Source of the DNA: Chloroflexota bacterium
GTDB lineage: Bacteria; Chloroflexota; Dehalococcoidia; Bin125
Reading direction: 5' to 3'
DNA: 64,000 nucleotides
NCBI GenBank assembly: GCA_009838915.1
Contig: VXQT01000027.1
Span: 62,001-126,000, forward strand
Every line of letters begins with the position of its first letter. The stretch's first letter is position 1. Below, in pieces: positions 1 through 64,000 of the stretch. A program made the translations under genes and the position numbers. The notes beneath the pieces are model-generated. The model saw nothing but the letters and a program-made list of their open reading frames with translations. It ran no database searches and was not told the DNA's origin.

Positions 1-851
1 TGATGATCGGTGCGGTCGGGGTTGGTCTGGAAGCGCTCGTCGTGCAGCAGATCGTCGCGCTCGATCTTGGCGCAGAAGAGCTGCCAATCCTTGACCCCGG
101 CAATCACCATCCAGCCGTCGGCGGTTGGGAAGGCCTGGAACGGCGTAACCAGGGGATGGCGGGTGCCGATCGGGCCGGGCACTTCGTCGGTGTTGGCGGC
201 GCGGACGACGGCGTTCTCAAGCAGCGCAACCTGCGCGTCGAGCATGGCGACATCGACGTGCTGTCCGAGTCCTGAGGATTCGCGCTCGTGCATGGCGGCG
301 AGCACGCCGATGGCGGTGTACATGCCGCCGGCCATGTCGCCGATGCTGTAGCCGGGCCGCGCGGGCGGTCCGCCGGGATGTCCGGTAATGCTCATCACGC
401 CGCCCATGCCCTGGACGATCACGTCGACGGCGGGTCGGTGCTGGTAGGGGCCGGTGTGCCCAAATCCCGACGTGGAGGCGTAGATCAGGCGCGGATTGAC
501 TGCCGAGAGGTCCTCGTAGCCGAGTCCCAGTCGGGCCATCGCGCCGGGGCGGAAGTTCTCGGTCAGAACGTCGATGCCGCCGAGATCGGGGTCAATCAGG
601 TCCTTGACAATCTGCACAGCGTCGGGATGCTTGAGGTCGAGCGTGACCGACTTCTTGCCCCGGTTGACGCTGAAGAAGTAGGTCGAGACGCCGTGGACGT
701 AGGGTCCGGCGCCGCGATGCCGCTCGTTGGTGTCGACGTGTTCGATCTTGTAGACATCCGCGCCGAGGTCGGTGAGGATCATCGAGCCGTAGGGTCCGGC
801 GAGGGCCCAGGTGAAGTCGAGAACGCGGAGGCCATCAAGCGGTCCGGGCAT
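1..851 (-). CDS. CaiB/BaiF family CoA-transferase (3' end runs off window)
   Basis: My translation of the minus strand from ATG at 851: MPGPLDGLRVLDFTWALAGPYGSMILTDLGADVYKIEH...GVSTYFFSVNRGKKSVTLDLK...; typical CaiB/BaiF N-terminus. Absent from the ORF track because no stop lies in the window. Confidence 0.9.
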   Translation of the reverse strand, partial: MPGPLDGLRVLDFTWALAGPYGSMILTDLGADVYKIEHVDTNERHRGAGPYVHGVSTYFFSVNRGKKSVTLDLKHPDAVQIVKDLIDPDLGGIDVLTENFRPGAMARLGLGYEDLSAVNPRLIYASTSGFGHTGPYQHRPAVDVIVQGMGGVMSITGHPGGPPARPGYSIGDMAGGMYTAIGVLAAMHERESSGLGQHVDVAMLDAQVALLENAVVRAANTDEVPGPIGTRHPLVTPFQAFPTADGWMVIAGVKDWQLFCAKIERDDLLHDERFQTNPDRTDH

Positions 852-860
852 AGCGGTTGC

Positions 861-1421
861 CTACTCGAGTTCAAAACCCGGAGTTCCGGGCTCGAGCTGG
901 ACTCCGAGGGTGTTAAGGGCCATTGAGACGAGGTTGTACTGGCCGGCGGCGAAGACGACGTCCATCATTTGCTTCGTGTCGTAGCGCTCGGCGAGCGCGT
1001 TCCAGGTCGCGTCGGTGATGAACGCATCGGCACGCAGCTCGTCTGTGGCGCGGAGCAGGGCGGCCTCGTGCGAGGTCCAGGCTTCGTGGTCGGGACCCGC
1101 CTTGACGCGCTCGACTTCCTCGAGCGACAGGCCGGCCTGTAGACCGATGCGCCGATGCTGGCCGAACTCGTAGCCGGACCGGCAGTTCCAGCCCATCCGC
1201 AGGATGACGAGCTCGCGTTCGCGCTCGGGCAGTGAGGACTCGCCGAGGACGTGGCGGGCGAATCTTCCCCAGGCCGAAGAGAGCTCGGGATAGTGCGCGA
1301 GCGTGCGGGTGATGTTGAGTACCGGACCGCCGCGCGCCTCTGCGCGCTCAAGCTGCGCTTTCGATTCGCCTTCGGCAGTTTCGATCGTCAGCGGCGGCAG
1401 TCGCGGTTCGGTCAGGCGCAT
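861..1421 (-). CDS. Carboxymuconolactone decarboxylase / AhpD-like family protein
   Basis: ORF with LPERERELVILRMGWNCRSGYEFGQHRRIG, typical of the CMD family. Confidence 0.8.
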   Translation of the reverse strand: MRLTEPRLPPLTIETAEGESKAQLERAEARGGPVLNITRTLAHYPELSSAWGRFARHVLGESSLPERERELVILRMGWNCRSGYEFGQHRRIGLQAGLSLEEVERVKAGPDHEAWTSHEAALLRATDELRADAFITDATWNALAERYDTKQMMDVVFAAGQYNLVSMALNTLGVQLEPGTPGFELE

Positions 1422-1465
1422 CGCGTCCTCCTCAGCTCTTGGTTGGGCGAGCGCAGGATAGTGCG

Positions 1466-2581
1466 TCAGAGGACGGAGCTGAGCCGCTCGAGCAAGATGT
1501 CGAGCTGGTCGGCTCGCGGTATGGAGATGCGCAGGTAGTTCGTCAGCAGCGGGTCGCTGTAGGTGCGGGTGAAGACGCCGACCGAGGCGAGGCGGTCGTG
1601 CAGCTCGCGGCCCGTTCCGACGGCGGGATTGACCTCTATCAAGATGAAGTTGGACTCCGATGGCAGCGGATCGAGTCCGTCGATCTCGCGCAATACGCCA
1701 TCGAGGCGACTGCGAGTCCGGCGGATTGAGTCAATCTGCCGGCCAATCTCGTCCGCAGACGCGATGGCGGCCATGCCTGCGCTCTCTGCCGCCTGGTTGA
1801 TGTTGTACGGCTGCTTGACCTTGATCAGGTCCGCCACGAGGTCGGGATGTGCGAGCGCGTAGCCGAGCCGTAGTCCGGCGATGCCGGCCCACTTGCTGAA
1901 CGTGCGCATGATGATCAGGCGGGGGAAGTCGGACAACAGATCCTGCGCGGAAGCGTCGCGGCCGGCGAACTCGATGTAGGCCTCATCCAGCATGACCGTC
2001 GCGCCGGCTGCGAGCAGCTCGCGAAGCAACGGGCGCGGGACGAGATCGCCGCTCGGATTGTTAGGCGATGTGAGCACGACAATCGCGTTGTCTTCGGCAG
2101 CATCGACCGCTTCAAGCAACGACTCTTGACGGAGCGTGAAGTCGCCGATTCTGGGGATGTCAACGAGGTTGAGCTGATTGACGTCGGCGAGGAAGGGATA
2201 CATCCCGAACGACGGCGGGCAAGTGATGAGCGCAGCGCCCGGAGGCATGAGGGCGCGCAACGCCAGGTCGAGCAACTCATCGGCGCCGGCGCCGGCAATG
2301 ATCATGGACGGGTCGAGACCGGTGTAACGCGAGAGAGCCGAGCGCAACTCGGTCTGATTCGGATCGGGATAGATCGAGCCGAACGTCGGGTCGCGGAGTG
2401 CTGATTGCAACGCCTCACGAACCAATGGGTGCATGCCATAGGGATTCTCATTGGCGTCGAGCTTGAGACAGTCTTCGGGGTTGAGACCCGCAAGGCGCGC
2501 GCGCTCGGCCAACGGCACCACCGGCGCATATCCCGGCAGTTGGGCAAGATGCGGGCGGACTCGGGGCGGCTCAGCGGTCAT
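1466..2581 (-). CDS. hisC: Histidinol-phosphate aminotransferase
   Basis: LDANENPYG, SPNNPSGD, RTFSKWAGIAGLRLGYA motifs; 4-nt overlap with hisD. Confidence 0.92.
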   Translation of the reverse strand: MTAEPPRVRPHLAQLPGYAPVVPLAERARLAGLNPEDCLKLDANENPYGMHPLVREALQSALRDPTFGSIYPDPNQTELRSALSRYTGLDPSMIIAGAGADELLDLALRALMPPGAALITCPPSFGMYPFLADVNQLNLVDIPRIGDFTLRQESLLEAVDAAEDNAIVVLTSPNNPSGDLVPRPLLRELLAAGATVMLDEAYIEFAGRDASAQDLLSDFPRLIIMRTFSKWAGIAGLRLGYALAHPDLVADLIKVKQPYNINQAAESAGMAAIASADEIGRQIDSIRRTRSRLDGVLREIDGLDPLPSESNFILIEVNPAVGTGRELHDRLASVGVFTRTYSDPLLTNYLRISIPRADQLDILLERLSSVL

Positions 2582-3939
2582 CGATCGCGCCGTCGGCGTT
2601 CGAGCGATCGGGCGTGTGCGTCCAGATGCTCCGCGTGGGCGATCAGTTCCGCGTCTCCCGCGATCTCGTCCAATAGGTCGTCGGTGACCTGCACGACCGT
2701 GGTGATCTTCATGAACTCGCCCACGTTGAGGGCGGAGGAGAAGCGCGCCGAGCCCCCGGTCGGCATCACGTGCGAGGGACCGGCGACGTAATCGCCCAGA
2801 GCCTCGGGGGAAGCTTCGCCGACGAACAGCCCGCCCGCGTTACGCACCTCTCCGATGCGCTGGTGCGCGTTCTCTACGACCAGGGCGAGGTGCTCAGGCG
2901 CGTACTCGTTGGCAATGGCCAGGGCATCGTCGATGTCTGGGACACAGGCGAGTCCACCGCGATTGCGCACAGCGTTGAGGGCGATGTCGCGGCGCGGGAG
3001 ATCGGCGGTTTGTTCCACCAACTCCGCTGCGACCGCCTCCGCCAGCGCTTCGCTGGTCGAGATCAGAATCGGCGCTGCAAGGTCGTCATGCTCGGCCTGG
3101 GCGAGGAGGTCGGCGGCGACCAGCTCCGGGTTGGCGGAGTGGTCGGCGATGATCATCGTTTCGGTCGGGCCATAGATCGCGTCGATCCCGACCACGCCGT
3201 AGAGCCTTCGCTTGGCGGCAGTGACGAAGCGATTACCTGGGCCGAAGATCTTGTCGACTGCGCCGATCGACTCCGTTCCGTAGGCGAGGGCCGCGATCGC
3301 TTGCGCGCCACCGACCTTGTAGACGGTGTCGACACCAGCGATCTCGGCGGCAACTAGCTTGAGCGCGTTGACGTGTGCGGATCCGTCGTCGGCAGGCACG
3401 GCTGGCGAGGCGATCACGACCTCTCGCACGCCGGCGACCATGGCCGGGATCGCGGTATGGAGCACCGTGGACGGATAGACGGCGGCGGTGCCGGGCACAT
3501 ACAGTCCGACACGCGCCAGCGGTCGGACGAGTTGTCCCAGACCGCCGCTCGAGAACGATCTGGCCGCGTGCTCGAGCTGGAGCTCGTGATAACGGCGCAC
3601 ACGTTCGGCCGCGTGTTGCAAGGCCGAGACCAGTTCAGGAGAAACGTCATCGCGGGCGCACGAGAACTCCTCCTCGGTGACTACCAGCGATTCTGGCGCG
3701 GCGCCATCGATCGCCTCCGCGATCGCGCGAACGGCGGCGTCGCCGCCATCGCGGACGCGCTGGATGATGCGCCCGACGGCCTCTTCGAACTCCGGCGCGT
3801 CGTCGAACAGCCGACCCAGGATCTGGCGTTCGATCTCGCTCAGCTCGTCATCGTCGGGACGTCGGCGGGCGAGCAGCTGTCGGCGCGCCGCATCGGCGCC
3901 TTGCCAGATCGGGATGTCGATGTCGGCGGCGTTGACCAT
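2578..3939 (-). CDS. hisD: Histidinol dehydrogenase
   Basis: GLYVPGTAAVYPSTVLHTAIPA, KVGGAQAIAALAYGTESI, GPGNRFVTAAKR; start at MVNAADI (3939), TGATG junction with the upstream gene. Confidence 0.93.
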   Translation of the reverse strand: MVNAADIDIPIWQGADAARRQLLARRRPDDDELSEIERQILGRLFDDAPEFEEAVGRIIQRVRDGGDAAVRAIAEAIDGAAPESLVVTEEEFSCARDDVSPELVSALQHAAERVRRYHELQLEHAARSFSSGGLGQLVRPLARVGLYVPGTAAVYPSTVLHTAIPAMVAGVREVVIASPAVPADDGSAHVNALKLVAAEIAGVDTVYKVGGAQAIAALAYGTESIGAVDKIFGPGNRFVTAAKRRLYGVVGIDAIYGPTETMIIADHSANPELVAADLLAQAEHDDLAAPILISTSEALAEAVAAELVEQTADLPRRDIALNAVRNRGGLACVPDIDDALAIANEYAPEHLALVVENAHQRIGEVRNAGGLFVGEASPEALGDYVAGPSHVMPTGGSARFSSALNVGEFMKITTVVQVTDDLLDEIAGDAELIAHAEHLDAHARSLERRRRDR

Positions 3940-4703
3940 CAGGCGGCGCCCAGCCACTCGCGCAGGACGCTCGCCGTGCGTTGGGTTGTGGATTCAAAGA
4001 ATCCGTCGAGTGCTGCCTGATCGACGCGTGAGAGTGTGTCGTCCAGCAACTCGGGGATCGTGTCCATGAACTCGCGCAGGCCTGCCTCGCTCTCGATGCC
4101 GGCGCTCTTCAGATGGCGCGAGGCGATGAAGGAGAACCGTTCCCAGTCGGGTGGATGCTCGGTCATGGCGGCCGTGGTGTCGCGCCATTGTTCGAGCAGG
4201 CCGCGGTCGACAAATCCGGCGTCGATCTCTACTGCGGAGCCGAACAGCGCGCGCCGCAGGTGCTGCATCTCGCCGGACGCCTCGCGCTCGCGTCGGTCCA
4301 GTTCGTACTGCAGCACGCGGTCGAGCAGATTGGCGTGCGAACCGCCTCCGAGCAGGGAGCGGCTGCCGAAGAACGGTCGATAGATCTGCAAAACATATTC
4401 CTGGTCCATGATCACATGGCTGAGGTATCCGGCGACCCATGCCTGCGTCTCGGGCGACAGGTGCGACGGATCGCGAAAGAGGCGGTGAGCGCTGAAGAAG
4501 TTCTCGACGCAGTCCTGGTGACCGTCGTCGTAGATGTCAAAGAAGTGGGTGCGCTCGCGATCCCAACGCGTGAGTACGCGGATGTCGGGCGTGGTCGCGC
4601 CGAGCAGGTACTCGCCGTTGGATCGGTCGAGTTGGAGTCCGTCGGCATCAATCTGTCCGCCGGTGCGGACGGCGGCGATCATGTGCGTGACGAGGGGAGG
4701 CAT
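3939..4703 (-). CDS. Zinc-dependent phospholipase C-like (PF00882-like) protein
   Basis: MPPLVTHMIAA...LLGATTPDIRV...THFFD...AWVAGYLSHVIMDQEY, His/Asp pattern of the Zn-dependent PLC fold. Confidence 0.65.
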   Translation of the reverse strand: MPPLVTHMIAAVRTGGQIDADGLQLDRSNGEYLLGATTPDIRVLTRWDRERTHFFDIYDDGHQDCVENFFSAHRLFRDPSHLSPETQAWVAGYLSHVIMDQEYVLQIYRPFFGSRSLLGGGSHANLLDRVLQYELDRREREASGEMQHLRRALFGSAVEIDAGFVDRGLLEQWRDTTAAMTEHPPDWERFSFIASRHLKSAGIESEAGLREFMDTIPELLDDTLSRVDQAALDGFFESTTQRTASVLREWLGAA

Positions 4704-4738
4704 GATCGGAGTTTATCGCGCCTGCGTATTCTTGAGTC

Positions 4739-6118
4739 ATGAGTCGATTGCGGCGTCAAGCGATGCGAGTGCTAGCCCTGACGTTGCTGTGCCTGGGGCT
4801 GGGATCGGCGATGCTGAGCGGCTGCGGCACGGACAATCCGCCGGGTGCGATCCACGTATCGGAGTTGGCCCAGGACATCGGACCGGTATCGGCCAACTTC
4901 ATCGAGCGCGCGCTGGATCGGGCGGAGCGGCAAGACGCCGCGTTGTGGGTGCTGATGCTCGACACGCCGGGCGGACTGATCACCTCGACCGACGACATCG
5001 TCCAACGGATTCTGGCCGCCGAGATTCCGGTGGTTGTCTATGTCGCGCCCGCAGGCGGACGGGCGGCATCCGCGGGCACGTTCATCACGATGGCCGGTCA
5101 CATCGCGGCGATGGCGCCCAACACCCAGATTGGCGCGGCCCACCCGATCGCCGGCGGCGGCGAAGACATTGATGGCGATCTGAGGGAGAAGGTGACGAAC
5201 GACGCGGCGGCCGATATTCGCGGCATCGCCAAGCACCGCAACCGCAACGCCGAGTGGGCCGAAGACGCGGTACGGAAGTCGGTGTCGATCACCGGCGATG
5301 AAGCCGTAGCGCTCAACGTCGTCGACCTGGTCGCCGTCGATCTGCGGGATCTGATCGATCAGATCGACGGGCGCGCGATTCAGCTCAATCCCGACGGCGA
5401 CAACGTGATTCTGAATCTTGCAGGCGCGCCGATCGTGGAGACCAACTACAACTTCGCCGAGTCGATCCTGGATGTGATCGCCGACCCGAACATCGCATTC
5501 CTGCTCACCTCGCTGGGCAGCTTGCTGCTGATCATCGAAGCCTTCTCGCCTGGTCTGGTCGGGCCGGGCGTGTTCGGCGTGATCATGTTGATCTTCGGCT
5601 TCTTCGCGCTGGGACCATTGGACACGAATCCTGCCGGGATCGCGCTGCTCGTGCTGGCGATCATCCTGCTGATAGCGGAGGTATTCGTTGCCGGCTTCGG
5701 ATTCCTCGGCATTGGCGGGATCATTGCGCTCATCCTGGGTGGATTGCTGCTGATCGGCGACGCGTCGGTCGATGCAGAGCGAGTCTCGATCTGGGCGTTG
5801 ATCGTGGGCGCAGGTCTGATCGGCCTGGTGGTCTTTGGCTTGGGCGCGCTGATTGCGGTGGATCGGCGCAGGCCCAAGTGGACCTACCGCAGCCGAACGG
5901 GCATCGTGGGCAAGGAAGGTCACGCGCACAACACGCTCGCGCCGGGCGGCACGGTCATGGTCGAGGCGGAGCTGTGGTCGGCGCGATCCGCGGCCGGCGT
6001 GGAGATACCCGAAGGCGCGGCGATCAGGGTGATCGGGACGGAGGGGCTAACGGCGATCGTGGAGTCAATGGAACCGAATCTGCCGCCGAATGAGGGGTCG
6101 GACAGCGATGTGTTCTAG
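4739..6118 (+). CDS. NfeD-like membrane serine protease (ClpP-type domain + TM + OB domain)
   Basis: LDTPGGLITSTDDIVQRI, GGRAASAGTFITMAGHIAAMAPNTQIGAAHPI, multiple C-terminal TM segments. Confidence 0.9.
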   Translation: MSRLRRQAMRVLALTLLCLGLGSAMLSGCGTDNPPGAIHVSELAQDIGPVSANFIERALDRAERQDAALWVLMLDTPGGLITSTDDIVQRILAAEIPVVVYVAPAGGRAASAGTFITMAGHIAAMAPNTQIGAAHPIAGGGEDIDGDLREKVTNDAAADIRGIAKHRNRNAEWAEDAVRKSVSITGDEAVALNVVDLVAVDLRDLIDQIDGRAIQLNPDGDNVILNLAGAPIVETNYNFAESILDVIADPNIAFLLTSLGSLLLIIEAFSPGLVGPGVFGVIMLIFGFFALGPLDTNPAGIALLVLAIILLIAEVFVAGFGFLGIGGIIALILGGLLLIGDASVDAERVSIWALIVGAGLIGLVVFGLGALIAVDRRRPKWTYRSRTGIVGKEGHAHNTLAPGGTVMVEAELWSARSAAGVEIPEGAAIRVIGTEGLTAIVESMEPNLPPNEGSDSDVF

Positions 6119-6482
6119 CGCCTTCGACCGCTACTTCGACGAACTGGACGAGGCGGAACGACGGGTGGCGCTCGCGGTCCGCGATACCGTGCGCGAGTCG
6201 ATCGCAGGCAATCCACGAATCTCCGAGTCGACGAAGTGGAACTATCCCGCCTGGGTGCATACAGGTAAGCGCGGCAACATGTGCAGCATCATGGGCGCCA
6301 ACGGCTATGTCCGTCTGCAGTTCTTCCGCGGCGCGGAGTTGTCCGAGGCGGAATCGCGTCTGGAAGGCACCGGCAAGGGAATGCGGCACCTCAAGGTCTG
6401 GTGCGACAGGGAATTCCCCGGCGAGGCGATTCGTTCATTGGTGTCGGACGCGGTCTCGCTGCACGGCAGTCAGGGAACCTAG
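6108..6482 (+). CDS. DUF1801-domain protein
   Basis: MCSSAFDRYFDELDEAERR...ISESTKWNYPAWVHTGKRGNMCSIM; start placed at 6108 rather than the track start. Confidence 0.75.
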   Translation: MCSSAFDRYFDELDEAERRVALAVRDTVRESIAGNPRISESTKWNYPAWVHTGKRGNMCSIMGANGYVRLQFFRGAELSEAESRLEGTGKGMRHLKVWCDREFPGEAIRSLVSDAVSLHGSQGT

Positions 6483-6525
6483 TTCAGCCGACCTCGGATG
6501 GCGACCCCGGCGCGGCGGCTGCGTT

Positions 6526-6894
6526 CTAGTAGGAGTGGATCGCGCGCTTGGAGTTGCGCGGGCGCTGGGGGATGCGGGCGGCTCGTCCGGTGCGATCGCG
6601 GAGGTAGTAGAGGCGCGAGCGGCGGACTCGGCCGCGTCGGGTGACCTCGACCTTTTCCACGCGCGGCGAGTGGTAGAGGAACGTGCGCTCGACGCCGATG
6701 CCCTTGGTCACTCGGCGGACCGTGAAGTTGGAGGAGGTTCCCTGCTTCTTACGCCGGATCACGACGCCTTCGAAGACCTGGGTGCGCTCGCGGTCGCCTT
6801 CGACGATCACGGCGTGGACGCGCACGGTGTCACCCGGCTGGAAGTCTTCAATCGCCGGATTACGTTCATAGGTCAGAAGATCGCTGCGGTCCAT
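6526..6894 (-). CDS. rplS: 50S ribosomal protein L19
   Basis: [55 protein letters not shown]. Confidence 0.95.
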
Positions 6895-6993
6895 GGGGTC
6901 AACTCCGGACGAGACGATGAGGATACGGTCGTTTCACCATCTTATGGCGCGACGAGGCTTGCAGACCAGTAAGCCGACACTACGAGCCATTGA

Positions 6994-7698
6994 CTAGCTC
7001 GTTGCCTCCGATACATCGCCCTGTTCTTGCAGCAGGTCGGGACGGCGGCGCCGAGTGCGATGTTGTTGCTGCTCGCGCCGCCAGCGCTCCACGGCTCCGT
7101 GGTCACCGCTGAGCAGCACGTCGGGCACGCGCCAGCCGCGAAACTCGGGCGGTCGCGTGTACTGCGGATACTCGAGCAGCCCCTCAGAGAAGGACTCTTC
7201 CACGGTCGATTCGGACGAGCCCAGCGCGCCGGGCTGCAGGCGGACGACCGCATCGGTCAAAACCACGGCCGCCGGTTCCCCGCCGGAGAGCACGTAGTCG
7301 CCGATTGAGACCTCGATGTCCGCCAGGTGCTCACGCACCCGTTCGTCGACGCCCTCGTACCGTCCGCAAAGGATGATCAATCGATCTTCGGCGGCCAGCC
7401 GCCGAACCAGTGCTTGATCGAGACGACGCCCTTGCGGCGTAAGCAGAACGCAGGGGCCGGGATGGCCTTGCTCACGCAGATGCTCGACCGCGCGGAACCA
7501 GGGTTCCGGCTTCATCACCATGCCCGCGCCGCCGCCGTAGGGGTAGTCGTCGACCGTGCGATGCCGGTCGGTGGCGTACTCGCGCAGGTCGTTGACGTGA
7601 ATCTCCACAATCCCGCGGTCGCGGGCGCGCTTGATAATGCTTTGCTCAAACGCGCCCGCGACGAGCGGCGGGAAGATGGTGACGAGGTCGATTCTCAT
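6994..7698 (-). CDS. trmD: tRNA (guanine-37-N1)-methyltransferase
   Basis: [53 protein letters not shown]. Confidence 0.95.
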
Positions 7699-8918
7699 TC
7701 GCGCCCGATTGCAGCGTCCGGATCCCAGCGGCGAGCGCCGTTCGAGTTACTCCCGGCGTTGGCCGACGCCTGTCGACTGTGCAGGAAGGTAGGCGTGGCC
7801 AGCTCATCGAGGCTGCGCGGGGCAACCGGCTTGAAGGTCAGGTTGTCGAGGATCTCCTCGCGAGTGGGGTGACGAGGCTCGTCGGGCGCCATCGAGAAGG
7901 CGGCCTGTGTGCTTGGAGCCTGCTCGAAGCGCGATGACGATGGCGGCTGCACCTGTCCGGCGGGCTCGAATCCGGTGGCGATCAGCGTCATCTGGATATC
8001 GCCGTCCAGCGTCTTGTCGATCACGGTGCCCATGATGATCTCGGCGTTGGGGTGGACCTTCTCGCGGACGAAGTCGGCGATCTGCTGGAGCTCCAGCATT
8101 CCCAGGTCGCCGGCGGAAGTGACGTTGTAGAGCACCCGGGTCGCGCCGTTGATGCTGTCCTCGAGCAGCGGCGACTGGATCGCTTCCTCGGCGGCGTCGA
8201 TGGCGCGGTTGTCGCCGGATCCGTGGCCCAGTGCCATCAAGGCATGTCCGCCGCCGCCCATCACCTTCTTCACGTCATTGAAGTCGAGGTTGATCTCTCC
8301 GGGCACGGTGAGCACGTCGGAGATGCCTCGCACGGCCTGGCGCAGCACGTCGTCGGCGCGACCGAAGGCCTGGGTGACAGTAAGGCTGCGGTCGTTCTTG
8401 TCGATCAACCGCTGGTTCGGGATCACGATCACGGTGTCGGCGACTTCGTTCAGCCGGTCAATGCCGTCCCGCGCCGCGTCGGCGCGGGGCACGCCTTCGA
8501 ACTCGAAGGGGCGGGTAACGACCGCGATCGTCAATGCGCCGGCCTGGCGCGCCATCTCGGCGACGATTGGCGCGGCGCCGGTGCCGGTGCCGCCGCCCAT
8601 GCCAGCGGTGATGAACGCCATGTCGACATCGCTAAACAGGTCGCGGATTTCGTCGCGGCTGTTCTCGGCTGCGCGGGCTCCGCGCTCGGGGTCGCCGCCG
8701 ACGCCGAGTCCATCGGACTCCGCATCGGCGATGCGGACGATAGTTTCCGCCCTGGCAGACGACAACTGCTGATTGTCTGTGTTGACGGCGACAAACTCGA
8801 CACCCCGAATCTCGTCGTCGATCATGCGGTTGACGGCGTTGCAGCCGCCTCCGCCGACTCCGACAACCGTGATTGGCGGGATGCCCTCGTCTCGGCTGTG
8901 GCGGTTTCGTATGACCAT
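7695..8918 (-). CDS. ftsZ: Cell division protein FtsZ
   Basis: [47 protein letters not shown]. Confidence 0.97.
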
Positions 8919-8974
8919 GCGGCGCTCCTCTCTCTACGCTGTAGTGGCTGTGTGGCGTGTGGGTGCGTGGGTTC

Positions 8975-10264
8975 CTAGCTGCTGGGGTTGCTGTTTGGGC
9001 TAAAGGCGCGGACAAATCCGGAGAGTCCGGAGTACAGCGAGTCCAGCAGCGACCCGCCGGACTCCGCTTGCCGGCCAAAGCTGTTGGATTGTCCGGCGGA
9101 GATTGCGTCGCCGGAATCGAGCATCCAGTCGAGCATGCCGACCGCGCCCAGCGCGTTGGGATGGCGCAGCTTGTCGGCAAGTCCGTACAGGTCGCCAGGC
9201 TCGCCGATTCGCGCGGGCGATTCGAGCGCCTTGCTGAAGAGCAGGTCGATGCCTTGCAACGTGGCTCCGCTGCCGATCAGGATGATGCCACCGGCGACGG
9301 AGTGCTGGAGTCGGAACTCGGCAATTCGATTGGCGATCATGCTGATCGTTTCACTGGCGCGGGCGTTGATGATCTCGGCGACCAACGAAGGATCTGCGTC
9401 GTGCATTCCTCCGTCGGCCGAGAATCCGCGCAGCTGGATTTGCGCGGTGTCGTTGGGCACCAGTTGCGGGATCGCCCACCCGTGCGACCGCATGACCGAG
9501 AGTGCCTCGTCGTTGGCACAGTGCAGGCCGACGGAGAGATCGCGGGCGATATGCGACGTGCCGATCGGCAGGGCGGAGGTGTGGGAGATCGCGCCGTCCT
9601 CGAAGGCGGTCAGCGTGGTCGTGCCGGAATCGAGTCCCACGACCAGCGCACCGAATTCCTTCTCGTCGCTGCGCACGGCGCGCTCGGCAGCGACGACTGG
9701 TTTGGCCGCGATCAGTTCAACATCGACGCCTGCATTCTGGACGCAGTGAGCAGCGTTCTGTATGGCGCTCTGCGACGCCGTAACGAGATGCATGGAGACG
9801 TCGAGTCGTTGGCCGTGTTGGCCGCGCGGATCAAACGAGCGGCGGTCGGCGTCGACGACGTAGTAGCGCGGGATCGCATGGACCAGTGAGGCGACGTGGT
9901 TGATCGTGACGGCGCGTCCGGAGTCGATGGCGCGCACCAGATCGGCGTCGCGAATCGGTTCGCCGATCGAGGGCAGCGCGACGGCGCCGCGATTGTTCAT
10001 ACTCTGCAGATGCGCGCCGGAGAGGGCGATGCCGACGGACAGGATCTGTCGGCCGGAGGATGCTTCGGCCTGATCCAATGATGCGCGGATTGAGTCGGCG
10101 GCACGCGATACATGGCTGATTTGACCAGCCTCGATCCCGCTCGACGGCGCCCGCCCAACGCCGAGGATGTGCAACTGGCCCAGGTCGTCACGTTCGCCAA
10201 CGACCGTCGTGATAGCGGATGTTCCCAGATCAATCGCGACACTGGCGTTGGATGTTGGCGGCAT
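8975..10264 (-). CDS. ftsA: Cell division protein FtsA
   Basis: AIDLGTSAITTVVGE, LVVGLDSGTTTLTAFEDG, GGIILIGSGATLQGI; between ftsQ and ftsZ. Confidence 0.9.
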   Translation of the reverse strand: MPPTSNASVAIDLGTSAITTVVGERDDLGQLHILGVGRAPSSGIEAGQISHVSRAADSIRASLDQAEASSGRQILSVGIALSGAHLQSMNNRGAVALPSIGEPIRDADLVRAIDSGRAVTINHVASLVHAIPRYYVVDADRRSFDPRGQHGQRLDVSMHLVTASQSAIQNAAHCVQNAGVDVELIAAKPVVAAERAVRSDEKEFGALVVGLDSGTTTLTAFEDGAISHTSALPIGTSHIARDLSVGLHCANDEALSVMRSHGWAIPQLVPNDTAQIQLRGFSADGGMHDADPSLVAEIINARASETISMIANRIAEFRLQHSVAGGIILIGSGATLQGIDLLFSKALESPARIGEPGDLYGLADKLRHPNALGAVGMLDWMLDSGDAISAGQSNSFGRQAESGGSLLDSLYSGLSGFVRAFSPNSNPSS

Positions 10265-10294
10265 GTTCGCTCCCGAGTTCGTGTCCTGTTGGAT

Positions 10295-11269
10295 CTACCG
10301 CGTTGACGCAGCCGCCGAAGTCGGCTCCCGGCTCGGCGACTCCGTGTTGTCGGCGAAGTGTGCGGTGTGAGGCTCGCGATTGAGGACGCCCCGACCGAGG
10401 TTGAGCCCGATCTCCACACTCGGGCGCAATCCAAAGCGCAGATCGGCGAAGAGCAATGGTTCACCGCGCCCCTGCGCCTCCTCTTCGAGCAGTGCCCAGA
10501 CGGTGTACTTGAAATCGAGCCCGTCGGCGCCACCGAAGACGATCCGCCCGTGTTCGGTAACGACCACTAGGCCGTCAACGAGCGACCACTCGTAGGAGAG
10601 CACGGCGGGCAACGGCAGCGGCGCGCCGCGCCGGTGTAGCTCGTCGGCCATCTGCAGCGCGGTCGTGTCGACCTGTGCGCCGGCGGCGATCGCCGGCAGA
10701 GCCGAAACCTGGGTCACGATGGGTCCGTCATACGCGGGCGCTGGGCCCTCGAGGACGATGCCCTCTGAATCAATTGCCCACACTGTGTCGTTTGCCCGCC
10801 ACCGGCCCCACGGGGCTCGCTCCACTATGGCGACTTTGATGCCATTTGGCCAGTCCCGGCTGATTTCGACCTCTTTGACCATCGGTAAGGCGCGAATGCG
10901 TTGCCGCGCGGCCTCAAGATCGGCGAGCAGCACGTGCTGACCCTTCACGCCTGCGAGTTGCTTCACAGACGCAGCGGAGACGACATGCGCGCCTTCGACT
11001 TCGACGCGGCTGATGTCGAGCAGGGGAGAGTTGAGGATCGCGAGCGCCGCGCCAAGCACGGCTATGGCCAGAACAAGCGCGGCGAACATGAACAGCGGCC
11101 AGCGAATCCTGAACGGGGCGAGCGCACGGTCCGCCGACATCGATGCCAGGCGCAAGAACAGCCTGCGTCGGCGGCTCGCCGGGACGGGATGCACATGTAC
11201 GTGATCAAGCGTCGAGGCGTCTTCCACCGGCGGACTATCTTGCCCGGACTCGAAGTGCGTTCTGCTCAC
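10295..11269 (-). CDS. ftsQ: FtsQ/DivIB-type division protein
   Basis: N-terminal TM followed by POTRA: LLDISRVEVEGAHVVSAASVKQLAGVKGQHVLLADLEAARQRIRALPMVKEVEISRDWPNGIKVAIVER. Confidence 0.85.
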   Translation of the reverse strand: MSRTHFESGQDSPPVEDASTLDHVHVHPVPASRRRRLFLRLASMSADRALAPFRIRWPLFMFAALVLAIAVLGAALAILNSPLLDISRVEVEGAHVVSAASVKQLAGVKGQHVLLADLEAARQRIRALPMVKEVEISRDWPNGIKVAIVERAPWGRWRANDTVWAIDSEGIVLEGPAPAYDGPIVTQVSALPAIAAGAQVDTTALQMADELHRRGAPLPLPAVLSYEWSLVDGLVVVTEHGRIVFGGADGLDFKYTVWALLEEEAQGRGEPLLFADLRFGLRPSVEIGLNLGRGVLNREPHTAHFADNTESPSREPTSAAASTR

Positions 11270-12393
11270 AGAAGCGCCTCGCGATCGGCCGCGGTGGGGC
11301 CGTCGGCCCGGTTGCGGCGGCGTTCAATGGCAAGATCGACAAGTCGGTCGATCAGGTCGCTCAGCGGAATGCCGGCAGCCTCAAAGACGCGGGGGTACAT
11401 CGAGGCTGACGTAAACCCGGGAATGGTGTTTAGTTCACCCAGCCAGAAGCGCCCGTCATCGGCGACCAGAAAGTCCGCGCGGACCATGCCCTCGGCGCCT
11501 ACGGCGCTCCAGGCTTCAAGTGCGGCGCGCTGAAGCTGTTCGGCGAGCTTTGCATCGAGCCGCGCCGGTGCGATCAGTTCGGTGGCGGGGTCTTCGTACT
11601 TGGCGATGTAGTCGTAGAAGGGTCGCTGCGTGCGAATCTCGCCCGGCGGCGAGACGATTGGCGGCCGGCCGCCAGATGATCCAAGCACGCCGCATTCGAT
11701 TTCGCGTGGCGAGGGCATGGCCTCTTCGATTAGGACGTCGGAGTCGTAGGCGAACGCCGCGGCGAGGGCGTCGGCAGCCTCTTCGCGCGAGTCAACCCGG
11801 CCGGCGCCGATGCTGGAGCCGCCGCGCGACGGCTTGACGAAGTAGGGATAGCCGACTTCGGCGGCTCGCCGCGCCACGGCGGTCGGATCGCTTCGCCAAT
11901 CGTCGCAGGAGACCACGATGTCAGGCGCGACGGGGATGCCCACATCGCGCAGGAGCCGCTTGCAGCGGGCCTTGTCCATGGCGAGCGCGGATGCGGCGAC
12001 GCCGGAGCCGACGTAGGGTAGGTCCAGCGTCTCGATGAATCCTTGTAGCACGCCATCTTCGCCGGACGTCCCATGGATCAAAGGAAAGACGGCATCGCAT
12101 TGCGCAAGGACGGCAAGGGTCGACTGTGGGATGCGAGTTGTTCGGGGCGCCGCCGGATCTGCGATCTCCTCGGGTCCGCCCTCCTGCATGACCGACAGGG
12201 CGCGGCTTGACTCTTCGGGGGTGAGCCACAGGCCAGTGCGCGAGACGGCGAAGGGGACCATCCGCCAGCGCTCAGCGTTGGCTGCGGCCATCACGGCTCG
12301 CGCCGAGCGAATCGAGATCGTGTGTTCGACGGATGCGCCACCGAAGACAACGCCCAGACTCCGAGGGGCCTCAGTCACCGGCGGCCTCCTCAC
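11266..12393 (-). CDS. ddl: D-alanine--D-alanine ligase
   Basis: GVVFGGASVEHTISIRSA, PLIHGTSGEDGVLQGFIE, VKPSRGGSSIG, ELNTIPGFT. Confidence 0.95.
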   Translation of the reverse strand: MRRPPVTEAPRSLGVVFGGASVEHTISIRSARAVMAAANAERWRMVPFAVSRTGLWLTPEESSRALSVMQEGGPEEIADPAAPRTTRIPQSTLAVLAQCDAVFPLIHGTSGEDGVLQGFIETLDLPYVGSGVAASALAMDKARCKRLLRDVGIPVAPDIVVSCDDWRSDPTAVARRAAEVGYPYFVKPSRGGSSIGAGRVDSREEAADALAAAFAYDSDVLIEEAMPSPREIECGVLGSSGGRPPIVSPPGEIRTQRPFYDYIAKYEDPATELIAPARLDAKLAEQLQRAALEAWSAVGAEGMVRADFLVADDGRFWLGELNTIPGFTSASMYPRVFEAAGIPLSDLIDRLVDLAIERRRNRADGPTAADREALL

Positions 12394-13303
12394 CGATCAC
12401 CGCGATCTCCGGGACCAGCGTGACGCCGAACTGATCCTGGACCGAGTCGCGGACCCGGTCGATGAGCGCCAGGAAGTCCCCGGCCCGGGCGTTGGCGACA
12501 TCGGTGTTGAGGATGTAGTTGGCATGCAGCTCGGAGACCATTGCTGCGCCGATGCTCGCGCCTTTGAGCCCGGCCTGTTCGATCAACTGTCCGGCAGTGC
12601 GCAGGTCGTCGGGAGGATTCTTGAATGTGGAACCGAGCGACGGCCCGCTGGGCGCATTGGCCCTGCGCAGCGCTTCCACGCGGTCGATCTCGGCCAGCGA
12701 TGCGAAGACGTCGCCTTCGCGCAACTGCAGCGTGAGCGAGGTGACGATGTGATCACTCAAATCGCCGTCACGAAAGCGCGAGGTCCGGTAGCCCAGTTCC
12801 AGTTCGCCGGCCTCAAGCCGGACGAGTTCGCCATCCGGGCTGATGGCGCGGACTTCGACGAGCGCGTCGGACAGGTCGGAGCCGTATGCGCCGGCGTTGG
12901 TCGGCAGGCCGCCACCGATCGCGCCGGGAATGCCGGCAGCCCACTCGAGGCCGGCGAGTCCGGCGCGCGCGGTCGAGCGGGCGAGCGCGGCGAATCGCAT
13001 GCCGGAGTCGACCTCGATCTGGTCATCGTCCAGCCGCCGGCAGCCGCGGGTCTCGTTCTTGACCACCACACCGCGGATGCCGCCGTCGCGGATCAGCACG
13101 TTTGAGCCCGCGCCGAGCAGAGTCAGCGGAGTGCCTGAGCAGCGGACTGCTCGGACCAGATCGATCAACCCGTCGACATCTCGGACGTTCACAAACCAGT
13201 CTGCGGGTCCTCCGACCTGGACGAAGGTGTGGCGGCCGAGCGGTTCACTTCGCCGCGCATTGAGCTCTTGCAAGAGGGCCTGGAGTATCTGGCCTCGTGT
13301 CAT
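12371..13303 (-). CDS. murB: UDP-N-acetylenolpyruvoylglucosamine reductase
   Basis: TFVQVGGPADWFV, LGAGSNVLIRDGGIRGVVV, GIPGAIGGGLPTNAGAYG, GSTFKNP. Confidence 0.95.
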   Translation of the reverse strand: MTRGQILQALLQELNARRSEPLGRHTFVQVGGPADWFVNVRDVDGLIDLVRAVRCSGTPLTLLGAGSNVLIRDGGIRGVVVKNETRGCRRLDDDQIEVDSGMRFAALARSTARAGLAGLEWAAGIPGAIGGGLPTNAGAYGSDLSDALVEVRAISPDGELVRLEAGELELGYRTSRFRDGDLSDHIVTSLTLQLREGDVFASLAEIDRVEALRRANAPSGPSLGSTFKNPPDDLRTAGQLIEQAGLKGASIGAAMVSELHANYILNTDVANARAGDFLALIDRVRDSVQDQFGVTLVPEIAVIGEEAAGD

Positions 13304-14670
13304 GCTGAGCCGCCACCCGACCGGCGCAACTCGCGCAGAATGATCGGTCCGGCCGCGTCGATGTCGCCAGCGCCCATCGTGATGATCAGGTCGTTGGCCG
13401 TCGCGCGCTCCGCGGCGAGGCGAGCACTCTGCTCGATCGAGCCACCGTACTCGGCATCGGGAGCATCGATCTCGGCTGCGAGCTGTTCCGACGTCGTTTC
13501 CTCGCCGCTCATGTCGCGGGCGGCGTAGGTGTCGACTGTGTAGACGACGTCAGCCTTGCCGAAACAGGTCCGGAAGCCGTCCAACAGGTACGAGGTCCGG
13601 GTGTAGGTGTGAGGCTGAAAGAGTACGACGGTGCGGCGTTCCGGCCAACGCTGTTTCGCGGCGTCGATTGCGGCGGACACCTCGGTCGGGTGATGGGCGT
13701 AGTCGTCGAGCACGATCACGCCTTCCGCATCGCCGTGCAACTGAAAGCGCCGGTTGACGCCGCGGAAGGTCCGTAACGCCTCGACGGCTTGTCCCAGGTC
13801 GAATCCGGCCTGTTGCAATGCGGCGAGCGCGGTGGTTGCGTTCTGCAACTGGTACTCGCCGGGTTGTTGCAATGCGCCGCGATGCTGTCCGCTCGGTGTG
13901 GACAGCAGATACTCGTCATCGAGATCGCGGATGGCATAGTCGGCATCGCCGCGGGACGAGCAGGTAACCACACGCACGTCCGATCGCGCCGCGCTGAGAC
14001 GTTGCGTGATCTGTCTCGCCGCGGGTGAGTCGCTTCCCACCACTAGCACGCCGCCAGTGTTGAGCGTTTCGACGTACTGAAGGAATGCGGCTTCGAGCGC
14101 GTCCTGTGAGCCGTAGTAGTCGAGGTGATCCGGCTCGCAGTTGGTGAGCACCGCGACCGAGGGGGTGTAGTGATGAAATGCGCGTCCATACTCATCTGCT
14201 TCAAGCACCAGCCACGGATCCGTACCGCGTCGCGCGTGTACGCAGAAGTCGGGCGCTTCGCCGCCGATCACGTAACCGACGTCGCGTCCGGATGCTCGCA
14301 TGCAGTGCGCGATCATCCCGGTAGTTGTGGTCTTTCCGTGTGTCCCGCCGACGGTGATTACGTTGCGCGGCGCCGCGATTTCACTCAGCAGCTCGGCTCG
14401 CGTCTGCACCGGGATGCCGAGTTCCAGCGCACGGGCGACTTCGGGATGCGACTCCGGCACAGCGGCGGTGCGTACGACCTGGGTCGCGGTGGTGACGTGA
14501 TGTTCGTTATGTCCGATCAGGATGTTCGCGCCTCGGGCTCGCAGCGAGTCCAGGATCGGCGCGTCGGAGCGGTCGCAGCCTGATACGACCAGGCCGTCGT
14601 CGAGCAGAATGTGGGCGAGGGCCGACATGTGGATCCCGCCGATACCTACGAAGTGAACGTTGATCGTCAT
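13300..14670 (-). CDS. murC: UDP-N-acetylmuramate--L-alanine ligase
   Basis: HFVGIGGIHMSALAHILL, VGGTHGKTTTTGMIAH, LDDYAHHPTEV, TMGAGDI. Confidence 0.96.
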   Translation of the reverse strand: MTINVHFVGIGGIHMSALAHILLDDGLVVSGCDRSDAPILDSLRARGANILIGHNEHHVTTATQVVRTAAVPESHPEVARALELGIPVQTRAELLSEIAAPRNVITVGGTHGKTTTTGMIAHCMRASGRDVGYVIGGEAPDFCVHARRGTDPWLVLEADEYGRAFHHYTPSVAVLTNCEPDHLDYYGSQDALEAAFLQYVETLNTGGVLVVGSDSPAARQITQRLSAARSDVRVVTCSSRGDADYAIRDLDDEYLLSTPSGQHRGALQQPGEYQLQNATTALAALQQAGFDLGQAVEALRTFRGVNRRFQLHGDAEGVIVLDDYAHHPTEVSAAIDAAKQRWPERRTVVLFQPHTYTRTSYLLDGFRTCFGKADVVYTVDTYAARDMSGEETTSEQLAAEIDAPDAEYGGSIEQSARLAAERATANDLIITMGAGDIDAAGPIILRELRRSGGGSA

Positions 14671-14677
14671 CGTTACG

Positions 14678-15790
14678 TCACTTTGCCACAGCCATGATCA
14701 CTTCGGCAATACGCGCGGCGGCGTCAGTCCGGCGCAGACGCCGCATGGACTCACGCATCGATTCGAGCCGCTGTGTATCGCCCAGCAGCGAGGTCGTGAG
14801 GTCGAAGAGCTGATCGTCGACGCGTTCGTCGTCGATCAGGACGGCCGCGCCGGCGTCGGCCAGGAGTTGCGCGTTGTAGCGCTGGTGGCCTCCGGCCTCG
14901 CCAAGCGGAGCGAGGACAGCCGGGAGCGCCGCGGCGGGATACTCGCCCATCACCGACGCGCCGGCACGGGAGACGGCGAGGTCGCACGCCGCCATGGCCA
15001 GCGGCATCTCCTCGGCCATGTAGGAATACAGCCGGTAGCGGGAGCGGAGCCTGGCGGGCAGTGCCTCGCGCAGCCTCGCGAGTCGGTCGTAGTCGTCTCG
15101 CCCGGAAATGTGGACGAGCTGCGTGTGAGTCAGCCAGGCATCGAGTCGTTCGGCAATGCAGTCGTTGATTCGCCGCGCGCCGCGTACCGCCCCGGTCACG
15201 AGCAGGGCAGGTCCGCCGTTGAGCTGAAAGTGGGCGCGAGCGAGCGGCTTGTCGAGGTCGTGGAAGCCCTGTCGCAAGGGATAACCGGTCACCACGGCCT
15301 TGCCGGTTCGGTAGCGCTGGGCTGAGCGCTCGTGGGTCACGCAAATCCGGCTGGCCAGCGGCGCGAGCAGGCGCAGCGTCCAGCCCGGCTCGATGTCGGG
15401 CTGGAGCAAGACGATCGGCCGGCGCATGAGCCAGGCGGCGACGCCGACCGGCGCGGACACGTAGCCGCCGGTAAGAAAGACCACCTGGGGCCGAAAGCGG
15501 GCGATCAGCGCCAGCGCGTCGAGCACGCCGGTGGCAGTCGCGCCCAGGGAAAGCAACTGGGAGAGCGGATTGCGACCGCGCAACGCGCGGGCGGCGATCG
15601 TCGCATAGGTAAGGCCTGCTTCGACGGCCAGTTCAGACTCGACGCCGTCGGCCGTGCCGGCGAAGCGAAACACGATCTCGGTTTCCTGTTCATTCCCCAG
15701 ACCGCGCACCGCATCGGCCACGGCGAAGGCGGGAAACACGTGACCTCCGGATCCGCCTCCGGAAAGCAGCACGCGTAGAGGCCGTGTCAT
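14678..15790 (-). CDS. murG: UDP-GlcNAc undecaprenyl-pyrophosphoryl-MurNAc-pentapeptide transferase
   Basis: LLSGGGSGGHVFPAFAVADAV, VFLTGGYVSAPVGVAA, SRAGASVMGEYPAAALPAVLAPLGEAGGHQRYNA. Confidence 0.93.
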   Translation of the reverse strand: MTRPLRVLLSGGGSGGHVFPAFAVADAVRGLGNEQETEIVFRFAGTADGVESELAVEAGLTYATIAARALRGRNPLSQLLSLGATATGVLDALALIARFRPQVVFLTGGYVSAPVGVAAWLMRRPIVLLQPDIEPGWTLRLLAPLASRICVTHERSAQRYRTGKAVVTGYPLRQGFHDLDKPLARAHFQLNGGPALLVTGAVRGARRINDCIAERLDAWLTHTQLVHISGRDDYDRLARLREALPARLRSRYRLYSYMAEEMPLAMAACDLAVSRAGASVMGEYPAAALPAVLAPLGEAGGHQRYNAQLLADAGAAVLIDDERVDDQLFDLTTSLLGDTQRLESMRESMRRLRRTDAAARIAEVIMAVAK

Positions 15791-17154
15791 CCGCCGTCTC
15801 CTCGGCCGCTGTGGAAGGGAGACGGCTTCGGCGGGCGCTGCGGCCGCGGTGCGACATCGCGAGTGGGCGCCGCGTCGTTGAGCGGCGGATCGGCAGAGAC
15901 TGGGAACTCGCCTCGACCGTAGCGGGAGATGGAGACGAGGATGCCGGCCGCGGCCAAGGAGGCGATCAGGGCGGAGGAACCGAAGCTGAGGAATGGCAGC
16001 GGGATGCCGGTCAGGACGATCGTGCGCGTTACACCGGCGATATTGAAGAACGCCTGCAACGCGAACCAGGCGACGATGCCAAAGGCGAGCAGCGTGCCAA
16101 ACCGATCTTCCGCCCGCATACCGGCTCGAATACCCCGGTAGATCAACGCGCCGAATATTGCCAGCACGATCATCGCGCCGAGCATGCCCGTCTCTTCACC
16201 GATGATCGCAAAGACGCCGTCAGTATGGGCCGAAGGGACGTAGAAGAACTTCTGCCGCGACGCGCCGAGTCCGACGCCGGTCAGACCGCCCGAGCCAAGC
16301 GTTGAGACCAGGTTGATGATCTGGAACCCGGCATCCTGGGCGAACTCCTCGGCATTGAAGAAGGAGCGCACGCGCTCCAGGCCGTAGCCGAAGAGGCCGA
16401 TGATCAGGAAGAGCACGCCGCTGCCGCCGATGAAGAGGATCACCATGTGCTTCAGCGCGGCACCGGCGAGGAAGAACATGACCACGCCGGTGGCGGAAAT
16501 TGCCGCGAAGGTGCCCAGGTCGGGCTCGAGCATGATCAGTCCGCCGACGCTGCCGATGATGAAGCAGAACGGCGCCAGACCCAGGGGAATGCGCTTGATC
16601 TCGTCGCCCTTCGCAGCGAGCCAGGCGGCGACATAGATGCAGATCGCGAGCTTGGCGAACTCGGACGGTTGCAGCGCCGGCAGTGAGCCGATCTGAATCC
16701 AGCGTTGCGCGCCGTTCTCTTCGTGACCGACTCCCGGGACCAACACCAGCATCAGCAGGACCAGCGCCCCGCCGATGATTAGGGATGAGATCCTCTGCCA
16801 GCGGCGGTAGTCGATATTGGCCAGCACGCCGAATGCGATCAGGCCGATTCCTGCCCCGATTACCTGGCGCAAGGCGAAGTGGTGCGTGTTGCCATGCAGC
16901 TCCTGCGAGATGGCCAGCGACGACGAGAACACGAAGATCAGACCGATGAAGACCAGTGCCAGCACCGACAGGACCAGCACCCAGTCGGGCGGAGAGGCGG
17001 GACGACGCAACCTACGGATGATGCGCCGTCCAACTGTGTGTCGCCCGTCCTCGCCGGAAGGAGCGGCGGCCGCGCGGCCGGGCACTCGGACCCGTCCCAG
17101 CACTCCGGTTGAATCCGACTGCGCCGACGGTGCGGCTGCGCGATCAACGCTCAT
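15787..17154 (-). CDS. ftsW: Lipid II flippase/polymerase FtsW (SEDS family)
   Basis: Multi-TM; GARQKFFYVPSAHTDGVFAIIGEETG-type motif; start reassigned to ATG at 17154 (MSVDRAAAP). Confidence 0.92.
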   Translation of the reverse strand: MSVDRAAAPSAQSDSTGVLGRVRVPGRAAAAPSGEDGRHTVGRRIIRRLRRPASPPDWVLVLSVLALVFIGLIFVFSSSLAISQELHGNTHHFALRQVIGAGIGLIAFGVLANIDYRRWQRISSLIIGGALVLLMLVLVPGVGHEENGAQRWIQIGSLPALQPSEFAKLAICIYVAAWLAAKGDEIKRIPLGLAPFCFIIGSVGGLIMLEPDLGTFAAISATGVVMFFLAGAALKHMVILFIGGSGVLFLIIGLFGYGLERVRSFFNAEEFAQDAGFQIINLVSTLGSGGLTGVGLGASRQKFFYVPSAHTDGVFAIIGEETGMLGAMIVLAIFGALIYRGIRAGMRAEDRFGTLLAFGIVAWFALQAFFNIAGVTRTIVLTGIPLPFLSFGSSALIASLAAAGILVSISRYGRGEFPVSADPPLNDAAPTRDVAPRPQRPPKPSPFHSGRGDGG

Positions 17155-18493
17155 CGGCCACACTCTCTTTCGGTCGCAGCGCCTCGACCAGGTCGCGGAA
17201 GTGTTGTCCGCGAGCTTCGAAGTTGGGGTAGGCGTCGAACGAGGTGCCGCCGGGCGAGAGTAGAACCGCATCGCCTGGCTGCGCTGCACCGACGGTTTCG
17301 GCGAACGCCGACGCAAGGTCTCCTGCGTGTCGAGCTTCGACGCCCTGTTCGGCGCACCACTGCGCCCACGCGGCGCCTGTCTCGCCGAACAGCACCGCGC
17401 GGCGCACGCGGCGGCGGAGCTCATCGACCAGCGGGTCGAGCGGCAGGCGCTTGTCGCGTCCGCCGAGCATCAGCACAATCGGTCCGTCGATTGCTCTGAT
17501 ACCGGCCAGTGTTCGCTCCGGCGTGGTTGCGATCGAGTCGTTGACGAAGCGCACACCGTCCAGTTCGGCGACCAGCTCCAACCGATGCGCCACGCCGGCG
17601 AACGTCGAGAGCACGGCGGCGGCGGCATCGTCGGATACGAGTTCGCCGACAATGGCCAGCGCCGCGAGCGCATTACGCAGATTGTGCTGTCCGGGAATCT
17701 TCAGCTCGTCGGCATCCATGAGGCGGCGGCCGTTGCGGAACACGTGGCCGCGATCGCAGTGGGCCGCGGCGCGGCAAGGCGGCTCTCCGATCCCAAACCA
17801 CTCATTCGCCGCCGATCCGAGGCGGGACGCATGAGCCGCTCGCGGCTCATCGAACGGCAGCACCACACGGTCGGTCCCCGTCTGGTACTCGACGATTCGG
17901 TACTTCAACGCCTGGTAGTCGTCCCAGTCGAACTGGTCGAGGTGATTGGGGGTGATGTTGGTGATCGCGGCGACCTGTGGGCTGCGCGTCGTCCGCAGGA
18001 GCTGGGTGTGCGAGAGCTCGGCGACTACGGTTGTGTCCGGGGCAATGTCCGGAAGCTGGCCCAACAGTCCTCGGCCGATATTGCCCCCCAGGACGCAGTC
18101 GACTTCGGCACGGCTGAGCAACTCGTGTACCAGCGTCGTCGTCGTGGTCTTGCCGGCGCTGCCGGTGATGCCAATCACGCGATTTGAGGGACAACGTTCG
18201 AAGAAGACTTGCGTCGGTCCGAAGACGGGCAACCCGCGCCTGGCCGCGTCGACCAATAGCGTCGAATCCCAAGGCACGCCCTGGCTTGCGATCAGGGCGT
18301 CGAGGCCCTGGAGCAGTGAGACGTCGTCCTGGTCTCGCATTGCTCGGCGGGGGTTGCGATCGACCGTGACCACTTCCGCGCCTTCGCGGACCAGAAACTG
18401 GAACGCATCGCGTCCCTCGATGCCCATCCCCACCACAGCGACGCGCTGTCCGGTGAACGAGGCGGGGGCTTCGATTGGCTGGGGCAGGCTCAC
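17144..18493 (-). CDS. murD: UDP-N-acetylmuramoylalanine--D-glutamate ligase
   Basis: VVGMGIEGRDAF, ITGSAGKTTTTTLVHELL, LMLGGRDKRL, LLSPGGTSFDAYPNFEARGQHF; GTG start at 18493 rather than the longer track ORF. Confidence 0.92.
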   Translation of the reverse strand: MSLPQPIEAPASFTGQRVAVVGMGIEGRDAFQFLVREGAEVVTVDRNPRRAMRDQDDVSLLQGLDALIASQGVPWDSTLLVDAARRGLPVFGPTQVFFERCPSNRVIGITGSAGKTTTTTLVHELLSRAEVDCVLGGNIGRGLLGQLPDIAPDTTVVAELSHTQLLRTTRSPQVAAITNITPNHLDQFDWDDYQALKYRIVEYQTGTDRVVLPFDEPRAAHASRLGSAANEWFGIGEPPCRAAAHCDRGHVFRNGRRLMDADELKIPGQHNLRNALAALAIVGELVSDDAAAAVLSTFAGVAHRLELVAELDGVRFVNDSIATTPERTLAGIRAIDGPIVLMLGGRDKRLPLDPLVDELRRRVRRAVLFGETGAAWAQWCAEQGVEARHAGDLASAFAETVGAAQPGDAVLLSPGGTSFDAYPNFEARGQHFRDLVEALRPKESVADER

Positions 18494-19479
18494 TTTGGCA
18501 CCTGCAATGCCAGGGCGACGCCGAGGATGCCGCCGGCGATCGCGACCAACCAGAATCGTGTGACGATCTGCGGTTCGGACCAGCCGCCCATCTCGAAGTG
18601 ATTGTGCAGCGGCGCCATGCGGAACACGCGCCGCCCTTCGCCGGTTTGTCTGCGGGTCCACTTGAACCAGCCGACCTGGATGATGTCGGACGACGCCTCG
18701 AGTACGAAGACGATGCCGATCACGGGCAGCAGCAGCCAGTGTCCGGTCATTAACGCGATGATCGCCAGGGTCCCGCCGAGCGCCATCGCCCCGGTGTCGC
18801 CCATGAACACCCTGGCCGGATGCGCGTTGAACCAGAGGAAGCCCAACACCGCGCCGACGGTCGTGAAGGCGAAGCGAACGAGAAAGTCCTGCTCCTGGCC
18901 GACAGCAATCACGCCGAACGCGGCGATCGCGATTGCCCCGGTGCCGCCGCACAGCGTGTCGAGACCGTCCGATATGGCAACCGAGATGACCGTAGCGAAC
19001 ACGGTCACCGCGGCAATCACGATGTAGGCGGGCCCGAGCGAGAACTGTCCCGCCCAGGGCACATTGAGCGATTGCACGTCGAGCGCGAAGTAAAGTACCA
19101 GTCCGACCGCGAGCGAGAACGCGGTCAGTAGCGCGAACTTGAGCTTCCAGGTCAACCCGGACTGGACTCGGCCGATCAGGGTGCCAAGATCGTCGGCGTA
19201 CCCCATGGCGCCAAGGGCGACGACGCCGACAAGAGGCAGCAGGATCGACCAGCGGTCGCCTTCGACGAGGTTGGCGACGATGGTCAGGACGACGATCGGG
19301 ATGAGAAAGATCAGGCCGCCCATAGTCGGCGTACCGGCCTTGACCTGGTGGCTGCTCGGACCTTCTTCGGAAATCGCCTTGCCCGTGCTCCGCCGCTCAA
19401 GCCAGCGGATGATGAATGGCCCGATCACGAGTGCCATAGCGAAGGCGATCCCGGCGGTGCCGAGCGAGAACGTAGTCAC
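18490..19479 (-). CDS. mraY: Phospho-N-acetylmuramoyl-pentapeptide-transferase
   Basis: GTPTMGGLIFLIPIV, SDGLDTLCGGTGAIA, FNAHPARVFMGDTGAMALGG, PLHNHFEMGGWSEPQIV; GTG start at 19479. Confidence 0.95.
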   Translation of the reverse strand: MTTFSLGTAGIAFAMALVIGPFIIRWLERRSTGKAISEEGPSSHQVKAGTPTMGGLIFLIPIVVLTIVANLVEGDRWSILLPLVGVVALGAMGYADDLGTLIGRVQSGLTWKLKFALLTAFSLAVGLVLYFALDVQSLNVPWAGQFSLGPAYIVIAAVTVFATVISVAISDGLDTLCGGTGAIAIAAFGVIAVGQEQDFLVRFAFTTVGAVLGFLWFNAHPARVFMGDTGAMALGGTLAIIALMTGHWLLLPVIGIVFVLEASSDIIQVGWFKWTRRQTGEGRRVFRMAPLHNHFEMGGWSEPQIVTRFWLVAIAGGILGVALALQVPK

Positions 19480-20840
19480 GAGTCCGCCAGCCTCTCGACA
19501 ACCCGCTCGAGGTGCATCGCATGGGACGCCTTGACCAGCAGTGTGTCGGTGCGTTCCAGAGAGCTGCGCAGAATCTGCGTTGCCTGCTCGGCGTCTTCGA
19601 CCCAGCAGGCGCGCTGGTGTCCCGCCTCGCGCGCGGCGTCGACGATGAACCGAGAGCGTGGGCCAACCGCGATCAGCCAGTCGCAGCACTCGGCGGCGAA
19701 TCGCCCGACCTCGTGGTGAGCTTGCTGTTCTTCAGTGCCTAACTCGTACATGTCGCCGAGCAGGGCGACCCGGCGCGGCCGGCAGTCGCGCAGGAGGTCG
19801 AGCGCCGCTCGCATCGAGAGCGGCGCCGCGTTGTAAGAGTCGTCGATGATCGCGGCGCCGTTCCAGGCGGTTCGCTGCATGAGACGCGATCCGGGAGACA
19901 GGGCGCAGAGCGCGTCGTCAATCTGAGCCAGCTCCAGACCCGCTCGCAGACCCACAGCGGCCGCTGCCAGCGCAGTCATCGCCTGGTGGACGCCGGGGAG
20001 CGGCGTGAAGGTGCGCTGTTCCTGGCCGCCGAGTCGATCGACAATCGTGAACTCGACGCCGTCGAATCCACGCGCCTCGACGTCGGTTGCACGCAGATCG
20101 CAGTCCTCGCCGAGTCCGAACGTGATCGTCTCGGCGCGGGTGCGAGTTGACATCCGGCGGACACGAGGGTCGTCGCCGTTGAGGATGGCCAGGCCACCCG
20201 GCGGAAGCGACTCCGGCAGCAGGCCCTTGATCCGTTCGGTTTCATTCAGCGTGCCGAAACGCTCGAGGTGGGTCGGCCCGACGTTGGTGACAATGGCAAT
20301 GTCTGCCTGGGCGGACGAGACCAGTAGCTCCATCTCCGCCTGCGAGTAGGGACCAATCTCGATGACGGCCCACTCGTGCGAGCGATCGATGCCAAGCAGG
20401 GCGATCGGCATACCGATGTCGCCGTTAAAGTTCCGCGGCGACTGGTATGTGGCAGTGTGCCTGGAGAGCAACTGATAGGTCGCTTCGCGGACTGTTGTCT
20501 TGCCCACGCTTCCGGTGATTCCGACGACCTGAGCGTCGACACGCGCACGCCAGTTTCGCCCGGCTTGCTGCAGGGCCGTGAGCGGATCATCAACCACGAA
20601 CAGATGCGGGCCGCCCAGCCCGGATGCCGCCGAGACCAACGCGGCCGAAGCTCCACGCGCGAGTGCGTCGTCGACAAATCGGTGTCCATCCATGCGTTCG
20701 CCGCGCAACGCGACAAACAGACTTCCTGGAACCGCCTCGCGGGAGTCGATCACGATCTCTGAGAACGGCGCGTCATCCACCTGCGGTCGCTCAAGCAACA
20801 GCGATTGGATCAGCTCGCCGAGATCGCTCGAGGAGATCAC
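19476..20840 (-). CDS. murF: UDP-MurNAc-tripeptide--D-alanyl-D-alanine ligase
   Basis: IDSREAVPGSLFVALRGERMDGHRFVDDALARGA, ITGSVGKTTVREATYQLL, NFNGDIGMPIALL, IDDSYNAAPLSMRAAL. Confidence 0.93.
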   Translation of the reverse strand: MISSSDLGELIQSLLLERPQVDDAPFSEIVIDSREAVPGSLFVALRGERMDGHRFVDDALARGASAALVSAASGLGGPHLFVVDDPLTALQQAGRNWRARVDAQVVGITGSVGKTTVREATYQLLSRHTATYQSPRNFNGDIGMPIALLGIDRSHEWAVIEIGPYSQAEMELLVSSAQADIAIVTNVGPTHLERFGTLNETERIKGLLPESLPPGGLAILNGDDPRVRRMSTRTRAETITFGLGEDCDLRATDVEARGFDGVEFTIVDRLGGQEQRTFTPLPGVHQAMTALAAAAVGLRAGLELAQIDDALCALSPGSRLMQRTAWNGAAIIDDSYNAAPLSMRAALDLLRDCRPRRVALLGDMYELGTEEQQAHHEVGRFAAECCDWLIAVGPRSRFIVDAAREAGHQRACWVEDAEQATQILRSSLERTDTLLVKASHAMHLERVVERLADS

Positions 20841-22747
20841 TCGACATCCTCCTGCGCAGTGTCGGGATCGGACTCATCCTCGATGTATGTGACCGGCGAT
20901 TCCTGTTCCTCCACCTCGACGGAGGCTGTCAGCGCGTCCCCGCGTTCCTGTTCATCAACGGCCGATTCGATTGAGCCGGTGGGACCGGTGTTCCACGAGG
21001 TTGGATCGGCGATGTAAGCGGTTGGCGGCACGCCGAGGTAGGGCAGCACCACGGTCATCAAGTCAGAGAAGATCGGGGCGGCCACGATGCCGCCAAAGAG
21101 TTCGCCCTGGGGACGATCGATACGAATCAGCACGACAACACGAGGATCGTCGGCCGGCGCGAACCCGGCGAACGACGCGATCGACTCGTCTTCGATGTAG
21201 ACCCCGTCTTCGACCAGATCGGACGTCCCTGACTTGCCGGCGACCGGCCAACCCTCGACCTGAGCGGGATGCCCCAGCACCCCGTCGACAACCGCCTGCA
21301 TCATGCGAGTCAGCGTGGCCGCAGTCTCTCGGCTGATCGCGCGTTCTGCGACTCGCGGCTCGAACTGCTGGACGCCCTGGTCGGTGATGATCGCCGAGAC
21401 CAGTCGAGGCCGTATGGGGACTCCGCCGCGGGCGACGGTCGCGTATGCCTGGAGAATCTGCAACGGCGTCACGGCAATGCCCTGGCCGAAGGAGTTGGTC
21501 GCCAGCTGCGACGGCGACCAGCGGATGTCGGTCGAGTCCGTGACCACCCCACCGATTTCGCCGGGCAGGCCTGACTCCGTGCTGGCTCCGAATCCGAACC
21601 GGTATAGGTACTCGTAGAATTTGCGCGCGCCCAGTTGCTGGGCGACCCAGACGCTGCCCGTGTTCAGCGATCGCTGGAGCACCTGCGTCATCGTCTGTTC
21701 ACCGTGGTAGCTGAGGTCGAAGTTCTTGATCGTGCGATCTTCGATCACTACGGCGCCGGTGTCGATAAGTGTGGTCTCGGGCGAAACAATGCCTGTGTCA
21801 AGCGCCGCCGCCATTGTGACAATCTTCATCGTTGAACCGGGCTCGTAGATGTCCGACGCGGCACGGGATCTGAGCAGCGCGATGGACTCCGGCAGATCGA
21901 GGTCGATCGTCATCGGGTTGTAGGTGGGCAGGGATGCGAGCGCGAGAATGTCACCGTTGCGCGGATCCATCATGATGATGTGCCCACCGAACGCATCCCA
22001 CTCTTCGACCGCGCGTTGCAGGGTGGATTCGGCGATCCACTGCAGATTGCGGTCGATGGTCAGGACGATTGACGCGCCTTGTTGGTAGGGCAGTTCGGCT
22101 CGGGGGCCGAAGGGAATCGGGTTGCCGAGCCCATCGACTTCCTGGACAAGCAGGCCAGCCTCGCCGCCGAGCAGTTCGTCGAGTTGATACTCAAGGCCGG
22201 CCAGGCCCTGCTCGTCGCGACCGACCAGCCCGATCACCTGCGATGCCATTGAGCCTTCAACGTATCGGCGCGATGAAGTCTTGCGCACCTGAACACCGTG
22301 AAGCGCTTCGGCGTGAATCTGCGCGCCCAGCGCGCCCGAGAGTCCATAAGCGATCAGGGCGTCGTGCCCGCCTTGCGCCGCGGTTTGTGCGGCCAGCGAG
22401 AGCACGATCGATTCATCCGCGCGCAGCAGCTCGGCGAGACGCCGCGAGGCGTCGGTCGGCTGGAACTGTGATCGCGCCCAGAGCCGAGTGTCGACGTGCA
22501 CTTCCCAGGCGTCGATCGAGGTGGCGAGAGGGAATCCGTTGCGGTCGAGGATCGCGCCCCGAGGACCCTTAGTTTCAATCGCCCAAGTGCGATCCGCGTA
22601 GGTCTCGTGTGCTTCATGCTCGAGCACCTGGATCATGACCAGTCGCACCACGATGACGGCGGCCAGCGCAATGAAGAGCGCGATGATGGCGCGCATTCGC
22701 CAAGTCGAGACCGACTCGAAGCCGCTGCCCAAGGACGGACTCGCCAA
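20837..22747 (-). CDS. ftsI: Penicillin-binding protein 2 / FtsI-type transpeptidase
   Basis: YEPGSTMKIVTMAAALD (SxxK), QRSLNTGSVWVAQ (SxN), VAGKSGTSDLV (KSGT); N-terminal TM. Confidence 0.93.
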   Translation of the reverse strand: MASPSLGSGFESVSTWRMRAIIALFIALAAVIVVRLVMIQVLEHEAHETYADRTWAIETKGPRGAILDRNGFPLATSIDAWEVHVDTRLWARSQFQPTDASRRLAELLRADESIVLSLAAQTAAQGGHDALIAYGLSGALGAQIHAEALHGVQVRKTSSRRYVEGSMASQVIGLVGRDEQGLAGLEYQLDELLGGEAGLLVQEVDGLGNPIPFGPRAELPYQQGASIVLTIDRNLQWIAESTLQRAVEEWDAFGGHIIMMDPRNGDILALASLPTYNPMTIDLDLPESIALLRSRAASDIYEPGSTMKIVTMAAALDTGIVSPETTLIDTGAVVIEDRTIKNFDLSYHGEQTMTQVLQRSLNTGSVWVAQQLGARKFYEYLYRFGFGASTESGLPGEIGGVVTDSTDIRWSPSQLATNSFGQGIAVTPLQILQAYATVARGGVPIRPRLVSAIITDQGVQQFEPRVAERAISRETAATLTRMMQAVVDGVLGHPAQVEGWPVAGKSGTSDLVEDGVYIEDESIASFAGFAPADDPRVVVLIRIDRPQGELFGGIVAAPIFSDLMTVVLPYLGVPPTAYIADPTSWNTGPTGSIESAVDEQERGDALTASVEVEEQESPVTYIEDESDPDTAQEDVE

Positions 22748-22786
22748 TGTCCTGCCCTTCCGTCACTGCCGCTCGCTCGATGGTCG

Positions 22787-23308
22787 CTAGTTGAAGACCA
22801 GCGCGTCGATCATCGTCTGCCAGACCGAGGTGTCGGTTTGCGAATGGTTGAAGTCGAGGTCAAGGCTGCCGGAGGTCGGCAAGAAGCGTGTTGGCATCGT
22901 TCGCGCAGGCGGCGGTTGACTCACATCCAGGACGATCGTGGGTCGGGCCGGCACCATGTTGAAGCGCTCGACCGCCTGCTGTTGGATTCGAGACAACGAA
23001 CCGAGCTGGCCGACGTGCGCGGCCAGCGATCGGATCTCCGAGTTCAGGCGCTCGCGTTCGGCTTCCAAGGCGCGTAACTCCGAACCGCTCTCAGTGACGC
23101 TGGATGTGCGCATCACCGGCAATACGGCCGCAATGCAGAGCCCGATCACGGCCAACCATGCCCAGGCCGGCATTCTGCCGGTGTAACGCGGTCGCCGTGG
23201 CAACACCGGCCGCGGCAGCGCGTGCCAGGCGTCGCTAGCTGCCGAAGTCGGCAGTGACGCGTCGAGCGTCGTGCTGGGCTTGGCAGTTGTCATTGAAACG
23301 CCGCTCAC
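22787..23308 (-). CDS. ftsL: FtsL/DivIC-like septum protein (single TM + coiled coil)
   Basis: TM segment AWLAVIGLCIAAVLPV followed by coiled coil SELRALEAERERLNSEIRSLAAHVGQL; position directly before ftsI. Start could be the internal Met at about 23293. Confidence 0.7.
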   Translation of the reverse strand: MSGVSMTTAKPSTTLDASLPTSAASDAWHALPRPVLPRRPRYTGRMPAWAWLAVIGLCIAAVLPVMRTSSVTESGSELRALEAERERLNSEIRSLAAHVGQLGSLSRIQQQAVERFNMVPARPTIVLDVSQPPPARTMPTRFLPTSGSLDLDFNHSQTDTSVWQTMIDALVFN

Positions 23309-23454
23309 CGACGAGAGGTTCCCGAGATCAAGCGGGCCCAGCTCGATGCCGCGGATCGTGCAGTCGATTCATTATGGAAAACGGGTGCGCCGCCAGGCGG
23401 TTGCCGTTGGCTGAACCTAGAGTGAGACGCATCCGCGAACGGCGGAGATCGGAA

Positions 23455-23629
23455 CGCTTGGCACTCGTTGAGCGGACCGTGCGCGCAGACAGGGGGACGT
23501 GGTCCACGTTCGTCATGACCGATGGTCACGCGCAACCGTGTTCCAGTGGTTTGGCGGCGGGGCTTCTCCTTCACTGTAGTGGCTGTTAGGTAGTCCCCTG
23601 CGCACGATCCGCTCAACGATTTCCAAGCG
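23455..23629 (-). ncRNA. Candidate structured RNA element, copy B of tandem pair
   Basis: 19-bp closing helix 23466-23484 / 23600-23618 (one + strand C-A, i.e. G-U on minus), ggggac/gtcccc helix (23493-98/23593-98), tgacc-gat-ggtca hairpin, outer helix cgcttgg/ccaagcg (23455-61/23623-29). Covaries with copy A. Confidence 0.6.
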
Positions 23630-23695
23630 CCCGGTCGGCGCTCGCGCTTCTCCTTTCTCGCAACGCCAGACGGTTCAACGGCCGGCAACCTGGGT

Positions 23696-23871
23696 GTTCG
23701 GACGACGTTGAGCGACCCGCGCGACATATCGGCGGGACGTGGTCCACGATTGCCGCGACCAACGGTCGCGGGCAACGGTGTTCCGGTGGTTTGGCGGCGG
23801 GGCGCCTCCCTTGTTCGTGTTTGGGCTGTTAGATCGTCCCAGACACGCGGGCCGCTCAACGGCATCCGAAC
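23696..23871 (-). ncRNA. Candidate structured RNA element, copy A of tandem pair (first transcribed in the operon direction)
   Basis: 18-bp closing helix 23706-23723 / 23844-23861 (two positions pair only on minus as G-U), gggac/gtccc helix (23734-38/23836-40), ttgccgcgacc-aac-ggtcgcgggcaa hairpin, outer helix gttcgga/tccgaac (23696-23702/23865-23871). Confidence 0.6.
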
Positions 23872-23921
23872 CGGTCTCTCTCCCTGGTTGACACTGAATG
23901 CTGCGGGCGAGGGCCGTGACA

Positions 23922-24818
23922 TCAGATCGCCTCCGCCGCCCGCATCCGCGCGCTCCTGGCGCGTGGATTGCGCTGAATCTCCTCTGCGGACGGGCGCAAG
24001 ACCCGCCGGGTCAGGGTGCGGAACGCCGGCGCGTCGCCGCTCGACTGTTCCTGCAGGAAGCCCTTCACGATCCGATCCTCGAGCGAGTGAAATGCGATCA
24101 CGACGAGTCGCCCGCCCAGTCGGAGGATGCCTCGCACCTGGGAGAGAAATGCCGCCAGACGCTCGAGCTCGCGATTAACCTCGAGGCGGATCGCCTGGAA
24201 GACGCGAGTAGCCGGATGGATACGCGCGCCGGGACGCGCGCCGACCGTGTCGACAACGGTCTGGGCGAGTTGCGTGGTTGATTCGATGGGACGCCGCTCG
24301 ACGATGCCTCGGGCGATCCGTCGCGAGCGGCGCTCCTCCCCGTACTCGAAGATCAGGTCGGCCAGATCGTCGACTGACCACTCGTTGACAATCTCCCGCG
24401 CCGTAACGGGAGCGCCCGTTTGGGGCCCCAACCGCATGTCCAGCGGACCCTCTGCCCGAAGCGAGAAGCCTCGCTCGGGCGTGTCGAGTTGCAGCGACGA
24501 CACGCCCAGATCGCAGAGGATGCCATCGAGCGGCGTCATCTGAACGTCGGCGGCGGCGGCGGCTGCGTCGTCGAGCCAGCATCTGGCCAGCGTCACGCGC
24601 GAAGCGAACGGCGCAAGGCGCTGTTTAGCGAAGTCAATCGCTTCGGGGTCGGCATCGAGACCTAGCAGACGGCCGTCGGGCGCGGAAGCGCTGAGTACGG
24701 CCTGGGCGTGGCCACCGAGGCCAACGGTCGCGTCGAGGTAACGGCCTCGCGGCTTCACGTCGAGCATGGTTAGCGCTTCGTCAAGCATGACCGGGGTGTG
24801 CGCGGCTGAGGAGGTCAT
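23922..24818 (-). CDS. rsmH: 16S rRNA (cytosine(1402)-N(4))-methyltransferase
   Basis: HTPVMLDEALTMLDVKPRGRYLDATVGLGGHA, DGILCDLGVSSLQLDTPERGFSLRAEGPLDMR. Confidence 0.96.
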   Translation of the reverse strand: MTSSAAHTPVMLDEALTMLDVKPRGRYLDATVGLGGHAQAVLSASAPDGRLLGLDADPEAIDFAKQRLAPFASRVTLARCWLDDAAAAAADVQMTPLDGILCDLGVSSLQLDTPERGFSLRAEGPLDMRLGPQTGAPVTAREIVNEWSVDDLADLIFEYGEERRSRRIARGIVERRPIESTTQLAQTVVDTVGARPGARIHPATRVFQAIRLEVNRELERLAAFLSQVRGILRLGGRLVVIAFHSLEDRIVKGFLQEQSSGDAPAFRTLTRRVLRPSAEEIQRNPRARSARMRAAEAI

Positions 24819-25294
24819 GAAGACTCCTCATCTCGCCCGTTCGCATCCACAGCGTCGAGCGTGGCCGCAAGGTCCTGAAGCAGCTGCGCGTAGGAGTCGT
24901 CGATCTCCGATTGCTCGGAGCGCCAGGCGTCGCTGTTCCAGATCTCCAGGTAATCGCCCATGCCAATGATCGTGGTGTCGCCGCTGAGACCGCGCTGTTC
25001 TCGCATCGGCTGCGGAATCACGATCCGTCCCTGGCGGTCAAGGTCGACCTGGCGCACGCGACCGAAGAAGCCTCGCGCCAAACGCCGATCTTCGGCTTTC
25101 AGCTTGTTGTTGGCGGTGCGCGTTCGCTTCTCCTGGGCGTAGCCCTCGGGCGTGTAGAGCTCGAGTTGTCCATCAGGGCCAGGCAGCAAGTATCCGCTGT
25201 GTTCAAAGAGCATCCGATAGGCAGCAGGAATCGCCAGACGACCACGGTCGTCAATACGGTGTTCGTACTCCCCTGTGAAATCGAGCGTTGCCAC
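24815..25294 (-). CDS. mraZ: Transcriptional regulator MraZ
   Basis: FTGEYEHRIDDRGRLAIPAAYR...DRQGRIVIPQPMREQRGL (two AbrB-like halves). The GTG start near 25294 is my estimate; the track ORF begins at 25345. Confidence 0.92.
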   Translation of the reverse strand: MATLDFTGEYEHRIDDRGRLAIPAAYRMLFEHSGYLLPGPDGQLELYTPEGYAQEKRTRTANNKLKAEDRRLARGFFGRVRQVDLDRQGRIVIPQPMREQRGLSGDTTIIGMGDYLEIWNSDAWRSEQSEIDDSYAQLLQDLAATLDAVDANGRDEESS

Positions 25295-25338
25295 CGGAGA
25301 AGCCCTCTGCGCGATTCGCACTCTCGTTATGACTGCCG

Positions 25339-25357
25339 AAACCACTTTTCCCCACTT
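25339..25357 (-). promoter_or_regulatory. Candidate MraZ box upstream of mraZ
   Basis: Minus strand AAGTGGGGAAAAGTGGTTT: TGGGG-n5-TGGTT direct repeat at 10-bp period, matching the known MraZ TGGGN-N5 repeat architecture. Confidence 0.45.
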
Positions 25358-25575
25358 CGTGGGTCATCCATGACTCTAGGCGCAACTTCTGCGGATTGCA
25401 AGCGCAAACTCAGGGAATCTCCGCCCGAAGCCGGGAATGCTGATGATCCTGTCTACTTGCGATCTGGAAACACGTCGCAGCGACCGTAAAATCCCTGAAC
25501 CACCATCGACGACGGGACGACGTAACGCTCAGCCGACCGCTGCGTTCTTAGTCGATGGGCGACAATGGCGGCACG

Positions 25576-26073
25576 ATGACTGCACACGCCTCCGCGCCAC
25601 CGAATGCAGCAGTCCTGACGCTCTCCGACCAGGGCGCGGCCGGCCTGCGCACGGATACTTCCGGTCCGGCGATCCTTGAGCGCCTGGAGACGCTGGGCAT
25701 TCCGGTGGTCGAACACCTGGTGCAATCCGACGATCCGGACGGCATCGTGGCGCAGCTCCGGCGCTGGATCGATGCGGACATTTCTCTGATCGTGACAACC
25801 GGGGGCACCGGCTTCGGCCCTCGAGATCACACGCCCGAGGCGACGCGACGCGTGATCGAGCGGGACGCGCCGGGTCTGGCCGAGTTGATGCGCTCCGAAG
25901 GCTTGAGCAAGACGCCGATGGCGGCGCTCTCGCGCGGTGTTTGCGGGATCGCCGGCCGCACCCTGATTGTCAATCTGCCCGGCTCCGAGCGGGCCGTGCG
26001 AGAGAACCTCGATGCGCTGGCGCCGGTTCTGCCGCACGCGCTGCAACTGATCGGCGGCGACACTGAGCACTAG
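25576..26073 (+). CDS. MogA/MoaB family molybdenum cofactor biosynthesis protein
   Basis: AVLTLSDQGAAGLRTDTSGPAI, ITTGGTGFGPRDHTPEATRRVIERDAPGLAE-type motif, NLPGSERAV. Start may be at MTAHASAP (25576) or the track start 25555. Confidence 0.88.
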   Translation: MTAHASAPPNAAVLTLSDQGAAGLRTDTSGPAILERLETLGIPVVEHLVQSDDPDGIVAQLRRWIDADISLIVTTGGTGFGPRDHTPEATRRVIERDAPGLAELMRSEGLSKTPMAALSRGVCGIAGRTLIVNLPGSERAVRENLDALAPVLPHALQLIGGDTEH

Positions 26074-26113
26074 TCGCTAAGCGCGGCCTGCGTACACGCC
26101 TACACTGATTTAC

Positions 26114-27844
26114 ATGGCCCAACGAACGATCGCCCGCAATGTCGCCGAGGCGCGCCGCCGCTCGAACGCCGAGACCGGTGCGGTGCGCAAGGACTGGGGC
26201 GGCCGCCTGCCGATCGCGCTGGTCTACCCCAACAGCTACTACCTGGGCATGTCAAACCTGGGCCTGCAGACGATCTACGGTCTGCTCAACCTGCGCCAGG
26301 ATGTGGTCTGCGAACGCGCCTTCTACGACCCCCCGCACAAGTCGGAACGCGGCGACGATCCGGCGCTCGGTCCCGTGACGATCGAGTCGCAGCGTCCGCT
26401 GGCCGACTTCCCTGTCGTCGCCTACACGCTGACCTATGAGATCGACTACTACCACGTGGTCCGCTCGCTGCAGGCGGCGCAGATCGAACCATTGAGCATC
26501 AATCGCGACGACGGCGACCCGCTGATCATTGCCGGCGGCGCGGCGGTGATCACCAATCCGCTGCCTCTGGCCGATTGTTTCGACGCGTTCGTGATTGGCG
26601 AAGCCGAGCCGATCCTTGAGGAACTGGTCGACACGCTGGATGAGTACGCCTACAGCCCGCGCGCCGATCAACTCGACGCGCTCGCGAGGATTCCCGGCGT
26701 GTTCGTCCCTGCGCGAGGTGCGGGCGACGGCGTCGAACGGCAATGGGTGCGCGACATCTCGAACACCGAGGCGATGTCGCTGGTCCTCACCGACGAGACC
26801 GAGTTCAACCAGATGACGCTGATCGAAGCGGCGCGCGGTTGCGGACGGGGCTGCCGATTCTGCATCGCCGGCTACGTCTTTCGGCCGCCCCGCTACCGTC
26901 CCCTCGAGTCCCTACTCAACCAGGTCGAGACAGGTCTGCAACGCAGTGATCGCGTGGGACTGCTTGGCGCGGCGGTGGCTGACCATCCGCAACTCGCCGA
27001 GCTCGCTGTTGCGGCCGACCGCATGGGCGGCCGCGTATCGGTCTCCTCGCTCCGGGTCGACAACCTCGCCCCCGAGCTGCTGGATGTGCTGTCGCGAGGT
27101 GGCACACGCACGGTGACGCTGGCGCCCGAGGCGGGCTCCGAGCGGATGCGGCAGCGGATCAACAAGGCGGTCTCGGAGGACCAAGTCATCGACGCCGCAG
27201 ACAAGGTCGGCGCGGCGGCGATGAACCGGCTCAAGCTGTACTTCATGATTGGCCTGCCCGACGAAGAGGATGAGGACGTCGAAGCGATGGCGCGCCTTGG
27301 TCTCGCGATCAAGGAGCGGCTCGACGCGCACGGTCACGGGACTGAACTGGTGATGTCGGTCGGTCCGCTGGTGCCCAAGCCGGCGACTGCATACCAGGAG
27401 TTAGTCCAGTCCGACGCCGGCCTGGTCAAGCACCGCCAGCAGATTCTCCAGACGGCCTTCCGCAAGACCGGCATCCGGCTGCGCGGCGACAGTCCGACCT
27501 GGGCGCGGATCGACGACATCTGCTCCCGTTCCGACCAACGCCTGGCCCACGCGATCCTGGAGATGGACGCGCCGTCCGCGCGCGAGTGGATGCGCGTCGC
27601 CAACCTGTGGGGCCTCGACGGTCCGCTGCCCTGGGGCAGCGGACCAGGTCCCTGGTCGGCAGTGGAGACCGGTATCACTGCGCGATTCTTCGAGCGCGAG
27701 CTCTCCAAGCACAAGCGAGAAAAGGCAACCATCGCCTGTCCGCCGCCCGAGATCGGCTGCAATATGTGCGGCGTCTGCGGCGGCAACGAGATTCCGTCCT
27801 ACTCGCCCAACCTCGTGCCGCTCGAAGCCGTCGGCGGAGGCTGA
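26114..27844 (+). CDS. B12-binding-domain radical SAM protein (TIGR03960-like)
   Basis: IEAARGCGRGCRFCIAGYVFRPPRYR (CxxxCxxC), VTLAPEAGSERMRQRINK. Confidence 0.85.
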   Translation: MAQRTIARNVAEARRRSNAETGAVRKDWGGRLPIALVYPNSYYLGMSNLGLQTIYGLLNLRQDVVCERAFYDPPHKSERGDDPALGPVTIESQRPLADFPVVAYTLTYEIDYYHVVRSLQAAQIEPLSINRDDGDPLIIAGGAAVITNPLPLADCFDAFVIGEAEPILEELVDTLDEYAYSPRADQLDALARIPGVFVPARGAGDGVERQWVRDISNTEAMSLVLTDETEFNQMTLIEAARGCGRGCRFCIAGYVFRPPRYRPLESLLNQVETGLQRSDRVGLLGAAVADHPQLAELAVAADRMGGRVSVSSLRVDNLAPELLDVLSRGGTRTVTLAPEAGSERMRQRINKAVSEDQVIDAADKVGAAAMNRLKLYFMIGLPDEEDEDVEAMARLGLAIKERLDAHGHGTELVMSVGPLVPKPATAYQELVQSDAGLVKHRQQILQTAFRKTGIRLRGDSPTWARIDDICSRSDQRLAHAILEMDAPSAREWMRVANLWGLDGPLPWGSGPGPWSAVETGITARFFERELSKHKREKATIACPPPEIGCNMCGVCGGNEIPSYSPNLVPLEAVGGG

Positions 27845-27845
27845 C

Positions 27846-28541
27846 GTGTCGATTGCGAGCAACCTCGACCGCGTCAGTCAGCAGATCGCAGATGCCTGCC
27901 ACCGCGCCGGCCGTGATCCCTCTGCTGTCAGCTTGATTGCCGTCTCCAAGACGTTCCCTGTCTCGGCGATCGCCGAAGCTGCCGCCGCGGGTCAACGCCA
28001 GTTCGGTGAGAATCGGGTCCAGGAAGCGCTGGCCAAGATCGAACAGCTTCCTTCGCATGGCATTGAGGTCAACGAGGACATCGACCTGCACCTGATCGGT
28101 CATCTGCAACGCAACAAAGCGAGGCACGCGGGCCAGTTTGCATCCGTGCAATCGGTCGACAGTGTGCGCCTGGCCGCAGCAATCTCGCGACGCCTGGAAC
28201 GGGAGTTGCCGGTGTTGCTTGAAGTCAATGTCGGGCAAGAGGCGAGCAAAGAGGGATTCGCCGTCTGCGACGTCTCGGAGGCGTTTGAGCAGATCTCCGT
28301 TCTGCCGAACCTTCGGATAGACGGCTTGATGACTGTCGCGCCCGAAGTCGCCGATCCGGAGCAGGTGCGGCCGGTCTTTCGCACACTGCGCGAACTGGCG
28401 GAGCGGCTGTCGCTCTCCGAGCTGAGCATGGGCATGACCAACGACTACTCAGTCGCTATAGAGGAAGGCTCGACGATGGTCCGCGTCGGACGGGCCATCT
28501 TCGGCGAACGTCCCAGCGCGCCGGGCGGAGGCCTGCGATGA
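27846..28541 (+). CDS. YggS/PLPBP family pyridoxal phosphate-binding protein
   Basis: LIAVSKTFPVSAI, FGENRVQEALAK, HLIGHLQRNKARHA, LSMGMTNDYSVAIEEGSTMVRVGRAIFGER. Confidence 0.93.
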   Translation: MSIASNLDRVSQQIADACHRAGRDPSAVSLIAVSKTFPVSAIAEAAAAGQRQFGENRVQEALAKIEQLPSHGIEVNEDIDLHLIGHLQRNKARHAGQFASVQSVDSVRLAAAISRRLERELPVLLEVNVGQEASKEGFAVCDVSEAFEQISVLPNLRIDGLMTVAPEVADPEQVRPVFRTLRELAERLSLSELSMGMTNDYSVAIEEGSTMVRVGRAIFGERPSAPGGGLR

Positions 28542-29338
28542 CCAGGATCGCCGTGATCGGCGGCGGCACCATGGGCGCCACCTTCATCCGCGCCGTGACC
28601 GACGCCGGGCTGGTCGCCACATCCAGTCTGTCTGTCTGCGAGATCGTGGACGAGCGGCGGAAGTGGCTGGAGCGGGAGTTCAACGGCCTCAACGTGACCG
28701 CAGCACTAAGCGAGGCTGTCGACGGCAGCGACGCGGTCTACCTGTCGGTCAAGCCGCAGGACCTTGGCTCGCTCAGCGACGGCGCGGGAACGGATTCGCG
28801 CCTGCTGATCTCGATTCTGGCCGGTTCGACGATCGCCGAGGTCCAACGCTCGACCGGCGCACGCCGCATCGTGCGGGCGATGCCGAACACGCCGGCGCAG
28901 ATCGGACGCGGGTTCACCGCCTGGACGGCGACCGAGCGCGTGACCGCGGACGACCGCCGCCTGGTCGGTTCGTTGTTGGACACGATGGGCGAGCAACTCT
29001 ACGTGCCGGACGAATCGACGATCGACAAAATCACGGCGGTCTCGGGCAGCGGTCCGGCCTACGTCTTCCTGTTCATCGAGGCAATGATCAATGCGGCCGT
29101 CCAGGTCGGCCTGCGGCCGGACGATGCGCGCCGCATGGTGCTACAGACCGTGATCGGCGCCGCCGAGTTTGCGGCCCAATCGGGGCAACACCCGGCCGCG
29201 CTCAAGGATATGGTGACTTCACCCGGCGGCACGACCGCAGCCGGACTGAGGGTCCTGGAACAGCGAGCGCTGCGCGCCGCGCTGATCGACGCCGTCGCTG
29301 CGGCGCACCAGCGAGCGGAAGAACTGGGTTCATCATGA
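28538..29338 (+). CDS. proC: Pyrroline-5-carboxylate reductase
   Basis: IAVIGGGTMGATFI, VRAMPNTPAQIGRG, AVSGSGPAYVFLFIEAM, MVTSPGGTTAAGL. Confidence 0.94.
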   Translation: MTRIAVIGGGTMGATFIRAVTDAGLVATSSLSVCEIVDERRKWLEREFNGLNVTAALSEAVDGSDAVYLSVKPQDLGSLSDGAGTDSRLLISILAGSTIAEVQRSTGARRIVRAMPNTPAQIGRGFTAWTATERVTADDRRLVGSLLDTMGEQLYVPDESTIDKITAVSGSGPAYVFLFIEAMINAAVQVGLRPDDARRMVLQTVIGAAEFAAQSGQHPAALKDMVTSPGGTTAAGLRVLEQRALRAALIDAVAAAHQRAEELGSS

Positions 29339-29601
29339 GCGAAGTGCTGGTCGTCATCGGCATCGCCATCAACATCTATTCGTTCATTCTGCTCGCGCGC
29401 GTGCTGATGAGCTGGATCCCGATGTTCACGAATCGACCACTCGATCCGTACAACCCGCTGGTCAAATTTCTGCTCGACGTGACCGAACCGGTACTGGCGC
29501 CGCTTCGACGCTATCTGGTGATCGGGATGATCGACCTCTCGCCGCTGGCCGCGCTGATCCTGCTACAGGTGATCGGCAGCGCGGTCCTGAACAGCGCCTG
29601 A
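29335..29601 (+). CDS. YggT family membrane protein
   Basis: MSEVLVVIGIAINIYSFILLARVLMSWIP...DPYNPLVKFLLDVTEPVLAPLRR; ATGA overlap with proC. True start hidden inside longer track ORF 28663-29601. Confidence 0.88.
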   Translation: MSEVLVVIGIAINIYSFILLARVLMSWIPMFTNRPLDPYNPLVKFLLDVTEPVLAPLRRYLVIGMIDLSPLAALILLQVIGSAVLNSA

Positions 29602-29660
29602 ACGCCACCTGAACGCTTTTAGAACGTTTGCTTGACATTACCGGTCGAGCGGGTTAGCGT
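29588..29660 (+). promoter_or_regulatory. recA promoter with phased upstream repeats
   Basis: GAAC at 29589, 29600, 29611, 29622 (exact 11-bp spacing), then TTGACA (29632-29637), 17-nt spacer, TAGCGT (29655-29660). Confidence 0.5.
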
Positions 29661-29724
29661 GCGCAGCACAGACGTTCGCACACATCCAACCAGCGCCGCG
29701 AACGATCTGGAGGGAGCGCATATT

Positions 29725-30936
29725 ATGACGAGTACCACGACCGTTGACCGCGACACCTCGCTCGCACTGGGAACCGACACGCAGGATCCCGCACAGGAGC
29801 CATTGTCCATGACCACTACCAACGAACCGCCGCCCGCTGTCGAAGACCTGCTGGGAGACATGGAGCGCCGCTTCGGCGAGGGCGCGCTGATGCGCCTCGG
29901 CGACGCCGGCTCCAGATTGAACGTGGACGGCATCCCGACGGGCGCGCTGTCGCTCGATGTGGCGTTGGGTATCGGCGGCCTGCCGCGCGGACGAATCGTC
30001 GAGATCTACGGTCCCGAATCGGCCGGCAAGTCGACGGTTGCGCAGCACGTGATCGCCGAGGCGCAGCGGCTGGGCGGCCAGGCCGCGTACATCGATGTCG
30101 AGCATGCACTCGACCCCGAGTTCGCCGGTCGCCTGGGCATCGACACCTCGCAGCTCCTGATCGCACAGCCCGACACGGGCGAACAGGCCCTGGAAATCGC
30201 CGAAGCGCTGGTGCGCAGCAATGCGATTGATGTCGTGGTCGTCGACTCCGTCGCAGCGCTTGTCCCGCGCGCCGAGATCGAGGGCGAGATGGGCGACGTG
30301 CAGGTCGGCCTGCAGGCGCGGCTGATGTCGCAGGCACTGCGCAAGCTGACCGGCGTCGTCTCGCGCTCCAAGACCGTGCTGATTTTCATCAACCAACTCC
30401 GCGAGAAGGTCGGCATCGTCTTCGGCAATCCCGAAACCACACCCGGCGGCCGCGCACTCAAGTTCTACTCCTCGGTTCGCATCGAACTGCGCCGCGCAGA
30501 GACATTGAAGGACGGTCAGCTCGTGATCGGCTCAAGGGTCAAGGCCAAGGTCGTCAAGAACAAGGTTGCGCCGCCGTTCCGCACGGCCGAGTTCGATCTG
30601 ATGTTCACCGCCGACGAATACGGCATTTCGAAGACCGGCTGCCTGATCGATCTCGGCGCGGAACCCGCCCCCGGGGCGCCGACCGGCTCGCCGACTGTGA
30701 TCAAGAAGCAGGGTTCGTTCTATTCGTACGGCGAAACCCGGCTGGGACAGGGCCGCGAGCGGACCAAGGCATTCCTCCGCGAGCATTCCGATGTTGCGGT
30801 CGAGATCGAGGATCGCATCCGCGAAGAGCGCGGACTGCGCGGCCCAACGATGTTGACGCCCGAGGAAGGCGTCGGAGCCGCCGAGCCAATTGCCAAGCCT
30901 CCGCCGAAGAAGAAAGCTCGCGCACGGGCAAGCTGA
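29725..30936 (+). CDS. recA: Recombinase RecA
   Basis: [82 protein letters not shown]. Start at 29725 or 29809. Confidence 0.97.
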
Positions 30937-30979
30937 CGTGGACCGCCTCAACCGATCCGAAGCCGTGGACGCTTGAGCC

Positions 30980-31471
30980 ATGCCCGTCGTCATCTCCGTC
31001 CAATCCAGAGGAGCGGTGTCCGTCGTCGAGTTCGACGACGGCGCCTCGCTCCGCTGCACGCGTGAGTTTGTCCGCCGCTCGAATCTGCAACGCGGCCAGG
31101 ACATCGACGACATCTTCGTCGAACGCCTTCGGGAAACGGCCTCGCCCGAACTCGCTCGGTCCGAGGCCCAGCGGCTCAATCGACGGCAGCGCTACAGTCG
31201 CCGCCAGATATGCAGCAAGCTGCGTGATGTCGGCATCGGCGCAGAAGCCGCCAATCTCGCGCTGGACGAACTCGAGTCACTGGGTGAGCTCGACGACCGA
31301 ATCGTGGCGCGGGACATTGCTCGCAAGGGTCTACGCCAGTTGATCAGCCGCGATCCCTCTCTCTCCGAGGTCGGATTCCGCACGGCGCAGACCCGCCGGT
31401 TGCTTATGCGCGGGTTCACCCCAGGCGCTGCCGCCGAGGCCTGTCAACAGGTGTGGATGGAAGTGCAATAG
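30980..31471 (+). CDS. recX: Regulatory protein RecX
   Basis: RRQRYSRRQICSKLRDVGIGAEAANLALDELESLGELDDR, position directly after recA. Confidence 0.85.
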   Translation: MPVVISVQSRGAVSVVEFDDGASLRCTREFVRRSNLQRGQDIDDIFVERLRETASPELARSEAQRLNRRQRYSRRQICSKLRDVGIGAEAANLALDELESLGELDDRIVARDIARKGLRQLISRDPSLSEVGFRTAQTRRLLMRGFTPGAAAEACQQVWMEVQ

Positions 31472-31629
31472 CCACTACTGGCGCCGAATTGTTAACGGTC
31501 CTACACTGATTTAGACCGAACCCCGGGCCGCCCAAGCTGACCACCAGTCGGACGAGGGCGGCGCTGAGCACGCATCCGAAATGACCGGCAACGGCATGAC
31601 AATGCCAGTTCAACTGAGTCGAGGACACT

Positions 31630-33120
31630 ATGTGGGGAGCCCTGATGAGGCTCCTGCGCGGCGGGCCCGATCCGCGGATCGAGGCTTCGCTGGAAGCCGA
31701 ACGCATCCTTCAGCAGGCCCGAGACCGGGCCGATCGCGAGGCGGGTGAGCGGCTACAACAGGCGCAGGAGCAGGCCAGAACCGAACGCGACGAAATCCTG
31801 GCCGACGTGCGCGGCGCGCGCGACGACCTGCAGCGAGCAGTTGACCGACTGGACCGACGCGAGTCGTCGCTGGATGATCGCGCCCGCTCGCTGGAAGAGC
31901 GGGACGACAAGCTGAATCAGGATCGTCAGCGCCTGGAAAACCGAAACGCCCAACTCGATGAGCGCGAGGCGGAGCACGACCGGCGTCTCGAGGAGATCTC
32001 CAGCTTCACGCGCGACGAGGCCCGCACCGTGCTCTTCGAGCAGGTCGAACAGGAAATCTCGGACGAAGCAGGCCGCATGGTTCGCGAAGCGGAGCAGAAG
32101 GCCAAGGACGACGCCGACGCGAGAGCCCGCAAGATCGTGGCCACCGCGATCCAGCGGGTCGCCTCCGAAGTCACGACCGAGTCGACCGTCTCAATCGTGC
32201 AGATCCCGTCGGACGAGATGAAGGGGCGGATCATCGGCCGCGAGGGGCGCAATATCCGCGCCCTAGAGTCGGCGCTCGGCTGCGACCTGATCATCGACGA
32301 CACGCCCGACGTGGTTACCGTGTCCGGCTTCGACCCGGTACGCCGCGAGATTGGCCGGCTGTCACTCAGTCGTCTGGTTGCCGACGGTCGGATTCATCCC
32401 ACGCGGATCGAAGAGACCGTCGCCAAGGCTCAGCGCGATGTCGAACGGATCATCCGCGAGTCGGGCGACGAGGCGGCGATCGAGGCTCACTGCAGCGGAT
32501 TGCCCCGCGAGATGCTCGACATCTTCGGGCGACTGCGCTTCCGCACCAGTTACGGACAGAACCAGCTCCGCCACGCGGTCGAGACCGCGCACATCGGTGC
32601 GATGATCGCGCAGGAGCTGCACGCCGACGTCGAGGTCACACGGCGCGGCTCGTTGCTGCACGACGTCGGCAAGGCGATTGACCACGAGGTCGAAGGCACG
32701 CACGCGATCATCGGCGGCGACCTCGCGCGTCGGTTCAAGATGTCCGAAGAAATCGCCCACTGCATCGAGGCGCACCACGACGAAGTTGAACTGCGCACGG
32801 TCGAGGCAATCATTGTGCAGATGGCCGACGCGATCTCCGGCGGTCGGCCCGGCGCCCGGCGCGAGTCGGTGGAGCGCTACATCGAGCGCCTGCGCGCGAT
32901 GGAGGACATCGCCACCTCATTCGAGGGCGTCGGCCAGGCGTATGCAATCCAGGCCGGCCGCGAGGTGCGGGTCGTGGTCGACCCGCGCGAGGTCGACGAT
33001 CTCGGCGCCATGCGGCTGGCGCGCGACATCTCGAAGCAGATCGAGGAGTCGCTCCAGTACCCCGGCCAGATCCGCGTGACCGTCCTGCGCGAGACCCGCG
33101 CTGCGGAGTACGCACGCTAG
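31630..33120 (+). CDS. rny: Ribonuclease Y
   Basis: Coiled coil, KH domain (MKGRIIGREGRNIRALESALGCDLIIDDTPDVVTVSGFDPVRRE), HD domain (GSLLHDVGKAID). Confidence 0.95.
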   Translation: MWGALMRLLRGGPDPRIEASLEAERILQQARDRADREAGERLQQAQEQARTERDEILADVRGARDDLQRAVDRLDRRESSLDDRARSLEERDDKLNQDRQRLENRNAQLDEREAEHDRRLEEISSFTRDEARTVLFEQVEQEISDEAGRMVREAEQKAKDDADARARKIVATAIQRVASEVTTESTVSIVQIPSDEMKGRIIGREGRNIRALESALGCDLIIDDTPDVVTVSGFDPVRREIGRLSLSRLVADGRIHPTRIEETVAKAQRDVERIIRESGDEAAIEAHCSGLPREMLDIFGRLRFRTSYGQNQLRHAVETAHIGAMIAQELHADVEVTRRGSLLHDVGKAIDHEVEGTHAIIGGDLARRFKMSEEIAHCIEAHHDEVELRTVEAIIVQMADAISGGRPGARRESVERYIERLRAMEDIATSFEGVGQAYAIQAGREVRVVVDPREVDDLGAMRLARDISKQIEESLQYPGQIRVTVLRETRAAEYAR

Positions 33121-33134
33121 CCAGCGAGGGCCGC

Positions 33135-33971
33135 ATGGCCAGGCTCGACCTGCACATGCACAGCACCTGTTCGGATGGCCGACACCCGCCGGGGTGGGTC
33201 ATACGGCAGGCCGCCAGTAACGGCGCCGAACTGGTCGCCCTCACCGACCACGACACCCTTGCCGGCGTCGAGGAGGCGCGCCAGGTGGGCGGGCCGCTGG
33301 GCGTCACGGTCGTTGCCGGCGTGGAGATGAGCGTCATTCACGATCCACTCGGTGAGCTGCACGTCCTTGGCTATCTGCCGGCCCGAGACGACCTTGCCGA
33401 CCTGGAACTTCAACTCTCGGAGTACCGAGACGAGCGCCTGGGGCGCGCTCGGCGCACGCTCGACCTGCTTCGAGACCTTGGCGCGCCAATCGAAGAGGAC
33501 GCCGTCGTTCGGCACGCAGACGGCGGCGTCGTCGGCCGTCCTCACATCGCCCGGGCGCTCGTCGACGCGGGCCATGTCGAGTCCGTGCAGGAGGCCTTCG
33601 ACCGCTACCTCCGAAATGGCGGACCTGCCTTCGTCCAGCGCTCGGTGCTGGGTATGGAGGAGTCGATTGCGCTGATTCACGACTGCGGAGGGATCGCCTC
33701 GCTCGCACATCCGACGCGGTATCGCGAAACTGAAGCTTCCATCGAGTCGTTTGCGGCCGCCGGCGGCGACGCAGTCGAGCTCTACTACCGCAACGACCCG
33801 CCGGATGTCGTCGCGAGCGGCAAACGGCTGGCGAGTCGGCTTGGCCTTGCTGCGACAGGGGGCTCCGATTTCCATGGCATCCACACCGACGAGATGCCGC
33901 CCGCGACGGTGCCGATACCCGACCATTCCGCTGACCGACTCATCGACCTGTTGAAGGACCTCGCCATATGA
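33135..33971 (+). CDS. PHP-domain phosphoesterase
   Basis: [40 protein letters not shown]. Confidence 0.88.
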
Positions 33972-34435
33972 CCAGTTCAGCAGATCTGCAGTTACCGCTC
34001 GATGTCCGCGCCATTCAGGGGATCATCCCGCACCGATTCCCGATCCTGTTGCTGGACCGGATTGTCGAGCTCGACCCGGGCAAGCGCGCCGTCGGACTGA
34101 AGAACGTGTCAACCAACGAGTGGTTCTTTGAGGGCCACTTCCCCGGCAATCCGATCATGCCGGGTGTGCTGATCGTCGAAGCGCTGGCGCAGACCGGCGC
34201 AGTGGCAGCGCTCTCGGCGGATGAGTTCCAGGGTAAACTCGGCCTGTTCGCCGGCATCGACGGCGTCCGTTTCCGCCGCCAGGTGGTTCCTGGTGACCAG
34301 CTTCGCCTCGAGGTCGAAATGGAGCGCCTGCGTCGAGGCATCGGCCGCGCCAACGCGGTCGCATCAGTCGATGGCGAAACGGCCGCCGAGGGTCGGTTGA
34401 CATTCGCTCTGGTTGATCCACCGAACGGCGCGTAA
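33968..34435 (+). CDS. fabZ: 3-hydroxyacyl-ACP dehydratase FabZ
   Basis: [57 protein letters not shown]. Confidence 0.95.
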
Positions 34436-34455
34436 TGCCGGGTTGTGAGGTCGCG

Positions 34456-34827
34456 CTACAGCGTGATTGCAGCCCACAGACCCAGGACGAGCCCAACACT
34501 GACAACCGTAGTGATCGCGACCCAACGCAGGTCGCCGCGGACGTAGTGGAAGTCGTGCATCGCGGCGGCGGCTCGCGCCCGGCGGTCGCGGCGCTCGTGC
34601 GCGCCCGATGCGCCGCCTCGAGGTCCACCGGCCTGTCGCTCTTCGGCAATCCGGGCGGGTTGCTGGACATTGCCGCTCAACGATGCGCCCGCAGGCGCCT
34701 GGGCCGCTCCCGCCTGGGCGGTCGGCAATCGATCCTCACGCGCCCGCCGTCCTCGCCGACCCTGCGGCCGCGCCGCCTGCTGGGAGCGGTTGGACCCGCC
34801 TCTGCCTCGTCGCGAACCGCGTGCCAT
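34456..34827 (-). CDS. Hypothetical basic protein with C-terminal TM
   Basis: Arg/Ala-rich N-terminus then WVAITTVVSVGLVLGLWAAITL; weak coding evidence only. Confidence 0.4.
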   Translation of the reverse strand: MARGSRRGRGGSNRSQQAARPQGRRGRRAREDRLPTAQAGAAQAPAGASLSGNVQQPARIAEERQAGGPRGGASGAHERRDRRARAAAAMHDFHYVRGDLRWVAITTVVSVGLVLGLWAAITL

Positions 34828-34903
34828 CTGCAACCTCCGACGCTTGCCACTCACCCTACGTCGTGTTGCCGTACTCCGCCAGTGGGCGTACAGTGAGGCC
34901 TAC

Positions 34904-34980
34904 GGCCCCGTGGTGTAGCGGCCTAACACGCCACCCTGTCAAGGTGGAGATCGGCGGTTCGAATCCGCTCGGGGTCGCCA
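34904..34980 (+). tRNA. tRNA-Asp (anticodon GTC), CCA encoded
   Basis: GGCCCCG...CCTGTCAAG...GGTTCGAATCC...CGGGGTC-G-CCA cloverleaf. Confidence 0.95.
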
Positions 34981-35005
34981 TCTGCTCCTTGTCTCCCTGA
35001 ATCGC

Positions 35006-38000
35006 TTACCAGGTATCGACATATGGGCGTTTCTTGCCCGTGCGATGCGGCGTGGGCGGGAGGCGATTGAGGCCGTTGACGATCCAGGTTCTCGTTTCGG
35101 CAGGATCGATCACGTCGTCGAGCCCGCCGCCGGCCGCGGCGTTGACGGCCTTGGCATTGCGGTAGGCGCGGTCAACCATTCTCTCGTAGGTCTCGATCCG
35201 CTCTTCCGAGTCCTCGATTGCGATCAGCTCCTTGCGGTAACCAAGCTTGACCGAGCCTTCGATGTTCATCCCCGCAAACTCCGCCGTGGGCCAGGCGACG
35301 GTGAAGAAGCCGACCAGTGCGCTCGCCCCGCACATCGCCTGAACCCCGAGTCCGTATGCCTTGCGCACCACGACGCCGAACAGCGGCACGCTGAGGTTGG
35401 CGCCGGTGTTGAACATCCGCGCGCAGTGGCGGACCAGCGCCGTCGCCTCGACATCGGGTCCAACCATCATGCCGGGACAATCCATCAGGCTGAGCACGGG
35501 GATGTCGAACGCGTCGCAGAGCTGGAGGAAGCGTGCGCCCTTGTCCGAGCCATCGGAGTCAATGGCGCCGGCCAGATGATGCGGGTTGTTGGCAATCACG
35601 CCTATCGGGTGACCCTCAACGCGGATGAACGCCGTGATGATCCCGATGCCGAACTTCTCGCGGATTTCCAGCACCGAGCCCTCGTCGGCGATCGTGTCGA
35701 TGATCTCGCGCATGTCGTACAGCCGCAGCCGATTCTCGGGCACGATGTGCCGCAGACGGCGCTGGTCGGGCGCAGTCCAATCCGAGACAGGACCCTGGAA
35801 GTAGCTCAGGTACTTCTTGGCGACCTCGGTCGCTTCGTCTTCGTCTTTGCAAAGGATGTCGACCACGCCGTTGGGCACCTGGAACGACATCGGTCCGACT
35901 TCCTCGGGCGTGTAGATGCCAAGTCCGCCGCCCTCGATCATGGCGGGGCCGCCCATGGCGACGGTCGAACCCTCGGTGGCGATGATCACGTCGCAGCAGG
36001 CGAGCAACGCCGTGTTGCCGGCGAAGCAACGCCCGTTGGTCACGCCGACCAGCGGCACGAGGCCCGACAGCTTCGAGAACTGAGTGAAGGTATAGGTGTC
36101 GAAGGCGACGCCGGGGCCGGTGCGGTCGTCGCCCGGCCGTCCGCCGCCGCCTTCGGTGTAGAAGACGATCGGGAACTGGAAGCGTCGCGCCATCTCAAAC
36201 ATGCGGTCCTGCTTGTAGTGATTGCGACCACCCTGCGTGCCGGCGAGCACCGTGTAGTCGTAGTGGACCACAATCGCGCGGGCCGCCTGTTCGTCGAACA
36301 GGTCACCGTTGATCGTTGCCGTCCCCGCGATCAGGCCGTCCGCAGGCGTGTTCTCACGAAGCTGCTCATCGGTGTTTCGCTGATGCTGGCGCGCCACGAT
36401 TAGCGGCCAGTACTCCTGGAATGAACCGGGATCGACCAGCTGCTCGATGTTCTCGCGCGGCATCCGGTAGCCGCGCCCGCGCCGCTTGGTCACCGCCTCG
36501 GGACGGTGTTCGTCCAGCGTGTAAGCATGGCGCTCGTAGTTTTCCTGCAGGTCGGGACGGATAAAGTCGGGGTCGATCAACTCGCCGCCGCCGATCGCTT
36601 CGACCGAGACTTCGGCCTCGAGGATGAAGACAAGCGGAAAGCCCTCGCGGATCACGTCCCCGACGGAACAGGCAATGCTCTGGATCAAGCCGTCGCGGTC
36701 GGCCTGGATCACGTGCTCCATCTTCATCGCCTCCATGGCGACGAGATCTTGACCGGCTCGCACCTCCTGGCCCTCCTCGACCATGATCGAGACGATCGTG
36801 CCCTGGATCGGAGCGGGTAGACCGATCGAACCGTCGGGTCCGCTCAAGTCGGGCGCGTCCTCTTCGATCACCTCTACCGACTGCTCCCGCTTGACGCGTT
36901 GATCGTGCTCGAACAGGGCCAGGGGATCGCGAGAGTCAACCCGCGCCCCGGCGAAGCCGGAGTCGGCCGCGGGCGCTTCGGTTCGTAGATAGCGGACCCG
37001 TTCGGCGCCAGTATCCGCAGTCAGTTCGGACATTCGATCGTCGACCCAGCGCGTGTGCACATTGCCACTCGCGAGATCGTCGTGTCGCAGCACGTTGCCG
37101 AGGAAGGGAATATTGGTTGCGACCCCTTCGATGCGGAACTCGGACAGGGCGCGCAGGGTGCGAGTCACGGCGTCGGCGAAGTCCGGAGAGGTCGAGTGTG
37201 CGATCACCTTGGCCAACAGCGAATCGAACGCGGACGATGTCTGGTAGCCCACGTATCCGAACCCGTCGGTGCGCACACCCGGCCCTGATGGCGCCTCGTA
37301 CGCCTTGAGGGTCCCGGAGGCCGGCCTGACCGAACCATCGGGGCCCAGGGTTTCCATGTTTACCCGAGTCTGGATGGCGTAGCCGCGAGGCCGCAGCCAG
37401 GACGGATTGTCCAGACCCAGCTCGGCAATCGTGGAACCCTGCGCGGTGCGCAGTTGCGACTGGACCAGGTCGACGCCGGTGACTTGCTCGGTCACGGTGT
37501 GCTCGACCTGCAGCCGCGCGTTGGCTTCGAGGAAGTAGAAGCGGTCGCCTGAATCGTCCGAGGCGTCGAGCAGGAACTCGAAGGTTCCGAGCGAGGAGTA
37601 ACCGACATCACGGGCGATCCGCACTGCCGCCTCGACGATCGCGTCACGCGTATCCGGTTGCAGATGCGGCGCCGGAGCGATCTCGACGACTTTCTGGAAG
37701 CGCCGCTGGACTGAGCATTCACGTTCCCAGAGATGCGTGACACCACCGTGCAGGTCGCCGATGATCTGCACCTCGATGTGTCGAGCGCGAGGAACGAGTT
37801 GCTCGACGTAGAGCGCGCCCGATCCGAAGGCCATGCTGGCTTCGGACTCGCAGCGTTCCCAGGCGGCTTCCAGTTCTTCGAAGGCTTGCACTGCCCGGGA
37901 TCCGCGACCGCCGCCCCCGGCTACCGCCTTGAGCATGAGCGCAGAGCCCTCTTCCAGCGACTCAAAGAACTCCGCCGCTTGTTCGAGCGTGACCGCCTCG

Positions 38001-38416
38001 TCCGAGCCTTCGATCACCGCGACGCCCGCCTCGCGAGCTGCCTGCCGCGCGCGCACCTTGTCACCGAACAGGTCGAGCAGATGGGGCGTCGGGCCAACGA
38101 AAGTGATACCGGCATCGCGGCAGGCCCGGGCGAATTCGGCCGACTCTGCCAGGAATCCGTAGCCGGGGTGGACCGCGTCGCAACCGGCAGCCTGAGCCGC
38201 GGCAATCAGTCCGTCAATGTTGAGATAGGCCGGAACGCCGTGACCGTCCAGCGCGACCGCCTCATCGGCCACGTGGACATGGAGTGAACGGGCGTCGTCG
38301 TGCGAGTAGACGGCGACCGTGCCGATACCCAGGTCCGAGGCCGCGCGAGTGACACGAATCGCAATCTCGCCGCGATTGGCAATCAATAGCTTGGACACAG
38401 TTCCCTTGGGCGGCAT
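35006..38416 (-). CDS. Single-chain biotin-dependent acyl-CoA carboxylase (BC-BCCP-CT fusion)
   Basis: N-term biotin carboxylase (LLIANRGEIAIRV, HPGYGFLAE), EAMKMEH biotinylation site, C-term carboxyltransferase (GGRNHYKQDRMFEMARRFQFPIVFYTEGGGGRPGDD). Confidence 0.9.
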   Translation of the reverse strand: MPPKGTVSKLLIANRGEIAIRVTRAASDLGIGTVAVYSHDDARSLHVHVADEAVALDGHGVPAYLNIDGLIAAAQAAGCDAVHPGYGFLAESAEFARACRDAGITFVGPTPHLLDLFGDKVRARQAAREAGVAVIEGSDEAVTLEQAAEFFESLEEGSALMLKAVAGGGGRGSRAVQAFEELEAAWERCESEASMAFGSGALYVEQLVPRARHIEVQIIGDLHGGVTHLWERECSVQRRFQKVVEIAPAPHLQPDTRDAIVEAAVRIARDVGYSSLGTFEFLLDASDDSGDRFYFLEANARLQVEHTVTEQVTGVDLVQSQLRTAQGSTIAELGLDNPSWLRPRGYAIQTRVNMETLGPDGSVRPASGTLKAYEAPSGPGVRTDGFGYVGYQTSSAFDSLLAKVIAHSTSPDFADAVTRTLRALSEFRIEGVATNIPFLGNVLRHDDLASGNVHTRWVDDRMSELTADTGAERVRYLRTEAPAADSGFAGARVDSRDPLALFEHDQRVKREQSVEVIEEDAPDLSGPDGSIGLPAPIQGTIVSIMVEEGQEVRAGQDLVAMEAMKMEHVIQADRDGLIQSIACSVGDVIREGFPLVFILEAEVSVEAIGGGELIDPDFIRPDLQENYERHAYTLDEHRPEAVTKRRGRGYRMPRENIEQLVDPGSFQEYWPLIVARQHQRNTDEQLRENTPADGLIAGTATINGDLFDEQAARAIVVHYDYTVLAGTQGGRNHYKQDRMFEMARRFQFPIVFYTEGGGGRPGDDRTGPGVAFDTYTFTQFSKLSGLVPLVGVTNGRCFAGNTALLACCDVIIATEGSTVAMGGPAMIEGGGLGIYTPEEVGPMSFQVPNGVVDILCKDEDEATEVAKKYLSYFQGPVSDWTAPDQRRLRHIVPENRLRLYDMREIIDTIADEGSVLEIREKFGIGIITAFIRVEGHPIGVIANNPHHLAGAIDSDGSDKGARFLQLCDAFDIPVLSLMDCPGMMVGPDVEATALVRHCARMFNTGANLSVPLFGVVVRKAYGLGVQAMCGASALVGFFTVAWPTAEFAGMNIEGSVKLGYRKELIAIEDSEERIETYERMVDRAYRNAKAVNAAAGGGLDDVIDPAETRTWIVNGLNRLPPTPHRTGKKRPYVDTW

Positions 38417-38500
38417 GAGGTCACTCCGGTCTCAGGCAGGGCAGCTCAGACACAACACGACAACTTGTGCCAAGATATCAGCGCCGCATCCGCCCCCTGG

Positions 38501-41044
38501 CTAGGACCCCGAGGAGGCGGCTCGGACATCGTCCATGGTTCCGCTGATGCCGCGATCAACCAAGGAACGGTACTCGGCCTCCGACATCCCAAGCTCTTCG
38601 AAAAACACCTCGAACGAGTGCTGGCCCACGCAGGGCGACGGCCGCAGTCGGCGATCCTCGTGACCGCTGAATCGCCACGGCGCGCCTGGTAGCCAAGAGG
38701 GACCCACTTCGGGATGGTCGACCGACTGGATGAATCCGCTGGACAGGTAGTGCGGATCGGGCAGGGTGAATTGCTCATACGGCTTGGCCACCCGAGCGGC
38801 GTCGATGCCCTGCGCCAGCAGCCGCTGTTCGACATCGAGTGCCTGTTGCGTCGCCGTCCACGCGGCAATGACGTCATCCAGCAACGCTTCGTGAAGCTTG
38901 CGCGACCGCGCGTCGACGAACTGCGGATCGTTGCCCAACTCGGATCGGTTCATCTCCTGACACAGCGCTCGCCACTCCTGCTCGCCATGGACTGCGATGG
39001 CGACCCATTCGTCCTCGCCGAGGCAGGGATAGTTGTTGTGCGGCGCGTGCCGTCGATCCCGATTGCCGAGCGGGACCGGCGTGCGGCCGGTGGCGTCGTA
39101 CTCGGTGATTGCGTCGCCGACGACGACGCCCATCGCCTCGAGCATCGCCACGTCGATCCGCTGCGGTCCGTCGATCCGCTCACGTCGCGATAGCGCGGCT
39201 ATCACGGCAGCAGCCATCGCGTAGCCAGAGATCGAGTCGGGATACAGCCCGCCTGTGTTCGTACCCGGATCGCCCTCGTAGCCGTGGAGTGAGGAGAGTC
39301 CCGACATCGGCTCGGTCGTGGCGCCGTTGGCGGGATAGGCGGCGTATGGGCCGGTCACGCCGTAACCGGAGATTGACGCGAGGATCACATCCGAACGCCG
39401 TTCGGCGAGCGTGTCCAGGGTGATGCCCCAGCCATCCAGGACGCCGGGCCGGAAGTTCTCGCAGACTACGTCGAACTGCGGCATCATCCGCCAGAAGATG
39501 TCCTGCCCTTCCTCGGTACCCAGATCCAGCGTGATACCGCGCTTGTTCAGATTGACCGCGTTGTAAACGCCTTGCGTGTTCTCCGGATGCTGCGTCTTCG
39601 ACTCGTCCAGGATCGCCTTGCCCACCCAGGGCCGCAATAGCCGCCAGATGTCGACCCGCCGCAACGCCTCGATCTGCACCACATCCGCGCCGAGGAAACC
39701 CAGCAGCTCAGTCCCGAACGTCCCGCTCCAGGCCTGCGTGAACGTGAGTACACGAATGCCGTCCAGCGGACCTCGGGGAGTCGCGGCGCCTCCCTCTGCC
39801 TTCGGCATCTCCCCCCGCAGAGCGGGGGGAGAACTATGGCTGTTCTGTCCCCCCGCTCTGCGGGGGGAGATGTCGCGTAGTGTCCGAGGGGGGCTCCCGA
39901 TGCCCGCACCCAACCTTGGCGCTGGAGACCCTGCCGACCAACTCCGAGGACTCATTGGATGCGGATCGCCGGATGCTCGCACTCTCCGTCCGTCCAACTC
40001 GGTCTCGACGACAAATCCGCGCGAAAGGAGCTGTTCGTTCTCGACCAGCTCGGGAATCGTCTGGAGTACGCCGGAGATGCAGCGCAGAGCGGCCAGCTTG
40101 TGAAACAGCGGCCACTTCTCCATCGCCGGCAGCTCCCGAGCCACGCCGGCGACCACTGCGGACAGATCCTTCGAGTAGCGCTGGTTTCGCGCCTGCAGCT
40201 CCTCGCGCGCGCCCTGATCGGGGAGATTGAACAACGCCATCGCCTCGCGCCAGTTGTGCCAGTCGCCGAAGCCGAAGTTCATCCGGCCGTCGGCGGCGTC
40301 CCAGAGCGGACCCGGCACACCTCGAGGTCGACCACCGGTCGCGCCGCGCGACCAGCCGCTGCCCTGATAGACGGCGCCGATGGTCCACGGATACACCGTG
40401 TGCGTCATCGCCTCGAGTTCGCGCACATCGACCAGTTCCGGCTCCGAGGACTCGAAGCGACGCCGCAGCGCGGCGGTCGCGGCGACGAAGGCGGCGAGCC
40501 CGCCCATGTAGCCGAACTGGCGCGATGGCAGCGAGAGCGGCGGCTCGTCCTGGAAGGCGTTAACGTGCGCCCAGCCGCAGCGCGCGTTGAGTGTCAGGTT
40601 GCTGCCGGGCGCGTCCGCCAGTTCGCCATCGAGCCCGTATGGCGTCACCAACAGGTGAACCGCGTCCGCCCGCATTGCTCCGAGCGGCCATCGCGACAGC
40701 GGATTCGGACTGTCGGTGGTGACCACCACATCAGCCTCGGCGATCCAGGGTTGCGCATCGTCGGGGTTCGAGATCACGACCGATCGCTTGCCCCAGTTCA
40801 CGTAGGCGTGCAGCGCCGAGCGTTCGACGCCCGGCTTGTCGTCGAGGAACGGCGCCTCATGCCTGAGCGGATGACCTTCCGGCGGCTCCAGCATGACGAC
40901 ATCGGCGCCATGGTCGGCAAACAGCCGCGCTGCGAATGCCCCGGACATCCGCCGCGAGAGATCGACGACCAGCAGCCCTTCGTAGGCGGGAATCAGATCG
41001 TCTGTATCTGGTCGAGCCATGGCATGTTCTCGTCGGTTTGGCAC
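38501..41044 (-). CDS. Tandem-domain CaiB/BaiF CoA-transferase (two domains in one ORF)
   Basis: First domain YEGLLVVDLSRRMSGAFAARLFADHGADVVMLEPPEG; second domain DGIRVLTFTQAWSGTFGTELLGFLGADVVQIEALRRVD; linker encoded by an inserted repeat. Confidence 0.9.
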   Translation of the reverse strand: MPNRREHAMARPDTDDLIPAYEGLLVVDLSRRMSGAFAARLFADHGADVVMLEPPEGHPLRHEAPFLDDKPGVERSALHAYVNWGKRSVVISNPDDAQPWIAEADVVVTTDSPNPLSRWPLGAMRADAVHLLVTPYGLDGELADAPGSNLTLNARCGWAHVNAFQDEPPLSLPSRQFGYMGGLAAFVAATAALRRRFESSEPELVDVRELEAMTHTVYPWTIGAVYQGSGWSRGATGGRPRGVPGPLWDAADGRMNFGFGDWHNWREAMALFNLPDQGAREELQARNQRYSKDLSAVVAGVARELPAMEKWPLFHKLAALRCISGVLQTIPELVENEQLLSRGFVVETELDGRRVRASGDPHPMSPRSWSAGSPAPRLGAGIGSPPRTLRDISPRRAGGQNSHSSPPALRGEMPKAEGGAATPRGPLDGIRVLTFTQAWSGTFGTELLGFLGADVVQIEALRRVDIWRLLRPWVGKAILDESKTQHPENTQGVYNAVNLNKRGITLDLGTEEGQDIFWRMMPQFDVVCENFRPGVLDGWGITLDTLAERRSDVILASISGYGVTGPYAAYPANGATTEPMSGLSSLHGYEGDPGTNTGGLYPDSISGYAMAAAVIAALSRRERIDGPQRIDVAMLEAMGVVVGDAITEYDATGRTPVPLGNRDRRHAPHNNYPCLGEDEWVAIAVHGEQEWRALCQEMNRSELGNDPQFVDARSRKLHEALLDDVIAAWTATQQALDVEQRLLAQGIDAARVAKPYEQFTLPDPHYLSSGFIQSVDHPEVGPSWLPGAPWRFSGHEDRRLRPSPCVGQHSFEVFFEELGMSEAEYRSLVDRGISGTMDDVRAASSGS
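39788..39895. repeat. Inverted pair of GC-rich hairpin repeat units inside a CDS
   Basis: ccctctgccttcggcatctccccccgcagagcggggggag ... ctgtccccccgctctgcggggggagatgtcgcgtagtgtccgagggggg. Confidence 0.85.
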
Positions 41045-41063
41045 GTAAGCCGAGGACGGGCGT

Positions 41064-41113
41064 GCCCCCCTCTGTCACTCCGTGACATCTCCCCCCGCTT
41101 CGCGGGGGGAGAG
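41064..41113 (+). repeat. GC-rich double-hairpin repeat unit
   Basis: gcccccctctgtcactccgtgacatctccccccgcttcgcggggggagag. Confidence 0.9.
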
Positions 41114-41194
41114 CTAAGACGGCGTCGCTGCGGGTTACGTTATCCGATGCTCCCGCAAGGCTGACCTATCCTCAGCCGACAGCAGGAGGACGAC

Positions 41195-42724
41195 ATGGCG
41201 AGCTATGACGACATCATCATCGGCGCGGGGTCGGCGGGAGCGGTGATTGCGGCTCGACTGTCGGAGAATCCGAGTCGGCGCGTGCTGCTGCTGGAGGCGG
41301 GGCCGGACTACACCCGGGTCGAGGACATGCCCCACGACCTGCTCAAGCCGTGGGTCTCGTGGCGCGACCATGACTGGGGATTCCAGGCCAACGCACGGCA
41401 CGGCCGCGAGTTCCCACTGCACCGGGGCAAAGTGATGGGCGGATCGTCGGCGGTCAACGGGACCATCGCCCTGCGCGGCGTGCCCGGCGATTTCGAGTCC
41501 TGGGTCGACCTGGGCTGCGACGAGTGGAGCTTCGAGGAAGTGCTGCCCTACTACCGGCGGCTGGAGTCAGACCCTGAGGGTGGCGACTTCCACGGTCAAT
41601 CGGGTCCGATTCCGATTGAACGCGAACCGCAGGACAACTGGCAACCGCTGCAGCGCGCCTTCTTCGACGCCTGCCGCGCGAACGGATTCGACGATGTCTG
41701 GGATCACAACCTGCCCGACGCGACCGGTGTCGGACCGTGGCCGCGCAATCGCAGCAACGGCAACCGCATCTCGACCAACATCGCCTACCTGCTCGGCATC
41801 CGCGACCGCGAGAACCTCGACATCCGCCACGGCGTGCTGGTTGACCGGCTGAGCTTCGACTCCGACTCAAGCGTCCGAGTCAACGGCGTCGTCTTGGCAG
41901 ACGGTGAGACGATCCGCGCAGATCGCGTCTGCGTCTCTGCAGGCGCGGCCGTGTCGCCCGCGATCCTGCTGCGCAGCGGGATCGGACCGGCGGAGAAGCT
42001 GGCCCCGCACGGGATCGAGCAGCGGGCCGCGCTGCCCGGCGTCGGCGAGAACCTGATCGACCACTTCGGCACCGGCGTGCAGGCGTTCCCGAAGCCGGAA
42101 GTCGTCCACGACCCCAAGGTCGTAACCGAGATCGGCGTGCGCTACACCGCGCCCGGCTCCGACCGGTTCAACGACATGCAACTCGCGATTTCGACGATCT
42201 GGGACGAGGAGCAGGTACGCGGACTAACGGAGGCGCCGCGCCGGCACCCTTCATTCGGCATCGGCGCCGTGATCCAGCGGCCGCAGTCGCGCGGCTCGGT
42301 CACGCTGCGCTCGACCGACCCGTCAGACCAACCGCAGCTCGACATGAACTACGCCTCGCATCCCGAGGACCTGCGCCGCCTGATGGATGGCCTGCGCCTC
42401 TCCTGGGAGATCATGCACTCCGACGCGATTGCGCCCTTTGTCGAGCGCGTAATCGCGCCGCGCCCGGAGGTGATCGAATCCGACAACGCCCTGGCCGACT
42501 ACATCCTGCGCACCACATCCACGACCTGGCACATCTGCGGCTCGGCGAGGATGGGACAGCCGACTGACCCGCTCGCCGTCACCGATCAGCGCGGCCGGGT
42601 CCACCAGCTCGAGAACCTCCGCGTCGCCGACACCTCGATCATGCCCGACATCGTGAGCTGCAATACCAACCTGACGGCAATCATGATCGGCGAGCGGGTG
42701 GCGGAGTCGATGTTGGAGGACTGA
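41195..42724 (+). CDS. GMC family oxidoreductase (choline dehydrogenase-like)
   Basis: DDIIIGAGSAGAVIAARLSENPSRRVLLLEAGPD, HRGKVMGGSSAVNGTIALRG, CGSARMGQPTDPLAV. Confidence 0.93.
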   Translation: MASYDDIIIGAGSAGAVIAARLSENPSRRVLLLEAGPDYTRVEDMPHDLLKPWVSWRDHDWGFQANARHGREFPLHRGKVMGGSSAVNGTIALRGVPGDFESWVDLGCDEWSFEEVLPYYRRLESDPEGGDFHGQSGPIPIEREPQDNWQPLQRAFFDACRANGFDDVWDHNLPDATGVGPWPRNRSNGNRISTNIAYLLGIRDRENLDIRHGVLVDRLSFDSDSSVRVNGVVLADGETIRADRVCVSAGAAVSPAILLRSGIGPAEKLAPHGIEQRAALPGVGENLIDHFGTGVQAFPKPEVVHDPKVVTEIGVRYTAPGSDRFNDMQLAISTIWDEEQVRGLTEAPRRHPSFGIGAVIQRPQSRGSVTLRSTDPSDQPQLDMNYASHPEDLRRLMDGLRLSWEIMHSDAIAPFVERVIAPRPEVIESDNALADYILRTTSTTWHICGSARMGQPTDPLAVTDQRGRVHQLENLRVADTSIMPDIVSCNTNLTAIMIGERVAESMLED

Positions 42725-42731
42725 TCCGCCG

Positions 42732-44417
42732 CTACGGTACGCCCGATTTCTGTGGCCTGGACGTTGCCATCGACCGCACGAGCGGAGTGACCTCGTCGGT
42801 GCCGTTGGCCAGCGCGCCGTTGGCGGACACCGTCGGCATCGGCGCAGTCTCGGGGCCTCCCAGCGATGTCGCCTGTACCAGGCGCTGACGCCTGGGTACG
42901 AGGATCCAACCGACCACTCCGGCGACCACCGCAAAGCTGATGCCGAAGAGGAAGGTGCGCCTGATGGCCTGGACGAAGGAGTCCGTCAGTGTGGCCTGGA
43001 CCTCCCCGAGGACGCCCGGGTCGAGACCGGGCAACAGGTGGTAGGCGGCGCCGATCCCGGAGGCCATGACATCGACCTCGGCGGTCGAGAGCGGGAGGCC
43101 GGATAGGCCGTCGCGGACGCCGGAGGCGTACATTACGGCAGCGAAGCTGCCCAGGATTGCGATCGACATCGTCCCGCCCAGTTCCTGGCCGGTCGTGGTC
43201 ACGGCGGACGCCTTGCCTGCCATGTCGACCGGCACGGCGGCCATCGAGGTGTCGGTTGTGGCCGGCATATGCAGCGAACCGCCAATGCCCAACCAGGCCA
43301 GCGCGAGGCCGACCATCCAGTACGGCGTATCGACCGCCAGCACCAGCGCCAGGATCAGCAGGCAGCCGCCGCCGTGCATGGTCGGCGCCCAGAAGAGTAG
43401 GAATCGCGGACCGACCTTGGGCAGAATGAACCCAGCGATCGGCGCGCAGACAATCATCACGACCGCCAGCGGCATCACGCGCAGCCCGCTCTCCGCGGCT
43501 GACACTCCCTGTACGAGCTGAAAGAACTGCGGCAGATAGAAGAGCACGCCCATCAGCGCGAACATGATGAAAAACATGCCGACCATCGCGCCAACGAAGT
43601 CCCGCTGCTTGAAGAATCCCAGCGGCATCAGCGGCTGTATCGTCCGTCGTTCGATCAGAATGAACGACGTGAGCGAAAGCACTGCCACCGTAATCGTGGC
43701 AAGAATCACCGGGTCGTCCCAGCCGCGCGGGATGCCCTCGATGATTGAAAAGACGAGCGCCAGCATGCCGACGGTGCCGGTCAGCGCGCCCGGCACATCC
43801 AGCTTCGTGTGCAGAACCGACCTGGTCGGCGGCACAAGCGTGAGCGCGACCAGGGCCATCGCCGACAGCGGCGCGGGCACCCAGAACACCGCTGACCAAT
43901 CGATCTGATCGACCAGCGTTCCACCGAGGAACGGCCCCAGCGCCATGCCGATGCCCATGGCGCCGGCCCAGATACCGAACGCTTTGCTCCGCTCCTGCCG
44001 CGGAAACACCGCGGTCAGCGTGGACAGCGTCTGCGGCAGCACCAGCGCCCCGCCGATGCCTTGCAGTCCGCGCCCGACAATCAGGGTCTCGGCGTTGGGC
44101 GAGAACGCCACGCCGATCGACGCGAGCGTGAACACGGTCAGACCGATGGCCAGGATCCGCCGCCGTCCGAAACGGTCGCCCAGCGCTCCGGCCGACAGCA
44201 ATAGTCCGCCAAACAGGACGAGATAGGCGTCAACGACCCAGAGCGACTGCGACTCCGACATCTCGAAGACCCGTTTGATCGTCGGCAGCGCCGTGTTCAC
44301 GATGGTCGCGTCGAGCGAGACGATGGTCTGAGAACCGGCGAGGATCGCGAGCACGACCCAGCGCCGGCGCGGGCTGACGTTGACAGAGGCCACAACGCGG
44401 TCGGAGGCAGAGCTCAT
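42732..44417 (-). CDS. MFS transporter, DHA2 (EmrB/QacA) family
   Basis: 14-TM-like; SLDATIVNTALPTIKRVFEMSESQSLWVVDAYLVLFGGLLLSAGALGDRFGRRRIL. Confidence 0.92.
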   Translation of the reverse strand: MSSASDRVVASVNVSPRRRWVVLAILAGSQTIVSLDATIVNTALPTIKRVFEMSESQSLWVVDAYLVLFGGLLLSAGALGDRFGRRRILAIGLTVFTLASIGVAFSPNAETLIVGRGLQGIGGALVLPQTLSTLTAVFPRQERSKAFGIWAGAMGIGMALGPFLGGTLVDQIDWSAVFWVPAPLSAMALVALTLVPPTRSVLHTKLDVPGALTGTVGMLALVFSIIEGIPRGWDDPVILATITVAVLSLTSFILIERRTIQPLMPLGFFKQRDFVGAMVGMFFIMFALMGVLFYLPQFFQLVQGVSAAESGLRVMPLAVVMIVCAPIAGFILPKVGPRFLLFWAPTMHGGGCLLILALVLAVDTPYWMVGLALAWLGIGGSLHMPATTDTSMAAVPVDMAGKASAVTTTGQELGGTMSIAILGSFAAVMYASGVRDGLSGLPLSTAEVDVMASGIGAAYHLLPGLDPGVLGEVQATLTDSFVQAIRRTFLFGISFAVVAGVVGWILVPRRQRLVQATSLGGPETAPMPTVSANGALANGTDEVTPLVRSMATSRPQKSGVP

Positions 44418-44499
44418 GGCGAGTCCGGCCCGATGGCAGCCGTCATTGGAGAAGTGATCATTGGCGCAAGGCTATCGAAGCGAACTGCCTATGCCCCCG

Positions 44500-46206
44500 C
44501 TACGGCACGCCCGACTTCTGCGGGCGGACCAGGGCCATTGACCTCGCCGACGGTGTGAACTCGCGTGTGCCGTTTGTCCCGTTGGGGGAGGGGCCGAGCG
44601 GGTCCCTGAGCGGGTCAGGGACTGGGGCATCTTGCTCGACCGGCTTGCCGTCTTCCCACTGCATCTGTTCCTGGCGCTGGCGCTTGGGCACGAGGATCCA
44701 ACCGACCACGCCGGAGATCAGCGCAAAGATGATGCCGAAACGCATGGTGTTGCTGATCGCGTCGACGAAGGACTCGCGCAGGACGAGCTGCGTCTCCAGC
44801 AGCAGCGAAGGATCGAGCGTCGGCAGGACCTGCTGCGCGGCGCCGATGCCGGTTGAGAGAATCTCGACCGCCTGCTCGGGGAGTCCGATGGGCCCGAGTC
44901 CCGAGTTCACGCCTGACGAGTAGACCGCCGCCGCGAAGGAACCGAGGATCGCGATCGCCAGCGTGCCGCCGAGTTGGCGTCCGGCGTTGTTGACGGCCGA
45001 GGCCTTGCCGGCAAGGTCGACAGGAACGGAGGCCATGGCCGTGTCGGTCGTCGCCGGCATGTGCATCGCACCACCCATGCCAAGGAAGGCCATGCCGATC
45101 GCGATCATCCAGTACGGGGTGTCGATATCCAGCACGAGGCTGAAAATCAGCAGCGCTCCCGCCCCGTGCACGGCCGGCGCCCAGAAGAGCATGAATCGCG
45201 GACCGAGCACAGGCAGCAGTCGCGCCGCGACCGGGGCGAAGAACATCATCATCAAGGCGAGCGGCATCAGCCGCGCGCCGCTCTCGGCCGCCGACATGCC
45301 CTGCACGAGCTGGAAGAACTGCGGCATGTAGAACATCACGCCCATCAGCGCGAACATGATGAAGAACATCCCGACCATCGAGCCGGTGAAGTCCCGCTGC
45401 TTGAAGAACGCCATCGGCAGCAGCGGCTGATCGGTGCGCCGCTCGATGATGACGAACAGCACCGCCGCCACGATCGCCACCGCGAACGATCCGACGATCA
45501 GCGAGTCGGTCCAACCCTTCTGGATGCCCTCGATGATGGCAAAGACGATCGCGACCATCGCGATCGTTCCGGTGATCGCGCCGGGTATGTCGAGCTTGGT
45601 GTGCATCTGCGAGCGGGACTCGGGCACTGCGGCCATACCGAGCATGGCGAGCCCCGCAATCGGCGCGGGTACCCAGAACACGCCGGCCCAGCCAATCAGA
45701 TCGACCAACACGCCGCCAACCAGCGGGCCGAAAGCCATGCCGAAGCCCATCGCGCCGGCCCAGATACCGATCGCACGGCTCCGTTCCTCGCGCGGAAAGA
45801 CTGCCGTCAGGATCGACAGCGTCTGCGGGATCACCAGCGCGCCGCCAAGGCCCTGCAGGCCGCGGCCGACGATCAGGAAGTTGGCGTCGGGCGAGAACGC
45901 GACTGCGATTGAGGCGGCGACGAAGATGCCCATGCCGATGATCAGCGTCTTGCGGCGACCGAACCGATCGCCCAGCGCGCCCGCGAGCAGCAGCAGGCCG
46001 CCGAAGATCACCATGTAGGCGTCGGCGACCCAGAGTGACTGCGACTCCGACATCTCGAATGCGCGTTTGATCGCGGGTAGTGCGGTGTTGATGATCGTCG
46101 CGTCGAGCTGGACCAGCATCTGCGCGCCGGCCAGCACCAGGAGGATTACCCAACGTCGTCGGTTTGTCGGCGATCCTGCGCTCGTCGCGGGCGAGTGAAC
46201 GGTCAT
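44500..46206 (-). CDS. MFS transporter, DHA2 (EmrB/QacA) family, tandem paralog
   Basis: QLDATIINTALPAIKRAFEMSESQSLWVADAYMVIFGGLLLLAGALGDRFGRRKTL; same C-terminal PQKSGVP tail as its neighbour. Confidence 0.92.
   Translation of the reverse strand: MTVHSPATSAGSPTNRRRWVILLVLAGAQMLVQLDATIINTALPAIKRAFEMSESQSLWVADAYMVIFGGLLLLAGALGDRFGRRKTLIIGMGIFVAASIAVAFSPDANFLIVGRGLQGLGGALVIPQTLSILTAVFPREERSRAIGIWAGAMGFGMAFGPLVGGVLVDLIGWAGVFWVPAPIAGLAMLGMAAVPESRSQMHTKLDIPGAITGTIAMVAIVFAIIEGIQKGWTDSLIVGSFAVAIVAAVLFVIIERRTDQPLLPMAFFKQRDFTGSMVGMFFIMFALMGVMFYMPQFFQLVQGMSAAESGARLMPLALMMMFFAPVAARLLPVLGPRFMLFWAPAVHGAGALLIFSLVLDIDTPYWMIAIGMAFLGMGGAMHMPATTDTAMASVPVDLAGKASAVNNAGRQLGGTLAIAILGSFAAAVYSSGVNSGLGPIGLPEQAVEILSTGIGAAQQVLPTLDPSLLLETQLVLRESFVDAISNTMRFGIIFALISGVVGWILVPKRQRQEQMQWEDGKPVEQDAPVPDPLRDPLGPSPNGTNGTREFTPSARSMALVRPQKSGVP
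44598..44633. repeat. Small hairpin repeat (second family) inside MFS C-terminus
   Basis: ccgagcgggtccctgagcgggtcagggactggggc; related to 57795-57832 and, more weakly, 55715-55750. Confidence 0.6.
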
Positions 46207-46661
46207 GCCATCCGCCAGCGCGGCTGGACCAGATCGTCCGCCGTGCGCTCAAACACGACCCGGACCGGCGCGCCGATCAGCACTTGGCCGTCCAGCGGCG
46301 CGTCGACGACGGCGCTCATCAGCTTGATTTCGGGCATGTCGTCGAGCTCGATCAACGCAACCATGTACGGTCCGAACTCCCGCAGCGCGGGATGTGCCGG
46401 ATGGACCACTTCGACCCAGGACCAGACCTTGCCCGTCCCGGCCGCGTCTTGCCACTCCATGTTGAATCCATAGCAGGCGTGGCAGTTCAGCTCGGGAGGA
46501 TATTGCCGCGCTCCGCAATCGGTGCAGCGCTGGACCACCAGCCTTCCGTCGGCAGCGGCGGCGAAGTAGCCGCCGTTGATCGGGCACTCGGGATCGGGTG
46601 TCGTCATCCCTTTGGGAAAGAAAGGGGCGTCAAGGAACTCGGGAGTAGGCCGGGTCGTCAT
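46203..46661 (-). CDS. Zn-ribbon + OB-fold (DUF35-type) acyl-CoA-associated protein
   Basis: QRCTDCGARQYPPELNCHACYG (4-Cys) then OB-like region. Confidence 0.82.
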   Translation of the reverse strand: MTTRPTPEFLDAPFFPKGMTTPDPECPINGGYFAAAADGRLVVQRCTDCGARQYPPELNCHACYGFNMEWQDAAGTGKVWSWVEVVHPAHPALREFGPYMVALIELDDMPEIKLMSAVVDAPLDGQVLIGAPVRVVFERTADDLVQPRWRMA

Positions 46662-46682
46662 ATCTCGGAGGGTAACGGGTCA

Positions 46683-47699
46683 ATGCGACACGCATCTCTG
46701 GCGATACGCTCTATTGTCATGCGACGGGCACGCACCGGCTGGATCGCGTCGGTGTCGGTGCTCGTGCTGTTGCTCGGTTCAACGTTGCATGTTCGCGCCG
46801 ACGCCCCGATCTGTGTCCTCGCGCCACGCCTGGATGCCGTGCTCCGGCAATCGGATGCCTTCGTCGGCATCGCCGTGATTGACCTCGAGACCAAGACGGT
46901 CTGGGCCGGCGGCGTCAGCGGTCCTTATGCAATGCACAGCATGGTCAAACCTGCGATTGCCTGGGCAGTCATGACCGACGCCCACGAGCAGGGGCGAGAG
47001 TTGACGCGGCTGCAGCGCGACGCGCTGTTTTACATGATCGCCTGGTCGCAGAACGCGGACGTCAACACCCTGCTCGGGATGATCGATGGTCTGTCGGGGC
47101 TAAGCCGATACTACGAACGACTGGGAGTGTCGGAGTTGGCGGCGCTCCAGCACGAAAGCCGCTGGGGCTCGGGCCGGTCCCGGCCCGTGGACCTGGCGCG
47201 GCTGTTCGGCGCGCTGGCGGTGTCGTCCGAAGTGCCGGGCCCAGTCCGAGCCGAGGGGTTCGATCTGCTGCGCGAAACCGTCGACCAACACCTCTGGGGC
47301 GCAACGATCCCGAACCGCCGGCTGATCGGTTGGGAGTCGCTGATCAAGACCGGCAACTTCATCCTTGCCGCGCCGGTCGATGCGGCCCCAGTCATCGGCG
47401 CCGATCGGCAAGACTCCGATGGCGATGAACTCGAGCTCGAAGCCGATCCCAGTGACGACGAAGAACAGATCGTGCGCATGAACAGCGCCGCGATCTGGTT
47501 GGACGCGCCCTGGCTCGGCGGCAGGCCGCGATACGTCATCGCGATCATGCAGGAGAGCGAACTTAGCTGGTCTCGGTCACGAACGCTGCAAAACGAGTTG
47601 GGGGCAATTGTCGGGAACGCCGTCGCCGACCGACTTGTCAAGAAGTCAGAGACGCCGACGGATCAATGCCTGAAACGCGTCCTGTACGCCGTGAACTAG
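46683..47699 (+). CDS. Class A beta-lactamase-like serine hydrolase, secreted
   Basis: Signal peptide WIASVSVLVLLLGSTLHVRADAP; GPYAMHSMVKPAIAWAVM (SxxK-like). Start may be 46719. Confidence 0.6.
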   Translation: MRHASLAIRSIVMRRARTGWIASVSVLVLLLGSTLHVRADAPICVLAPRLDAVLRQSDAFVGIAVIDLETKTVWAGGVSGPYAMHSMVKPAIAWAVMTDAHEQGRELTRLQRDALFYMIAWSQNADVNTLLGMIDGLSGLSRYYERLGVSELAALQHESRWGSGRSRPVDLARLFGALAVSSEVPGPVRAEGFDLLRETVDQHLWGATIPNRRLIGWESLIKTGNFILAAPVDAAPVIGADRQDSDGDELELEADPSDDEEQIVRMNSAAIWLDAPWLGGRPRYVIAIMQESELSWSRSRTLQNELGAIVGNAVADRLVKKSETPTDQCLKRVLYAVN

Positions 47700-47700
47700 G

Positions 47701-48912
47701 TCAGTTGCGGAAGATCGCCGACGAGATTGGCGCCGACGCCGGGCCAGCCGCCACGATGCAGGTGTGCGCGCCTTCGACTGGAGTTGTGGAGTCTCCTCGG
47801 AGCTGACGCACGGCCTCGACGGCGAGGTTGAACCCGTGCGTGTAGGCCTCGGCGAGGTTTCCGCCCGAGGTGTTGATCGGGAACTCACCGGCGTGCGGCG
47901 CGTCGGAGTCGGCGACTTGCTTCGCCTCCAGCCGCCCGCCCTCGCAGAACGGCCCGCCTTCGCCGACCTCGCAGAACTTGTGATCCTCGAACGAAGTCAA
48001 CACCTGTCCGGTGAAGTTCTCGTAGAACTGGCCGCAGTCGATCTCGTCGGGCCCCATGCCTGCTGCGCGGTACAGCCGGTCGACCATGGTCGTGTAGTTG
48101 GAAGACATGAAATCGTCGTGCCAGAAGCCGTCCACGACGTTGCCCTGTCGATGGCCCGATCCCTGCACCGATGCCGAGAGATAGACCGGCGTATCAGTGA
48201 AGTCGCGCGCGATCTCGGCCGTGGTGAGGATCATCGCCGCCGCGCCGTCGGTCTCGAGGCAGCAGTCGTAGAGCCGATAGGGGTCCGCGATCATGCGGGA
48301 GTTCTGGTGGTCTTCGAGGGTGATCGGCCGACCGTTCATCACGGCGCGCGGATTGTTCTGCGCGTGCTTGTTGGCGGCGACGGCGATCTGGCCGAGTTGT
48401 GCCGAGGTCGTGCCGTACTCATACATGTGACGCTGCATCTTCATCGCCAGGAACTGCGCCGGAGACATCAGGCCCTGGGGTACGTTGAAGGCGTACTGAC
48501 CGCGCAGGCGTCCGCCGCGCCGCGACTGTCCGAAGCGTCCAAACTCGCCCTGCGCCAGCGCCCGGTAGACCACGACGAAGTTGGCGTAGCCGGCGACGAT
48601 GCCGGCTGCCGCATTACCGATCGCCGCGCAGACACCGCCGCCACCCCCGCCGTAGACCATCGACGCGAATGCGTAGTGCGGCAAATCCAGCGCGGTCGAG
48701 AGTCGGTTCGGGTCGTTGCGGTCGGCGGAGTATGAGGAGAAGCCGTCCAGCATCCGAGGCTCCAGCCCGGCGTCGGCGCAGGCTGCCAGGATCGCCTCCA
48801 GCGCCAGTCGAAACTCAGGCCTACCGATGCGTCCGTGCTTGGTGTACTCGGTTTCGCCAACGCCGATCACGGCCACCCGGTCTCGGATGTTGCGGTCGTA
48901 CTCGTATGCCAT
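47701..48912 (-). CDS. Thiolase family protein (acetyl-CoA acetyltransferase-like)
   Basis: RDRVAVIGVGETEYTKHGR, ETDGAAAMILTTAEIA, C-terminal GGNLAEAYTHGFNLAVEAVRQLRG. Confidence 0.85.
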   Translation of the reverse strand: MAYEYDRNIRDRVAVIGVGETEYTKHGRIGRPEFRLALEAILAACADAGLEPRMLDGFSSYSADRNDPNRLSTALDLPHYAFASMVYGGGGGGVCAAIGNAAAGIVAGYANFVVVYRALAQGEFGRFGQSRRGGRLRGQYAFNVPQGLMSPAQFLAMKMQRHMYEYGTTSAQLGQIAVAANKHAQNNPRAVMNGRPITLEDHQNSRMIADPYRLYDCCLETDGAAAMILTTAEIARDFTDTPVYLSASVQGSGHRQGNVVDGFWHDDFMSSNYTTMVDRLYRAAGMGPDEIDCGQFYENFTGQVLTSFEDHKFCEVGEGGPFCEGGRLEAKQVADSDAPHAGEFPINTSGGNLAEAYTHGFNLAVEAVRQLRGDSTTPVEGAHTCIVAAGPASAPISSAIFRN

Positions 48913-48995
48913 GGCTGCCCTCCCTCGACTCTGACGAGACTACGTGATTGATCGGTCTATCCTCGACTGGCACTTCATCAGACAGGGAACCGATC

Positions 48996-50288
48996 ATGAC
49001 CGACTTTGCCAATCTTCCCGTTGCCGAGCCCGCCTCGCTGGGCATCGACCCCGACCGGTTGGCTCGTGCCGACGCGCGCATGGCGCAGGCGGTCGAGAAC
49101 CGCGAGGTGCCGGGCGTGGTCACGGTCGTGCTTCGCCATGGACACCTCGCGCACGTCTCGGCGCACGGATATCTCGATGTCGAGCGGGAGACGCCGCTGC
49201 CGCTTGATGCGCTGTTCCGCATGTACTCGCAGACCAAGCCGGTCACTGCGGCGCTGACGATGCAGCTGCAGGAAGAGGGCGTCTTCTACGTCGATGAGCC
49301 GATCACGAAGTGGCTGCCCGAGTTCGAGAATCGGCAGGTCCTGGCCCCGTTCGACCCGCCGAACAAGGTTCGCGGCGAGGGGCTGTTGATGGGCCAGACG
49401 GTGCCGATGACGCGACAGATCACGATTCGCGATCTGCTGACCATGACATCAGGGCTGCCGTCGTTCGGCAACATCCCCTCCGCGATGTACCCATTGCTGG
49501 AGCCGGCCTGGAGCGGAACTGAGTTCGGGATCACCAATCCCGGCGTGGTCGATACGTCAGTGTCGGCGGAGGAGCGCGTGCTGCAGATGGCGCAGCTTCC
49601 CAACGCCAGGCAACCCGGCGCGGCGTGGGAGTACGCAGCCGACTTTGACGTGCTGACGCTGCTGCTCGAACGGGCTACAGGCCAGAACCTCGACGCACTC
49701 TTCCAGGAGCGCATCTTCGGCCCGCTCGGCGTCGAAGGCTGCGGATTCTACTGTCCGCCGGAAGGCGCCGGCCGCCTGGTCACCAATCACCACTGGTCAG
49801 AGGAGGGAACGCTCAATCCCGTGGAGCGGCCGGAAGACTCGCACAAGGTGCGGGAGTCGGTGGGCCAACAGATATCGGGAAACGGCCTCTATGGCGGCGT
49901 GCTGATGACGCCGGCGGCGTACACGCGCTTTGCCGCGATGTTGCTGAACGGGGGCGAGCTCGATGGTCAGCGAGTGCTGGGGCGCAAGACGATAGACCTG
50001 ATGACTGCCAATCATCTGGGCGCGATCTGCGGCACGGAGATTGATCTGGCGGGTCCGGGATTCGGTTTTGGTTTCGGCTACGCGGTACGTAACCGAATAG
50101 CGGGGACGGCGTATCCGGGCAGCGTCGGCACCTACGGCTGGGGCGGCGCGGCGGGCACCTGGTTCTTCGTCGATCCCTCCGAGAACCTGGCCGGACTGTT
50201 CTTCACGCACGTGTTCATGTACCAGTTCAACCCCGCCGCCTACCTGGAGACGGACTTCGAGAAGGGCGTCTACGAGTCGCTGATGTAG
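48996..50288 (+). CDS. Serine hydrolase, beta-lactamase class C-like
   Basis: DALFRMYSQTKPVTAALTMQLQEEG, ITIRDLLTMTSGLP, YGWGGAAGTWFFVDP. Confidence 0.92.
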   Translation: MTDFANLPVAEPASLGIDPDRLARADARMAQAVENREVPGVVTVVLRHGHLAHVSAHGYLDVERETPLPLDALFRMYSQTKPVTAALTMQLQEEGVFYVDEPITKWLPEFENRQVLAPFDPPNKVRGEGLLMGQTVPMTRQITIRDLLTMTSGLPSFGNIPSAMYPLLEPAWSGTEFGITNPGVVDTSVSAEERVLQMAQLPNARQPGAAWEYAADFDVLTLLLERATGQNLDALFQERIFGPLGVEGCGFYCPPEGAGRLVTNHHWSEEGTLNPVERPEDSHKVRESVGQQISGNGLYGGVLMTPAAYTRFAAMLLNGGELDGQRVLGRKTIDLMTANHLGAICGTEIDLAGPGFGFGFGYAVRNRIAGTAYPGSVGTYGWGGAAGTWFFVDPSENLAGLFFTHVFMYQFNPAAYLETDFEKGVYESLM

Positions 50289-50729
50289 TCAGTCTCGTCG
50301 CGGCAGCGAGCGCCAGAGCGCCAGGGCCAGGAACGGCAGAATGATCACCTGCCCGTAGGCGCCGGGCGGGGGCCTGTCGGCCTTGAGCGGCTTGGATCGT
50401 CCGATCAGGATGCGGCCGATGTTGTCGAGCAGGTTGATCAGCAGGATCAGGGGGATCAGTCCTCGATAGCGGAACAGCGCGAGCCAGGCGAGGCCGGCGA
50501 GGAGCAGCTGTTCCAGTCCCCACTGAGCGAAGATTGCGACGATGTTCTGGCCGCCCTCGACCTCGAGGTCGATGCCGGCGATCGAGTTCGCGCCGCCGTC
50601 CCTGCGGAACACGTGCACCATGCTGCGGGAAGTGATCACGAGGGTGAGGAACACGTAGAACTTCGTGACCCAGGGGTCGCCTCGGTAGGTTTGCGTGTCG
50701 GCGGGTAGGAGGCCGGTTATGTCGCGCAT
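50289..50729 (-). CDS. Hypothetical membrane protein
   Basis: MRDITGLLPADTQTYRGDPWVTKFYVFLTLVITSRSMVHVF plus further TM segments. Confidence 0.6.
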   Translation of the reverse strand: MRDITGLLPADTQTYRGDPWVTKFYVFLTLVITSRSMVHVFRRDGGANSIAGIDLEVEGGQNIVAIFAQWGLEQLLLAGLAWLALFRYRGLIPLILLINLLDNIGRILIGRSKPLKADRPPPGAYGQVIILPFLALALWRSLPRRD

Positions 50730-50760
50730 GATTCAGCGTCGTCATGTTGCTCGGTGCGCA

Positions 50761-52689
50761 CTAGGCCGCTTCTTCAGACTCTCCGAGCAGTGTGAGGACA
50801 TATAGGTGGAACGAAGGCGCATCGGTGAAGCACCGGAATCCGGCGGCGCTAGCCGCTGCCACGACTTCAGCTGGTTCGTTCAGCAAGAGTGCGACCGGCT
50901 CGGTCAACTCTGCCTGCAGCCCTTCAGGCCAGGCGAGGTCCAACGCAATGGGATGGCCACTCGACGGATCGGCTGGCAACTCAAACCTGAACTCGCCACT
51001 GCTGAGGCCTTGCTTAACGACCCATTCATCCAGTGCCGCGAGTTCGCGTTCCTCGTCGTCGAGGAATTCTGGCGCGCTCGACGACTCAAGATGTTCTACG
51101 GCCGGTATGCCTTCGCGCAAATCACGGAGCAACTGGTTCGCAGCAGCCGCCAGTAGTTCCCGGCGTCGCTCTAGAAACTGCGGGTACCGTTGAACTGTCC
51201 ATTCGTCGGAGTCAAAGGGAATCCACTGAGAAGCGAGCACTCCCTGGTGCTTGGCCTCGTAGTCGGGGAAATACTCCTCCGGCAGTCTGTTGCCTATGTG
51301 CTTCGGACCATTGCACTCGGCTGTCAAAAAACAGAAATTCGCCAACGCATTCACCTGGCGATGGTGGTATCGGTCCCGAAGCCGCGACTTAGGGAAAATA
51401 TGATGGACTTGAAGTCGATTCTGTTTGCCTACCAGATGCTGCTTCAACTCCAACCCGGAGCAGAAGTCTCGTGCCTGACCCACTCGGGTCAGCAGATACA
51501 GGACCGGATAGAACCTGGAGTTAGAGGTTGCCGCGTCGAAGTGACTTGGCTGAATCTCCACGCTTCCAGACCACAATTCCAGTTGTTCGATTAGCCGATC
51601 CAGTCCGCCACTCGGTGGCTCCAGTGCCGCCAAGTCCTGCTCCATGGTTGATTCAGTTGCACCTGAGAATCTCCCGCGGATGGCACCGGCGACATACCAG
51701 TACATGAGCCTGCTCTGCTCAGCGTCGCTCAGAAGACCTCCACGTTGATCGATGAATCTAGCCATCACTGGGAAAGCATTCCGGCTGAACAAGACTGCCC
51801 CATGATCGAGCCCCAAGCGGTCGCAGACGAGATTGAGCAATACATCCAGGGCAGATACGGCACGCTTGAGGCCATCGCGGATGTCGTCAGTGCTTTTGTC
51901 GGAGAGGAATGCGAATCTCGCTCGACCAGTCAACACGGTGTTTACTGATCGCAACAGCCAATCCAAATCGAATTTGTCGAATCCGTCCTTTCCCCATCGT
52001 GCTAGGTGCGCCTGCATTTCGTCACGAGCTTCTGGCCAATCCGCACAAATCCGTGCTAGAGCCAAATCGCCGGTCGAAAGCTTGGTTCCTCCGCTGTTGA
52101 CTCTATTGAAAATATCGACGATCACGTCGATAGTTTTGTCTTCACCTGATATCTCTTCCTCCTGCAGCTCCCTCTCACGAATCCCGCGCAACTTTCCCAA
52201 TCTCGTCATGTAGCGCATGAGCTTCGTTGTGTCGTCTGCAGCGGCAGGCGCAGCAAACTGTGCGATCTCGTCCTCTCCGGCCTTCATCACCTTTGAGACG
52301 TCGACCCACCGCTGGTCGTTCTGCATTCGGACTGGCTGGAAGAACTCGAACGACTCGTCCTCCAAATGGAAATGAAGCTCCTGGAACGCGCGGGGATTCC
52401 CATCGAAGAAGGGTGGCGGTGTGCCTCGAATGACGCCGTAAAGCGATGTCACCCGTTGTTGTCCGTCGAGGAGCATCCGCACAGGTGAAACCGCAGGGAT
52501 GACATCTCCGCGGACGCTCACTGAACTAGATTGGGTCCCCCATAGAAGGAGCCCGCCCACTGGATAAGAGCGGTACATTGAGCTAAACAGTTGCCTCACT
52601 TGATCCCGGTTCCAGACGTATCCACGTTGGAAAACGGGCAAGGCAATGAATCCCAAGTCGACATGGGAAAGGATGTCCGCGACCTTCAT
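50761..52689 (-). CDS. DUF262 (ParB-like NTPase) + HNH nuclease protein, GmrSD/RloF-like
   Basis: LPVFQRGYVWNRDQVRQLFSSMYRSYPVGGLLLWGT, LLDGQQRVTSLYGVIRG, LQVHHIFPKSRLRDRYHHRQVNALANFCFLTAECNGPKHIGNRLPEEY. Confidence 0.88.
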   Translation of the reverse strand: MKVADILSHVDLGFIALPVFQRGYVWNRDQVRQLFSSMYRSYPVGGLLLWGTQSSSVSVRGDVIPAVSPVRMLLDGQQRVTSLYGVIRGTPPPFFDGNPRAFQELHFHLEDESFEFFQPVRMQNDQRWVDVSKVMKAGEDEIAQFAAPAAADDTTKLMRYMTRLGKLRGIRERELQEEEISGEDKTIDVIVDIFNRVNSGGTKLSTGDLALARICADWPEARDEMQAHLARWGKDGFDKFDLDWLLRSVNTVLTGRARFAFLSDKSTDDIRDGLKRAVSALDVLLNLVCDRLGLDHGAVLFSRNAFPVMARFIDQRGGLLSDAEQSRLMYWYVAGAIRGRFSGATESTMEQDLAALEPPSGGLDRLIEQLELWSGSVEIQPSHFDAATSNSRFYPVLYLLTRVGQARDFCSGLELKQHLVGKQNRLQVHHIFPKSRLRDRYHHRQVNALANFCFLTAECNGPKHIGNRLPEEYFPDYEAKHQGVLASQWIPFDSDEWTVQRYPQFLERRRELLAAAANQLLRDLREGIPAVEHLESSSAPEFLDDEERELAALDEWVVKQGLSSGEFRFELPADPSSGHPIALDLAWPEGLQAELTEPVALLLNEPAEVVAAASAAGFRCFTDAPSFHLYVLTLLGESEEAA

Positions 52690-52739
52690 AAGCTGCTCCT
52701 AGTCTGCGAGTTCACAGTGCACCAACCGCGAGCGGCATG

Positions 52740-53912
52740 TTAGTCCCCAATTGTGCGGGTGGGGAAGTCCTTCGCCGGGTGGGCGTTGAGGACCTTTTCG
52801 TCGAGGTCAATGCCGAGGCCGGGGGTTGTGGGCAACTGGATGTGGCTGTCTTCGACCTCGAAGGTAGGGGTGGCGGCCTGTTGGCCCCATGGTTCGAAGT
52901 TGACAAAGTACTCGGTGATGATGAAATTGGGCATCGTGGCGGCGGCGTTGAGGGTTGAGGCAAGCGCCATGGTGGTCGAGTTGTAGTTGTGCGGGGCGAC
53001 GGCGACGAAGTAGACCTCGGCCATCGCGGCGATCTCGGTCAACTCCTTGATTCCGCCGACGTTGGCGACATCGGGGTTGATGATGTCGGCGGCGCGCTGC
53101 TCGAACGCTTCGCGGAACTCGAACTTGGTGTAGAGCTCTTCGCCGGTGACGGTGGGGATGTTGATCTGGGCAGTGGCGGCGGCGAGCGCGGTCATGTTCT
53201 CGGCCCAGACCGGCTCTTCGAACCAGAAGGGCTCGTACTCCTCGACCATCTGCGAGAGTCGGACCGCGTTGGACGGGCTGAGTCGACGGTGGATTTCGAG
53301 GAGGACATCGACGTCGGGTCCAACGGCCTCGCGGACGGCTCGGACGCGATCGGCGGCGAGTCGCAGCTGCTTCATCCCGACATAGCTGCGCCACTTGCCC
53401 GGCACGGGATCGAACTTGAGTGCGGTGAAACCCCTGTCGACCATGGCGCGAGCACGGGCCTGGAGTTCCTCGATGTCGTCCATCTTCGCCCAGCCGTTCG
53501 CGTAGACGCGGAGGCGGTCGCGGACGGCGCCGCCAAGGAGCTGGTGGACCGGCATCCCGGCGCGCTTGCCGGCGATGTCCCACATGGCCTGCTCGACGCC
53601 GGAGATGGCGGAGTAAAGGTCCATCGCGCCGCGGCGGTTGCCGAAGTCGTTGTGGATCGCGTCGGTCCAGGGCTTGATCCGGGCCGAGTCCCAGCCGACG
53701 ATGTAGCGTCGCATCGCCTCGAGGTGGGCCGTGATCTGGATGTCGCGGTCAGACTGGGTGTAGCACTCCCCCCAGCCGTGCAGCCCGTCGGCGGTTTCGA
53801 GTCGGACGAAGCAGAGGTTCTTGCCGGCGATGTAGCGGTCGGGCTGACCGGTGTCGGGCGGCGTCGGGTGGACGAGGAAGTAGCGCAGGTCGACGATGGT
53901 GGAATCGGGCAT
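52740..53912 (-). CDS. Enolase-superfamily (mandelate racemase/muconate lactonizing) enzyme
   Basis: NLCFVRLETADGLHGWGECYTQSDRDI, ISGVEQAMWDIAGKRAGMPVHQLLGGAVRDRLRVYANGW, FWFEEPVWAENM. Start at MPDSTIV. Confidence 0.9.
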   Translation of the reverse strand: MPDSTIVDLRYFLVHPTPPDTGQPDRYIAGKNLCFVRLETADGLHGWGECYTQSDRDIQITAHLEAMRRYIVGWDSARIKPWTDAIHNDFGNRRGAMDLYSAISGVEQAMWDIAGKRAGMPVHQLLGGAVRDRLRVYANGWAKMDDIEELQARARAMVDRGFTALKFDPVPGKWRSYVGMKQLRLAADRVRAVREAVGPDVDVLLEIHRRLSPSNAVRLSQMVEEYEPFWFEEPVWAENMTALAAATAQINIPTVTGEELYTKFEFREAFEQRAADIINPDVANVGGIKELTEIAAMAEVYFVAVAPHNYNSTTMALASTLNAAATMPNFIITEYFVNFEPWGQQAATPTFEVEDSHIQLPTTPGLGIDLDEKVLNAHPAKDFPTRTIGD

Positions 53913-53973
53913 TGGAGGCTCGCAATCACTCGCTTCGGCCGGGGCTTTCGCTGACACGGTATCGGTAGCGTGT

Positions 53974-54028
53974 GCCCCCCTCTGTCCCTACGGGACATCT
54001 CCCCCTGCTTCGCGGGGGGAGAGGGGAA
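53974..54028 (+). repeat. GC-rich double-hairpin repeat unit
   Basis: gcccccctctgtccctacgggacatctccccctgcttcgcggggggagagggg. Confidence 0.9.
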
Positions 54029-54120
54029 GCGCAGGATTTGGTACAGGCCCCGAAGGGGAGCTGACGCTGGCGCGGAAGAGACCACCGGGGTCGCCCCAGG
54101 GGTGGGCTGGATGGCTGGCG

Positions 54121-55509
54121 TCACTGGGTATCGGCGAGGAAGGCGAGCTCCTCCTCCACCAATGACACGACCAGATCGTCCAATCGCTCAACGGTGTACT
54201 GGCCGACGTTATGGGGCGTGGTCCCGCCGTCGCCGTAGACGATGAAAATGAATCTGCCCATAGTGTGCTGGGCGATTTGTCGGAAGATGTACTCTCCTTG
54301 AGGATCCAGGCCGCTGGAGGCGATGGCGAACGTCTTGATGCCTCGGCTATGGGCCTCCATCATCTCCTGGGCGTAGCTGTAGTCGTTGGCGTAGTCGAGG
54401 TGGGGTGGCGCGTCGGCGATGAGGAACATCAGCCGAATGCCGTCTTCGAGACGCCATTGCGGCAGATGCACTGCCTCGTGCAACGCCTGGTTGAGGGACT
54501 CCGGGTAGTCGTTGCCGCCACCCGCGTGCACGCTGCGAATCGTATCCAGGAACTTGTTTGCATCGTCCTCGAAATCGTACACGCGGGTTACGAACGCATC
54601 ACCGCGATCGCGATAAGCGACCATTCCGAAACGAAGATCCGGCTGAGACGGCAAGTCGTTGATTCGCGACGCGATGGACAGCAATGTGTCCTTGATCTGT
54701 TCGATCTCATCCTCCATGCTTCCGGTCGCGTCAAGGAGGAAGAGGATGTCCAGCGGGACGCTCTCAGACAGCTCTCGTTGCAGGTCCAGCTCGGCACTCC
54801 ATTCCCCGGTTTCGCCGCGCTGCATGTCAATCTGCTGGCGGTAGCCGTTGCGCTCAACCTCGAGCGTGAACGACTGAACTGCCTCAGTCCCAGGGAAGGC
54901 GCGCGGGAAGAACAGCGTCCGGCCATCGGCATAGGTCACGCCATCGAACAGCTGCATATCTCCGGCTGAAACAGTCACTCGAGCATTGGGCAGTGAGCGT
55001 CCGGCGGAGTCCTTTACTGAGATGATGTAGCGCTCGGAGATGTCCACGTCGTGGACCGGAAGGTACGAATACTCGCTTCGGTAGCGCAGATACTCATCCC
55101 AGCGCTCGTTGTCGTTGACTTCTCCTGCGGAGAGGGACGAGAGTTGGGATTCGGTTCCACCGGATGAGGACTCGACGGACTCTTCCGCCACTTCCTCCTG
55201 CATCGCTTCCTCTGCTTCAGCTTGCTCATACTCCGCTGATGCTGCCTGCTGGTGTTCGGCCTCCTGGGCCTGTTGCTGAACTGCGACTTCTTGCTGGTAC
55301 TCGGCCTCCTGGACCTGCTGCTCCATCGATTGCTGCTGTTCAGCCTGGGCGGTGGACTGTTCGACTCGGGTCGGCTGTTCGCTCTCAGCCTGCGATGCGT
55401 CGTCGCCGCAGGCGACGGAGAGGACTGCCGCCGCCAGGATCGGCAGCGCGAGCAGCGGGAGCGCCATCCTCCGTATCCGGCGCATGGCGCGTGTTCGTTG
55501 CTGGTTCAT
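54121..55509 (-). CDS. VWA-domain lipoprotein with Gln/Glu-rich linker
   Basis: Lipobox LSVACGDD; PLDILFLLDATGSMEDEIEQIKDTL (MIDAS DxTGS); start reassigned to MNQQRTRAMRR at 55509. Confidence 0.88.
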   Translation of the reverse strand: MNQQRTRAMRRIRRMALPLLALPILAAAVLSVACGDDASQAESEQPTRVEQSTAQAEQQQSMEQQVQEAEYQQEVAVQQQAQEAEHQQAASAEYEQAEAEEAMQEEVAEESVESSSGGTESQLSSLSAGEVNDNERWDEYLRYRSEYSYLPVHDVDISERYIISVKDSAGRSLPNARVTVSAGDMQLFDGVTYADGRTLFFPRAFPGTEAVQSFTLEVERNGYRQQIDMQRGETGEWSAELDLQRELSESVPLDILFLLDATGSMEDEIEQIKDTLLSIASRINDLPSQPDLRFGMVAYRDRGDAFVTRVYDFEDDANKFLDTIRSVHAGGGNDYPESLNQALHEAVHLPQWRLEDGIRLMFLIADAPPHLDYANDYSYAQEMMEAHSRGIKTFAIASSGLDPQGEYIFRQIAQHTMGRFIFIVYGDGGTTPHNVGQYTVERLDDLVVSLVEEELAFLADTQ

Positions 55510-55635
55510 CGTGGCCTCCTGACCGACTGCTTCAGGCGGCGCGTGTGCGACCGTGCGCCGTCCTGTTGGTGAACTAGACGACGGACCGTCCGAGATGGTT
55601 CCCAGGGAATGCGTTTGTGGGTGGGCGAGCGGGGA

Positions 55636-55686
55636 GCCCCCCTCTGCCTTCGGCCTCTCCCCCCGCTTCGCGGGGGGAGAGGGGAG
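55636..55686 (+). repeat. GC-rich double-hairpin repeat unit
   Basis: gcccccctctgccttcggcctctccccccgcttcgcggggggagagggg. Confidence 0.9.
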
Positions 55687-55802
55687 AGGGTCCCTGCGTG
55701 AAGCGGGGTCTGGGAGGGGAGCGGGCCACTGCGGTCGCAGGGGCTGGGACAAGCTCTATCATTTGGCCGACGATCGAATCAGACAACGAAACGAGGTCGA
55801 CC

Positions 55803-56618
55803 ATGGCCAGCGCACCGACTCGAGTACATGTGGTGACGGGGGGATTCCCGCCCGGGCAGCATGGCGGTCACGACATGGACTTCGCCCGGCTGCGGCTACT
55901 CGACATGCTGTACTCGGACGGCAACGTACGGGCGACAACGGGCAATGACTTCACCGACATGTGGAAGTGGCTGCCGGTGACCGACGTGCTGATCACGTAC
56001 ACGGCCGGCCCCTACGCGGATGATCCACAGAACGAGATCCTGCGCGACTGGATCGGCAACGGCGGACACTGGGTTGGGTTGCACGGCACGTCGGGCGGCA
56101 AGGCGGCGCGCATGGGCGACGGCAAGCGCGCGATGGTCAAGATGGAGCATCACGAAACGCTGGGCGGGTTCTTCATTAACCACCCGCCGATCAAGCGCTT
56201 CACCGTGGATGTGAAGAACGTCGACTCACCGATCCTCGAAGGATTGCCGGAGCAGTTCGACGTGATTGACGAGCCGTACATGATCGAGATCACGGATCGT
56301 CCGAACACGGACATCCTGCTGACGGCGCCGATCGGTCCCGATACGTGGCCGGACTTCGGATTCGACTACGAGGAGGACACGGCGATCGAGGACGACGGCG
56401 TGACGCGGGTATTCGGCTACACGCGGGGCATCGGCGAGGGCGGGGTGTGCTACATCGCCCTGGGTCACTGCCACTCGCCGCTGACCAACTCGCAGCCGTT
56501 TGTCGAGGACAACGCCAAGGACGAGAAAGGGGACAATCCCCGGACGCTGCGGTTTACGTGGGAGACCGACGAGTACATGCAGTTGTTGAAGAACAGTCTG
56601 AACTGGTCGAGGGGGTAG
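55803..56618 (+). CDS. ThuA-like (trehalose utilization) domain protein
   Basis: RVHVVTGGFPPGQHGGHDMDFARLRLLD, WIGNGGHWVGLHGTSGG, ALGHCHSPLTNSQPF. Confidence 0.8.
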   Translation: MASAPTRVHVVTGGFPPGQHGGHDMDFARLRLLDMLYSDGNVRATTGNDFTDMWKWLPVTDVLITYTAGPYADDPQNEILRDWIGNGGHWVGLHGTSGGKAARMGDGKRAMVKMEHHETLGGFFINHPPIKRFTVDVKNVDSPILEGLPEQFDVIDEPYMIEITDRPNTDILLTAPIGPDTWPDFGFDYEEDTAIEDDGVTRVFGYTRGIGEGGVCYIALGHCHSPLTNSQPFVEDNAKDEKGDNPRTLRFTWETDEYMQLLKNSLNWSRG

Positions 56619-56639
56619 GGAGTAACAGTCGCACGAGGC

Positions 56640-56693
56640 GTGCCCCCCTCTGCCTGCGGCATCTCCCCCCGCTCCGCGGGGGGAGAGGGGAAG
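56640..56693 (+). repeat. GC-rich double-hairpin repeat unit
   Basis: gtgcccccctctgcctgcggcatctccccccgctccgcggggggagaggggaag. Confidence 0.9.
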
Positions 56694-56710
56694 AAGATGG
56701 GAGGTAGCGC

Positions 56711-57736
56711 TTAATCGCCCACGATTGTTTCTGGGAGGGGTTCGAGGAGCGCGGGGAAGGGATCGATTTCGTCGTCGGCCGGGAGGGCCGGCAGGGCGGA
56801 GGCCATGGCCAGGACCTGTTCGGCGTGGCCGGTGAAGAGCGCCTGGAAGATGGACTCGGCGTGGGCAATGAAGCCAAGGGAGCCGACGCCGTCGACGTAG
56901 ATGGGGCGGCAGTCGGGCAGTTCCGTGGCGATGCGGCGGCCCATCTGAATGGGATGGGATTCGTCGAGCATCGCGTGCCAGAGCATGACCGGGAAGCGGA
57001 CGTCGCGCAGCTCGAAGCCCCAGGGTTCCAGGTGCCGGCGGGCTTCGTCGCCGGCGGCGGCGGGACCCTGGCGGAAGGCTTCGCGCAGGTCGGCGATACG
57101 GTTGGTCAGGGTCGGTTCGGATCCGAGCACGGCACCGTCTACCGGAGGCATGCGCTTGATCTGCTCGGCGACCACGCGGTCGGGCCGCTTCTGGACCGAG
57201 CGTCCGTAGCCGCGCATCCAAAGCGAGGCGAGGCGTCGCGACTTGAGGAAGAGGGTGTAGATCAGCCGCCACTCGTAGGACATGCCTTCGAGCACGTCGC
57301 CGGAGTCGATGGCGCCGAGGCCGGAGATGATCGCCACACGGTGCAGGCGCTCGGGCATCTTGAGGGCGCAGGCGAGGGTGTAGGGCAGCCCCGCGGAAAT
57401 GCCGGCGACGGAGAACTTCTCAAACTCCAGGTAGTCGGCGAGCTGGCGCAGGTCGGACGGCCAATCGAGAATCGTGCGTCCGGGCAGGGGATCGGAATAG
57501 CCGAAGCCGGGTCGCTCGGGGGCGATCAGGCGGACGCCGGCGCGGGCGGCGCCGGGCTCCATGACGGCTGCGGCCATCCGCGACGAGGGGATTCCATGGT
57601 GAAAGAAGAGCGGCTCGCCCCGTGGATCGCCATACTCGGCCCAGCTCAAGGCTCGGCCGTCATTGAGCCGCATCATGCTATGCGGCGGTTCGGGATCGTC
57701 GTCGGTGGCGGGGTCAGATAGCTCGGCGGTTGTCAT
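56711..57736 (-). CDS. Alpha/beta hydrolase
   Basis: PLFFHHGIPSSRMAAAVM, LIAPERPGFGYSDPLPGRTILDWPSDLRQLADYLEFEKFSVAGISAGLPYTLACALKMPERLHRVAIISG. Confidence 0.9.
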   Translation of the reverse strand: MTTAELSDPATDDDPEPPHSMMRLNDGRALSWAEYGDPRGEPLFFHHGIPSSRMAAAVMEPGAARAGVRLIAPERPGFGYSDPLPGRTILDWPSDLRQLADYLEFEKFSVAGISAGLPYTLACALKMPERLHRVAIISGLGAIDSGDVLEGMSYEWRLIYTLFLKSRRLASLWMRGYGRSVQKRPDRVVAEQIKRMPPVDGAVLGSEPTLTNRIADLREAFRQGPAAAGDEARRHLEPWGFELRDVRFPVMLWHAMLDESHPIQMGRRIATELPDCRPIYVDGVGSLGFIAHAESIFQALFTGHAEQVLAMASALPALPADDEIDPFPALLEPLPETIVGD

Positions 57737-57794
57737 GTGATGAGATCGTATCACGCGGAGCGCGGTGGGAATGGGTGCTTGCGTGCGCAGGGAC

Positions 57795-57832
57795 AGGGCA
57801 CCGAGCGGGTCCCTGTGGTCACAGGGACTGGG
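57795..57832. repeat. Small hairpin repeat (second family)
   Basis: caccgagcgggtccctgtggtcacagggactgggtt; shares gagcgggtccctg...cagggactggg with 44598-44633. Confidence 0.6.
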
Positions 57833-59587
57833 TTAGTCGGTGGTGGCGGGGTCGGCGACGAGGAGTTCGGCTTCGACGTCGTCGGCAAGGTTTTCGATGA
57901 CCGGGGTTTCGCCCAGGGCGCCGTCCTCGACCTGCATGTCGAAGGCGTCGGCGAAGTAGCGGTAGGACTGGTACTGGTCGCCGTACTTCATGTGGCCCGC
58001 GGTGTGGTGGGCGGCGGCCATGAGCAAGGTGTTGCGCGACTCCGAAGTAGTGCGGCGGTAATCCTCAAGCATGCACAGGCCGATTTCCTGGTTGTGCGGG
58101 TCGTTGCCCTGCTTGGCGATGCCGTTGGCAAGGGTCTCGACCAACGGGCCGTCGTCGTAGCCGAGGCTGAGATAGTTCTCGACCCAGAAGACGGACTGCT
58201 CCATGTCGAGCGAGAGCATGGCGTCATTAAGCTGACTGAGCGCCTTGCTCTGTGAAACCTCTTTGGCGTCGAGTCCCTTGTCGTAGGCGGCGAAGTAGGT
58301 CGCCGCGCCGCGGGTCTTGTTGCCCTTGGAGTTGAGCGCCCAGTGCGCGCACTGGTTGATGAAGTTGGCGGCGACGAAGAGCAGCTTGGTCTTGTGCGGG
58401 TGGTCGAAGTGCTCATAGAACCAGCCCAGGGTGTTGCAGTATTCGTAGCCGTGCTGTGGCATCGAGAAGTTGGCGGGTAGTCCGCATTCGAGGACTACTC
58501 GAGCGGCGGCGATCTGGATGGCGTCGAGGATCGACTTGGGCGAGCGGCCGGCCCTGAGCAGGTCGGAGAGCAGGGCGATGTACGACTCCTGCGGCTCGTT
58601 GATGACGGTGCGGATGACCATCTCCGACTCGGGGCCGGAGAGCGGAATCTGGTTCTGGAAGAGTTCCTGGTCGCGGGTGGAGGTGGCGGTCGCGGAGAGC
58701 GACGAACTGGGCGCTTCCTCTTCCAGGTGGTACATCATGATCTGGCAGGCGGACTCGTAGAGCGAATACCAGCGCGGGCCGACGGCGATGTCGGGCACGC
58801 CGGCGTAGAGCACGTGATGCGCGTTCTCCCAGCCGATGGCGCGGCCCAGCTCGATCGTGCTGCGTGCACGGAAGGACTTGTGTCCGGTCGTGTAGGAGCG
58901 GTTCCAGTACATGCGGTCCTGCACATCGATCAGTCCGGCGAAGAGCAATTGGGCGAGGATTTCCTCGCGACGCTCGGGGAACTGCTGCCAGAGCCCGAGG
59001 AAGAGCGCGTACTCATCGTCCACGTGTCCGTACTGGACCATCGTCAGCCAGGTATTGAGGCCCTCTTCGAGCGAGTCGTCCCAAGTCGTTGGTTCCTGCT
59101 CGTCCCAGTGAGCGGCCGGCGGCGCGGGGCCGTCGGGGTACTGCTCGGGGTCGTAAGTGCGGCGCGAATAGTGCCCGGGCATCCTGCCCTTGAGCTGGTT
59201 CCAGATGTCGAGCCCCGTGGGCACGTACCAGGCGGTCTGCGAGAGCGGCAGATGGCGCAGCTCCTCCGAGACGTAGTTCTGCAGATTGATCGTTGCGCGT
59301 GAGGAGAGCAGACAGTGATCGTTGTTGACGAAGCGGACGATTCCGTCGTCGATCCGCTGGTGATACGGAACGTGCGTGTAGGGCGCGTGGGCGCGAATCG
59401 TCTCGGAGAGAATCTCGGTCGTGGGTCGGCCCTCCTTGATCAGATCGAAGGCCTGGTGGAGGGCGGAGGTGTTGTCGCGCTCGACGATCGTCTCGCGGTA
59501 GCGGTCGTAAGCGGCGGCGGTCTTGCGGTCCATGTAGGCGGGTGAGGACCCGCTGTCGCCGGTACCGGATGTCTTGTGCAGGCTCAT
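57833..59587 (-). CDS. Conserved-looking protein of unknown function (584 aa)
   Basis: Long ORF with natural composition (AHAPYTHVPYHQRIDDGIVRF, NAHHVLYAGVPDIAVGPRWYSLYES), no family I recognise. Confidence 0.75.
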   Translation of the reverse strand: MSLHKTSGTGDSGSSPAYMDRKTAAAYDRYRETIVERDNTSALHQAFDLIKEGRPTTEILSETIRAHAPYTHVPYHQRIDDGIVRFVNNDHCLLSSRATINLQNYVSEELRHLPLSQTAWYVPTGLDIWNQLKGRMPGHYSRRTYDPEQYPDGPAPPAAHWDEQEPTTWDDSLEEGLNTWLTMVQYGHVDDEYALFLGLWQQFPERREEILAQLLFAGLIDVQDRMYWNRSYTTGHKSFRARSTIELGRAIGWENAHHVLYAGVPDIAVGPRWYSLYESACQIMMYHLEEEAPSSSLSATATSTRDQELFQNQIPLSGPESEMVIRTVINEPQESYIALLSDLLRAGRSPKSILDAIQIAAARVVLECGLPANFSMPQHGYEYCNTLGWFYEHFDHPHKTKLLFVAANFINQCAHWALNSKGNKTRGAATYFAAYDKGLDAKEVSQSKALSQLNDAMLSLDMEQSVFWVENYLSLGYDDGPLVETLANGIAKQGNDPHNQEIGLCMLEDYRRTTSESRNTLLMAAAHHTAGHMKYGDQYQSYRYFADAFDMQVEDGALGETPVIENLADDVEAELLVADPATTD

Positions 59588-59648
59588 GGAGCGCTCCAGG
59601 GGACAGAACTGTTGAATCTGCTGCGCATTATAGCGATGGCGCGGGGGA

Positions 59649-59699
59649 ACCCCCCTCTGCCTTCGGCATCTCCCCCCGCGGAGCGGGTGGAGAGGGGAG
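59649..59699 (+). repeat. GC-rich double-hairpin repeat unit
   Basis: cccccctctgccttcggcatctccccccgcggagcgggtggagagggg. Confidence 0.85.
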
Positions 59700-59794
59700 A
59701 TGTTCTATATTGCGGCTGTAGCGCGATGGCGGGGGCTTAACCGTCTCTGCGTACTCGCCGACGGTAGGTTCTGGAGCGTTTGGAGAGGTGTTTG

Positions 59795-61195
59795 ATGTCT
59801 GACGATCAACGAGCGCTGGTCGCTCACCTGATGCGTCGCGCCGGGGCTGGGGCGACGCCTGCGGAACTCGACGAGTTGGCGCAGCGTCCCTACGCCGACA
59901 TTGTCGAGGACCTGATCAATCCGCCTCCGACTGCGGACGAGGACGACGACCTGATTTTCCGCTACTTCCCGTCGCTGGCCAACTCGGACACGCCCTGGCC
60001 ATGGAGCGCGCGTTGGATCTATTGGATGGTCAACTCGGACTCCCCGTTGCGCGAGAAGATGGCGCTGTTCTGGCACCACGTGTTTGCGACGGCCTGGTTC
60101 AAGTCGGAGCACGGGCCGTCGATGCCGGTGCACGTCCAGATGTTCCGCGATCACGGCCTGGACAACATGCGCGTACTGCTGGGCGAGCTGTCGCGCGATC
60201 CGGCGATGATCTACTGGCTAGACAACGTGGAGTCGGTCAAGGGAGCGCCGAACGAGAACTACGGCCGCGAGCTGCTGGAACTGTTCTCGATGGGCGTCGG
60301 CAACTACACCGAGGACGACATCAAGGCTGCGGCCTACAGCTTCACCGGCTGGACGTTCGAGCAGCCGATCCCGCTGTATCCGCACGGCGGCTACCCGTCG
60401 CATTTCGTCTACCGCGAAGACCTGCACGACGACTCGGAAAAGACGTTCCTGGGCCAGACCGGCCAATGGAACGGCGACGACATTATCGACATCATCGTGC
60501 AGCAGCCGGCGACCGGCCGCTTCATCGGCCGGCACCTGTACAACTTCTTCGTCAAGGACGAGCCGGGCGTGTCGGCCTGGTCGGTGACCGAGCCGGGCAA
60601 TCCGGCGGCAGTGGACGAGCTGGCCTCGGCCTTCGCCGAGTCGAACGGCGACCTGCGCGCGGTGATGCGCGTGCTGTTCAACGCCGAGTGGTTCAAGCAG
60701 GAGCGCTACGAGCGCGTCAAGTGCCCGGCCGAGTGGGTCGCGGGAGCGTACAAGCTCTCTGGCAAGCTGGACACGCCCTCTCCGGAAATGTGGAACCTGC
60801 ACCTGACGATGGGCGCGATGGGTCAGACGCTGATGGACCCGCCTTCGGTTGAGGGTTGGCACACAGGCAAGGAATGGATCGACGGCGGCACGCTGATGGA
60901 GCGGATCAACTTCGCTTCCAAGCTTGTTTCCGATCCGTCGACGCCGGTCGTGCAGGAGCTGGTAAGCAGACTGCAAGAGCGTGGCGCGAGCAGTCCCGAC
61001 GAGCTGGTGGACGCGGCGCTCGATATCGCTGGTCCGCTGGTCGTATCGGACAACACACGCGACGCACTGCTCGAAGCGGCGTCGGCCGGCGGAGAGCTGG
61101 CATACGACAGCGACGACGATCGCGAAGCGGTCGGGCAGCGCGCAGCCCAGGCGCTGCGGTTGGTGATTGCGTCTCCGGAGTATCAGTTCGCGTAA
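59795..61195 (+). CDS. DUF1800-domain protein
   Basis: HLMRRAGAGATPAELDELAQRPYADIVEDLI, REKMALFWHHVFAT, NENYGRELLELFSMGVGNYTEDDIKAAAYSFTGWT. Confidence 0.92.
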   Translation: MSDDQRALVAHLMRRAGAGATPAELDELAQRPYADIVEDLINPPPTADEDDDLIFRYFPSLANSDTPWPWSARWIYWMVNSDSPLREKMALFWHHVFATAWFKSEHGPSMPVHVQMFRDHGLDNMRVLLGELSRDPAMIYWLDNVESVKGAPNENYGRELLELFSMGVGNYTEDDIKAAAYSFTGWTFEQPIPLYPHGGYPSHFVYREDLHDDSEKTFLGQTGQWNGDDIIDIIVQQPATGRFIGRHLYNFFVKDEPGVSAWSVTEPGNPAAVDELASAFAESNGDLRAVMRVLFNAEWFKQERYERVKCPAEWVAGAYKLSGKLDTPSPEMWNLHLTMGAMGQTLMDPPSVEGWHTGKEWIDGGTLMERINFASKLVSDPSTPVVQELVSRLQERGASSPDELVDAALDIAGPLVVSDNTRDALLEAASAGGELAYDSDDDREAVGQRAAQALRLVIASPEYQFA

Positions 61196-61262
61196 GGGGG
61201 AGCCCTCACCCCCCACCTACGCGGGGGCAGGCTCTAGCCCTCTCCCAGAGGGAGGGGGGACC
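61196..61262. repeat. Palindrome-rich intergenic repeat of a different type
   Basis: ccctcaccccccacctacgcgggggcaggctctagccctctcccagagggaggggg. Confidence 0.6.
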
Positions 61263-61290
61263 AGAAGAAGCAACGGAACGGAACAAGTCA

Positions 61291-62445
61291 ATGAGCGGCA
61301 ACGGACACAAGGATCCGGTTCTCGTCATCGTCCAGCTTTCGGGCGGCAACGACTTCATGAACACGCTGGTGCCGTACACCAACGGTCACTATTACGACTC
61401 GCGGCCGCTGGTCGGCGTGCCCCAGGACGAGGTCATGCCGATCAACGACACGCTGGGCTTCAACCCGGCCGCCGAACGGCTCAAGGGGATGTACGACGCC
61501 GGCGACGTGGCGGTGATCCAGGGGATCGGCTACCCGAACTCGTCGCGCTCGCACTTCCGCGGCATGGACATCATGCACACCTGCGAGCCGGACCGGATCT
61601 CGACCGAAGGCTGGGTGGCCAAGCTGATCCAGCGGCTCGATCCGGAGTCGGAGAATCCGCTGACCGGGGTGAACATTGGCCGCGGGCTGCCGCGCGCGAT
61701 GGCGGCGCCGGGCGTGACCGCGACGTCGGTGGGAGATCTCGACAACTACGGCCTGATGCCTGACATCCAGGCGGAGGAGGATCGCAACCGCGACCTGGAG
61801 ATCTTCAAGCGGATGTACACGCCGGCGATCGGCGCGGGGATGGTGATGGACTACCTGCGCCAGACGGGGACCGACTCGCTGGCCGGCGCGGATCTGCTGG
61901 CGCCAGTGCCGGGTATGTACGAGTCGTCGGTTGAGTACGGCGCGAATCCGATCGCCAAGGCGCTACGCGATGTCGCGCGGATTCACACGGCCGGTCTGGG
62001 CACGCGAGTGTTCTACACGAACCACATTGGCTACGACACGCACTCGCACCAGCCGCCGGTGCATCCGGGGCTGCTGCGCGACGTGTCAGGCGCGCTGGAC
62101 GACTTCATGACCGACCTGCGCGAGCACGACGCGGCGGAGGAGGTCTCGATCCTCGTCTTCACCGAGTTCGGTCGGCGGATGAAGGACAACGGCTCGGGCA
62201 CCGACCACGGCTCCGGAGGCGGCGCGTTCATCATCGGCGAGCACGTCAAGGGCGGTCTCTACGCCGAGTACCCGTCGATCGATCCGAAGGACTGGCTGAA
62301 CGGCGAAGACCTCTACCACACGATCGACTTCCGCGGCATTTACGGCACCATGCTTGAGCAGTGGCTGGGTGTGGAGCCTGAGGAGATTGTGGTCGGCGAT
62401 TTCGAACAGGTGCAACCGTTCGAGCAGACGATGCTGACGAACTAG
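61291..62445 (+). CDS. DUF1501-domain protein
   Basis: VLVIVQLSGGNDFMNTLVPYTNGHYYDSRP, YDTHSHQPPVHPGLLRDVSGAL, EEVSILVFTEFGRRMKDNGSGTDHGSGG; true start inside longer track ORF. Confidence 0.92.
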   Translation: MSGNGHKDPVLVIVQLSGGNDFMNTLVPYTNGHYYDSRPLVGVPQDEVMPINDTLGFNPAAERLKGMYDAGDVAVIQGIGYPNSSRSHFRGMDIMHTCEPDRISTEGWVAKLIQRLDPESENPLTGVNIGRGLPRAMAAPGVTATSVGDLDNYGLMPDIQAEEDRNRDLEIFKRMYTPAIGAGMVMDYLRQTGTDSLAGADLLAPVPGMYESSVEYGANPIAKALRDVARIHTAGLGTRVFYTNHIGYDTHSHQPPVHPGLLRDVSGALDDFMTDLREHDAAEEVSILVFTEFGRRMKDNGSGTDHGSGGGAFIIGEHVKGGLYAEYPSIDPKDWLNGEDLYHTIDFRGIYGTMLEQWLGVEPEEIVVGDFEQVQPFEQTMLTN

Positions 62446-62455
62446 GGGTACTGAC

Positions 62456-63478
62456 ATGGCATTTCCACACGCATTGCTGCGGGCCGGGTATCCGTATGAA
62501 CGGGTGTTGGGTATGCGGCGAGTGACGACGTTCCCGGTCGACATCGCGATTGGCGACGACCGCATCTACGTGATCGGGCGGACCGAGCTTGGCGTGGGCG
62601 GGAACATCCGCATGGTCTCGCTGAAGACCGACGACGAGCTCGGCGACGACCTGACGCACGGCGACATGGGCACGATGGCCGACACGGGGCACGTGTGGCC
62701 GGTGCAGCTCGTGCGCACCGACGACGGCAACCTGCATCTGCTGGACGAAGGTCTGCACAACGTGACGAGGTACTCGCCCGAGGGTGAGAAGCTGGGTCAG
62801 TGGGGCGAACACGGCACGGAGCCTGGTCAGCTCAACCGGCCGTCGGGGCTGGCCTTTGACGCCGAGGGCAACGCCTGGGTCGTGGATACGCAGAATCACC
62901 GCGTGCAGCAGTTCTCGTCCGAAGGCGAGTACATCGGCGGCTTCGGCGAGCAGGGCGACGGACCCGGTCAGTTCAACATGCCCTGGGGCATCGCGATCGA
63001 TTCCGAGGGTGACCTCTACGTCTCTGACTGGCGCAACGACCGGGTGCAGAAACTGACGACATCGGGCGAACACCTGATGGACTTCGGCACGCGTCCCGGC
63101 TACGAGGTGCGCCACCCGAGCGGCATTGCAATCGACGAGCACGGCGACCTGTACGTCTGTGAGCGGGACAAGAACCGGGTGTTGATGTACGACCATCGCG
63201 GACGCTACGTGGAGTCGTTCGTCGGCGCGGCGACGCTGTCGAAGATGGGTCGCGAGTACATCCGGGCCAATCAGAAGACGCTGCGTCTGCGCGAGATGAC
63301 ATCGCTCGAGCCGCAGCGCGTGCTGCGCTTCCCGCAAAGCGTGCGCTACCAGGACGGCCGCATCTACATCTGCGATTTCGGCAGTCACCGCATCCAGATC
63401 TACAAGAAGGACGCGGAGCCGCTGACCGAGACGCAGATCATGCCCGAACTGCGGGCGCCGACGCTGTCGACAACCTAG
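62456..63478 (+). CDS. NHL-repeat beta-propeller protein
   Basis: Repeated GxLNRPSGLAFDAEGNAWVVDTQNHRVQQFSSEGEYIGGFGEQGDGPGQFNMPWGIAIDSEGDLYVSDWRNDRVQ. Confidence 0.92.
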   Translation: MAFPHALLRAGYPYERVLGMRRVTTFPVDIAIGDDRIYVIGRTELGVGGNIRMVSLKTDDELGDDLTHGDMGTMADTGHVWPVQLVRTDDGNLHLLDEGLHNVTRYSPEGEKLGQWGEHGTEPGQLNRPSGLAFDAEGNAWVVDTQNHRVQQFSSEGEYIGGFGEQGDGPGQFNMPWGIAIDSEGDLYVSDWRNDRVQKLTTSGEHLMDFGTRPGYEVRHPSGIAIDEHGDLYVCERDKNRVLMYDHRGRYVESFVGAATLSKMGREYIRANQKTLRLREMTSLEPQRVLRFPQSVRYQDGRIYICDFGSHRIQIYKKDAEPLTETQIMPELRAPTLSTT

Positions 63479-63486
63479 TGGAGGAT

Positions 63487-63539
63487 TCCCTCTCCTCCCG
63501 CTTCGCGGGGGGAGATGTCACGGAGTGACAGAGGGGGGC
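63487..63539 (-). repeat. GC-rich double-hairpin repeat unit, reverse orientation
   Basis: cctctcctcccgcttcgcggggggagatgtcacggagtgacagaggggggc. Confidence 0.9.
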
Positions 63540-63544
63540 TCCGA

Positions 63545-63883
63545 ATGCCCATGGTGTTCGGCTTTGCGACTCACCGACGCCAACAGCTTGAGGCGGAGTT
63601 TCTCAGGATCGCGGGGGCGATGCGGCAGTTGGGCGCCGAGCGGTTCTGGTTGGCCGGCGACCTGGCCAGGGACAACGTCGGGCCGGAATCGGAATTGGAG
63701 CTCCTGGTCGTGCATGAGACCGAGCAGCCGTTTCACCGTCGGTCGGACTTCTTTCAGACGCACCTGAGACCACAGGTGGGAACCAGCTTCATCGTCTACA
63801 CGCCGGACGAGTTTCTTGAGTTGAGGGAGCGCGATCCGCTGATCGTCGAAGTCACGTCGACCAGCGACGAGGTGATCGTGTGA
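63545..63883 (+). CDS. Nucleotidyltransferase-domain (MNT-like) protein
   Basis: RFWLAGDLARDNVGPESELELLVVHETEQPFHRRSDFFQTHL; overlapping HEPN partner downstream. Confidence 0.7.
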   Translation: MPMVFGFATHRRQQLEAEFLRIAGAMRQLGAERFWLAGDLARDNVGPESELELLVVHETEQPFHRRSDFFQTHLRPQVGTSFIVYTPDEFLELRERDPLIVEVTSTSDEVIV

Positions 63884-64000
63884 CTGCTGACGACAGGGAT
63901 CGATCGATCGCAGGGCGCTGGTTGCAGCAGGCTCAATACGATCTGGAGGCCGCACGCTATACGGCCGAAGGCGAGTTTCACGCCCTGGCGTGCTTCCTGA
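63880..64000 (+). CDS. HEPN-domain protein (truncated by window end)
   Basis: My translation from GTG at 63880: VTADDRDRSIAGRWLQQAQYDLEAARYTAEGEFHALACFL; WLxxAxxDLxAA signature; GTGA overlap with the MNT gene. Not in ORF track. Confidence 0.75.
   Translation, partial: MTADDRDRSIAGRWLQQAQYDLEAARYTAEGEFHALACFL

Follow-up and report, generated by a model that had tools for sequence, protein, structure and literature searches.

A conserved structured RNA behind rsmH in a Chloroflexota dcw operon and its probable counterpart inside rsmH of related lineages

The rsmH-ftsL gap and its structured units

The window, by which we mean the whole 64,000-nt stretch analysed here, carries a dcw operon that lies on the minus strand throughout mraZ (24815-25345), rsmH (23922-24818), ftsL (22787-23308) and ftsI (20837-22747). 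The rsmH (mraW) gene encodes the 16S C1402 methyltransferase (PF01795, E 4.5e-97), and the dcw gene that follows it was assigned as ftsL by a match just under the cut-off (PF04999, E 2.4e-4). Between these two genes lie two palindromic units on the minus strand: c1, the ftsL-proximal copy, at 23466-23618 (153 nt, RNA 5′ end at 23618), and c2, the rsmH-proximal tandem copy, at 23706-23861 (156 nt). In line with the initial annotation, which had described two units of about 155 nt, they start 240 nt apart and share 75-77% identity; their palindromic arms of 30 and 26 nt are 90% and 88% complementary.

That annotation had folded the plus strand, which is the antisense, as rsmH, the gap and ftsL are all encoded on the minus strand. 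Its invariant block gtgttccAgtggtttggcggcggggc is indeed present on the plus strand, but represents the complement of the core aaggagaaGCCCCGCCGCCAAACCAC of the minus strand. In the sense orientation, G-U cells outnumber A-C cells 42:10 over all helices of the copies downstream of rsmH, and R1, a covariance model built from 19 sequences of downstream copies, scores c1 at 182.9 bits on the minus and 31.4 bits on the plus strand (c2, minus, 145.2 bits). This asymmetry and the model scores indicate that the functional RNA is the mRNA strand.

The fold is closed by helix P1, in which the 5′ arm CGTTGAGCGGATCGTGCG (23601-23618, minus in c1, as are all arms given here) pairs with the 3′ arm CGCACGGTCCGCTCAACG (23466-23483). 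Its 18 pairs are formed in 99.4% of cells, with double changes at 7 pairs, and an outer extension of c1 (CGCTTGG/CCAAGCG, span 23455-23629, arms at 23455-23461 and 23623-23629) shows CG/UA double changes and lengthens the helix to up to about 26 bp. Further inside follow P2 (GGGGAC/GTCCCC, 5′ arm 23593-23598, 3′ arm 23493-23498, 97.4% of cells paired), P3, whose CACG/CGTG arms are part of the consensus fold, and the hairpin P4 (CGTGACC-ATC-GGTCATG, 23514-23530), which has covarying pairs such as G-C/A-U in 9/6 sequences. The closing helix, the GAC/GTC helix and the internal hairpin are thus present as earlier described. The core AAGGAGAAGCCCCGCCGCCAAACC (23548-23571, minus) is near-invariant among c1 copies; its 20 nt AAGGAGAAGCCCCGCCGCCA are identical in a genome of another genus (G017), and CCCCGCC is common to downstream copies and to the copies embedded in rsmH that are described below. 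Among the 19 relatives' sequences of downstream copies, standard pairs make up 94.6% of pair cells, a fraction that drops to 26.6-44.5% on shifting the partner by 1-3 columns. At twelve pairs both sides have changed, a number that none of 500 shuffles reached, which bears out the covariation first seen between the two units. The dcw transcript carries two copies, c1 and c2, of one conserved structured RNA on its sense strand.

Rfam, searched at gathering and relaxed thresholds, returned no match for either unit, the mraW motif RF01746 included, and the relatives' elements had none at the gathering threshold; the earlier view that no known RNA class is involved therefore held. Judged by the open-access literature, the RNA in the Chloroflexota cell-division operon is apparently undescribed. 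The sole Rfam match in the window is a tRNA gene on the plus strand (34904-34977).

The element is confined to one locus. The relatives' data are MAGs, and alignments were made by MAFFT. By blast, c1 was found in 13 of 15 genus genomes, each time between rsmH and ftsL, with 86-99% identity, whereas the RsmH proteins share 70-90%. R1 matches all 15 as well as G017, a member of a sister genus, always in the rsmH-ftsL gap, so that the predicted fixed position before ftsL was borne out; the most divergent members, G006 and G007, both outside the model, are among these matches (E 2.3e-9 and 1.1e-8). In G017, P1 is kept with different yet complementary arms (CGTGGGGCAGATCGTGCG/CGCACGGTCTGCCCCACG). 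The copy c1 has its ortholog genus-wide, and tandem second copies occur in six genomes (G000, G002, G003, G013, G014 and G017). A search of the window's own genome found c1 and c2 and no third copy. With only the rsmH-ftsL locus occupied, there and in relatives, a dispersed palindromic repeat was rejected, whether a MITE or REP, which the initial annotation had weighed, or an RPE. The exact core pattern, sought in 85,000 species, occurs in Dehalococcoidia/Chloroflexi and as scattered single matches in other phyla; those of the latter that were checked with R1 gave no convincing element. The core also appears in GenBank entries titled as Dehalococcoidia/Chloroflexi MAGs, many of which we read as sponge-derived from their isolate names. 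The host group appears to be marine and sponge-associated Chloroflexota.

Several smaller features accompany the units. The GGGG of P2 (GGGGAC, 23593-23598) could pair with GTCCCC or with the CCCC of the core, a possible two-fold switch. Between c1 and ftsL (23305-23466 in the window, minus) stands a box YCACTNTA (TANAGTG on the plus strand). Its distance from the last P1 arm is exactly 41 nt in 12 of 15 genus members, 20 nt in G014 and 29 nt in G006; the pattern had no match in G005, and the box is absent in G017. The hairpin that precedes it varies in sequence but by eye often still pairs, and the box may either belong to the RNA as an additional part or represent a −10-like site of the opposite strand. 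By eye, many genus members share a second short box near TTTCCGTAAC (23330-23400 in the window, minus), located about 85 nt beyond P1; a pattern caught few. Integron attC-like arms were rejected on inspection, the arm order being wrong. In a search of the operon mRNA for a pairing partner of the core, the longest perfect complement was 10 nt, a length expected by chance.

Contrary to its treatment as plain intergenic sequence, the gap holds a minus-strand frame of 205 codons (23305-23922), free of stops from the rsmH stop (TGATG) to the ftsL start, which overlaps the stop of the frame; both c2 and c1 lie within it, in the same phase. The frame is open in 16 of 16 genomes (126-249 codons), from an ATG in or at the rsmH stop to the ftsL start, with coupling sequences TGATG at rsmH (TAAATG in G017) and mostly ATGA at ftsL. 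All 22 element copies start in the same codon phase (phase 1), with leaders of 55-163 nt. After shuffling of the flanks, the chance of openness is 0.018-0.147 per genome, and the product over 8 divergent representatives is ~10^-9.6, a figure from which kinship is incompletely removed. The composition is not protein-like: GC by codon position is 0.63/0.67/0.63, against 0.74/0.51/0.78 in rsmH, and variable sites of c1 fall 19/15/13 over codon positions, so the codon-position tests do not point to a protein gene. A Pfam search of the frame gave no match, and the flanks of the elements hardly align between genomes. It appears that the frame is held open without constraint on its product. Within the core (23560-23571, minus), an in-frame Shine-Dalgarno-like AAGGAG stands one codon before CCC-C, the geometry of the prfB +1 frameshift (AAGGAG-NNN-CCC-C). 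Suggestive as this is, a frameshift was rejected, since a conserved product was found in neither shifted frame.

A helix inside rsmH of related lineages

In each of four sister-genus genomes that lack an rsmH-ftsL gap (G015, G016, G018 and G019), R1 matches inside rsmH at full length (30-35 bits). The embedded site spans the codons VEQAAG...HPATKT...ARGLLG. A direct helix search found long helices around HPAT, with scores of 14.9-28.5, in families f1, f2, f17, f22, f25, f31, f33, f50, f60 and f66; in all, 26 genomes from ten families of the same class (Dehalococcoidia) carry the helix inside the rsmH coding sequence. Over 23 helix genomes, 1380 synonymous-codon redraws attained the observed helix score once. 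In the window's rsmH, the HPAT segment has no helix and its score of 8.3 lies at the synonymous-codon null, as is the case in 16 of 16 genomes with the downstream element. The initial annotation had viewed the element as one of the gap before ftsL only; since a similar element lies within rsmH in sister genera and other families, rsmH has an equal claim with ftsL to be its partner gene in the wider clade.

The embedded P1 covaries, with 8 double-change pairs among 22 embedded copies (reached by 0 of 500 shuffles), and has a G-U to A-C ratio of 29:4 on the sense strand. Synonymous identity is raised at the 5′ arm (0.76 against an expected 0.48, ratio 1.57), at the 3′ arm (0.85 against an expected 0.40, ratio 2.10) and at the core codons (0.79 against an expected 0.48, ratio 1.64). 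Nowhere else in rsmH does synonymous constraint peak as strongly, whereas the same codons are unremarkable in helix-less genomes. RNA-level constraint thus acts inside rsmH. By single-sequence folding, the core is predicted to be unpaired in most embedded copies tested, and only partly so in the g1 copies.

R2, a model built from embedded copies only, recognises rsmH throughout most of the class, which is to be expected of a coding sequence. At least 109 bits were reached in 76 of 393 genomes, the directly verified helix genomes among them, and in a 301-genome sample of the phylum no genome outside the class passed E 1e-13. Where checked, a second R2 match in a genome was the same palindrome read from its opposite strand. 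In four rsmH genes from other families (L101, L107, L108 and L099), the embedded helix scores 22-28, where 16 is usual, despite differing flanking amino acids. One rsmH gene of family f2 (L111, genome G110) has no helix within this helix-bearing family, and other f2 genera are helix-less by R2; the RNA seems to have been lost at times in f2, and as the helix-less genera were followed only as far as G110, more losses are likely.

Proposed origin and function

The downstream and the embedded elements are probably homologous. What links them is the P1 arms, the short core, the length, the place and their mutual exclusivity: 13-14 of 18 positions of the P1 arms are identical (chance about 0.006), the core CCCCGCC(A/G)CC is found at much the same distance in both, the embedded copy measures 152 nt and the downstream copy 153 nt, and across genomes the downstream element and the rsmH helix exclude each other. 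R1 matches the embedded site and R2, conversely, picks up c1 and c2, with the palindrome contributing much of the R2 score. In a sliding comparison, most pairs placed the embedded site at rank 1 or 2 out of ~3740, and the lowest rank it took was 32. On a quick RsmH tree of 68 rows, three changes account for the distribution (one gain, one move or relocation and one loss), and the genomes with the downstream element form a clade of 16 with support 96.

It is well supported, if not proven, that the RNA would be ancestral to a Dehalococcoidia clade and originally lay inside the rsmH coding sequence, where the ancestral form would have had a closing helix around the HPAT codons and a loop exposing the C-rich core CACCCCGCCACC. 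In the ancestor of the window's genus and one sister genus, a copy would have been placed directly downstream of rsmH, after which the rsmH copy may have lost its helix. Released from coding for RsmH, the downstream copy would have retained P1 and the core and have been repeatedly duplicated, in frame; the gap is probably free of stops because ribosomes must travel from rsmH to ftsL. That P1 and the core were kept through a change of place and frame, and were duplicated, suggests a module able to work alone, in which the closed, helix-capped form may resist RNases. Our preferred reading, to which we give slightly less than even confidence, is of an autonomous RNA module in translated mRNA, relocated from rsmH and most likely excised as a small RNA of ~150-200 nt that would present the C-rich core in the manner of FtsO or a decRNA. 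Duplication and relocation would come more easily to a trans-acting or excised RNA than to an element tied to a fixed distance.

The strong conservation would also fit a cis-acting mRNA element. Here, the helix would mark a boundary for RNase III-type processing or for stability, or would throttle ribosomes, and so fix how much rsmH yields relative to ftsL and later genes, with nothing acting in trans. The long helix formed by P1 and its outer extension, the constant location inside rsmH or between rsmH and ftsL, and the TGATG and ATGA coupling and constant codon phase, which keep ribosomes moving through, all suit such an element. A mere barrier, however, would explain neither why the loop core is conserved and synonymously constrained nor why there are tandem copies, and the distance to ftsL was altered when the element moved; we hold this explanation possible but unlikely.

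More doubtful is an operator for autoregulation, with RsmH binding or methylating a core that resembles 16S rRNA around C1402. The element accompanies rsmH in every genome, inside or directly behind it, and by eye its core CACCCCGCC resembles 16S CACACCGCC. Yet in relatives the core codes for HPAT, a conserved motif, and this by itself accounts for much of its sequence; linear mimicry of rRNA was rejected as a candidate: the E. coli 16S is similar by eye, but in linear alignment the similarity to the genome's own 16S rRNA does not rise above shuffles.

The two forms might also have separate origins, c1 and c2 then being a genus-level cis-regulatory RNA for ftsL that is unrelated to the rsmH helix. 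Such independence would account for the inner regions, which by themselves show no significant similarity between downstream and embedded copies (fraction of shuffles as good 0.06-0.5), and for P2-P4, to which no consensus helix of the embedded copies corresponds. R2 scores the downstream units at 27.4 bits (c1) and 20.4 bits (c2), mostly from P1; because the antisense of c1 also scores 22.6 bits, much of this signal is the palindrome. The arm identity, the full-length R1 matches in four sister-genus rsmH genes, the ranking of the embedded site and the perfectly complementary distribution make separate origins improbable.

We consider a plus-strand antisense RNA driven by the TANAGTG box, 41 nt from P1, very unlikely: its distance is constant in most genus members, but G-U asymmetry and model scores favour the sense strand, the box is absent in G017, and no −35 was seen by eye in the few genomes inspected. 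That the gap frame simply encodes an ordinary protein containing a repeated domain, its RNA structure being incidental, is hardly credible, for although it is long and open in every genome, with coupled start and stop, its substitutions are spread over codon positions, its GC profile is flat, unlike its neighbours, Pfam has no match, its flanks hardly align and its pairs change in compensation.

Returning to a relocated, autonomous module, we see an even chance that it represents a new RNA family, which would have arisen inside a coding sequence of an essential operon, under dual protein and RNA selection in ten families or more. In a single lineage it would have left its gene by partial duplication and become a free, tandemly amplified RNA in a translated, protein-less frame, with both states present in living relatives. 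RNAs embedded in coding sequences are known, while their origin and their escape from coding constraint are hard to see. Sister lineages with the RNA inside and behind rsmH make RNA constraint separable from protein constraint by comparison. The Chloroflexota dcw operon also offers a case of a long open frame apparently maintained for translation rather than for its product.

Comparison with known systems

Rickettsia palindromic elements, palindromes of ~100-150 nt that lie in frame within translated ORFs, likewise carry a palindromic structure inside an open frame; they are dispersed over many genes, in contrast to the single locus per genome found here. Ribosomal-protein and rRNA-mimic autoregulatory leaders are RNA elements adjoining the gene of an rRNA-binding protein, as this element adjoins rsmH, but 16S mimicry is not significant here and the element does not lie in a 5′ leader. 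The mraW RNA motif of Actinomycetales (Rfam RF01746; PMC2864571) shares the association by name with mraW (rsmH) and the dcw cluster, whereas our element has no Rfam match and lies inside or behind rsmH, in Dehalococcoidia.

The closest likeness is to small RNAs from within dcw coding sequences. Four decRNAs of enterobacteria lie inside coding sequences of the dcw operon (PMC6156199), and for one of them, FtsO in E. coli ftsI, a role as a small-RNA sponge has been proven, along with raised conservation at wobble positions (PMC7815308). Like these, the present element is a structured RNA within dcw coding sequence, with stem-loops at both ends, an exposed conserved core and wobble-position conservation above the rest of the gene: it lies inside rsmH in the 26 helix-bearing genomes of ten families and in the stop-free gap frame in the window's genus, and synonymous conservation peaks at both arms and the core. 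It differs in its gene (rsmH), its phylum and its long-range covarying P1, in being known from sequence alone, and in its relocation out of the gene and its tandem copies.
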